Source of the DNA: Akkermansiaceae bacterium
GTDB lineage: Bacteria; Verrucomicrobiota; Verrucomicrobiia; Verrucomicrobiales; Akkermansiaceae
DNA: 40,518 nucleotides
Direction: 5' to 3'
Assembly (NCBI GenBank): GCA_023253625.1
Contig: JALRFY010000237.1
Span: 1 to 40,518 of the forward strand
Shown: in pieces, positions 1 to 40,518 of the stretch
Layout: the number at the start of each line of letters is the position of its first letter
How positions within the stretch are numbered: the stretch's first letter is position 1
Notes under the pieces: model-generated
The model's database searches: none
What the model saw: only the letters and a program-made list of their open reading frames with translations
What the model was told of the DNA's origin: nothing
Position numbers and translations under genes: made by a program

Positions 1-304
1 GGAAGTGCGTCCCAAGCGCAAGGCGGCGGGCTGGCATTTCATCCTGATCGAGGATCTGATAGAGGTCGCCGAAAAATCCGCTTCGGCTCCGGTTTACGCC
101 TTGCTGAAGCGGCCGGACGAGCGCCACGTGACAATGCAGGCCTATGACAATCCGGTCTTCGTCGAGGATGTGGTGCGCAATGCCGCCGCGCTGCTGCAGG
201 CGGACGACCGGGTGGCCTCATTCATGGTGAAGGCGGTGAACCACGAAAGCATTCACGATCACAACGCATTTGCCGTCGTTTCCGGCAAGGCCGCAGGTTC
301 ATGA
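1..304 (+). CDS. folE2: GTP cyclohydrolase IB, C-terminal part (5' end outside window)
   Basis: Only the last 100 or so residues are present; the reading frame is open to the window edge, so the start lies upstream. The tail has the layout of FolE2-type cyclohydrolases: an RPDERHVTMQAYDNPVFVED segment and a terminal NHESIHDHNAFA block. FolE2 is a metal-dependent enzyme that converts GTP to 7,8-dihydroneopterin triphosphate, the first step of folate (and in some bacteria queuosine) synthesis, in the cytoplasm. Its TGA stop overlaps the ATG of aat in an ATGA, so the two are probably translated together. The identification rests on family recall of the C-terminal motif; the catalytic residues further upstream cannot be checked. 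Confidence 0.85.
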   Translation, partial: EVRPKRKAAGWHFILIEDLIEVAEKSASAPVYALLKRPDERHVTMQAYDNPVFVEDVVRNAAALLQADDRVASFMVKAVNHESIHDHNAFAVVSGKAAGS

Positions 305-861
305 AGCGCATCCATCCAGGTGTTCTGTTGGATGCCTATGCCCGCGGGATTTTCCCGATGGCGCACGAAGGGGAAATCCAGTGGTTTTCCCCTGAAATGC
401 GCGGGTTGATCCCGCTCGACGAGCGTTTCCACATTCCCCAAGGGCTCAAGCGGACGCTGCGGCGGAAACCGTTCGAGATACGCCGCGACACCGCCTTTCG
501 CGAGGTGATGCTCGCCTGTGCGGAACGCGAGGAAACCTGGATCGACGATGTGATATTGGAGAGCTTTTGTCATCTGCACGAGTTGGGCTGCGCGCATTCC
601 GTCGAGTGTTGGGACGCGGAAGGGTTGCAGGGCGGGCTGTATGGCGTGGAACTGCCGGGCGTGTTTTTTGGCGAGAGCATGTTTTCGCGCAAGACGGATG
701 CCTCGAAGGTCGCACTGGTGGCGCTCGTCGAGGACCTCCGCGAACGGCACTTCAAACTGCTCGATACCCAGTGGATGACACCTCACCTGAGCCAGTTCGG
801 CGGCTATGCGGTGCCGCGCGAGGTCTATCTGGGCATGCTGCGAAAGGTTCTGCGCGCATGA
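301..861 (+). CDS. aat: Leucyl/phenylalanyl-tRNA--protein transferase
   Basis: A 186-residue protein that transfers Leu or Phe from charged tRNA to the N-terminal Arg or Lys of proteins, creating N-degrons for the ClpS/ClpAP pathway. The N-terminal YARGIFPMA and IQWFSPEMRGLIPLD blocks and the central hallmark GLYGVELPGVFFGESMFSRK (about residues 116-135) are diagnostic, followed by DTQWMTPHLSQFGG. It is shorter than the Escherichia coli enzyme (234 aa) because both ends are trimmed, as in many non-proteobacterial forms. The start ATG overlaps the folE2 stop by four bases, which implies translational coupling although the two functions are unrelated. Confidence 0.95.
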   Translation: MKRIHPGVLLDAYARGIFPMAHEGEIQWFSPEMRGLIPLDERFHIPQGLKRTLRRKPFEIRRDTAFREVMLACAEREETWIDDVILESFCHLHELGCAHSVECWDAEGLQGGLYGVELPGVFFGESMFSRKTDASKVALVALVEDLRERHFKLLDTQWMTPHLSQFGGYAVPREVYLGMLRKVLRA

Positions 862-1055
862 TCCCCGGAAGGAAAATGGAAACCACCAAAGGCACAAATG
901 CTCACGCGTCTGATGGTTGAGCACACACTTACACATCCTGACGCCACCAGCGGTTCGCCTCCTTCCTTGAGGATGCTGGGGCAGGCTGAGGATGGGACGT
1001 TGGCGGAGGGCGGCCTGGTGCATTTTCCATCAGGGCAGTTTCACCCGGTGGAGGA

Positions 1056-1118
1056 ATGACTTGCCGGCCAACTCGGAGCTTGGAAGCAAGCGCGGGCGCA
1101 CTCAGATTCGTGCGGTGA
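1056..1118 (+). other. Possible 20-codon leader ORF before the M42 peptidase
   Basis: A short ORF begins with ATG at 1056 and ends with TGA at 1116-1118, overlapping the proposed GTG start of the peptidase (1115) as GTGA. A GGAGG lies at 1050-1054, but its spacing is too short for the ATG and better for an in-frame TTG of the peptidase frame at 1061. It may be a coupling leader or simply chance. Confidence 0.2.
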
Positions 1119-2194
1119 ACCATAAGGCCCTTTCACTGTTGCAGGAACTGACCGAGGCGCAATCTGTCCCCGGGCACGAGGATGAGGTTCGCGCGATCTT
1201 CGTGGACGAGCTTTCCGAGTGCGGCGATCTCTCCACCGACCGCAACGGCTCGGTGTTCTGCGAATGCGGCGGCGACGGCCCGCGCGTGTTGGTGGCCGGG
1301 CACATGGACGAGATCGGCTTCATGGTGCAGGGCATCACGCCCGAGGGCTTCCTGCGCTTCGTTCCGCTCGGCGGCTGGTGGGGGCACAGCCTGCTTTCGC
1401 AGCGCGTCGAAATCCTCACCCGCTCCGGCCGCAAGATCCCCGGCGTGGTGTGCTCGCTGCCACCGCATTTCCTGCCGGAAAACCAACGCCGCGAGGTGGT
1501 GGCCATAGAGAAAATGTATATCGACGTCGGTGCCTCCTCTTGCAATGAAGCCACCGGAATCTTCGGCATCGCACTTGGCGATCCCATCGCGCCCGTTTCA
1601 TCGTTCACTCCGATGGCGGGGGCAAACCTCTACATGGCCAAGGCCTTCGACAACCGTGTGGGCATGGCCGGCGTGATCCAGAGCTGCCAAATTCTCAGCC
1701 AATGCCCGCTGCCGAACCGCCTCATCGCCTGCGGCACGGTGCAGGAGGAAATCGGTCTGCGCGGTGCGAAAACCGCGGCCGCCGCCGCGCGACCCGACGT
1801 GGCGATCATACTCGAAGGCCCGCCCGCCGATGACACCCCGGGCTTCAACCGCGCGGAGTGCCAGGGCCGCCTGGGCGGTGGCGTGCAGATCCGGTTGTTC
1901 GATCCCACCGCCATTGCCCACCCGCGGCTGGCCCGGCTGGCCATCGACACCGCACAGGCCGAGGGCATTCCGCACCAAGTCACCGTGCGCCGCAGCGGCG
2001 GAACTGACGCCGGATCGTTCCATCTCGCCAACGAGGGAGTGCCCAGCGTGGTGCTAGGCGTGCCCGCGCGCTACATCCATTCTCACAACTCGATCATCGA
2101 TCTCGATGACCACCTTGCGATGGTTGCACTGGTCAATGCGCTGGTCAGGAAACTCGACCGCGAAACCGTCACCGGCCTGCACAGCTACTTGTGA
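1115..2194 (+). CDS. M42 family metallopeptidase (glutamyl aminopeptidase-like)
   Basis: A 359-residue cytoplasmic aminopeptidase of the M42 family, which forms large tetrahedral oligomers that trim peptides. The two-metal site is visible in order: VAGHMDEIGF (His and Asp), a bridging Asp in AFDNRVGM, the catalytic pair in QEEIGLRGA, an acidic residue in ILEGPPADD, and a C-terminal GGTDAGSF plus IHSHN. The reading frame is open further upstream (ATG at 992), but family similarity begins only near codon 1115. GTG 1115 gives the usual family length; TTG 1061, six bases after a GGAGG, is a credible alternative adding 18 residues. The exact substrate cannot be told from the sequence. Confidence 0.9.
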   Translation: MNHKALSLLQELTEAQSVPGHEDEVRAIFVDELSECGDLSTDRNGSVFCECGGDGPRVLVAGHMDEIGFMVQGITPEGFLRFVPLGGWWGHSLLSQRVEILTRSGRKIPGVVCSLPPHFLPENQRREVVAIEKMYIDVGASSCNEATGIFGIALGDPIAPVSSFTPMAGANLYMAKAFDNRVGMAGVIQSCQILSQCPLPNRLIACGTVQEEIGLRGAKTAAAAARPDVAIILEGPPADDTPGFNRAECQGRLGGGVQIRLFDPTAIAHPRLARLAIDTAQAEGIPHQVTVRRSGGTDAGSFHLANEGVPSVVLGVPARYIHSHNSIIDLDDHLAMVALVNALVRKLDRETVTGLHSYL

Positions 2195-2242
2195 GGTTTT
2201 TTGCTCTGGAACGGCGGAATGCGCTGCGCTTGATTGGTCTCG

Positions 2243-3133
2243 ATGAACCATCGCCTTGCTCTCCCGATATTCCGGGCCGCGTTCCCGCTTTTCTGCGGGT
2301 GCATACCCGTCTCAGCCCAGCTGCCGACTTTCAGCGAGGGCGACCGGCTCGGCTACTTCGCCACCTACAAAGACCGCAACATCGAGTTTGGCATCACCAC
2401 CCGGTCCGAGGTGAGATTGATGCCCGCGCTATCGGGCGGGCTTTCATCCACATTCCTCGGTGGCACCTACACCTTGCAGATCACCCCGCAACTGATCGCC
2501 ATCGGCAATGACGGGAAAACCTCCGTGCGCCGGATCGCGGACACATCGCTCAGCTCGCCAGACCGTGTGACCGACGAATTTGAGAAAACCACCATCACCG
2601 GCGAAGTGACCGGCGGTGCGAAGTTCGATTACACGCTGCGCCAGAATCGCGGCACCCTGGTGATGGGCGGCCGTTACCTCAACCCGCAGGAAACCAAATT
2701 CGCCCACCAGTTCGCCATCGCCATCAAGATCCCGGCCCAACTCACCAGCGGCAAACTCGATACCCTCTACAAACTCATCGGCGCCCCCGCCGATGACCGT
2801 GTCGCAGGCCGCGAACTGCGCGAGTTCCAGCGCGAGTTTCGCAGTGATCGCCTCACGGTGCGCCGCATCGACGGATCGGAAGACCGCTACCCGCTATCCC
2901 AACCCGTCGAGGGCGGAGTGGCCGCCATCAACGGCCCCGGCATCGCCGAGCTTGAACTGCAATCCTCGATCTATCAGGCGCGCCGCATCGTCATCACCGC
3001 GCAGGAAGGCTCCACGCTCACCATGGAAACCACCCGCGAGAACCTGTTGCTGCCGGGCTTTACCCTGACGTGGAAACCCTTGCCAGCCAAAGATTCCGAG
3101 GCCACTACCTGCGTCGCCATCACGGTGCGCTGA
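2243..3133 (+). CDS. Secreted protein of unknown function
   Basis: I do not recognise this 296-residue protein. The first 29 residues look like a Sec signal peptide (positively charged start, a hydrophobic stretch with FCGC, and a PVSAQ cleavage context), so it is probably periplasmic or outer-membrane associated. The mature part alternates short beta-type segments with polar turns and has no evident catalytic motif. ATG 2243 was preferred to the in-frame TTG at 2234 because it starts the signal peptide directly. It lies 48 bp after the M42 peptidase on the same strand and converges on the DUF6941-like gene with only 4 bp between the stops. No function is proposed. Confidence 0.75.
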   Translation: MNHRLALPIFRAAFPLFCGCIPVSAQLPTFSEGDRLGYFATYKDRNIEFGITTRSEVRLMPALSGGLSSTFLGGTYTLQITPQLIAIGNDGKTSVRRIADTSLSSPDRVTDEFEKTTITGEVTGGAKFDYTLRQNRGTLVMGGRYLNPQETKFAHQFAIAIKIPAQLTSGKLDTLYKLIGAPADDRVAGRELREFQREFRSDRLTVRRIDGSEDRYPLSQPVEGGVAAINGPGIAELELQSSIYQARRIVITAQEGSTLTMETTRENLLLPGFTLTWKPLPAKDSEATTCVAITVR

Positions 3134-3137
3134 TCAG

Positions 3138-3569
3138 TCAGGCGAGCCTCGCCTGGCCGTCCGGTCCCTGCGTCACCTTGACGATGCGCAACGGAAGGCG
3201 GATCAGGATCTCTTCGTCACAGCCGATATCCACCGAATAAATCCCGGACTCGGGGAACTTCAGCCCCTGCAGGTTCATGATGATGTTGCGGGTGATGAAC
3301 GGCGCGTTGTCCGGGAGCTTGACCTCGAAGTCCGGCTTGATCGGCATGTTGTTCGGATCAAGCGAATCGCCATCCTCATTGATGATGTTGATCGAAAGCT
3401 GATGCCGCCCGGTGTCCTCTGGCGTGAAGCAAAAACGCAGCGCCAGTGCGCAGGACGGATGCACCACCGGCAGCGCGCGGGCCGCCAAGGTGTCGAATGT
3501 GCCGGTAATGACCAGCTTGCCGTTGTAGTCGGCCGCGTGGTCGCAAAGAGTTGCAATCTGGATGTCCAT
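3138..3569 (-). CDS. DUF6941-like small protein
   Basis: A 143-residue protein without signal peptide or membrane segment. The opening MDIQIATLCDHAADYNGKL followed by ITGTFDTL matches what I recall of the DUF6941 family, small beta-sandwich-like proteins found across bacteria, often next to unrelated genes. The body is beta-rich (ALALRFCF, HQLSINII, GIYSVDIG, LPLRIVKV). The ATG at 3569 follows a G-free C/A-rich leader instead of a Shine-Dalgarno sequence. The large AT-rich intergenic region lies directly upstream, so its promoter should be there. Function unknown; family assignment moderate. Confidence 0.7.
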   Translation of the reverse strand: MDIQIATLCDHAADYNGKLVITGTFDTLAARALPVVHPSCALALRFCFTPEDTGRHQLSINIINEDGDSLDPNNMPIKPDFEVKLPDNAPFITRNIIMNLQGLKFPESGIYSVDIGCDEEILIRLPLRIVKVTQGPDGQARLA

Positions 3570-3721
3570 GATGGGTTGGAATGAGATGTATGTTTCGTCC
3601 GCAGCACCGGGCGCGGATCACGCCATCTCTCTGCCGACTCATGCCGGTGCCGTAAAGCCAAAATCCCCGACAATTGAAAATCAATGATCGAACTGACCGC
3701 TCCATTCGCATGAATCAGAAA

Positions 3722-3741
3722 TTTTCACAAGTTGTTAACAA
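3722..3741 (+). repeat. Direct repeat copy A (partner at 4058-4077)
   Basis: This 20-bp unit matches the unit at 4058-4077 at 17 of 20 positions by eye (both are TTTT-S-ACAAGTT-R-TT-M-ACAA). The copies are 336 bp apart, in the same orientation, and bracket the AT-rich core. The preceding A plus the first eight bases, ATTTTCACA (3721-3729), fit the DnaA-box consensus TTWTNCACA with one mismatch. Confidence 0.55.
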
Positions 3742-3742
3742 C
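3731..3742. repeat. 12-bp perfect palindrome
   Basis: GTTGTTAACAAC is a perfect inverted repeat overlapping the end of direct repeat copy A. It could be a protein-binding site; nothing else identifies the factor. Confidence 0.4.
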
Positions 3743-4057
3743 CGGCTGCGCCTGTCACCCCGCTCGCCATTCCTGCCCCATTCACTCGGCCTGTGACGGA
3801 AAAATCCCGGTGCACAATCGATTCATGGGCCCGCTTGGATCATCTGATCCCCGGCTCAAGAATCTGTCTGAATTTTTGCGTAAAATATTGATTCAGAAGC
3901 AAATGCGACGGAAAAATTCGATTCTTTACGCGCGATTGGCCCAATCCATAAAGCCGATCCGCCAATTTTTATACGAATGTTTCAATTTCAGCTTCACACT
4001 TTCAACAAATCCCTAAAACCGCGTCTGAAACGCTTGAATCACAGGCAATCCGGGAAT

Positions 4058-4077
4058 TTTTGACAAGTTATTCACAA
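4058..4077 (+). repeat. Direct repeat copy B, containing a DnaA box
   Basis: Second copy of the 20-bp unit described at 3722-3741. It contains TTATTCACA at 4068-4076, which fits the DnaA-box consensus TTWTNCACA at every position. A single perfect box is weak evidence for an origin, but it sits in the most AT-rich intergenic region of the window. Confidence 0.5.
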
Positions 4078-4268
4078 GTCGCGGAATGGAAGAATCGTCG
4101 CGCAGCGGAGACGCCACAACCCGAAAGCTCGCCCATCCACGATGCGAGCAAGGCGAAGAGTCATTGCTGACGCGGGATTTTTCAGTTGCTCGCAGCCGTA
4201 AGCGAGCCGGCTAAAATAGCACCTGCGAATTCTTGCTGCGGGCGATGGAAAGGGCTATGCATTTTTCC

Positions 4269-4291
4269 GGCAGTGGATTGCGGCCACTGCC
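4269..4291 (+). promoter_or_regulatory. Perfect 8-bp hairpin in the leader of the LOG gene
   Basis: GGCAGTGG (4269-4276) and CCACTGCC (4284-4291) can form a perfect eight-pair stem with a seven-base loop, ending 41 bp before the ATG of the LOG-family gene. A T6 run follows 14 bases downstream (about 4306-4311), too far for a standard terminator. It may be a leader structure; it matches no riboswitch that I recognise. Confidence 0.35.
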
Positions 4292-4332
4292 ATTCCGCCG
4301 CCGCATTTTTTCCACCTCCCACAATTGCCCCT

Positions 4333-5409
4333 ATGCCCAAAGTCCGACTGGCCGGCACCGTCCGCGGTGAGCGCGATCCGAACCGCGAGATTCGCGCGCG
4401 CCTTCTCTACAACCTGTTCCGCAAGGGCTGGGACATCTACAACTCCAATGGCGACCAGCGCATCACGCTGTGCAACATCGAGCGCAAGATCATCGAGTCC
4501 GACGCCTTCGTGTTCACGCCCGCAGCCACACTGGAGGACTTGTTCAAGGCGGTGTCGATCTTCGTCGGCTACCAGACACTCGATCGCCACCTGCAGGGCA
4601 AGCCGACCGTGCTGTTGAAGACCGACGAGTCATGGGACGGGTTTTATTCCCTGCTCAGCCACCTCAAGCGGCTCGGCACGGTCCTGCAGGATCACGAAAA
4701 CTACCTGCTTGCGGCCGGCTGTGCCGACGAGGTGCTGCACTTGTTGGAAGCGTCGCGCCACAATGGGATGCCCGTGATGGAGCGTGAAAGAGCGGGCGGC
4801 GCACCGCTCGAGTCCTATGAGACGCCGCCGCCGCCGAATCACAATGGCAACGTCTGCGTGTTCTGCTCGGCCTCGATCAGCGATGCCGTGTATTTGCGCG
4901 AAGGCTGGGAATTCGGCCGCCAGCTCGCACGGGCCGGCCTGGGCTGCGTTTCAGGCGCTGGGAAATCCGGCATTATGGGCGAAGTAGTGCGGGGCGCGGT
5001 GGAGGCCGGCGGCTGGACCGGAGGATCCAACGTGCCCCACATCATCGAACTCGAAGGACTGCCGGATGGCCTCTCCAGTTTCTGGTTGCGGCCGGACATC
5101 TACACCCGCATGGAAATCATGATCGAGCGCTCGGACGCCTTCGTCATCTTCCCCGGCGGATCGGGCACCGTGCAAGAAATGCTCGCACTGATGATCTTCA
5201 AGCAACAAGGCCATGCGGCGGGGGGCAAACCGGTGGTTGTTTACAACCGCCGCGTCCAATCCGGCACCGGCTTCTGGGATCCGTTGATCAGGATGCTGGG
5301 CGCGTGGTGCAACAAGGACGATTTCACCGTGGTAGATGAATTCGAACAAATCCTGCCGACCGTCGAGCGCGTGATGGAAAGCTCCGCGCTGACGGCCGGC
5401 AGTTGTTAG
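4333..5409 (+). CDS. LOG-family protein with duplicated domain
   Basis: A 358-residue cytoplasmic protein. Its C-terminal half (about 172-350) is a Rossmann-type LOG/lysine-decarboxylase-like domain: GAGKSGIMGE (208-217) stands for the nucleotide-binding loop and PGGSGTVQE (274-282) is the family signature. Active LOG enzymes release cytokinin-type bases or ribose 5-phosphate from nucleoside monophosphates. The N-terminal half (about 1-130) repeats the same pattern in degenerate form: ESDAFVF (55-61) parallels RSDAFVI (266-272), and GKPTVLL plus WDGFYSLLSHLKRLG parallels GKPVVVY plus WDPLIRMLG, but the PGGxGTxxE motif is replaced by TPAATLEDL. A proline-rich linker (164-168) joins the halves. 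ATG 4333 is where similarity begins; no Shine-Dalgarno is seen. The physiological substrate is unknown. Confidence 0.85.
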   Translation: MPKVRLAGTVRGERDPNREIRARLLYNLFRKGWDIYNSNGDQRITLCNIERKIIESDAFVFTPAATLEDLFKAVSIFVGYQTLDRHLQGKPTVLLKTDESWDGFYSLLSHLKRLGTVLQDHENYLLAAGCADEVLHLLEASRHNGMPVMERERAGGAPLESYETPPPPNHNGNVCVFCSASISDAVYLREGWEFGRQLARAGLGCVSGAGKSGIMGEVVRGAVEAGGWTGGSNVPHIIELEGLPDGLSSFWLRPDIYTRMEIMIERSDAFVIFPGGSGTVQEMLALMIFKQQGHAAGGKPVVVYNRRVQSGTGFWDPLIRMLGAWCNKDDFTVVDEFEQILPTVERVMESSALTAGSC

Positions 5410-5417
5410 CAAATGCC

Positions 5418-6674
5418 TCAGGCCTGACCCGGCACCGCCGGCACTTCGGCTGGCATCACAACGCTGCCCTTTTCGAAGTCCTCGGCAGTCGGCTTGCAGG
5501 CGAACGAGAAGAGCGGCGAGTTCTCATTGCTCATGACATCGCTCCAGCGGATGAGTTGGCCGGTGTAGGCGGACATGCGGCCGATCACGGCGACGAGCGT
5601 GACTTCCGCGATGCGGCGGGCATGATTGAGCGGCTTGCCCTCGATCACGCCGCGGATCATGTCGACGTGTTCCTGGACCATGCCATTGTTGGTATCGAGC
5701 TTGATTTCGGGAACCTGCACATCGCGGCCGGTGATCTTGCCGCCGCCAAGGCACTCACCCTCGGTCCCGGTAAAGAACTCGCCCACACGGCCGTAGGTGC
5801 CGGAAATCTGGCGGCACTGGCTGTGGATGTGGACACCGTCTCCGAAGTCATAATCGACGCTGAAGAAATCGAACATGTTGCCCGTTTCGCGCCGCGCGCG
5901 GCCGCCGAAGCCAAGCGCGGTGACCGGCATGCGGCCAAGGAACCAGCATGCCACGTCGAGGTTGTGGATGTGTTGCTCGACGATGTGGTCGCCGGAGGTT
6001 TCGCAGAAATTGAGCCAGTTGCGCGCCATGTAGTCGGCATCCGATTCACCCTCGTTGCGGCGCTTGATCCACGGCACGGTGCCGTTCCACTGAACCACGC
6101 CGCCGCGGATCGGGCCGATCGCGCCAGCGTCGATTAGCGCCTTGTTCTTGAGATATCCGGCGGTGTGGCGGCGCTGGGTGCCGGTGACGACCGCCAGTCC
6201 CTTGGCGGCGGCCTTCTCGCCGGTGGCGATGACCGAGTGGCAGCCGACGGGATCCACCGCCACGGGTTTCTCGATGAAGCAATGTTTGCCAGCCTCGACC
6301 GCCGCGGCGAAGTGCAGCGGGCGGAATGACGGCGGTGTGGCCATGAGCACGTATTGGCAATCGCTGGCAATCACTTTCTGATAGGCGTCATAGCCGCCGT
6401 AGCAGCGGTCTTCAGGCACGCCATTGGCCTTGCCCACCGCCAGCGCCTGGCCGCCGAAGGCATCGGCCACTGCCACGAGTTCGGATTCGATGCCGAGGAT
6501 CTTGCAGGCTTCGCGGAAATTCTGGACCGCCCCCTTGCCACGGCCTCCACAGCCGATCAGGCCGAATTTGATTTTAGAGGGCTTGCCGCCTTGGGCGATG
6601 GCGAAACCGGAACTGGCGGCCAGGCCCGCGCTGAGCAGCGTGGTGTTGGCGAGAAAGGATCGTCTTTTCATCAT
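5418..6674 (-). CDS. Tat-exported Gfo/Idh/MocA-family oxidoreductase
   Basis: A 418-residue NAD(P)-dependent oxidoreductase of the Gfo/Idh/MocA family, which act on sugars, inositols or sugar derivatives. It begins with a twin-arginine signal (MKRRSFLAN then a hydrophobic stretch and FAIAQ), so it is exported folded with its cofactor. The dinucleotide loop is GLIGCGGRGKGA and the family EKP motif appears in HCFIEKPVAVD. The C-terminal domain contains NWLNFCETSGDHIVEQHIHN, typical of the verrucomicrobial and planctomycete branch. The frame stays open upstream, but ATG 6674 (or 6671) begins the signal peptide and follows a G-free C/A-rich leader. It stands alone, convergent with the LOG gene. 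Substrate unknown. Confidence 0.88.
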   Translation of the reverse strand: MMKRRSFLANTTLLSAGLAASSGFAIAQGGKPSKIKFGLIGCGGRGKGAVQNFREACKILGIESELVAVADAFGGQALAVGKANGVPEDRCYGGYDAYQKVIASDCQYVLMATPPSFRPLHFAAAVEAGKHCFIEKPVAVDPVGCHSVIATGEKAAAKGLAVVTGTQRRHTAGYLKNKALIDAGAIGPIRGGVVQWNGTVPWIKRRNEGESDADYMARNWLNFCETSGDHIVEQHIHNLDVACWFLGRMPVTALGFGGRARRETGNMFDFFSVDYDFGDGVHIHSQCRQISGTYGRVGEFFTGTEGECLGGGKITGRDVQVPEIKLDTNNGMVQEHVDMIRGVIEGKPLNHARRIAEVTLVAVIGRMSAYTGQLIRWSDVMSNENSPLFSFACKPTAEDFEKGSVVMPAEVPAVPGQA

Positions 6675-6791
6675 GATGTGGTGGGTGGGTGGTGTATGGA
6701 TTCCAAACGCATTCCATACGCCCGGCAATTCGGATTTTATCAAAGCAAACGCACTTGCACCGCGGCCGGATGTGCCGAGACTTTCCGGACC

Positions 6792-7433
6792 ATGCGAATT
6801 GTCCATCTCATCCCAGCCCTCGCTTTGTGCCTCTCAATTCCCGCCCGCGCGGAAAACCCGGTCCAGCCAGACATCGATGCCGCCATCGCCAAAGGTGACC
6901 TGGAAGACGTCAAACGCCATCTGGCCAAGAACCCGGACTCGCTCCAAAAGGGCGGCCGGGAAAATTCGCGCCCGCCACTCGAACAGGCATTGCTGCGCAA
7001 GAAAACCGACATCGTCCTCCTCCTGCTCGAGGCCGGAGCCGATACCAATACCACCAACGCCTCCAAGCGCACCCCCTTGCATCTCGCCATCGAGCGCAAC
7101 CTGCCCGAGGCCGTGACCGCCCTGCTCAAGGCGGGTGCCAATCCTGACGCGCGCGACCAAGCCGGCTGGACGCCGCTCCACCACGCCGCCGCAAAAAACC
7201 AGCTCGCGTCCGCACAAGCGCTGCTCGCTGGTGCTGCCAACCCGATGGTCCTGAGCGAGCTGGGCGGCACCCCGCTGCACGAAGCCGCCGCCAGCGGAGG
7301 CAAGGAGATCGTCCAACTCCTGCTCGATCACAAGGTGGATCCGGCACTCAAGTCCAAACAGGGCGTCACCGCGCTCGACCTCGCCAAGCAATATGAGAAC
7401 AAGGCGGCCATCGAGGTTCTGAGTGGCAGGTGA
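6792..7433 (+). CDS. Secreted ankyrin-repeat protein
   Basis: A 213-residue protein with a Sec signal peptide (cleavage near PARA-EN, residue 20) followed almost entirely by ankyrin repeats. At least four are clear: around residues 57-84 (LEQALLRKKTDIVLLLLEAG), 90-117 (TPLHLAIERNLPEAVTALLK), 123-150 (TPLHHAAAKNQLASAQALL) and 156-183 (TPLHEAAASGGKEIVQLLLD), then a capping TALDLAKQYENKAAIEVL. Ankyrin repeats are protein-binding scaffolds, so a periplasmic or surface binding role is likely. The frame is open far upstream, but ATG 6792 starts the signal peptide. It lies 57 bp before the DUF1800 gene and could be in its operon. Confidence 0.88.
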   Translation: MRIVHLIPALALCLSIPARAENPVQPDIDAAIAKGDLEDVKRHLAKNPDSLQKGGRENSRPPLEQALLRKKTDIVLLLLEAGADTNTTNASKRTPLHLAIERNLPEAVTALLKAGANPDARDQAGWTPLHHAAAKNQLASAQALLAGAANPMVLSELGGTPLHEAAASGGKEIVQLLLDHKVDPALKSKQGVTALDLAKQYENKAAIEVLSGR

Positions 7434-7461
7434 AACCGAAAAAATTGCCCCCGCTGCGCAA

Positions 7462-7479
7462 CTTCCCGTCGCTGGGAAG
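7462..7479. promoter_or_regulatory. Small inverted repeat before the DUF1800 gene
   Basis: CTTCCC (7462-7467) and GGGAAG (7474-7479) form a six-pair dyad 11 bp before the ATG at 7491, followed by TTAAAT, which resembles a -10 element. It could be an operator or a leader hairpin covering the start. Evidence is limited to the symmetry. Confidence 0.25.
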
Positions 7480-7490
7480 CTTAAATACCC

Positions 7491-9002
7491 ATGCTCCCGA
7501 AAGCAGACGAATCCTGGACCCTCCTGGAGGCGGCCCATCTCCTCAACCGTGCCGGTTTCGGCGGCAGCCCGGGTGAAATCCGCAGGTTCCACACGTTGGG
7601 GCGGCACCGGGCCGTCGAATCATTGCTGTCCGGGACCGATGGACCCGACGATTTCCCCTTACCCGAATGGGCAAGCAAGGAGCGCGCGCTGGCCGACATG
7701 CGGATGAACGTCGAGCAGCGTCGCGAGGCGCTGCAGACCACCCGGGGCATGAGCGCCGAGGAAGCCGATCGCGCACGCCGCGAGATGTTCCGCAAGGTCC
7801 AACAGCAAAACCGCGCCCACGCGCTCGAAATGCAGGGCTGGTGGTTCCGCCGCATCCTCCACACCAAGGCACCACTGCGCGAGAAGATGACGCTCTTCTG
7901 GCACGATCACTTCGCCAGCTCGGTCCAGAAGGTCAAACAGCCGATCCTGATGCTGCGGCAGAACGAGCTGTTCCGCCGCCACGCGCTCGGCAGCTTCCAC
8001 GAACTCACGCAGGCGATCGTCACCGACCCCGCGATGATGCTCTATCTGGACACCCAGAACTCCCGCAAGGGCATGCCCAACGAGAACTTCGCCCGCGAGG
8101 TCATGGAGCTCTTCACCCTGGGCGAAGGCCAATACTCCGAGGACGACATCCGCGAAGCCGCGCGCGCCTTCACCGGCTACCAGCTGGACCGCTTCAGCGG
8201 CAAGGTCCAACACGTCAAGCGGCAATGGGACGACGGGCGCAAGACACTGTTCGGGAAAACCGGAAATTTCGACGGCAATGACGTGGTGGACCTGATCTTT
8301 GATCAACCTCAGGCACCGCGGTTCATCGCGAGGAAAATCTGGGAGTTCTTCGCCTATGAGAACCCATCCGAGCGGGCGGTCAACGCCCTCGCCGCCATCC
8401 TGCGACAGGCGGATTTCAAAACCGAGCCGCTGCTGCGTGAGATCTTCCTTTCCCGCGAATTTTACAGTGAGGCGGCGATGCGCACCCAGATCAAGTCCCC
8501 CGTCCAGTTCATCGTCCAACTCCTCAAGCAGCTCGAGATCAGCGATCCTCCCGCCGGTTTTCCGATCCTCGCACAACAGCAGCTCGGCCAGATCCTGTTC
8601 ATGCCGCCCAACGTCGCCGGCTGGGACTGGGGACAGGCATGGATCAACACCAACACGCTGCTCACCCGCTACAACCTCGCCGGAACCCTCACCAAAGCCA
8701 GTGCCTCTGCAACCAGCGAAATGGCAGGTGCCAAAGACATTTCCATGCCCGGCGGCCGGTTCGCCAACAGGGCGCGGCAAGGACCGGACTACGAGAAAAT
8801 CGCGCCTCGCCCGCTGCGCGAGACGCCCGGCAAACTCGTGGACGATCTGATCTTCCGCTTCTTCCAAGGCCCCGTCCCGGAAAAAGCGCGCGCGTCATTT
8901 GTCGCATACGCCGAAGCCAAGAAAGGTGTGGTCTTTACCAACAACGAAGTCGCCGAACTCTGCCACCTCATTCTCAGCACGCCCTACTACCAACTCTGTT
9001 AG
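7491..9002 (+). CDS. DUF1800 domain-containing protein
   Basis: A 503-residue protein of the DUF1800 (PF08811) family. Recognisable pieces are the opening AAHLLNRAGFGGSPGEI (about 14-30), WFRRILHTKAPLREKMTLFW leading into HDHFASSVQKV (about 120-150), and the family hallmark GMPNENFAREVMELFTLGEG (about 194-213), followed by EDDIREAARAFTGY and NVAGWDWGQAWINTNTLL. The biochemical role of the family is not established; it is nearly always encoded just before a DUF1501 gene in Planctomycetes, Verrucomicrobia and some Proteobacteria, exactly as here. No obvious signal peptide is present at the chosen ATG. The long antisense frame over this gene is a shadow. Confidence 0.93.
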   Translation: MLPKADESWTLLEAAHLLNRAGFGGSPGEIRRFHTLGRHRAVESLLSGTDGPDDFPLPEWASKERALADMRMNVEQRREALQTTRGMSAEEADRARREMFRKVQQQNRAHALEMQGWWFRRILHTKAPLREKMTLFWHDHFASSVQKVKQPILMLRQNELFRRHALGSFHELTQAIVTDPAMMLYLDTQNSRKGMPNENFAREVMELFTLGEGQYSEDDIREAARAFTGYQLDRFSGKVQHVKRQWDDGRKTLFGKTGNFDGNDVVDLIFDQPQAPRFIARKIWEFFAYENPSERAVNALAAILRQADFKTEPLLREIFLSREFYSEAAMRTQIKSPVQFIVQLLKQLEISDPPAGFPILAQQQLGQILFMPPNVAGWDWGQAWINTNTLLTRYNLAGTLTKASASATSEMAGAKDISMPGGRFANRARQGPDYEKIAPRPLRETPGKLVDDLIFRFFQGPVPEKARASFVAYAEAKKGVVFTNNEVAELCHLILSTPYYQLC

Positions 9003-9085
9003 AGCAGACATGCGGGAGGCGGCATCCGGCAAGCGATCGGATCGTCGACCTCCTTTTACCTGATCCCGCCTACCACCTACCGACC

Positions 9086-10399
9086 ATGAAAACCCGACGT
9101 GAATTCCTGCGTTCCACCCTGCTGGGTGCCTCCGCCACATGGACCGTGCCGCTTTTCGTCGAGCGCACTTTCGGCCAGCTGCATGAAGCCGCGAAGGATC
9201 TCGCCATCCAGCCGGTCACCGGCAAGGACGACACCATCCTCGTCGTTCTCCAGCTCGCGGGCGGCAATGACGGCCTGAACACGCTCGTGCCCTACGCAGA
9301 CGACCTTTACCACAAGGCGCGCCCGCGCCTTGCCAAGGCCGGGAAGGACCTTATCACCCTCGACGACCACTTCGGTCTCAACTCCGCGATGCCCTTCCTC
9401 GGCTCGCTCTTCAAGGAAGGCCAGCTCGGCATCGTGCAAGGCGTTGGATACCCGAACCCCAACCGCTCGCACTTCGTCTCCACCTCGATATGGGAAACTG
9501 CCGATCCCGCCAACCGCGCGAACACCGGCTGGCTCGGCCGCTACTTCGACAATTCCTGCCCGGGGGCGGATCCCACTGTCGGCATCAGCTTCAACAAGAG
9601 CCAGCCCGAGTCCTTTCGCGCCCATCAAAACCCCGGCGTGTGCCTCAATACCCCGGAACTCTACCGCTGGATCCACGGCGGCGGCGAAAAGGCCCAAGCC
9701 GAACAATTCTTCGCCGATCTCAACCAACCGCATGGAGAAGACAATGACGGCCCGGTCGATGGAGCCTCCATCGACATGCCGGCGGGCGGAAAACCCGGCG
9801 GCATCGCCGGTGAAAGCAACCTCGCCTTCCTCGAACGCGTCGCGCTCGACGCCCGGGTTTCCTCAAAATCCATCCTCGAAATCGCCGCCCGCCACAAAAC
9901 CACCGTCAACTACGACGGCACCCCGGTGGCCCGCAACCTCAACCTGGTCTCGCGCATGATCGCCGGCGGCATGCCCACACGCGTCTATTACGTCAGCCAC
10001 GGTGGCTTCGATACCCACAACCAGCAGGTCAACTCGCACGATCGCCTGCTCGGCCAGCTCGACAGCGCCCTCAAATCATTCTTCGCAGACCTCAAACAGC
10101 AGGGCAACGACCACCGCGTGGTATTGATGACCTTTTCCGAGTTCGGCCGCCGTGTCGCGGAAAACGCCAGCGCCGGCACTGATCACGGCAAGGCTTCCTG
10201 CCTGTTCGTCGCCGGCCCAGCGGTCAAGGGTGGCCTGCACGGCAAACATCCCAGCCTCACGGAACTCTCACAGGGCGACCTCGCCCACACCGTCGATTTC
10301 CGCAGTGTCTATGGCAGCCTGCTCGGTGATTGGTTGCGCGCCCCCGACATCCGCCCGATCATCGGCAGCGCATTCCCGAAACTCGGCTTGATCCAATGA
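9086..10399 (+). CDS. DUF1501 domain-containing Tat-exported protein
   Basis: A 437-residue protein of the DUF1501 (PF07394) family, related in fold to alkaline phosphatases and sulfatases. A twin-arginine signal opens it (KTRREFLRSTLLGASA), then the family blocks follow: VLQLAGGNDGLNTLVPY (about 54-71), NRSHFVSTSIWETADP (about 127-142), YYVSHGGFDTHNQQ (about 302-315) and MTFSEFGRRVAENASAGTDH. The frame is open upstream through the end of the DUF1800 gene, but ATG 9086 starts the Tat signal. It lies 83 bp downstream of its usual DUF1800 partner, so a common transcript is expected. The pair has been linked to exported protein or polymer handling, but the reaction is unknown. Confidence 0.93.
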   Translation: MKTRREFLRSTLLGASATWTVPLFVERTFGQLHEAAKDLAIQPVTGKDDTILVVLQLAGGNDGLNTLVPYADDLYHKARPRLAKAGKDLITLDDHFGLNSAMPFLGSLFKEGQLGIVQGVGYPNPNRSHFVSTSIWETADPANRANTGWLGRYFDNSCPGADPTVGISFNKSQPESFRAHQNPGVCLNTPELYRWIHGGGEKAQAEQFFADLNQPHGEDNDGPVDGASIDMPAGGKPGGIAGESNLAFLERVALDARVSSKSILEIAARHKTTVNYDGTPVARNLNLVSRMIAGGMPTRVYYVSHGGFDTHNQQVNSHDRLLGQLDSALKSFFADLKQQGNDHRVVLMTFSEFGRRVAENASAGTDHGKASCLFVAGPAVKGGLHGKHPSLTELSQGDLAHTVDFRSVYGSLLGDWLRAPDIRPIIGSAFPKLGLIQ

Positions 10400-10490
10400 C
10401 TGGATCCCTCCAGCCCGGCACAGGGTGGCATCTGCAGCGGACGCGACGAATGCCGCAACCGCTGCCATGGCGATTATCCGCATGCAATGA

Positions 10491-10952
10491 TCATTCGTCA
10501 CCGTAGCGTTCCGCGAGCCACTTTTTCCGGTAGCCGAAGATCCATTCGAGCTTGCGGCGCACGAAGAGCGCCCGGGCGATTTCGCCGAAAGGACCGAAGG
10601 GCAGCGCATAGTGAACGACATCGGTCATCAACACGCCGCCACCGACCGGTTCGAACGCGTGGCGGTGGTGCCAGAACTTGTAGGGACCGAAGCGTTGTTC
10701 GTCGATGAACGAGCGGCCTTCCTCGACGCACTTGATTTCCGTGACCCACGGCAGCCAGACGAGTGGTGCCACCTTCACCCGGTAGGTGATGATCTGGCCC
10801 TCGAACATGCGAGTGGGCAGCGGGCAAGTGATTTCAAACCCGAGGTCGGGCGGCGTGATGGCATCGAGGTTGGCCGGGGAGGAGAAGAACTCCCAGGCCT
10901 CCTCGATCGGAATCGGCAGGATTTGTTCCTGCCGCAAGGTGTGGATTTTCAT
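10491..10952 (-). CDS. SRPBCC (START-fold) family protein
   Basis: A 153-residue cytoplasmic protein with the START/Bet v1-type helix-grip pattern: an opening [36 protein letters not shown], then strands ending in [20 protein letters not shown] and a long terminal helix. This subgroup (ligand-binding, formerly called cell-division-inhibitor-like) binds hydrophobic ligands of unknown identity. Its ATG overlaps the stop of the superoxide dismutase gene as ATGA, so it is translated from the same message. The frame is open upstream inside sodA, but ATG 10952 is where similarity starts. Confidence 0.85.
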
Positions 10953-11683
10953 TTGGCGAGCGCCGCGAAGCGATCGGAGACGGCATTCCAGTGGATGACA
11001 TTCCACCACGCGGTGACGTAGTCGGCGCGGCGGTTCTGATAGTGGAGGTAATAGGCGTGCTCCCAGACATCGATGCCGAGGATGGGGGTGCCGGTTTCGT
11101 TTTCCGGGACCAGGCCCTTCATCAGCGGGTTGTCCTGGTTGGGCGTGCTGGTGACGGCGAGCTTGCCATTGCGGTGGATCAACCAGGCCCAGCCGGAGCC
11201 GAAACGCTTGGCCGCGGCGTCGGACATCGCCTGCTTGAACGCGTCCATCGAGCCGAAGGCACCATTGATGGCGGCAGCGAGGGCGTCGGAGGCTTTGCCG
11301 GATTTCGCGGCGGGCGTCAGTGTTTCCCAGAACAGGGTGTGGTTCCAGTGGCCGCCGCCGTTATTGCGGAGGGCGGTGCGGACGGCTTCGTCGGCCACGG
11401 ACGGGAGGTCGGCGAGGATGGTTTCGAGTGACTTGCCGGCGAGTCCGGTGACTTTCTCCATCGCGGCGTTGAGGTTGTTCACATAGCCCGCATGGTGCTT
11501 GCCGTGGTGGATTTCCATGGTGCGGGCATCAAGGTGCGGCTCGAGGGCATCGAACGCATATGGCAGGGCGGGCAGCGACTGGGCGGCGGCGCGGGCCCGG
11601 CCGGGCAGCAGCGCGGCTCCGGCGGCGGCAAGGGCTCCCATCTGGACGAACTGGCGGCGGTTGATGTGCGGTGTTTGTTGCAT
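10949..11683 (-). CDS. sodA: Exported Mn-type superoxide dismutase
   Basis: A 244-residue enzyme of the Fe/Mn superoxide dismutase family, converting superoxide to oxygen and hydrogen peroxide. The metal ligands are visible: His59 (MEIHHGKHH), His115 ([11 protein letters not shown]), Asp205 and His209 ([13 protein letters not shown]). The GGGH before WNH and the Gln in TPNQDNP are the manganese-type signatures; iron enzymes usually carry AAQ here. Unusually it has a twin-arginine signal ([20 protein letters not shown], cleavage near ARA), so it works in the periplasm. ATG 11683 is preferred to GTG 11686. It shares a message with the downstream START-fold gene (ATGA overlap) and lies 50 bp after the permease gene. 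Confidence 0.93.
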
Positions 11684-11733
11684 CACGCCAGTGAATTAGA
11701 ACGGATGCGCCGGATTGCAAACGAGAAAGCGAA

Positions 11734-13260
11734 TCAGGCGGGGTTCGCAATGCTTGCCACTTCGTCTTTGGAAACCCGCTCCCGCCGCGACCAAAATCCG
11801 TAGAGCGCGATCACCACGAAGCAGACGAATGGCAGGTAAAAGGAGCCCCGCGTCGCGGTGGTGCCAAGGAAGCCGTCGAGGTCGAGGATTCCACCCTGGA
11901 TCCTCGGCATGAACGCGCCACCGACAATGGCGAGGATCAGGCCGGCCGAGGCGATCTTCGCATCAGGTCCGAGACCATGCAACGCGATGCCGTAAATCGT
12001 CGGGAACATCAGCGACATGCAGGCGGAGATGGCCATCAGCGAATACAAGCCGGCCATGCCATCCAGATGGATCGCGCCGAGCGTGGTGGCCATCGCCCCG
12101 ATGGCGAGCAGTGTGAGCAGTTTTCCAGGCGAGATGTATTTGAGGAAGAAAGTGCAGATGAAACGGCTGCCCAGGAAAACCACCATCGCGCCGATGTTGT
12201 GGTTTTGCGCGGTGGCCTTGCTCATGCCGAGTTCGTTCTGCGCGTATTGGATGATGAAGGTCCAGCACATGATCTGCGCGCCCACATAGAAGGTCTGCGC
12301 CACCACGCCGCCGAGGTAATGGGGATTCCGGAACAAGCGCCCGAGGATGGCGGACAACGGCGAGCCCTCGCGCTCGTCGTCGCCATGCGAGGTGTGGGGA
12401 AGCTTGTTGAGGAGGAAAAGCACCATCACGCCGAGCACCACGAAGCCGATGATCATGTAAGGTGCCGCAACAATTCCAAGGTCGTGCTGCTGGAGTCCGG
12501 CATGGTTTGCGCCGGCAAAGGTCGCGACCTTCCCCGCCTTGTAGTCGGCGAGAACCGTGGAAAGATCCAGCTTGGCCGGATCCTCTCCGGCGTAGTGCGT
12601 TTTGATATATTCCCCGAGCACCGGATCCTTGAGCGGGTCCTTTTGCCTGGCCTGGAAGATCGGCAGCACATCGTATGCCGCTTCCGTTTCCCCGGCGGGG
12701 CCGTATTGGATCTGATAGGATTCGAAGTCGTTGCGAAAATCCTCGACTTGGAGATTTGAGAGGATGAACACGCTGGCCACCGTCATGCCGGTGAGCGAGC
12801 CGATCGGATTGAATGCCTGGGCGAGATTGAGGCGGCGGGTGGCGGTAGCCGGATCGCCCATCGAGAGGATGTAGGGATTGGCAGTGGTTTCAAGAAAGGC
12901 CAGGCCGAAGGTGAGGACATACAGGGCGATCAGGAAGAGATTGAAGCTGGCGTTGGAGGCAGCGGGCACACAGAGCAGGGCACCGAGCGCGTAGAGCGCG
13001 AGACCGAGGATGATGCCCGAGCGATAGCTGAACCGCCGGATGAAAAGCGCCGCAGGGATCGCCATCGTGCCGTAGCCACCGTAGAACGCCATCTGCACCC
13101 AGCTGCTTTGGGCGTTACTGATCACAAAGAGGTCCTTGAAGGCCGCGACGAGCGGATTGGTGATGTCGTTGGCGAATCCCCACAGAGAAAACAGCGAGGT
13201 GACCAGGATGAAGGACAGCAGGAACTTCTTCGGAACGACCGGAGCGGAGGAGCTGGACAT
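11734..13260 (-). CDS. FHS-family MFS sugar permease (FucP-like)
   Basis: A 508-residue inner-membrane transporter with about 12 hydrophobic helices. The first helices carry FSLWGFANDITNPLVAAFKD and, later, GLAFLETTANPYI and ATRRLNLAQAFNPIGSLTG, motifs of the fucose/glucose/galactose:proton symporter (FHS) branch represented by FucP. Between helices 6 and 7 there is a hydrophilic loop much longer than in E. coli FucP (about 80 residues around VEDFRNDFESYQ to FAGANHAG), which accounts for the greater length. ATG 13260 follows a leader nearly free of G. The gene is divergent from the amino-acid dehydrogenase, with 170 bp between them. Substrate uncertain: sugar by family; a link to hydroxyproline is only positional. 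Confidence 0.85.
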   Translation of the reverse strand: MSSSSAPVVPKKFLLSFILVTSLFSLWGFANDITNPLVAAFKDLFVISNAQSSWVQMAFYGGYGTMAIPAALFIRRFSYRSGIILGLALYALGALLCVPAASNASFNLFLIALYVLTFGLAFLETTANPYILSMGDPATATRRLNLAQAFNPIGSLTGMTVASVFILSNLQVEDFRNDFESYQIQYGPAGETEAAYDVLPIFQARQKDPLKDPVLGEYIKTHYAGEDPAKLDLSTVLADYKAGKVATFAGANHAGLQQHDLGIVAAPYMIIGFVVLGVMVLFLLNKLPHTSHGDDEREGSPLSAILGRLFRNPHYLGGVVAQTFYVGAQIMCWTFIIQYAQNELGMSKATAQNHNIGAMVVFLGSRFICTFFLKYISPGKLLTLLAIGAMATTLGAIHLDGMAGLYSLMAISACMSLMFPTIYGIALHGLGPDAKIASAGLILAIVGGAFMPRIQGGILDLDGFLGTTATRGSFYLPFVCFVVIALYGFWSRRERVSKDEVASIANPA

Positions 13261-13430
13261 GGGTTTGTGGGTTGTCCGGCGGCATGCATCGCCGCGGCGC
13301 TGAGGGGATTTGCCAGTTGTGCGGGGGCCTGACAAGCCTGCATGCCAGCCGCACGGCGGGAGTCCAGCGCGCGCCAAACTATGGTATCGACATTTCCGCC
13401 GCCGCGGCGGATGGATGGCCGCAGCGAAAC

Positions 13431-14684
13431 ATGGCAGGCAACGAACGCGTGGTGATCGTCGGTGGAGGCGTGGTGGGACTCTCTGCGGCATATCATTGCC
13501 TGCTGGCCGGACGGCCGGTGCGGGTGATCGAGCGCGGCGGCGAACACTCGACGAATTGCTCCACTGGCAACGCCGGAATGGTGGTGCCAAGCCATTTCGT
13601 GCCGCTGGCCGCGCCGGGCATGATCGCCAAGGGCCTGCGCTGGATGTTCAACCCGGAGAGTCCGTTCTACATCCGGCCGCGTCCCAACGCGGAATTGATC
13701 CGCTGGGCCTGGCTGTTCTGGCGGCATGCCAATGCCAGCCACGTGGCGCGCAGCCGCGAGTTGTTGCGCGACCTCAACCTGGAAAGCCGGCGGCTGTTTG
13801 CGGAACTCGCCGGTGAAGAAAACTTCGGCCTGCAACAACGCGGCCTGCTCATGTTATGCAAAACCTCCGAGGGCCTCGATGAGGAAGCCGGACTCGCCGC
13901 AGCCGCTGCCGAAATCGGCATCGAGGCGCGTGTGCTGGGCCCACGGGAAACCTCCCGCCTCGACCCTGGCATCGCGATGGACGTGGCCGGAGCCGTCCAT
14001 TTTCCGCAGGACTGCCACTTGGACCCCGGGCGATTTCTGGACACGCTGCGGCGGCGCGTGGTTGCCATGGGCGGCGAGGTGATCGGGTCCGCCGTGGCCG
14101 ATGGATTCGAAATTTCCGGCGGCCGTGTCAGCGCCTTGCGCGCCGGCGGCGAACGCCACGTGGGCAGCCACTTCGTGGTGGCCGGCGGGGTCTGGTCCCC
14201 TGCCCTGCTGCGGAAGCCCGGCCTGCGACTGCCAATGCAGGCCGGAAAGGGCTACTCACTCACCCTGCCCGCACCGCGCGAATTGCCGGAGCTGTGCTCG
14301 ATCCTCGTCGAGGCCAAGGTGGCCGTCACGCCGATGGGCGGAAAACTCCGCTTCGCAGGCACCATGGAAATCGGCGGCAACGACCAGCGCGTCAACCGCC
14401 GCCGGGTGCGCGGCATCGTCCGCTCGGTGTCATCGTATTTTCCAGAATTCCGCGAGGAGGATTTCGAGGGCATTGCACCATGGGTCGGACTGCGGCCGGT
14501 GAGTCCGGACGGCTTGCCCTATCTCGGGAAGATCCCGGCCATCGACAACCTGATCGTCGCCACCGGCCATGCCATGATGGGCCTCAGCCTCGGCCCGGTC
14601 AGTGGCAGGCTCGTCGCCGAAATGGTGGCAGGCGTTAAAACCCATATCGACATCGCAAAACTCGCCCCCGCCCGCTTCGGATGA
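13431..14684 (+). CDS. FAD-dependent D-amino acid dehydrogenase (likely D-hydroxyproline dehydrogenase)
   Basis: A 417-residue DadA-like flavoenzyme. The FAD-binding VVIVGGGVVGLSAAYHCL opens the protein (residues 7-24) with ERGGEHSTNCSTGNAGMVV completing the dinucleotide fold; the C-terminal WVGLRPVSPDGLPYLGKIP and ATGHAMMGLSLGPVSGRLV are typical of the D-amino acid dehydrogenase group. Immediately downstream is a 4-hydroxyproline epimerase gene, and in known pathways this combination oxidises cis-4-hydroxy-D-proline to pyrroline-4-hydroxy-2-carboxylate, feeding electrons to the respiratory chain. The substrate is therefore inferred from context. The frame is open upstream, but ATG 13431 gives the normal N-terminus. 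Confidence 0.87.
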   Translation: MAGNERVVIVGGGVVGLSAAYHCLLAGRPVRVIERGGEHSTNCSTGNAGMVVPSHFVPLAAPGMIAKGLRWMFNPESPFYIRPRPNAELIRWAWLFWRHANASHVARSRELLRDLNLESRRLFAELAGEENFGLQQRGLLMLCKTSEGLDEEAGLAAAAAEIGIEARVLGPRETSRLDPGIAMDVAGAVHFPQDCHLDPGRFLDTLRRRVVAMGGEVIGSAVADGFEISGGRVSALRAGGERHVGSHFVVAGGVWSPALLRKPGLRLPMQAGKGYSLTLPAPRELPELCSILVEAKVAVTPMGGKLRFAGTMEIGGNDQRVNRRRVRGIVRSVSSYFPEFREEDFEGIAPWVGLRPVSPDGLPYLGKIPAIDNLIVATGHAMMGLSLGPVSGRLVAEMVAGVKTHIDIAKLAPARFG

Positions 14685-14694
14685 CCGGTGGTTG

Positions 14695-14708
14695 AAATGA
14701 TATCATTT
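14695..14708. promoter_or_regulatory. 14-bp perfect palindrome, candidate operator
   Basis: AAATGATATCATTT is a perfect inverted repeat in the 32-bp gap between the dehydrogenase and the epimerase, ending 8 bp before the proposed ATG of the latter. It is A/T-rich in a GC-rich setting, so chance is less likely. A regulator binding here could control the epimerase separately; no regulator gene is adjacent. Confidence 0.4.
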
Positions 14709-14716
14709 TCCCAAAC

Positions 14717-15685
14717 ATGCAAACATCGATGGACAGCATATCAACTGGAACGATGCGGGTGATCGATTCCCATACCGGCGGCGAACCGACACGGGTGGTC
14801 GTTTCCGGCGCGCCGGACCTCGGCGGCGGAAGCATTGCCGAACGCGCGAGGGTATTCCGCGAGCGCCACGCCACATTCCGCCGCGCCATCGCCAACGAGC
14901 CGCGCGGGCACGATGCGATGGTCGGCGCGCTGTTGTTGGAACCCGGCGAGCCGGACTGCGCCTGTGGCGTGATTTTTTTCAACAACGTGGACCCGCTCCA
15001 GATGTGCATCCACGGCACCATCGGCCTGGTCGTCACGCTGGCGCACATGGGCTGCATCACGCCCGGACACCACCGGATCGAGACGCCCGTCGGCGTGATC
15101 GGCGCGGATTTCCACGGCGACGGCAGGGTGACCGTGACCAACGTCCCGAGCTGGCGGATGACGGCAGATGTAGCCGTTGATGTGCCCGGCCATGGCACCA
15201 TCCGCGGCGATATCGCATGGGGCGGAAATTGGTTTTTCCTGATCGATGGACAGGGCCCGCCGGTCGAGCGCGGCCGCATCGAAGAACTCACCGCCTTCTG
15301 CCGCGCGGTGAAACAGGCGCTCGCAAACGCCCGGATCACCGGCGAGGGCGGTGCGGAAATCGACCACATCGAGGTCTTCGCCGCGCCCGGCGATCCTTCA
15401 CGCGCCGAGAGCCGGAACTTCGTGCTCTGCCCGGGGAACGCCTATGACCGGTCCCCCTGCGGCACCGGCACCAGTGCCAAGCTCGCCTGCCTGCATGCCA
15501 AGGGGAAACTCCGCCCCGGAGAATTCTGGCGGCAGGCAGGTATCCTCGACACCGTCTTCACCGGTAGCTTCGAAGATCTCGGCGGCGGCCGCATCCTGCC
15601 GCGCGTCACCGGCACAGCATGGGTCACCGGCGAGTCGGTCTATCACCTCGACCCCACCGATCCCTTCCGCTTCGGCATCGGCTGA
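14717..15685 (+). CDS. 4-hydroxyproline 2-epimerase (proline racemase family)
   Basis: A 322-residue cofactor-independent epimerase. Members interconvert trans-4-hydroxy-L-proline and cis-4-hydroxy-D-proline with two cysteines that act as acid and base; both are present, Cys97 in QMCIHGTIG and Cys248 in SPCGTGTSA. Family members usually read MCGHG at the first site; here it is MCIHG. The opening RVIDSHTGGEPTRVV is typical of hydroxyproline epimerases. Alternative starts at 14729 and 14753 are in frame; the last gives the commonest family N-terminus (MRVID). With the upstream dehydrogenase it makes the first two steps of hydroxyproline breakdown; the later deaminase and semialdehyde dehydrogenase are not in the window. 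Confidence 0.88.
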   Translation: MQTSMDSISTGTMRVIDSHTGGEPTRVVVSGAPDLGGGSIAERARVFRERHATFRRAIANEPRGHDAMVGALLLEPGEPDCACGVIFFNNVDPLQMCIHGTIGLVVTLAHMGCITPGHHRIETPVGVIGADFHGDGRVTVTNVPSWRMTADVAVDVPGHGTIRGDIAWGGNWFFLIDGQGPPVERGRIEELTAFCRAVKQALANARITGEGGAEIDHIEVFAAPGDPSRAESRNFVLCPGNAYDRSPCGTGTSAKLACLHAKGKLRPGEFWRQAGILDTVFTGSFEDLGGGRILPRVTGTAWVTGESVYHLDPTDPFRFGIG

Positions 15686-15730
15686 ATCCGTGACCACTGG
15701 CACGCCGAATGGCGGCGGCGGCATTGGCAC

Positions 15731-16774
15731 TCACCCGGCCTTCACCTTGTCCCACTCTGCGGTGTAGAGCGGCAGCTTGTCGCCGAGGTCGTCGATCGGT
15801 TCGCAACGCGCCAGCACATCGGCCGGCGGAAAGAGCACCTCGCTGCCGCGGAAATCCTCGCTCAGGTGGGGATAGGCGCTGCTGTTGGGCGCGCGGTAAC
15901 CGATCCATTCCATGTTTTCCGCAGCCACCTCGGGATCGGTCAGGAAATTGATGAACGAATGCGCCAGCTCCACCTGTTTGGCGTCCTTCGGAATGCACAG
16001 GTCGTCGCAGGAGAAGGGAGCGCCCTCACGCGGGATGAAGACCGCAATGTCGTCATTCTCATCGACCACCTGCAGCAAGTCGCCGGCATAGCCGTGAACG
16101 AGATGGAATTCGCCGGAGGCGATGCCTGCCTTGTATTGCTCGTTCTCGAACTTCGCGATGTTCGATTTCCAACGGATCGCCACCTCGCGGGCGGCGGCCA
16201 ACTGGGCGGGATCGGTCGAGTTGATGGAATGACCGAGGGATTTCAAAGCGGCACCCAGCACCTCGCGCATGTCGTCAAGCAGGGTGATGCGGCCTTTCAG
16301 CCCGGCACGGTCGAGCATTGACCATGAGTCCACCGGGTCTTTGACCTTCGATTTCAGATAGGCCAGACAGGTCGGGGCCGTCATATAAGGGATCGAATGA
16401 TCCATCACCGGATCAAGCGCGGCCTTGAGGTGATCTTTGTCGATATGGGATGCATTCGAGATTTTCGCGAGGTCAAGGTCTTGCAACATGCCTTCACGAT
16501 GCAGGGTTTTCACCATGTAGGAGGAAGGCACCAGCAGGTCGTAACCTCCGGCACCGGCCTTGAGTTTCGCATACATCGCCTCGTTCGAGTCAAAGGTATC
16601 GAGCAGGAGGTTGCATTGGAATTCCCGCTCGAAGCGCTTGGCCAGATCCGGATTCAGGTAATCGGCCCAGATAAAAACGGTGAGCGTGCTGCCATATTTC
16701 CTGCCACAGGACCCAAGGAAGGTGGAGGCGAAGGCGGCGGCGGAACCAGTGGCGAGAAAGTGGCGGCGTTTCAT
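15731..16774 (-). CDS. potD: Polyamine ABC transporter substrate-binding lipoprotein
   Basis: A 347-residue periplasmic binding protein of the spermidine/putrescine (PotD/PotF) type. The signal combines a twin-arginine motif (KRRHFLATG) with a lipobox (LGSC, Cys23), so it is probably Tat-exported and lipid-anchored. Typical blocks are LTVFIWADYLNPDLAKRFE, YDLLVPSSYMVKTL and the C-terminal DPEVAAENMEWIGYRAPN. It delivers polyamines to the PotBC permease encoded further upstream on the same strand. The locus is split: the autotransporter-repeat gene and a terminator lie between potC and potD, so potD needs its own promoter within about 150 bp. ATG 16774 starts the signal peptide. Confidence 0.92.
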   Translation of the reverse strand: MKRRHFLATGSAAAFASTFLGSCGRKYGSTLTVFIWADYLNPDLAKRFEREFQCNLLLDTFDSNEAMYAKLKAGAGGYDLLVPSSYMVKTLHREGMLQDLDLAKISNASHIDKDHLKAALDPVMDHSIPYMTAPTCLAYLKSKVKDPVDSWSMLDRAGLKGRITLLDDMREVLGAALKSLGHSINSTDPAQLAAAREVAIRWKSNIAKFENEQYKAGIASGEFHLVHGYAGDLLQVVDENDDIAVFIPREGAPFSCDDLCIPKDAKQVELAHSFINFLTDPEVAAENMEWIGYRAPNSSAYPHLSEDFRGSEVLFPPADVLARCEPIDDLGDKLPLYTAEWDKVKAG

Positions 16775-16921
16775 CGGCGGCGTTACTAACACGCGATACG
16801 TCCCCATGGGCAGGAAAAAATGGCGGATTGTTCATGGCCGCCATTCACAGGATGAGGCCGGGTTTGCAGAAACCAGCTACCAAGACACACCCATCTCTTT
16901 TTCCATGTCGACGCGAAAAGC

Positions 16922-16950
16922 AAAACGGCGGCCCCGTATAGGGGCCGCCG
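16922..16950 (-). terminator. Rho-independent terminator of the autotransporter-repeat gene
   Basis: CGGCGGCCCC (16926-16935) and GGGGCCGCCG (16941-16950) make a perfect ten-pair GC stem with a five-base loop. Read on the minus strand it is followed by TTTTGCTTTT. It lies 41 bp after the stop of the 1756-aa gene and upstream of potD. Confidence 0.88.
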
Positions 16951-16990
16951 CTTGGATGGGTTGGCTGCCTTGAATGGAGCCCTGTATGGA

Positions 16991-19900
16991 TCAAGGTTTG
17001 ACCACCGAGACATCATCGACATACCAGCCGATGTAGTCGTCAGTGCTGCTGCCCACACCAGTCAGGGTCCATACGACCCGGATAGGCGCGCCACTCGGCA
17101 GGGCGTGCGGGCCGCTGTTCTGCCATGCGGCAGCGTTGGTGTTGTTGTCATTGATGGTCAGCGGAAAGACGCCCGACACAATTTCCACGTTGGTATTGGC
17201 ATTGAGGATCCGAACCACTGCAGAGTCTCCAACCGGTATGTCGATGGCGTGAGCGAAACTCAGTTGGGCTCCCACCACGTTGGTGAGGTCGATCACCGGT
17301 GAAATCAGCCGGCTGTCTGTGGTCGGGTCCACGAAGTAGCCAGGATTACCGATATCGGTTCCCCAGCACTTGAGGGAGCCATTGTTGCCGGCGTTGACTA
17401 CCCCACCGGGTCCGCCGGATGCAGGCGCGCCCCATGCCCAGGAGGTGCCGGCCACCTTGCTGATGGTGAACCCGCCGTCATCCGATTCAAAGTTCTCGGA
17501 AAACAGGACCGGATCGAGCGGTAAACCGCTGACACCCAAACGGGCGAACAGCTTGCCGCTGGTGCCGGCGAGCGCGGCTGGCATAGTCACCTCGACTTTG
17601 TCGATTCCCGGTGAGGCACCGTAAAAGTCGTTGGTTGCGACGATGCTGACACCATCGACGCCGTCTTGGGCCGTGGTCCAGGAATTCAGATCAGATGAAT
17701 ACTCCACGTAGACAGTCGCTGAAGGATCGCTGTTGGCCACATCCGCGCGGCGGAACGTGAAGACCAGCCCCGAGCCGTTGTTGAACGCTGTAGGCGCGAT
17801 CGAAGCCGCATCATTGGCTGTCGGGTTGCCTCCCAACACATATTCGAGGCCGGTGACCAGACCATCGCCATCGAAGTCCACGTCGGAATAGGTGTTCGAG
17901 AAGCTCGGGAATCCGGATGCCCACAAATCATATGGGACGTAATTAAGCTTGAGCGAATTGCCCTCAACAACGAGTGCGTAGCCTTCAATCGGTGCATCCA
18001 GAGTCGGAGTGCCGGTGATTCCGGTTGAAGTCGTAAGCGTATAGCTCGCAAGAGTCGGCGTGCCGATGATCTTGATGGTTCCCGCGCTCAGGTTGTAAGT
18101 GCTGGTGGAAGTGGTCGGCGAGGCGACGTCAAACGCGAGCGACGCGCCGGAAGCTACGCTGATTGGCGAACTCTGGCTGCCACCCACCAGTGCGAGGGTG
18201 CCTTGGGACACCGTGGTGGCACCGGTGTAGGTGTTGGCCCCTTTCAGGATCCAGGTGCCGGCACCGGTTTTGGTCAGGGCGACGGGCGCGGTGGGATTGC
18301 CTGCCACCTGGTTGTTCTGGATGACACCCTCAATGGTGTTGTTTTCCGTATTGGTGCCGCCCAAGGTGAAGACCCGGGTCGGAGCAATGGTGTTGACCGT
18401 GTTGTTGGTGGGCGAATTGAATACAGGTGCACTGAAAACCAAGGCACCGTTGCCGTTATTCTCAATGGCACCGGCACCGGTGTCACCGGCAGCCGGCGTG
18501 GCGGAGTTGTCGCCGATCTGGATGGTGCGGTCGGTGGTCTCACCTGCGCCAACGTAACTCAAGGTCCCGTTGTTGACCGGGCCAGCGATGCCGATGATGA
18601 TCACTCCATTTGCCGCCGTTACGGGTGCGCCGAAGCTGCTGGACGGGCTGCCACCGACCACGCTGTTGAGACTGCTGGCGACGACCGGACCGCCGAAAAT
18701 CGACGTTCCCCCCGTGTAGGTATTGGCACCGGAAACAATCACCGTGGCGGTGGCGCTCTGTGGCCGGAACCTGATCCGGTAGTCATTCGGACCGTCATCG
18801 ATGACTCCCGAAACCTCAAGTGAGGCACCGGTGGATGCACCAATCCGGGTGAGGTCGGCGTCCACGGTCACGTTGCCCGTCCAAACATTGGTGCCGGTGC
18901 GGCCGTTCAATACACCGAGGTTGTCCCCGCCTGCTCCGGCCAGGGTGATGTCTTCACCCGTAACGGTGATATCGTGGAGCTCGACCCTGGTGCCATCGGC
19001 GATGCTGTTGCCACTGGAGGGGCCACCCAAGGCGGCAGGATTCTGCAGGACAAGAACCCCGGCGCTGACCGCAGTGGGCCCATTGTAGGTGTTGGCACCG
19101 GTGAGGATCAGCGTTCCGGCACCCTGCTTGGTGAAACCGAAGCTGCCGCCGTCTTCAGAAATCGTCGCGCTGATGGTGGAGCTCCCGGTTCCACCGATCG
19201 ATGTATCGGACTTCAAGACGAGTGAGGTGGTGTCAGAGAGCGTGACATTGCCGAGCTGCAGAGCACCATTGTTTTCGCTGTTGCCCATGCCGGCCACATT
19301 GATGGTGATACCCTCCTGATTGGCGCTGCTATTCCATGTGGCACCGCTGGGAATGTTCACCACCGCGCCAGCGCCGAAGGCACCTGCGTTCAGTTTCGAA
19401 TTGAAGCCGCCGCTGCTGCCTAGGTTGACCGTGCCGGTGAAGCCGCTCAGGTTGCCACCGAGCGAGATATCAGAACCGTCCGCCGCGAAGGGATTGATGT
19501 TGAGGCTTGTGGTTCCAATGAGCCCGTTGCTCATGGAGAACGAACCTGCGGCAGCGGGAGTGATCGCAACGGTTCCGGCGTTGACCACGAGGTTGCCAGT
19601 GAAGGTGCCACCGCCCGCCAGGGTGAGGGTGCCGGCACCCAGCTTGGTGAGATCGACCGCGCCACCGCCGATCACACCGCCGATGGTCAGGTTGTTGGCA
19701 CTGACGTCGATCGTGCGGTTTCCACCCATGGTCACCGCACCGGTGCCGAGATTCAGGCTTTCGGTTCCGATGAAGGTAAAATCACCGTTCCACAATTGCG
19801 GATTGTTGCCGGCGTTAACGAGGTTGGACACCGAGCTGTCCAAGCTGCCGCCGTTGATGGTAAGCAGGCCGGAGCCGATCGCATTGGCATTGCCCAATTG

Positions 19901-22261
19901 CAGGGTGCCTGCATTCAGGGTGGTGCCACCCGGGTAGCTGTTGGCATTGTTGATGCTGAGCTTGCCGGTGCCGTTCTTGACCAAAGCACCGGACGTGATG
20001 CCGAAGTTGCCGGAGCTGGTGATGACGTAGTCCTTGGTGCTGTTGTTGAAGACCGTGCTGTTCGGCGCGACATCCGCCGCATCGATGTTGACGCTGATGG
20101 ATCCGGTGCCGGAAGCGTTGTCATTGAAGAGAACGTTGTCGTTGGTCAGATACAGGGTGCCTGCGTTGTCGGACACCTGCTTCCAGTTGTCGGCGGAGGC
20201 AACGTTCCACGCCCCGTCACCGTCACCTGTCCAATAAGGCGTGTCACCGGAGATGGTCAGAGTGATGGCCGTCCCGGAATCTCCAAGGGTGGGAGAGGCC
20301 ACCTGGCGGGCCGAGAGACCACTGACGGTGCCCAGCACAAACTGGGCGGAACCCGCGCCGCCGACGCTGCCGCCGCCGTAGCTGATCAGCTCGTGGGTGG
20401 TATTGTCCGCCCAGCCAAGGGAGGATGCATTGATGGTCACCGTGCCGGCGGCATTGGTGGCGAGGTTCGTGGTGGCGATCGGGGCAGAGGCGTCGATGCT
20501 GTAGGTATTGACGGTGGCCCCGCCATTGAACGTCAACGTGCCGATGGCAAACGAAGCACCGGGTGCGCCGTTGTTGTTGGAAATGGTGCCACCGGTGGCG
20601 TTTCCGACCTCCACCGAGTTGATGCTTCCGCTGCCCGTGAGCGTGCCCTGGGTGAGCGTCACGGGGGAAGTCATCGGGGCGCTGCTGGATACCAGCAGTT
20701 TGCCCCCATCGGTATCGACGGTGATGGTGCTGCTGCCATTGATGCTTGCCGAACCAACGAGCGCAAGGGAGCCATTGTCAATGAGGGTGGGTCCGGTGTA
20801 AAGGCTGGTTCCAAAAAGCGACCAGGTTCCGGATGAATCGACCACGAGTTGGGCGGCACCGGTGTCAAGCCCGCCTCCAAGGGATCCCCCCGCACCTGCC
20901 AATGTCAGGCTGGAGCCGTTGCCGATGATCGTCGCCGGGTTGCCAAGATCGATGGTTCCAACGCCACCGATCCGGACCTCCGCACTTCCGAGAGTGACCG
21001 GTCCGGCATGGCTGCTCGGACTCGCGCTGCTGTTGATCAACGCGCCGCTGTTTGAAATGCCGGTGCCGCTGAGAGTGAGGGCGCTGGTATTGGCGATATT
21101 GAATCCATTCAAATCCAATACCGCACCGCTTGTCAAAATGGTGCTGGCACTGGACGAACCGAGGGCAGTGGATTCGCCCACAATGATCGTGCCCGCATTG
21201 AGGTTGATGGGACCGGACTGGGTGTTGGCGCTGGAGATGAGCAGCGTGCCAGTGCCGTGTTTATTGAAACCGGCTCCAGCCGCACCGCGGATCCCTCCGC
21301 TCATTTCGGCATCCACCGCGGCGAGCCCGTCGTTGATCTGCAAATCGCGGATGCCAGAGCCGATCTCCAGACCGTTCTGCCAATTGAGCGTGTGAGTGGC
21401 ATCGGCCGCCCCGAGGATCAGTCTTTTGCCATTCATGCTACCGACGGTCGGCCCGACGGCACCGGATCCGAATACGACATAGCCGCCCGCGCCGCCCAGA
21501 TTGACATTGCGATTGGCTCCGTATGCCGCGAAGCCGCCGTTGCCCCGCCAGTAGATTCTTCCATCGGGGGCGTATCCGCTGGACACCCCAGTGAGGCGGG
21601 TCATGTCGCCGTAAGCCCCGAGACCCACCATGCCATTGAGCGTCAAACCGGTTACAGGGAGCGCGGTGGGGCTGTCGAGGACCAGCACTCCACCAGTTGC
21701 GTAGGTGCCGCTGAGGTAGGTGTTGTCACCGGACAAATACAAGGTTCCGTTGCCGGTTTTCGACATCAGCGTTGAGGTGCCCGGCGCGCCACCGGTGATA
21801 TCGGATGCGATGGTGGACGGGTTTGTGATGCTATTGACCGTGAAGTTCGTTGCGGTGGCCGGGCGGTTGATCGTGCCTCCCGAAAGGACGATGGAACCGG
21901 ACTGGCTGCCAAAGGTGATGTTTCCGGCATTGACGATGCCACTGACGGTGATGGTGCCGGCACCCAGACCAGACGCGTTCGTGCCGAAATTCACCGCATC
22001 GGTCGCGGCAGCGGTCGCAAGCGTTGAAACGCTGTTGGTATCGACCGGCGAGGTCCCGGCGCTGCTTGTGCTCCAGCCTGAAGTGAGCGTTCCCAGAGTC
22101 GGATCGGCCCATGTGCCGGTGGCGTCACCGAAGCCGGGTGCGGAGTCGTTGCCATCCCAATAATAGGTGGCCGCATGAGCGCGGTGCATCGTGATGGACG
22201 AGCATGTGACGGTCACCGTGGCGAGCGCGAGAATGGTATTTCGGAAAAGACGAGGCTTCAT
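16991..22261 (-). CDS. Autotransporter-associated beta-strand repeat surface protein
   Basis: A 1756-residue secreted protein. Residues 1-30 are a signal peptide ending in RAHA-AT. Two modules open with a Trp-rich motif (YYWDGNDS at 33-40; YWTGDGDGAWNVA at 676-688). Autotransporter-associated beta-strand repeats of the GxGTLxLxGxNTYxGxT type lie at about 168-196, 334-362, 762-790, 872-900, 1045-1073, 1172-1200 and 1330-1358, predicting a long beta-helix. The tail contains an acidic calcium-type segment (DVDFDGDGLVTGLEYVLGGNP, 1460-1480), a YSSDLNSW motif and a final jelly-roll-like domain (about 1587-1756, ending YIGWYVDDVSVVKP). There is no C-terminal beta-barrel and no PEP-CTERM, so export past the outer membrane is unexplained. 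It likely acts as an adhesin or matrix protein. It interrupts the pot genes. Confidence 0.9.
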   Translation of the reverse strand: MKPRLFRNTILALATVTVTCSSITMHRAHAATYYWDGNDSAPGFGDATGTWADPTLGTLTSGWSTSSAGTSPVDTNSVSTLATAAATDAVNFGTNASGLGAGTITVSGIVNAGNITFGSQSGSIVLSGGTINRPATATNFTVNSITNPSTIASDITGGAPGTSTLMSKTGNGTLYLSGDNTYLSGTYATGGVLVLDSPTALPVTGLTLNGMVGLGAYGDMTRLTGVSSGYAPDGRIYWRGNGGFAAYGANRNVNLGGAGGYVVFGSGAVGPTVGSMNGKRLILGAADATHTLNWQNGLEIGSGIRDLQINDGLAAVDAEMSGGIRGAAGAGFNKHGTGTLLISSANTQSGPINLNAGTIIVGESTALGSSSASTILTSGAVLDLNGFNIANTSALTLSGTGISNSGALINSSASPSSHAGPVTLGSAEVRIGGVGTIDLGNPATIIGNGSSLTLAGAGGSLGGGLDTGAAQLVVDSSGTWSLFGTSLYTGPTLIDNGSLALVGSASINGSSTITVDTDGGKLLVSSSAPMTSPVTLTQGTLTGSGSINSVEVGNATGGTISNNNGAPGASFAIGTLTFNGGATVNTYSIDASAPIATTNLATNAAGTVTINASSLGWADNTTHELISYGGGSVGGAGSAQFVLGTVSGLSARQVASPTLGDSGTAITLTISGDTPYWTGDGDGAWNVASADNWKQVSDNAGTLYLTNDNVLFNDNASGTGSISVNIDAADVAPNSTVFNNSTKDYVITSSGNFGITSGALVKNGTGKLSINNANSYPGGTTLNAGTLQLGNANAIGSGLLTINGGSLDSSVSNLVNAGNNPQLWNGDFTFIGTESLNLGTGAVTMGGNRTIDVSANNLTIGGVIGGGAVDLTKLGAGTLTLAGGGTFTGNLVVNAGTVAITPAAAGSFSMSNGLIGTTSLNINPFAADGSDISLGGNLSGFTGTVNLGSSGGFNSKLNAGAFGAGAVVNIPSGATWNSSANQEGITINVAGMGNSENNGALQLGNVTLSDTTSLVLKSDTSIGGTGSSTISATISEDGGSFGFTKQGAGTLILTGANTYNGPTAVSAGVLVLQNPAALGGPSSGNSIADGTRVELHDITVTGEDITLAGAGGDNLGVLNGRTGTNVWTGNVTVDADLTRIGASTGASLEVSGVIDDGPNDYRIRFRPQSATATVIVSGANTYTGGTSIFGGPVVASSLNSVVGGSPSSSFGAPVTAANGVIIIGIAGPVNNGTLSYVGAGETTDRTIQIGDNSATPAAGDTGAGAIENNGNGALVFSAPVFNSPTNNTVNTIAPTRVFTLGGTNTENNTIEGVIQNNQVAGNPTAPVALTKTGAGTWILKGANTYTGATTVSQGTLALVGGSQSSPISVASGASLAFDVASPTTSTSTYNLSAGTIKIIGTPTLASYTLTTSTGITGTPTLDAPIEGYALVVEGNSLKLNYVPYDLWASGFPSFSNTYSDVDFDGDGLVTGLEYVLGGNPTANDAASIAPTAFNNGSGLVFTFRRADVANSDPSATVYVEYSSDLNSWTTAQDGVDGVSIVATNDFYGASPGIDKVEVTMPAALAGTSGKLFARLGVSGLPLDPVLFSENFESDDGGFTISKVAGTSWAWGAPASGGPGGVVNAGNNGSLKCWGTDIGNPGYFVDPTTDSRLISPVIDLTNVVGAQLSFAHAIDIPVGDSAVVRILNANTNVEIVSGVFPLTINDNNTNAAAWQNSGPHALPSGAPIRVVWTLTGVGSSTDDYIGWYVDDVSVVKP

Positions 22262-22746
22262 GGATGTGGGTTTTTGGATTTGATGTGGTTCAGATGCGGA
22301 TTGGTTTTGGTTTGGAAAGGAGGTGTCACCATCTGGCTTGAATGTGGCCCTCGCAGCACAAGGCTGCAGGCATTCGGATGATGATTGGTTTTATGTTTGT
22401 GTCTGCTGCGTGTCAGGTTTGGTTACTGGGTTACTTCAATGAAGTGCGATTTTATTGCCTCGTAAATTACTACCTTGGCATATCATGTCGAGTAAAAAAG
22501 GTGGTGCATTGAAAATTCCTGACAGAAATCTTAATCGATTGATTATCAGTGACTTAAGGTAATTCAGCATTGCCAACTTCTGCTCCCTGTGCGGCAAGGG
22601 ACCCCGGTTCGTGAGCGCCCATGACTCCCGTGGAAAAGCGAAAAAGCCCCAAGCAGATCGCCAAGAAGCTGTGTTTGGCCGGTGATGCCTCAGCCGGCGG
22701 CGGGACCGTGGAGAAAGCCGCCGACACCTAGCCGAGGGCATTGGTG
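22262..22746. other. 485-bp intergenic region upstream of the autotransporter-repeat gene
   Basis: It lies between potC and the giant gene, both on the minus strand, and must contain the promoter of the latter, although I could not pick convincing -35/-10 boxes. The part next to the start codon is G-free on the coding strand for 27 bases. The middle (about 22440-22560) is AT-rich. Near potC, GCCGGCGGC and GCCGCCGAC (about 22694-22726) form a GC-rich inverted repeat without a T-run. A 36-codon plus-strand ORF (22621-22731) overlaps it. Confidence 0.55.
22621..22731 (+). CDS. Possible 36-aa small protein
   Basis: ATG 22621 to TAG 22731 encodes a Lys-rich N-terminal half (VEKRKSPKQIAKKL) and a Gly/Ala C-terminal half. 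It is the only plus-strand ORF in this intergenic region, has no good Shine-Dalgarno and matches no family I know. It may be chance; listed because it is too short to be found by ordinary length cutoffs. Confidence 0.2.
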   Translation: MTPVEKRKSPKQIAKKLCLAGDASAGGGTVEKAADT

Positions 22747-23523
22747 TCACCTCGCGGCCGGCCGGGTCAACCGCTGGGCCAGCGCAACCACCACGAAGGT
22801 AAGGGCAAGGATGAAGGTGGAAAGCGCGTTGATCACCGGTAGTTCGCGGCTCTTTTTGATCATCGAATAGACGAGCGTCGGCAGCGTGTCGGCGCCCGGG
22901 CCTTTGACAAAAAAAGTGACCACATAATCGTCGATCGAGAGCGTGAAGGCGAGGAGCCCGCCGGCGAGAATGCCGGGCGCGAGCAATGGCAGCGTCACAC
23001 GGAGGAATGCCTGCAGGCGGGACGCCCCGAGGTCGCGCGCGGCCTCGACGATGTTCGAATCGAAATCCTGCAGGCGCGCCTGCACGACGAGGGCAACATA
23101 ACTGATACAGAAAGTGACGTGGGCGATGCCGACGGTCAGCAGGTCAAGCGATTTGCCAAGCGCGACGAACAAGGTGAGCAGGCTCATGCCCATGAGCACG
23201 TCGGGCAGCACCAGCGGCACCGTGATGAGCAGGTGGTGGCGGTCCTGGAGGCGGGAGCGGTAAAGGTGCAGGGCGAAGGCAGCGGCGGTGCCCAGGACCA
23301 TGGAGCCGATGCTGGCCGCCGCCGCCACAAGCAGTGAATTCCGCAAGGCCGCCAGCAGATCCTCGCGTTCCATCAGGCGGGCATACCATTGCAGGCTGAA
23401 TCCCTGCCAACCGGTGCCATAACGCGAGCTATTGAAGGAGTTGAGCACCAGCAGCGCGATCGGCAGATAGAAAAATGCCAGCACGAGCAGCGTGGTCAGG
23501 AATGGGATTTTACTGCGGTGCAT
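22747..23523 (-). CDS. potC: Polyamine ABC transporter permease, PotC type
   Basis: A 258-residue inner-membrane permease with about six hydrophobic helices. The cytoplasmic EAA loop that docks on the ATPase reads EAARDLGASRLQAFLRVTLP (about 161-180). FTLSIDDYVVTFFVKGPGADTLP is characteristic of PotC rather than PotB. With PotB, PotA and PotD it imports spermidine or putrescine. It follows potB after 54 bp on the same strand and is the last gene of the potABC block; the next downstream gene is the unrelated surface protein. Confidence 0.93.
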   Translation of the reverse strand: MHRSKIPFLTTLLVLAFFYLPIALLVLNSFNSSRYGTGWQGFSLQWYARLMEREDLLAALRNSLLVAAAASIGSMVLGTAAAFALHLYRSRLQDRHHLLITVPLVLPDVLMGMSLLTLFVALGKSLDLLTVGIAHVTFCISYVALVVQARLQDFDSNIVEAARDLGASRLQAFLRVTLPLLAPGILAGGLLAFTLSIDDYVVTFFVKGPGADTLPTLVYSMIKKSRELPVINALSTFILALTFVVVALAQRLTRPAAR

Positions 23524-23577
23524 GGCTGGGAGGATTGTGGATTGTGGATGAATCCGGCATCCACGAGCCGCGATTCA

Positions 23578-24438
23578 CTATCGGGTGCTTGGTTTCATTG
23601 TGCTGTCAGAGGAGTTGCATCTCCGGCGGCGCAGCAAAATCGGGATCAGCACGGCCAGCGTGAGCGCCCCGGACAGCGCGGCTGCCTGCGGGATATTGCG
23701 GTCGTTGAAATTCCGCTGTGCGATCTTGTTTCCGAGCATTTCGCTGTCCGTGCCGCCCACCATGTCGGGGATCACATAGGAGCCGAGCATCGGAATGAAC
23801 ACGACGAAAACGGCGGTGACGATGCCCTGCCGCACGCCCGGCAGAAACACCGAGACGAAGGCACGCAGCGGTTTCGCGCCAAGGTCGCGGGCCGCGTCCA
23901 GCAGGCCGAAGTCGAATTTTTCCGCCGCTGCGAACAGAGGGAGGATGGCAAAGGGAAGGAAGGTATAGACACTGACAAGCACCACCGCGCCGGCATTGTA
24001 CAACAACGAATCCGCCGGACCCAGCAGATGAATGGCACGAAGGCACTGCGCCAGCATACCCTCGGCGTGCAGGATCTGCTGCCATGCGAAGACGCGGATC
24101 ACGAAATTCGTCCAGAACGGGACAATCACCAGAAGCAGTAGTCTGGCCCGCCATGCGTGGGCCAGCCGGGCCATGTAAAATGCCACCGGCAGGGCTAGCA
24201 CGAGGCACAGCACGGTGGTGAGCGCGCTGATCCAGAATGTGCGCCACGCGAGTTCGGGATAGCTCGGATTCGCCAGCGCGCGCACGGCTGCGGTGCTCCA
24301 GCCCTCACCGATCCCTCCCTGGGGCAGCGAGGGTTTGAAGGCGATGAAAAAGACAATCAGCAGCGGCACCAGAACGAAAGCCACCAGCCATGCGAGGCTG
24401 GGCAGGGTGAGCAGGATCTCGGCGCGGCGTTTTTGCAT
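23578..24438 (-). CDS. potB: Polyamine ABC transporter permease, PotB type
   Basis: A 286-residue inner-membrane permease. Helix one is LPSLAWLVAFVLVPLLIVFF; the EAA-like loop is LDAARDLGAKPLRAFVSVFL, and VFIPMLGSYVIPDMVGGTDS matches PotB. The reading frame is open 57 codons upstream inside potA, but ATG 24438 lies 5 bp after the potA stop, with GAGG about nine bases before it, one of the few plausible Shine-Dalgarno sites in the window. Close packing with potA implies one transcript. The C-terminus ends in an Arg-rich stretch (LLRRRRCNSS). Confidence 0.92.
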   Translation of the reverse strand: MQKRRAEILLTLPSLAWLVAFVLVPLLIVFFIAFKPSLPQGGIGEGWSTAAVRALANPSYPELAWRTFWISALTTVLCLVLALPVAFYMARLAHAWRARLLLLVIVPFWTNFVIRVFAWQQILHAEGMLAQCLRAIHLLGPADSLLYNAGAVVLVSVYTFLPFAILPLFAAAEKFDFGLLDAARDLGAKPLRAFVSVFLPGVRQGIVTAVFVVFIPMLGSYVIPDMVGGTDSEMLGNKIAQRNFNDRNIPQAAALSGALTLAVLIPILLRRRRCNSSDSTMKPSTR

Positions 24439-24443
24439 TCGGT

Positions 24444-25583
<1,140 letters not shown>

Positions 25584-25705
25584 GTCGCGCCGAAGCACGC
25601 AGGAATCGTGCCGCGCTGTCGATGGAAATGTGTAATCTGTCGGAATCCCGTCATCGCCCAGCTTCTGCGGCTTGCCCCGGGCCTGCGGGCCTGCGATCGC
25701 AGGGC

Positions 25706-26536
25706 ATGCGCATCCTGAGAATCACCATTCCCGCCGTATTCGCGGCCGGTTGTTCGCCGCTGGCGGATGGGCCCGTGAATCCGCCTGCGGCCATAACGCG
25801 GGCACTGCCCGATGTTCCAGAGCCGGCCCGGCTTGCGAAACCACCAGCGCCAGATCCGGTGCAATCGCCACGGTTGAAGCGCGTGACGCTTTCCGGAGTG
25901 GTTTTCGAGGGTGTGGCCTTCGATGCGCGACGGCAGCGGCTGGTGGTGGTGGAGCAGCAGGGGGTGCCGGGGCAGCGTTTTCCGGATGCGGAAAGCGCCG
26001 CGCGATCCATCGGTGGCATTGCTGCGGTGAACGGCGGATTTTTCACGCCTGTGGGCGACCCGCTCGGGCTGGTGATCGCGAGTGGAAGGCCGTTCGGGGC
26101 ATGGAATTCCGCCAGTTCGCTGGGCAGCGGCGTATGGCATGCGGATGGCACCGGAAAGATGGCCATCAGCCGTCGGCAGTTGCTGGGCAAGGCCCGTGCG
26201 ATGGCCATGCGGGAGCTGTTGCAAGCGGGCCCGCTGCTGGTGGGAAACGGGCGCGCGGTCGGCGGCTTGGAAAACACCAAGAGCAGTGCCCGCACGATGA
26301 TCCTGTGGGATGGCGGCGAGCGCTGGTGGATCGGTCGTGCAGCGCCTTGCACGCTGGCCCGCTGTGCGGAAATCCTGGCCACGTCATCGCCATCCGGATG
26401 GCCGGTGAAAGCGGCGCTCAATCTCGATGGCGGGCGATCCTCCGAATTGTGGGTTTCGGAAAAAATCTCCGGCGGTCCGTTGAAATCGCGGCCGCTTTGG
26501 AACCGCCCGGTGCGCAATTTCCTGGTGCTGGAATGA
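25706..26536 (+). CDS. Phosphodiester glycosidase (NAGPA) family lipoprotein
   Basis: A 276-residue probable lipoprotein: the signal ends in a lipobox-like FAAGC (Cys16). The catalytic domain of the NAGPA/phosphodiester glycosidase family (PF09992) follows: AAVNGGFFTPVGDPLGLVIA in the first third, GPLLVGNGRAVGG in the middle, and the signature LNLDGGRSSELWV near the C-terminus. Family members cleave N-acetylglucosamine 1-phosphodiesters; bacterial substrates are mostly unknown but probably cell-wall or exopolysaccharide. The frame is open upstream; ATG 25706, which begins the signal peptide, was chosen. It is divergent from potA and converges on the TatD-like hydrolase. Confidence 0.85.
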   Translation: MRILRITIPAVFAAGCSPLADGPVNPPAAITRALPDVPEPARLAKPPAPDPVQSPRLKRVTLSGVVFEGVAFDARRQRLVVVEQQGVPGQRFPDAESAARSIGGIAAVNGGFFTPVGDPLGLVIASGRPFGAWNSASSLGSGVWHADGTGKMAISRRQLLGKARAMAMRELLQAGPLLVGNGRAVGGLENTKSSARTMILWDGGERWWIGRAAPCTLARCAEILATSSPSGWPVKAALNLDGGRSSELWVSEKISGGPLKSRPLWNRPVRNFLVLE

Positions 26537-26568
26537 CATTCAAGCGGCGGGAAACGCGCGTTAGTGCC

Positions 26569-27369
26569 TTACAGCGCGAACCTTGGCGACTGGCTGAGAA
26601 ACTCGCGCGGATTCCCGTAGATCACCCGCTCGACGGCATCGGCCAGGTGCCCGCGTGATTTCATGCGCAGCGCGCATTGCGGCACGGCGAGCGGATCGGA
26701 CACACCCCAGTCGCAGGCGGAGTTGAGCCACAAGCGCTCCGGGCCATGGACCTCGAGCATGTCGATCGCGCGGTCGAGCGAGCATTTGCTCTCGGGGTAA
26801 AGCGTCATGCCCGCCCAGTAGCCGGCATCCAGCACCATCGTGACGGTGTGCTCCTCCACGTGATCGATGATGACGCGCGAGCGGTCGAGTTTTGAAAAAT
26901 TCGCCAGTGATTCCAGCGTCAGCCGCGTCCCCTTGAGCTTGTCTTCGAGATGCGGAGTGTGAATCAGGACCGGCAGGTCGTGATCGAGTGCGATCTGCAC
27001 GTGCTCCTCGAAAATCGCCTGTTCGTTGCGCGTGTTCTTGTTGAAGCCGATCTCGCCGATGCCGAGCACGTTGCCGCACCGGATGAAATCCGGAATCAAC
27101 GCCATCACCTCGCGGGCGAACACCGGGTCGTCCGCCTCCTTCGGATTGATGCACAACCAGCAGAAGTGGCGGATGCCGAATTTCGCCGCACGCTTCGGCT
27201 CATACTCGGTGAGCTGGCGGAAATAATCGTAAAACCCCTGCGCCGAGCTGCGGTCGAAACCGGCCCAGAACGCGGGTTCACACAAGGCCTCGCAGCCGGC
27301 GAGCGCGAGCTTCTGGTAGTCATCCGTTGTGCGGCTGACCATGTGGGCGTGGGGTTCAATGTAGCGCAT
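26569..27369 (-). CDS. TatD-family metal hydrolase, EboB-like
   Basis: A 266-residue TIM-barrel metal-dependent hydrolase. The metal-binding HxH is in [18 protein letters not shown] (His7, His9), with [14 protein letters not shown] and IIDHVEEHT supplying further ligands and [12 protein letters not shown] near the end. These blocks match the EboB branch (a component of the ebo cluster for precursor export in algae and bacteria) rather than the DNase TatD. None of the other ebo genes (prenyltransferase, dehydroquinate-synthase-like) is present, so its job here is open. It follows a 90-aa gene after 22 bp and should share its transcript. The frame is open upstream, but ATG 27369 starts the conserved region. 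Confidence 0.82.
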
Positions 27370-27391
27370 ATGGCCGGAAAAATGGTAAATT

Positions 27392-27664
27392 TCAGAAATC
27401 GGCGGGTGGAGGAGCACCGTAGGCACCTTGTCGCTTCGCCTGCGGGATCGGTTCGGTGGATGGATCGGACATGGCCTCCAGGATCGCCCGCGCCCGGTCG
27501 CCGCGCGATTCCAGCAGCACGGGCAGCGCGGACCGCAGCGCGGCCAACCGGAAATCGTCATCGCCTGCGGCGCGGTCCATGCGGTCGAGGAACGCCGCCA
27601 AGTCCAGCAACTTGTGGCGCGCATCGATGAATTGCAAATCCAGCAGCTGTTTCTTCTGCGGCAT
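27392..27664 (-). CDS. Small protein upstream of the EboB-like hydrolase
   Basis: A 90-residue protein I do not recognise. It is largely helical ([20 protein letters not shown] and [15 protein letters not shown]) with charged residues, no signal peptide and a Pro/Gly-rich tail ([10 protein letters not shown]). It lies 22 bp upstream of the hydrolase on the same strand, with GGGAG 16 bases before its ATG, so it is probably a real, co-expressed partner. It could stand in for EboA positionally, but it is much shorter than EboA and I see no matching motif. Function unknown. Confidence 0.65.
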
Positions 27665-27901
27665 GCCTGCGGGTTACTCCCGCAGGCAATGATTGGTCAA
27701 CCCCGGAAAATCGGATTGTCCGTGCGCGCGCAAGCAGACCGCTGGCAGGACGGGTGGAAGCGCTGCTTTCGGCATGGACGGCGGAGCCATCGGAACGCGG
27801 AGGGCGCGCGTAACGATCGATCGCACGACCCGCTGTTTCCTGCGCTTGCGTGTCCGCCGTCCATGACGAACATCCGTCTGCCCGCCAATCCCCGAACCTT
27901 C

Positions 27902-29107
27902 ATGAAACCCGCCATCCTCCTGGCACTGCTCGTGCTGCCGGCACAGGCACAGATACGCGCCATCTTTGAAATCATCGAAACCCCGGCCGGCAACCCACTG
28001 GGTGACGTGGTGGTGGAGCTGCAATACGACAAGACGCCGCAGACCGTGGCGAACTTCATCGGCCTCGCCGAGGCCACCCGCCCGTGTTATGACGCCGGCA
28101 CCGGCGCGGTCCGGCCGAAGCACTTCTACACCGGCGAGCCATTCTACCGGGTGGTCAATGACCCCGGATTCAAGATCGCGCAGACCGGATCCGGCAACGG
28201 GACCAACTCGGGCGGCGGTCCGGGCTACAATTTCCGCGATGAATTCCACCCTGGGCTCCGGCATGATCCCTACGTGCTTGCCATGGCCAACTCCGGCCCG
28301 AACACCAACGGCAGCCAGATTTACCTCACCGGCAGTGCCGCCATCCCCTCGCTCGATGGCAAGCACACCGTCTTCGGCCTCGTCACCGATCCCGCCAGCC
28401 GCACGACGATCGATCGAATCATGGCTGCGGGAACCAATCGCACCCGCATCGGGAACCTCGTCATCCAGCGCGAAGGCCCGGATGCGCTGGCGTTCGACAC
28501 ATCCGGCCAGAACCTGCCCATTTACCAGGCCGTGCCAGGGGCCTTGTCCGTGAATATCTCTGCGGGGATTTATGATGTTTCCTATACACCGGCCATCAGT
28601 GTGACCGGCGATTCCGTTTTCAGCGTATCCATGAGCACCGATCTGAAAACATGGAATTTCATCGGCCGCCTGCGGCCAGGCAGCCCTTTGGTTCAAGGAT
28701 CGCCGATAAGCTTTCCTTTCGCGCAGGAAACAAAGGAATTTTATCATATCTCCCTGCTTCGGAACCCGGATGCCCTGCGCCAGGAATGGCTCGCCGGCAG
28801 AACCATGGTTCTGAATTTCGCGGGAGGAATTGCCTACACATTGACATACGGTTCGGGCGGGGCTTCCGGAACGCTGGTGGTTTCATCCAATCCGAGCCAG
28901 GCGATTCCCTTCCAACTGCTGCAGCATGAGCCGGATGCCTATGGAGCTGCGTTGGTGGTGAATCCATATCCCTATCCGGCATTACGGATTGTGGCGGGTT
29001 ATGACACCGCCACCGGAACGCAGGTCACGGGGCGTCATTCGAGCTCGCAATGGAATGGCGCGAATTGGGCCGCCATGGGCTCCGGTGCCCTCACGCTGAG
29101 CAGGTAG
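27902..29107 (+). CDS. Secreted cyclophilin-type peptidyl-prolyl isomerase with C-terminal extension
   Basis: A 401-residue exported protein. A short signal peptide (MKPAILLALLVLPAQA) precedes a cyclophilin domain (about 18-205) with PQTVANFIGLAEA, PFYRVVNDPGFKIAQTGSGNG and, at the active site, YVLAMANSGPNTNGSQIYLT, then SLDGKHTVFGLV. Cyclophilins isomerise Xaa-Pro bonds and help fold exported proteins. The remaining 190 residues are an unrelated beta-rich part including VSMSTDLKTW, a motif also seen in the giant surface protein (YSSDLNSW). ATG 27902 starts the signal peptide; ATG 27863 in frame would lengthen it. It is divergent from the 90-aa gene. Confidence 0.88.
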   Translation: MKPAILLALLVLPAQAQIRAIFEIIETPAGNPLGDVVVELQYDKTPQTVANFIGLAEATRPCYDAGTGAVRPKHFYTGEPFYRVVNDPGFKIAQTGSGNGTNSGGGPGYNFRDEFHPGLRHDPYVLAMANSGPNTNGSQIYLTGSAAIPSLDGKHTVFGLVTDPASRTTIDRIMAAGTNRTRIGNLVIQREGPDALAFDTSGQNLPIYQAVPGALSVNISAGIYDVSYTPAISVTGDSVFSVSMSTDLKTWNFIGRLRPGSPLVQGSPISFPFAQETKEFYHISLLRNPDALRQEWLAGRTMVLNFAGGIAYTLTYGSGGASGTLVVSSNPSQAIPFQLLQHEPDAYGAALVVNPYPYPALRIVAGYDTATGTQVTGRHSSSQWNGANWAAMGSGALTLSR

Positions 29108-29127
29108 GCACGGTGGCGGGTGGCGGG

Positions 29128-31245
29128 TCAGGCCACAGCCGGCTCGGTGAGGCCGCTGCGGACCAGAAGCGGTTCGAGCTCCGGATCGCGGCCCATGAAG
29201 CGGCGGTAGAGTTCGTCCACGGGGGCGGCGTTCCCCTGGCTGAGGATGTGTTGGCGGAACGAGCGGCCGGTTTCCGGATTGAGGACACCCTCGTCCTGGA
29301 AGCGGGTGAAGGCGTCGGCATCGAGCACCTCGGCCCACTTGTAGGAATAATAGCCCGCGGCATAGCCGGTGGGGCTGCCAAACAAGTGGTTGAAATGCCG
29401 CAGAATGGTCGGCCCCGCCGTCTTGAGCGGTGCCCGGTAATCGGCGAGGATCTCGCGGTCGATCTCATCCAGATCGCGACCGCGCCATTTTTCAACATGA
29501 ATGTGCAATTCGAGGTCGATCCTGCCCAGTGAGAGCTGCCGCATGAAGGCGGTGGCGCTCATGTAATTGCGCGCGGCGATCATTTTGTCGAACAGCGCGC
29601 CGGGAATCGGCTCGCCGGTGTCGTAGTGGCGCGCAAAGAGATCGAGCGACTCGCGATGCCAGCAGAAATTTTCCATGATCTGGGAGGGCAGCTCGACGAA
29701 ATCCCACGGCACGTTGGTGCCGGAGAGCGACTTCACCGGCACCTCGCTGAGCATGCCATGGAGCAGGTGGCCGAATTCATGGAAGATCGTTTCCACCTCG
29801 CCGTGGGTGAGCAGTGCGGGCTTGCCATCCACCGGCGGGCTCATGTTGCCGACGATCAGGCCGAGGTGCGGCTCACCCGGAGCGCCGGTGTGCAGCGAGT
29901 TCATCCACGCGCCGCCGCGTTTGGATTCACGGGGATGCCAGTCGGCATAAAACGATCCGAGGTGGCGGCCGGTCGCGGAGTCGTGGATTTCATAAAACGA
30001 GACCTCCGGGTGCCAAACCTCGACCTTCTCCTCCGGCGCAGGGTTTGCCTGGCCGGCTGCCAGGAAAACGGTGTCCATCTGGGTGATGGTGATGCCGAAG
30101 AGGCGCGCGGCGATTTCGAACATGCCGGACATGACACCATCGACCGGGAAATACGGCCGCAGCTGCTCGGCATCGAGGTCATAGTTCTCCTTGCGCTGGC
30201 GCTCGGCCCAGTAGGTGGTTTCCCATGGTTCCAACAGGTCCACGGGCCTGCCGGTTTTCGCGGCCTTGTATTGCGCGAGCTGACGGAAGTCGGCGAGGAA
30301 AGCGGGCTTCACACGGCGGTGCATGCCTTCCACGAATTCGAGCGCGCCGGCACCGGTCTTGGCCATGCGGCGCAACAAGGCCAAGTCGGCAAAATGCTCC
30401 TGGCCGAGGATTTCCGCCTTCTCATGGCGCAGCTCGATGATTTTCCAGACGAGCGCGGAGTTGTCATGCTTGCCATGGCCGCCGATTTGCCCCGCGGCCT
30501 CCCAGACCTGGCGGCGGATCGAATCGTCCTCGAGGTATTGCATGATGGGGAACATCGAGGGGAACTGGAGCGTGAAGCGCCATGCCGGCTTGCCATCCGT
30601 GGCGAGGCCCTTGGTGCCCGCATTGGCGGCGGCGGCGGCCTTGGCGGAATCCGGCAGGCCGGCGAGCTTCGATTCATCTTCAATCACGAGCTCCCAGGCG
30701 TTGGTGGAGTCGAGCACGTTTTCGGAGTATTGCTTGGTGAGCTTGGAAAGCTCGGATTCGATTTGCGCCACGCGCTGTTTCCGGTCTGGCGGCAGGTCGG
30801 CACCGGATTGGCGGAAGTCGTCCATGGTTTCCTGAACGAAGCGTTTTTCCACGGGATCGAGTGTTTCGACCGCACGGCTTTCCCCGAAGGCCTTGAGTGT
30901 TTGCCACAAGCGCTCGTTGAGCGGGATCGAGGAATAGAATCCACTGACTTCCGGCAACATCCGGTTGAGCGCCTCGCGGCGCGCGGGTTGGTCCTCCACG
31001 GAATCGAGGTGCTGCAGGCGGCCCCAGCCACGGCTGAGGTCCTCGGTGGCGTTTTCGAGCGCGAGAAAAGTGGACTCATAGGTCAGCGACTCGGGATCCT
31101 GGGCGCAGATCGCCTCGATGGCCGCAGCGGCGTTTTCGAGCGCATGGCGGATGTCGGGCTCGACACGGTCGGCAGTGAGCCTGGACCAGCAGACGTGGAG
31201 GTCGGGTGAGAGAAACGGATGAATGGCGGCGGGGTGGTTTTTCAT
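29128..31245 (-). CDS. prlC: M3-family oligopeptidase (oligopeptidase A-like)
   Basis: A 705-residue zinc metallopeptidase of the M3 (thimet/oligopeptidase A) family that degrades cytoplasmic peptides, including cleaved signal peptides. The zinc-binding HEFGH is at residues 489-493 within ETIFHEFGHLLHGML, the distal Glu follows in NFCWHRESL region, and PTGYAAGYYSYKWAEVLDAD near the C-terminus is typical. Its ATG overlaps the stop of the upstream 85-aa gene as ATGA, so translation is coupled. It converges on the cyclophilin gene. Length is as expected for PrlC (680 aa in E. coli). Confidence 0.93.
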   Translation of the reverse strand: MKNHPAAIHPFLSPDLHVCWSRLTADRVEPDIRHALENAAAAIEAICAQDPESLTYESTFLALENATEDLSRGWGRLQHLDSVEDQPARREALNRMLPEVSGFYSSIPLNERLWQTLKAFGESRAVETLDPVEKRFVQETMDDFRQSGADLPPDRKQRVAQIESELSKLTKQYSENVLDSTNAWELVIEDESKLAGLPDSAKAAAAANAGTKGLATDGKPAWRFTLQFPSMFPIMQYLEDDSIRRQVWEAAGQIGGHGKHDNSALVWKIIELRHEKAEILGQEHFADLALLRRMAKTGAGALEFVEGMHRRVKPAFLADFRQLAQYKAAKTGRPVDLLEPWETTYWAERQRKENYDLDAEQLRPYFPVDGVMSGMFEIAARLFGITITQMDTVFLAAGQANPAPEEKVEVWHPEVSFYEIHDSATGRHLGSFYADWHPRESKRGGAWMNSLHTGAPGEPHLGLIVGNMSPPVDGKPALLTHGEVETIFHEFGHLLHGMLSEVPVKSLSGTNVPWDFVELPSQIMENFCWHRESLDLFARHYDTGEPIPGALFDKMIAARNYMSATAFMRQLSLGRIDLELHIHVEKWRGRDLDEIDREILADYRAPLKTAGPTILRHFNHLFGSPTGYAAGYYSYKWAEVLDADAFTRFQDEGVLNPETGRSFRQHILSQGNAAPVDELYRRFMGRDPELEPLLVRSGLTEPAVA

Positions 31246-31499
31246 GGGTCGGTGGGGAAAGCTTCGAGGATGCGGTCGATTTCGGCGACGCGCTCCCATG
31301 GCAGGCGTTTGCGTTGGTATTTGTTGAAAACGATATCGCGCAGCTCAAGCCAGACCGAGGCGGGCACTTGGCGGAGGTCCTCCCAGACGGGATTGCGCTT
31401 GATGGTGGTGGTCATGATGGTCCAGCGCCCGCCGATGTAGTTGGCGCGGTAGTAGGTTTTTCCAGCGCCGGTTTTGTCGAACCATTCGTGACTTTCCAT
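31242..31499 (-). CDS. Small conserved-looking protein coupled to the M3 peptidase
   Basis: An 85-residue protein, unknown to me. It starts MESHEWFDKTGAGKTYYRANYI in short form, has YYRANYIGGRW, then a basic helical half (VWLELRDIVFNKYQRKRLPW) ending in EIDRILEAFPTDP. No signal or membrane segment. Its TGA overlaps the ATG of the M3 peptidase gene (ATGA), a strong sign that it is translated. ATG 31499 was preferred; the frame is open 28 codons upstream. It is divergent from the Sel1-repeat gene with 84 bp between. Confidence 0.7.
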   Translation of the reverse strand: MESHEWFDKTGAGKTYYRANYIGGRWTIMTTTIKRNPVWEDLRQVPASVWLELRDIVFNKYQRKRLPWERVAEIDRILEAFPTDP

Positions 31500-31583
31500 G
31501 CCGCGCCAGTGTGGCCCGGCACCCGGGCCGGACAAGGACGAATCTCGCTTGCCATCGGAGTGGGTCCGCGTCTTGCTTGCCAC

Positions 31584-33101
31584 ATGATCCTGCGCAAAGC
31601 CCTCGCATTGTTCCTGACCGTGGCACTCGCCCCTGCACTGCCTGCAGCCGTTTCACTGCCCGCCGAGAACACCGCCGCCCTTCCGGCCGATGCCGAAGGT
31701 CCCGCGAAGCCCGCGCTCGACGCCTTCAATGCCGGCCAGCACGCAAAAGCGGTGGAACTGGCCAAACCGCTCGCGGAGGCAGGCAATGCCGATGCGCTGT
31801 ATTTGATGGGTTATGCCCACGAGACCGGCCAGGGAGCGCAGGCCTCGCGCGAGGAGGCGCTCGCCTGGTATCGCAAGGCGGCAGCCGCAAAGCACAACGA
31901 CGCCAGCTACCGCATGGCCTTCATCCTGCTCGCCTCGGAAGATGAAAAGGAACGCGAACAAGCCCGCGAGAGCCTGGAATCCGCCGCCCAAAGCGATGTC
32001 TCAGTGGCCGGCCGTATCCTTGGCGACGCCTACCTGCGTGGCCGCCTCAGCCCCGCGCCCGATCCGGACAAGGCGGCATCCTGGTGGCAGCGCGCGGCGG
32101 ATGCCGGCGACATCCCATCACTCCTTTTGCTTGGCCGGTTTTATGACGGCCAGTTCGGCTTCCCGGAGCTGCGGGATTTGAAAAAAGCAATCGATTCCTA
32201 CACCAAGGCCGCGGATTCCGGCAATGTTGGTGCCATGGTCGCGCTCGGTTCGCGCCTGCTCAATGGCGAGAAGGAAATCCGCGATGAAAAAAAGGCCCGC
32301 GTGTGGCTCCAGAAGGCAATCGATGCCAAGGAATACTCCGCTTACCTCGCGCTCGGCGATTTCGAGGAAAACGTCAATCAGGACCTCAAGGCCGCCTTCG
32401 CCCAATACGAACGCGGCAAGGATGCCGGGCAGGTCGATTGCATGCTGCGCGCAGCGGTGTTTCACATGGAGGGCAAAGGCACGGAAAAGGATGTCCAGCG
32501 AGGCCTCGACATCCTCGACCAAGCAGCCAAGGCGGGCAATCCGCTGGCGCATTTCCGACTCGCGGCACATGCCTTCTCCGCCAAGGAACCCGATCTCCTC
32601 CGCGGCTACGCCCACCTCGTTTCCGCCGCCAATTCCAACTTCGTCGAGGCGCAGAACGAACTCGGACTACTCTACCTCTCCGACCGCCTGCAAGTGGCGG
32701 ATCCGACCGCCGGCGTGTCCTGGCTCGCCCGCGCTGCGAGAAATGGCCACCCGGCCGCGCAGAACAACCTGGCGACTTTGTATGAAAAAGGCCTCGCGGG
32801 TCTCGACCGCAACTTGGAAAACGCCGGCCAGCTTTACTCGCTCGCCGCCAATCAAGGCCACCCCGCCGCCACGCTTGCTCTGGCCCGCATGCACCGTGAC
32901 GGCACCGGCATTGATGCCGACCCCGTGAAAGCCTGGGCGCTTGCCTCGCTGGCCGACGAACGTGGGGCGGATGAAGCTGCGGATATGGTCAAATCCATCG
33001 GCAGCAAACTCAGCGAGCAACAACGGGTCGCCGCTGCGAAAATGCTCGCCGACATCAAATCCGGCAAAGCGCCTGCCACCACGGAAGCCAAAGGCGAATA
33101 A
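31584..33101 (+). CDS. Secreted Sel1-like repeat protein
   Basis: A 505-residue protein with a Sec signal peptide (LRKALALFLTVALAPALPAA) and at least ten Sel1-like helical repeats covering the rest, for example ALYLMGYAHETGQGAQASRE then ALAWYRKAAA, PDKAASWWQRAADAGDIPS, AIDSYTKAADSGNVGAM, GLDILDQAAKAGNPLAHF and AAQNNLATLYEKGLAGLDRN. Sel1/TPR-type repeats bind proteins or peptides, so it probably scaffolds periplasmic complexes. ATG 31584 starts the signal peptide although the frame is open far upstream. It ends 21 bp before purN. The role is not more specific than this. Confidence 0.88.
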   Translation: MILRKALALFLTVALAPALPAAVSLPAENTAALPADAEGPAKPALDAFNAGQHAKAVELAKPLAEAGNADALYLMGYAHETGQGAQASREEALAWYRKAAAAKHNDASYRMAFILLASEDEKEREQARESLESAAQSDVSVAGRILGDAYLRGRLSPAPDPDKAASWWQRAADAGDIPSLLLLGRFYDGQFGFPELRDLKKAIDSYTKAADSGNVGAMVALGSRLLNGEKEIRDEKKARVWLQKAIDAKEYSAYLALGDFEENVNQDLKAAFAQYERGKDAGQVDCMLRAAVFHMEGKGTEKDVQRGLDILDQAAKAGNPLAHFRLAAHAFSAKEPDLLRGYAHLVSAANSNFVEAQNELGLLYLSDRLQVADPTAGVSWLARAARNGHPAAQNNLATLYEKGLAGLDRNLENAGQLYSLAANQGHPAATLALARMHRDGTGIDADPVKAWALASLADERGADEAADMVKSIGSKLSEQQRVAAAKMLADIKSGKAPATTEAKGE

Positions 33102-33122
33102 GCTCCCCCGCCCGGTTTCACC

Positions 33123-33704
33123 ATGACCCTCGGCATTCTCGGCTCGGGCTCCGGCTCGAACATGCAGGCCATCCTCGACGCCATCGCCAGCGGCACGCTC
33201 GACGCCCGCGTCGCGCTCGTCCTTTCCGACAATCCCGACGCCTACATTCTCGAACGCGCGCGCAGCCACGGGATCGAATCCGGCGTGATCGACTGCCACG
33301 GCTTCCGCACGAAATTCCCCGGGGATGCCCAGCGCGAAACCGCAAACCGCCTCAAGGCCGCGGGAGTCGAACTCGTCTGCCTCGCCGGCTTCATGCGGAT
33401 GGTGAAACGCCCGTTGCTGGAGGCATTTCCCGGGCGCATCATCAACATCCACCCTGCCCTGCTGCCCGCGTTTCCCGGACTCGAGGCATGGAAGCAGGCG
33501 CTCGACGCCGGTGTCCCGGAAACCGGCGCGACCGTCCACTACGTGGATGAAGGCATGGATACCGGCCCGGTGATTCTTCAGGAAACAGTGCCCGTTCTCC
33601 ACGGCGACACCACCGAAACGCTGCACGCGCGTATCCAGAAGGTGGAACACCGGATTTATCCCGCAGCCATCCGCCTGATCGCCGCCCGCAGTGCAGTGCG
33701 CTAG
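33123..33704 (+). CDS. purN: Phosphoribosylglycinamide formyltransferase
   Basis: A 193-residue cytoplasmic enzyme that transfers the formyl group of 10-formyltetrahydrofolate to GAR, the third step of purine synthesis. The phosphate-binding loop GSGSGSN (7-13), catalytic Asn108 and His110 in INIHPALLPAFPG, and Asp146 in TVHYVDEGMDTGP match the E. coli Asn106/His108/Asp144 triad. Length is normal (212 aa in E. coli). It follows the Sel1 gene by 21 bp and converges on chrA. No other purine genes are in the window. Confidence 0.95.
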   Translation: MTLGILGSGSGSNMQAILDAIASGTLDARVALVLSDNPDAYILERARSHGIESGVIDCHGFRTKFPGDAQRETANRLKAAGVELVCLAGFMRMVKRPLLEAFPGRIINIHPALLPAFPGLEAWKQALDAGVPETGATVHYVDEGMDTGPVILQETVPVLHGDTTETLHARIQKVEHRIYPAAIRLIAARSAVR

Positions 33705-33724
33705 AATCGTTGCCCTGTGTGCGC

Positions 33725-35038
33725 CTATCCTCCCCCGAGCCAGCCGGCCGCGAGACCGGCGAGCGCACCTAGACCCACCACGGCCGTCACTCCGCACTTG
33801 CCGAAACGCAAGAGCAGCCAGAACACCGCTGCCAGCGCCAGTGGCAGCAGGTCGGTTTCCCCCGGTTCAGGCACCACCACACTCCAGCCGAACCAAACAG
33901 CGAGATTGGCGATCACGCCGACCACTGCAGCGGTCACCACGGCAAGCGCACCAGCAAGGCGCGGATTGCCGAGCGCGCGCTCGATCCATGGCCCACCGGC
34001 GAAAATGAACAGAAAACCGGGCACAAAGGTCGCCCACACGGTGAGAAACGATCCAATGCTCGCGGCAGCCAGCGGCGAGAGCGTGCCGGGCGAATTCCAA
34101 GCGCCGAGGAAACCAACGAATTGCAGCACCAGCACCAGCGGGCCGGGAGTCGTTTCCGCGAGGCCCAGGCCGTCGATCATCTGGCCGGGCGTGAGCCAGC
34201 CATGGGTTTCCACTGCCTGCTGGGCCACGTAGGGCAGAACCGCATAGGCACCGCCGAAGGTGAGCAGCGCGGCCTTGCTGAAAAATGCCGAACCGATGGT
34301 GAGCGTGTGCGATTTCCCCAACACCGCGAGGCAGGCCACCAGCGGTGCAAGCCACAGCGCAAGCCACAGCGCGCATTGGCCGAGCGTGCGTTTCCATGAT
34401 GCCGCAGCCACGCGCCCTGCGCAGATATCATTATCATCCCAATCCGGCTTCTCCCGCGCCGCGAGCCGCTTGCCGAAGATGAGGCCGACAACCAGCGCGG
34501 CGGTCACGACCCATGGAAACGGCAGCTTGAAAACCAACAGCGCCAGCAATGCCGCCACGGCCACGCCACACAACCACGGATGATGCAGCACTTTTTTCCC
34601 GATCCGCAGCATGGCCGCCACCACGATGGCCATCACCGCGGCCTTCAGCCCGTAAAACACCCATTCCACCCATCGGAGCTCTCCCTGATAGACATACAGG
34701 CAGGACATGCACCATATCAGCAACGCGCCCGGCAGCACGAAGAGCGTGCCAGCCACGATGCCGCCGCGCGGGCCATGCAGCAGCCATCCGGTGTGGATCG
34801 CGAGTTGCTGCGCCTCCGGCCCGGGCAGCAACATGCAATAATTCAACGCATGAAGGAACCGCCGCTCGCAGAGCCAGCCGCGGCGCTCGACCAACTCGCG
34901 GTGCATCAGCGCGATCTGTCCCGCCGGGCCGCCGAAACCCAGCAGGCCGATCTTGATCCACACGGGCAGGGCTTCACGGAAAGTCGGTGCTGCGGATTTT
35001 CCGTTCATCGGCCGCGCAGGCATAGTGCCGTCCGCCAT
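33725..35038 (-). CDS. chrA: Chromate transporter, long bidomain type
   Basis: A 437-residue membrane protein of the CHR superfamily made of two homologous halves, as the family is: the N-terminal half opens with KIGLLGFGGPAGQIALMHRE and the C-terminal half with KAALLTFGGAYAVLPYVAQQ. CMLLPGPEAQQLAIHTGWLL and LAETTPGPLVLVLQFVGFLG are the matching loops. ChrA proteins expel chromate; many homologues have other or unknown anion roles. ATG 35038 was chosen; TTG 35047 or later ATGs are possible. It follows the PAS-phosphatase gene by 52 bp on the same strand. Confidence 0.9.
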   Translation of the reverse strand: MADGTMPARPMNGKSAAPTFREALPVWIKIGLLGFGGPAGQIALMHRELVERRGWLCERRFLHALNYCMLLPGPEAQQLAIHTGWLLHGPRGGIVAGTLFVLPGALLIWCMSCLYVYQGELRWVEWVFYGLKAAVMAIVVAAMLRIGKKVLHHPWLCGVAVAALLALLVFKLPFPWVVTAALVVGLIFGKRLAAREKPDWDDNDICAGRVAAASWKRTLGQCALWLALWLAPLVACLAVLGKSHTLTIGSAFFSKAALLTFGGAYAVLPYVAQQAVETHGWLTPGQMIDGLGLAETTPGPLVLVLQFVGFLGAWNSPGTLSPLAAASIGSFLTVWATFVPGFLFIFAGGPWIERALGNPRLAGALAVVTAAVVGVIANLAVWFGWSVVVPEPGETDLLPLALAAVFWLLLRFGKCGVTAVVGLGALAGLAAGWLGGG

Positions 35039-35090
35039 CTTGAACAACGATCTTTTCGCCGTGCGGCCGGCGGTGGATCACCTGCGCGAT

Positions 35091-36698
35091 TCAATCCGCC
35101 AAGACCTCAATCCCCAACAGACACACGTCGTCATCGAAGTGCCGGGCCTCGGAAAACGCCAGCACACTGCCGAGAATGTCGTCCAAAAGGCATTCCAGCG
35201 TGTCGCCGGAATGACCGGCGATGATATCGATCAAACGACGCTCGAAAAACGGCTCGCCCTCGTGGTTTTCCGCCTCCAACACCCCGTCGGTGAAGAGAAT
35301 CATGCGCTTGAATGCCGCAAGCCTGATCGAGCCGGCCGGGTATTGCGAATTCCGGCTGAGCCCCAGCGCGGGACCGCGGGCATCGCGCCCGGTGGCGATC
35401 TGGCACGCCCCATCAGCCACCTCGACCACCGGCCCGGGATGCCCGGCGCAAGCAAACTGGAAGATGCCCGCCGCGGGATCGATCACTCCGTAAAACGCGG
35501 TCGCGAACATGGTGGTGCCGGCACGTTCCAAAATCGATGCCAGCCCGTCGTTGAGACCATGCAGGAATGCCGCGGGATCAGTGGCCTGCGCACGCTGCTT
35601 TTCGATCAAGCCGCGCAGCATCGCCACAATCAGCGCAGAACGCACGCCATGCCCCATGACATCGCAAATCAACACACCCGCGCGGCCAGCCGGCAGCGGG
35701 ATGACCTCGAAAAAATCCCCCGCCAAACCGGAAATCGGGATGTAACGCGAACCGAAACGGAAACGCTTGCCGCCAGCCTGCAGCTCGGTGAAATCCATGG
35801 TCGCAAATGCCTGTTGGATCTCGCGCGCCAGCATCACCTCTTCTTCGTAGATGTGGTTTTTCTCCTGCAGTTCCGCGGCCAGCTCGGTCGCCTTGCGCTG
35901 GGCCATGACAATGTGCGTCACGTCATTGGAAACCCCGAAGGTGCCCATGATGTTGCCATTGCGGTCGCGCCAGGGAAACTTTGAGGTCATCACCCAGGTC
36001 TCCTCGCCATTCGTCCAAACCTCGTGCTCCAGCTGCCCGGAAACCGGCTCGCCAGTCTCGATAATGCGCCGCTCGTCGGCCTCGGCCGGCTTCCAGTGAT
36101 CCTCATTGAAAAAATCGCGGTCGTGCTTGCCGGTGAGTTCGGAACCCTGCTCGAGCCCCACCCACTCGGCCATGTGCTTGTTGGCCATCACGATGTGTGA
36201 TGCCAGGTCCTTGAAATAGATCTGCACCGGCACATGATCGATCAACTGGCGCAGCAGATAGCGCTCCTCATCCACTTGGGCTTCCGCCTGTTTGCGACGG
36301 CTGATGTCTATCATCGAGCCCGCGATGCGGTAGGTCCGTCCTTCGCGGTCGCGCACCGCGGTGCCGCGGATGCGGAGCCACCGCCAGTCTCCCGAGCCGG
36401 TGCGGATACGGGCATCCACCGCCAGCGTCTCCGGACCATTGCGGCCCAGCACCTGGTCCATCGCACGCTGGAATTTCATCCGCTCCTCCGGGTGGATCCA
36501 CTCGTAAGGCGGCTGGAAAAGATGCGGCGCGTGCCCTTTGCCACATTCGAGAAACTCCAGGATCCGGCGCGAATAATAGATCTCTCCGCGGTCCGTCCAC
36601 CAATCCCAGATACCCTCGTTCGACGCCTTGAGCGCCAACTCCAGGCGCTCCAGCTTCACGGCGTCCCGATCACAGAAACCATGGCGTTGCTCTTCCAT
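35091..36698 (-). CDS. PAS-PAS-PP2C (RsbU-type) signalling phosphatase
   Basis: A 535-residue cytoplasmic sensor. A first PAS domain (about 15-140) includes EGIWDWWTDRGEIYYS and a PAC segment TYRIAGSMIDISRRKQAEAQ; a second (about 150-265) has DHVPVQIYFKDLASHIVMAN and IMGTFGVSNDVTH; a helical linker (LQEKNHIYEEEVMLAREIQQ) leads to a SpoIIE/RsbU phosphatase with metal motifs GDFFEV, CDVMGHGV and terminal DDDVCLLG. Such proteins dephosphorylate anti-sigma antagonist proteins in partner-switching stress control. No antagonist or anti-sigma gene is nearby, and no transmembrane segment is seen. The signal is unknown. ATG 36698 gives a normal N-terminus. Confidence 0.92.
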   Translation of the reverse strand: MEEQRHGFCDRDAVKLERLELALKASNEGIWDWWTDRGEIYYSRRILEFLECGKGHAPHLFQPPYEWIHPEERMKFQRAMDQVLGRNGPETLAVDARIRTGSGDWRWLRIRGTAVRDREGRTYRIAGSMIDISRRKQAEAQVDEERYLLRQLIDHVPVQIYFKDLASHIVMANKHMAEWVGLEQGSELTGKHDRDFFNEDHWKPAEADERRIIETGEPVSGQLEHEVWTNGEETWVMTSKFPWRDRNGNIMGTFGVSNDVTHIVMAQRKATELAAELQEKNHIYEEEVMLAREIQQAFATMDFTELQAGGKRFRFGSRYIPISGLAGDFFEVIPLPAGRAGVLICDVMGHGVRSALIVAMLRGLIEKQRAQATDPAAFLHGLNDGLASILERAGTTMFATAFYGVIDPAAGIFQFACAGHPGPVVEVADGACQIATGRDARGPALGLSRNSQYPAGSIRLAAFKRMILFTDGVLEAENHEGEPFFERRLIDIIAGHSGDTLECLLDDILGSVLAFSEARHFDDDVCLLGIEVLAD

Positions 36699-36813
36699 GC
36701 CATGCCACTATGGGGCCTGGTGCCCGAAAGAGCAAGGTTGCGTTCCAGACCGCTGAAAAATGCCATTCTCCCCGTGTGGTAGAACGCCGTGATTTTTTAG
36801 CCCGTTTTCCCGG

Positions 36814-36842
36814 TTGACACCCCAGGATCGTCCCCCTAGCTT
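36814..36842 (+). promoter_or_regulatory. Sigma70-type promoter of rplM-rpsI
   Basis: TTGACA (36814-36819) is a perfect -35, followed after exactly 17 bp by TAGCTT (36837-36842) as the -10. Transcription should start near 36849, giving a leader of about 50 nt before the rplM ATG. Spacing and position fit a strong housekeeping promoter. Confidence 0.75.
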
Positions 36843-36897
36843 GCGTGCCCCTTCGCGCGCACGGTCGGTGCCGAAGGTATTTTTCCCAACCAATCGA

Positions 36898-37329
36898 ATG
36901 AAGACGTTTTCCGCCAAGCCCCACGAAGTCGAACGCAAGTGGTATGTGATCGACGCCAAGGACAAGATCCTCGGTCAAGTGGCCGTTGAAGCCGCGCGCC
37001 TGCTCCGCGGCAAGCACAAGCCGATATTCACCTCGCACATCGACACCGGCGATTTCGTGGTCGTGATCAATGCCGACAAGGTGGTGCTGAGCGGTGCCAA
37101 GGAACACCAGAAGATCTACACCCGTTTCTCCGGCTACGTCGGCGGGCAGAAATCCGAAACCCCGCGCATGGTCCGCGAGCGTCGGCCCGTCCTGCTCGTT
37201 GAGCGCGCGGTTTACGGCATGCTGCCCAAAACCCGCCTCGGCAAGGCGCAATACACCAAGCTCAAGGTTTACGCCGGTGCCGGGCACCCGCATGAAGCGC
37301 AACAGCCCGCCGAGCACGCCGTCCGCTGA
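36898..37329 (+). CDS. rplM: 50S ribosomal protein L13
   Basis: A 143-residue ribosomal protein that binds 23S rRNA early in large-subunit assembly. [41 protein letters not shown], the [14 protein letters not shown] block and [23 protein letters not shown] in pieces are textbook. The frame is open 28 codons upstream, past the promoter; ATG 36898 is the real start, without any Shine-Dalgarno. It is followed by rpsI after 29 bp, the usual L13-S9 order. Confidence 0.97.
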
Positions 37330-37358
37330 TTTCATCACCCCATCACTTTTCCCATCCC

Positions 37359-37754
37359 ATGACTGCCACTCCCACCCAAAGCGCCACCGGCCGCCGCAAA
37401 ACCGCCGTGGCCCACGTCTGGCTCACCGAAGGCACCGGCCAGATCACCATCAACCACCGCTCCTTCGAGGATTACCTGCCAAGCTTGGAACTGCAAAACA
37501 GCGTTCTCGCCCCATTCCATGCAGCCAACCTCTCTAACAAATACGACGTCAAGGTCTCCGTCAAGGGAGGCGGTCCCGTCGCCCAGGCCGTGGCCATCCG
37601 CCATGCCATCTCACGCAGCCTCACCCAGCTTGACGCCGAGACCCGCAAGATCATCAAGCCACTCGGCTTCCTGACCCGAGATCCGCGCATGAAGGAGCGC
37701 AAGAAGTCCGGCCAACCCGGTGCCCGCAAGCGCTTCCAGTTCTCCAAGCGCTGA
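37359..37754 (+). CDS. rpsI: 30S ribosomal protein S9
   Basis: A 131-residue ribosomal protein. SATGRRKTAVAHVWLTEGTG opens it, KGGGPVAQAVAIRHAISRSL lies in the middle, and the C-terminal KKSGQPGARKRFQFSKR ends in the Lys-Arg tail that reaches the ribosomal P site. It is co-transcribed with rplM and followed by a terminator. The 28 bases before its ATG contain no G at all and no Shine-Dalgarno. Confidence 0.97.
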   Translation: MTATPTQSATGRRKTAVAHVWLTEGTGQITINHRSFEDYLPSLELQNSVLAPFHAANLSNKYDVKVSVKGGGPVAQAVAIRHAISRSLTQLDAETRKIIKPLGFLTRDPRMKERKKSGQPGARKRFQFSKR

Positions 37755-37785
37755 TCGCCCACACCCTCCGTCTTTCCCGGAAATC

Positions 37786-37814
37786 GCCGCGCTCCCAGTG
37801 GAGTGCGGCTTTTT
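37786..37814 (+). terminator. Rho-independent terminator of rplM-rpsI
   Basis: GCCGCGCTCC (37786-37795) and GGAGTGCGGC (37800-37809) form a ten-pair stem with one G-U pair and a four-base loop, followed directly by TTTTT. It lies 32 bp after the rpsI stop. Confidence 0.9.
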
Positions 37815-37906
37815 CATGCCGCTGTAGCCAATGCGGTGCGATTCCAGCAATCATGCCAATGGATCAGGTCCTCCTGCCAAAATATCACAATCCATTCACA
37901 CACGCC

Positions 37907-37926
37907 ACGCCATGTGAGGCGTTTTT
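37907..37926 (+). terminator. Weak hairpin with T-run
   Basis: ACGCC (37907-37911) and GGCGT (37918-37922) pair across a six-base loop and continue into TTTTT. The five-pair stem is short; it could be a backup terminator for rpsI or chance. Confidence 0.3.
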
Positions 37927-37973
37927 GCCACAGCCGAGGTGCTCGACCCGCCCGCAAAGACCACCGGATGCAG

Positions 37974-38002
37974 GTCCGGCAACGGAATTGAGATTGCCGG
38001 AC
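37974..38002. promoter_or_regulatory. 9-bp perfect inverted repeat upstream of tetR-like gene
   Basis: GTCCGGCAA (37974-37982) and TTGCCGGAC (37994-38002) are perfect inverted copies separated by 11 bp, about 80 bp before the regulator's ATG. The centre-to-centre spacing of 20 bp (two helical turns) suits a dimeric regulator, or the RNA may fold as a hairpin. It does not resemble the dyad at 38726-38743. Confidence 0.45.
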
Positions 38003-38081
38003 ACCGGTGCGACCCGCTAGCGTGCCTTCCGCTTGACCCAAGCTCCCGCGGCGCAGGCAACAAAACCGGCATGATCCGGAG

Positions 38082-38672
38082 ATGGACGAAGTTGCAGATA
38101 CCATGCCCGACAAGCTCGCCGCTTGTGCCTTTGCGCTTTTTTCACAGCGCGGCATCGAACGCGTCCGGATGGACGACATCGCTCGTAGCGCCGGCGTGAC
38201 CAAGGGCAGCCTCTATTGGCATTACAGCTCGAAGGACGAAGTGATCCATGCCGCTTGCCGGCATTACTACCTCAGCTGGACCAAGCAGATGGAATGCGAA
38301 ACCGCGAAGGCAGCCACGCCTGCCGGAAAACTGAGACACGCCATCCGCTCGTCGGTTCATACCTGCCTGATTGATGAAAACAACCGCACCTTCACCTTGG
38401 AGCTGTTCACCCTGTCCATTCACGACAAAGAGGTGCGCGACGGCTGGCGCATCTTCTTCGACGGAGTGAAGGCATTCTACACAACCCTGCTCCAGAATGC
38501 CATGGCCTGTGGCGAGGTGCCAGAGGGCGATCCGGCGGCCGCTGTCGATCTGATGCTCGCGGCCATGGAGGGCTACAAACTCCGCGCTTTGTTCGAGCCC
38601 GGTCTTTGCGCCCGCAATGCGGAACGGCGGATCACCTCGCTGCTGCTGGAAATCATCGGGGTCCAAGCGTGA
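38082..38672 (+). CDS. TetR/AcrR-family transcriptional regulator
   Basis: A 196-residue DNA-binding repressor. The N-terminal helix-turn-helix is plain: AFALFSQRGIERVR then MDDIARSAGVTKGSLYWHY (about residues 28-48), followed by the KDEVIHAACRHY linker helix. The C-terminal ligand domain is all-helical without known motif. An alternative start is ATG 38103; at ATG 38082 GGAG directly abuts the start codon. It lies 88 bp upstream of the exported oxidoreductase, whose promoter carries a TetR-like dyad, so it may control that gene and the following one. Ligand unknown. Confidence 0.93.
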   Translation: MDEVADTMPDKLAACAFALFSQRGIERVRMDDIARSAGVTKGSLYWHYSSKDEVIHAACRHYYLSWTKQMECETAKAATPAGKLRHAIRSSVHTCLIDENNRTFTLELFTLSIHDKEVRDGWRIFFDGVKAFYTTLLQNAMACGEVPEGDPAAAVDLMLAAMEGYKLRALFEPGLCARNAERRITSLLLEIIGVQA

Positions 38673-38714
38673 TTTCCCTCCAGCACATGAAAGATCCCAC
38701 GCTTGCAACCCGTT

Positions 38715-38744
38715 TTGACTGTTAGCCATACCAGTGGGTATGGA
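38715..38744 (+). promoter_or_regulatory. Putative promoter of the exported oxidoreductase
   Basis: TTGACT (38715-38720) fits the -35 consensus at five of six positions; after 18 bp comes TATGGA (38739-38744) as a weaker -10. The leader would be only about 10 nt before ATG 38761, which would suit the lack of a ribosome site. An 18-bp dyad overlaps the spacer and the -10. Confidence 0.5.
38726..38743. promoter_or_regulatory. 18-bp dyad, candidate TetR operator
   Basis: CCATACC (38726-38732) and GGTATGG (38737-38743) are perfect inverted copies around AGTG. The ATACC/GGTAT core and length are common for TetR-family operators, and it covers the promoter spacer and -10, so binding would block RNA polymerase. 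The regulator gene lies directly upstream. Binding itself is inference. Confidence 0.55.
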
Positions 38745-38760
38745 GACATGACTGACGATC

Positions 38761-40068
38761 ATGAGCGCGGACCAAAGATTCTCGAAATCCTTCAATCGCC
38801 GCGGATTTCTGCGCGGCACCCTCGCAACAGCCATTCCGCTGGCCATGCCCAAGCTGCTTCATGGAGCCGCGCCGGCTCCAACACATCGTCTCCGGCTTGG
38901 CGTGATAGGCACCGGCGGCCAAGGTTCCGGCCACGCACGGACATGGGCGGGCTTGCCGGAATCCCGCTTGGTCGCCGTGTGCGACGTCAACCGCCAAAAT
39001 CTGGAAAGAGCCCGGGCGGATGCAGATGCCGCCCAAGGCAAGGGCTCCTGCTCGGCCTATCATGATTTCCGTGAGATGCTCGCCCGCGATGACATCGATG
39101 CAGTCTCCATCGCCACACCGGACCACTGGCACGCTCTCACCGCACTGGCCGCGATTCGCGCCGGCAAGCATGTCTATCTGGAAAAGCCGGTTGCCTACAG
39201 CGTAGCCGAGGGGCGTGCCTTGGTCGAGGCGGTGCGCCGCCATGGCGTGGTGCTCCAGAATGGCACGCAACAAAGATCCATCAGCACATTCCAACGCGCA
39301 ACCTGGCTGGCCCGATCCGGACGACTCGGCACGGTGCATACGGCCATCGCCAGCTCGCCTTACGGCCTACAGGGCGGAGACCCGAATCCCGCCGCGATCC
39401 CGCCGGAAATCGACTACGACTTCTGGCTCGGTCCCGCACCATGGAAACCCTACACCCCCGGCCGCTGCAAAGGCCATGGCGGAGTCGGCTGGTATCATAT
39501 CCGCGATTACTCAGGCGGCTGGATCACCGCGTGGGGATCCCACCACGTCGATTGCGCCCAATGGGCGCTCGGCAAGGACCATGAGGCACCCGTCTCGGTC
39601 GAGGCCCATGGCGAATTCGCCAGGCACGGCGTCTATGACACCTGCTACAAATGGCGCGCGGAGTTCCGCTATGCGGATGGCAAACAACTGATTTTCGCCA
39701 CCCCCACGGAGGCCGACGGCAAGATGAACGTGCTGATCCAAGGCGATCAAGGCTGGGTCTGCGCCGACCGGGGAAACATCGACGCCCATCCGAAATCTCT
39801 GCTTGCCGAACGCCCCGGCCCCCTTGCCGATCCATGGCCCAACCATCACTATCAGGATTTCCTCCATGCCATCCGCGAGGGAAGGGAAGCAGCCGCGCCC
39901 ATCGAAGGCGCTCACTTGTCCACCACCCTCTGCCATCTGGCAAATATCGCCATCGTGCTTGGCCGGCCACTGCGCTGGGAGGGCACCCACGAGCGCTTCA
40001 TCAACGATCCGGTCGCAGACCGCATGCTCACCTCACCCATGCGCACACCTTGGAACCTCAACGCCTGA
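38761..40068 (+). CDS. Tat-exported Gfo/Idh/MocA-family oxidoreductase (second copy)
   Basis: A 435-residue NAD(P)-dependent oxidoreductase. A twin-arginine signal (NRRGFLRGTLATAIPLAMP) precedes a Rossmann domain with GVIGTGGQGSGHA, VSIATPDHWHALTALAAIRAG (in pieces) and VYLEKPVAYS holding the family EKP. The catalytic domain contains DYDFWLGPAPWKPYTPGR, WYHIRDYSGGWITAWGSHH (typical of the exported verrucomicrobial group). It is only a distant paralogue of the copy at 5418-6674. It is probably controlled by the TetR gene upstream and is followed after 8 bp by another exported protein, so the two likely share a transcript. Substrate unknown, probably a sugar derivative. Confidence 0.9.
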   Translation: MSADQRFSKSFNRRGFLRGTLATAIPLAMPKLLHGAAPAPTHRLRLGVIGTGGQGSGHARTWAGLPESRLVAVCDVNRQNLERARADADAAQGKGSCSAYHDFREMLARDDIDAVSIATPDHWHALTALAAIRAGKHVYLEKPVAYSVAEGRALVEAVRRHGVVLQNGTQQRSISTFQRATWLARSGRLGTVHTAIASSPYGLQGGDPNPAAIPPEIDYDFWLGPAPWKPYTPGRCKGHGGVGWYHIRDYSGGWITAWGSHHVDCAQWALGKDHEAPVSVEAHGEFARHGVYDTCYKWRAEFRYADGKQLIFATPTEADGKMNVLIQGDQGWVCADRGNIDAHPKSLLAERPGPLADPWPNHHYQDFLHAIREGREAAAPIEGAHLSTTLCHLANIAIVLGRPLRWEGTHERFINDPVADRMLTSPMRTPWNLNA

Positions 40069-40076
40069 TAGAAGCC

Positions 40077-40518
40077 ATGAAACTCCACACTCTGATTCCA
40101 GGCATCGTATTACCACTCATGCTTTCCGCCGCCGCAAAGGACAGCGGCGAGGCATTGCATGACTTCGCAAGCTACCAACAAGGCAAACCGCTCGCCCTGT
40201 TGATCGACACGCGCCGCGCGGTCTTTCGCGACAGCACCGAAGAAGCCGCCCGGGCACAACGCGAGCGGGAACTGCTCGCCTTCATCGCCTCGGACGCCCA
40301 CCCGCAGGCCAAGGCGATCGCAATCGATTGGCTCGGCTGCCTCGGCAGTCCGGCCAGTTTGCCGGCATTGGCGGCTGCGGGCAAGGACCCCGCGCTTGCC
40401 GGGCCAGCGGCGGCCGCGAAAAGACGCATCCTGGGACCCGCAGAACCTGCCGAAAACCAACCGGCCACCCCCTCCGTCCATGTGCAAAGCGCCGAGGCCG
40501 CCGCGTTCACCTCTGCCA
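40077..40518 (+). CDS. Secreted protein, 3' end outside window
   Basis: The first 147 codons of a gene that continues beyond the window; the frame is open to the last base. A Sec signal peptide (KLHTLIPGIVLPLMLSAAA) is followed by a helical, Ala- and charge-rich region (EEAARAQRERELLAFIASDA then HPQAKAIAIDWLGCLGSPAS) resembling a HEAT-type repeat, as in many verrucomicrobial secreted proteins. It starts 8 bp after the oxidoreductase stop, so it is probably in the same operon and may work with that enzyme in the periplasm. The partial sequence does not allow a firmer call. Confidence 0.7.
   Translation, partial: MKLHTLIPGIVLPLMLSAAAKDSGEALHDFASYQQGKPLALLIDTRRAVFRDSTEEAARAQRERELLAFIASDAHPQAKAIAIDWLGCLGSPASLPALAAAGKDPALAGPAAAAKRRILGPAEPAENQPATPSVHVQSAEAAAFTSA

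Follow-up and report, generated by a model that had tools for sequence, protein, structure and literature searches.

The perfect 18-bp dyad that lies between the genes for a TetR-family regulator and a Gfo/Idh/MocA oxidoreductase is very probably the operator of the adjacent regulator, which would cover the promoter and hold the operon off until a small molecule releases it. The link of regulator, operator and target is well supported by comparison of sequences. The putative operator accompanies the TetR gene, adjoins it and is often found 5' of the same kind of gene, and its conservation beside the regulator is judged to be far beyond chance. Where the gene pair is kept, the dyad is conserved after the TetR gene not only within the genus but also in a second family of the order and in further families of the class. 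This is the outcome of the footprinting check proposed in the first-pass annotation, whose interpretation of the dyad as a TetR operator is supported.

The dyad and its neighbours in the window

The window, the whole stretch of DNA that was analysed, is one entire contig of 40518 bases from a 3.44 Mb draft genome (G000). At its right end the order is TetR gene, an 88-bp gap, the Gfo/Idh/MocA oxidoreductase gene and the start of a HEAT/ThuA-type gene (Table 1). The dyad had been described as a perfect 7+4+7 palindrome placed 3' of the first of these genes and 5' of the second. Both statements are borne out by the coordinates, with zero mismatches in the 7-bp arms and a position between the TetR stop and the ATG of the oxidoreductase gene.

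Table 1. Positions of the regulator, the operon genes and the putative operator elements; coordinates are those of the window unless a locus (L) is named.
Feature	Position	Strand	Basis or remark
TetR-family regulator	38082..38672	+	196 aa as listed; Pfam, fold, alignments
Putative -35 TTGACT	38715..38720	+	Sequence
Operator dyad (predicted) CCATACC-AGTG-GGTATGG (CCATACCAGTGGGTATGG)	38726..38743	.	Sequence; conservation at TetR loci across the class
Conserved core CATAC-N6-GTATG	38727-38742	.	Within the operator dyad
Putative -10 TATGGA	38739..38744	+	In the right dyad arm and just beyond
Gfo/Idh/MocA oxidoreductase, 435 aa	38761..40068	+	Pfam GFO_IDH_MocA (PF01408) 89.4 bits, C2 (PF19051) 128.7 bits
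HEAT-repeat/ThuA-type protein, 5' part, truncated by contig end	40077..40518	+	Reading frame
TIM-barrel isomerase-like gene	L055:1273-2139 (G000 contig C227)	minus	In-frame TGA at codon 31
Dyad before oxidoreductase, G028	L008:1323-1340		
Dyad before oxidoreductase, G017	L023:10384-10401		

The regulator carries a TetR-type helix-turn-helix domain (Pfam TetR_N, PF00440, 59 bits against a cut-off of 24) followed by a BetI-type C-terminal domain (Pfam TetR_C_6, 29.3 bits, cut-off 27). A start at 38103, giving 189 aa, agrees better with the orthologues than the listed start. AlphaFold2, run from a two-sequence alignment, produced five models with pLDDT values of 86.5, 86.1, 61.3, 49.4 and 43.5, and the best of these is an all-helical TetR-like fold with a C-terminal regulatory domain. 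Foldseek matches of the predicted structure in the PDB are TetR regulators, with TM scores up to 0.83.

The oxidoreductase shows the two-domain build of the Gfo/Idh/MocA family, an NAD-binding Rossmann domain and a C-terminal alpha/beta domain. Its N-terminus holds a twin-arginine sequence, NRRGFLRG, read by eye; the Pfam TAT_signal model gave no match on this protein. Judged from that sequence, the enzyme would work in the periplasm. The next gene runs off the contig, and the final residues of its product in the window overlap the beginning of L055:2151-4223, which lies on contig C227 of G000. A full-length relative (L028:10189-12612) has HEAT_2 and ThuA domains. On C227 the HEAT/ThuA gene is found beside a TIM-barrel isomerase-like gene that is 87% identical to the copy in the G028 operon; given its in-frame TGA, this gene is either broken or misread in the draft assembly.

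Beyond the TIM-barrel gene, an ORF at L055:1-897 resembles, by eye, a tyrosine-recombinase-type integrase. The integrase-like ORF, together with a regulator present in only three of the 73 genus genomes, suggests a horizontally acquired island. No tRNA genes were found in the window, L055 or L028. On the other side, the TetR gene is preceded by apparent genes for the ribosomal proteins L13 and S9 (window 36814-37754, by eye).

Taken by itself, the dyad is only suggestive, since the shuffling odds are modest, and single-sequence significance is not relied on here. Dinucleotide shuffling of the 88-bp gap gave a 7+4+7 dyad in 12 of 5000 cases and any 7+(0-10)+7 dyad in 146 of 5000. Perfect 7+4+7 dyads number three in the window, and perfect dyads with 7-bp arms number 65 if spacers of 0-10 bp are allowed. 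The dyad is the sole exact match in its own genome. At up to two mismatches it occurs in seven places against ten for the backwards-read control, which means no enrichment across that genome.

Putative operators that accompany the regulator

Thresholds for the comparison of 73 genomes of the genus, the window genome among them, were E<=1e-15 for a TetR orthologue and E<=1e-110 for an oxidoreductase match. A TetR orthologue was detected in three genomes (the window, G028 at 71% identity and G017 at 61%) and an oxidoreductase match in seven. In all three TetR-bearing genomes the dyad, with at most one mismatch in its 14 specified bases, stands 17-28 nt 5' of the oxidoreductase ATG. No copy with up to three mismatches was found in the loci, 4.2-4.3 kb long, of the four oxidoreductase matches whose genomes lack the TetR gene (G057 and G105, both 73% identical to the window protein, G016, 65%, and G052, which at 46% may not be an orthologue). 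The exact form CCATAC-N6-GTATGG is found nowhere in these four genomes; there are six such sites in the three TetR genomes and four in the other 70, and the reversed control gives two in all 73. Two of the three exact sites in G028 lie inside ORFs and are probably there by chance. A scan of genome contigs found one locus, which is the same contig as G028.

Between the window and G028 the operators are identical at 16 of 18 positions, and the remaining intergenic region aligns badly. The base A right after the dyad is kept at all five genus sites. The seventh base pair of the arms is broken in G028, in G017 and at several sites of the class, and 7+4+7 was dropped as the conserved form. What had been annotated thus holds as a conserved dyad, and the conserved operator has the form CCATAC-N6-GTATGG, with the core CATAC-N6-GTATG.

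In two of the genomes without TetR or dyad, G057 and G105 (L025 and L026), the oxidoreductase match is followed by a HEAT/ThuA-like gene, recognised by eye, in a different neighbourhood. The enzyme pair therefore exists under other control as well.

G017 differs in arrangement. Its TetR gene stands away from the operon, adjoining what we take to be an AraC-type gene and dxs, and no operator occurs within 200 bp of it. Three operators are found within about 25 kb of the TetR gene on one contig, each 5' of a gene in the same direction: the oxidoreductase gene, a Golvesin_C/PEP-CTERM gene and an ORF of about 1450 aa. These sites stay near the regulator even with the gene pair separated, which argues for a regulon. 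Two of the G017 operators (L023:17526-17543 and L024:15305-15322) also have in common a stretch, TGACATGGACGG, that begins about 26-27 bp upstream of the operator and is perhaps a second site or part of a promoter.

In a sample of 386 genomes of the order, a profile of the three TetR proteins detected one more orthologue, from another family (G137). Read in the TetR direction, this locus has GCATACTGATAAGTATGC just 5' of the TetR gene and GCATACTGATCAGTATGC just 3' of it, one of the two being a perfect palindrome over 26 bp. The loose motif, at up to two mismatches, is found in 94 places of the G137 genome against 116 for the control; it is not enriched, so position is what matters.

For the class, 384 sampled genomes yielded 13 further TetR orthologues from seven genera and five families. 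The core CATAC-N6-GTATG was set before this test, and the loci that had defined the motif (window, G028, G017, G137) were left out. Within 200 bp and at no more than one mismatch, the core was found upstream of the TetR gene at 11 of 13 loci and downstream at 10 of 13; the shuffle mean was 0.03 on each side and the reversed pattern gave 0 and 0. Of the 13 loci, eight have an upstream site with zero mismatches and none a downstream one, so the downstream sites are imperfect; with two mismatches the counts rise to 12 of 13 on each side (shuffle means 0.56 and 0.43). Several of the loci come from the same genus, so the 13 are not independent and the effective number is smaller.

At 12 of the 13 class loci a site with no more than one mismatch lies on one or both sides of the TetR gene. 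The remaining locus, G418, which was retained in the test, has no such site on either side; it is cut by the contig end, the contig starting 44 bp before the TetR gene. A downstream site was not found at three loci (G443, G418 and G406), and in G442 and G413 it overlaps the 3' end of the TetR reading frame. The conserved CATAC-N6-GTATG would thus represent a palindromic operator at the regulator gene. The recognition helix varies little: the stretch VTKGSLY is present in four aligned orthologues and VTKG-[SC]-[LVF]-YW in all 13 class orthologues, a near-invariance in keeping with a near-constant operator.

Promoters, putative targets and the proposed mode of control

In the proposed mechanism, a TetR dimer would dock on CATAC-N6-GTATG and cover the oxidoreductase promoter at its spacer and -10. 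The genes kept off would be those for the oxidoreductase, the HEAT/ThuA protein and the TIM-barrel isomerase-like protein. Release would come from a small molecule connected with the pathway, most probably a derivative of a sugar.

The dyad had been placed over a TTGACT/TATGGA promoter, and that layout is present in the window, with a spacer of 18 bp and a TATGGA that agrees with the -10 consensus at three of six positions. As a general feature of targets it did not hold up. The target sites number 16, from 13 loci with a site within 200 bp downstream of the TetR gene plus the three G017 sites, and TTGAC is found at one of them, the window, so the promoter claim does not describe a conserved target feature. 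A more general -35 element was also tried at the target sites and rejected: the best -35 scores at the first seven sites add up to 23, where shuffles average 19.0 and 1279 of 20000 of them reach 23.

Operators that precede the TetR gene present another picture. At all 12 of these (11 class loci and G137) the arrangement TTGAC-N16-18-TATNNN is found, with the TATNNN at the right arm, which is the layout annotated for the window; when the 20 bases upstream are shuffled the TTGAC count averages 0.05 of 12, with a largest value of three. The TAT belongs to the operator itself, which leaves the -35 as the informative element. No operator was found before the TetR gene in the window, G028 or G017, the best site having five mismatches of 12, and self-regulation through this motif thus seems to be absent in the genus.

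Another way for the regulator to repress its target from the dyad is to act as a road-block or by operator looping, with the TTGACT of the window a local addition. This is rather unlikely, though several observations favour it. TTGAC is absent at 15 of the 16 target operators, and operators flank the TetR gene on both sides at nine of the 13 class loci and in G137. In G397, G437, G413, G421, G405 and G644 a distance of 6-7 nt separates the end of the 16-bp core from the ATG; there the operator may instead impede elongation, form a loop with the operator upstream or mark the start of an almost leaderless transcript. Set against this, the window site has its own -35 at an allowed spacing, and the window, G028 and G017, with the poor best site noted above, show no looping partner. 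At five of the loci with the short distance (L075-L079, from G397, G437, G413, G421 and G405) GGAG occurs in the downstream operator's spacer, 12-13 nt 5' of the ATG, and a ribosome-binding site may thus overlap with the operator.

That the TetR protein activates the operon from the dyad is improbable. Some members of the family do activate, AtrA being an example (PMC3511530), but here the dyad covers the -10, and before the TetR gene in relatives it sits between TTGAC and the -10, which is a repressor layout. It is most improbable that the dyad is an RNA hairpin or the site of another regulator with the TetR gene nearby by coincidence: short dyads are common in the window, but this one goes with the TetR gene in several families, on one side of it or the other, and the loci of oxidoreductase matches that lack TetR yielded no copy at up to three mismatches; it also has no T run after it and varies in its six spacer bases from site to site.

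With the dyad read as the operator of a TetR repressor, the putative targets form a recurring set. The first gene after the target operator is a match to the window oxidoreductase (BLAST E<=1e-5) at 10 of the 16 sites, the window's own among them. Identities to the window protein are 79% in G028, 69% in G017 and 54% in G442, and 20-28% in G429, G397, G437, G413, G421 and G405. Pfam, applied to five of these ten oxidoreductase-like targets (window, G429, G437, G413 and G405), detected GFO_IDH_MocA in every one; the frame in G421 ends after 183 aa. At the six other sites the first gene encodes a ThuA protein in G644 and a DUF7133/HEAT/cytochrome c protein in G137; in G431 (by Pfam) and G656 (by eye) its product has a pilin-type N-terminus, and the last two sites belong to the two further genes of G017. 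Among ten proteins chosen as TetR neighbours, GFO_IDH_MocA is found in eight, and TIM-barrel isomerase-like genes recur across these loci. A set of oxidoreductase, ThuA and isomerase-like genes fits a module for the oxidation of sugars or glycosides. The top NCBIfam match of the oxidoreductase is the BT_2158 glycoside 3-dehydrogenase (116.5 bits, E 1.1e-33), well short of the family cut-off of 750 bits (NF058561), so it is not assigned to that family.

Relation to known regulators and what the regulon would mean

Local repressors of the TetR/tetA type share with this system the TetR helix-turn-helix and fold and a palindromic operator over a promoter beside the regulator gene. A survey of divergent TetR pairs (PMC3511530) found regulation at distances within 200 bp; the distance from TetR to target in the window is also within 200 bp. 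Unlike the TetR/tetA type, regulator and target in the window run in the same direction, and an oxidoreductase of the sugar type takes the place of the efflux pump as target.

The butyrolactone receptors ArpA, CprB and ScbR are another point of comparison, ScbR being the best NCBIfam match of the regulator. Membership in the ScbR/ArpA group was rejected at 58.2 bits against a cut-off of 150 (NF041196). CprB, as described in PMC4150764, binds a 22-bp semi-palindrome that starts ACATAC as a dimer of dimers; the conserved core at sites of the window type, in contrast, is 16-18 bp. BetI shares the type of C-terminal domain found in the regulator. The choline repressor model itself was rejected (49.8 bits, TIGR03384 cut-off 201.3), and the genes found in the window operon are not choline genes.

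No description of the regulon was found among the literature matches listed. What is added is a regulator-operator-target set across a class; its kind, a local TetR regulon, is already known, and it is not a new type of system. A wider proposal can be put forward tentatively, with somewhat less than even confidence: a class-wide, undescribed regulon of the Verrucomicrobiae, in which one TetR lineage with the operator CATAC-N6-GTATG would sense an oxidised sugar or glycoside and switch modules of a twin-arginine Gfo/Idh/MocA protein, a ThuA-domain protein and a TIM-barrel isomerase.

The searches made in this analysis gave no assignment of substrates to the gene sets of Gfo/Idh/MocA, ThuA and isomerase-like proteins. 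A direct handle on them is a regulator whose operator is defined and whose target recurs, as the compound that releases it is likely to be a substrate or product of the pathway. The operator motif can also lead to additional regulon members, as in G017. If the class-wide regulon is real, identifying its inducer would reveal the substrate of the Gfo/Idh/MocA-ThuA-isomerase modules.
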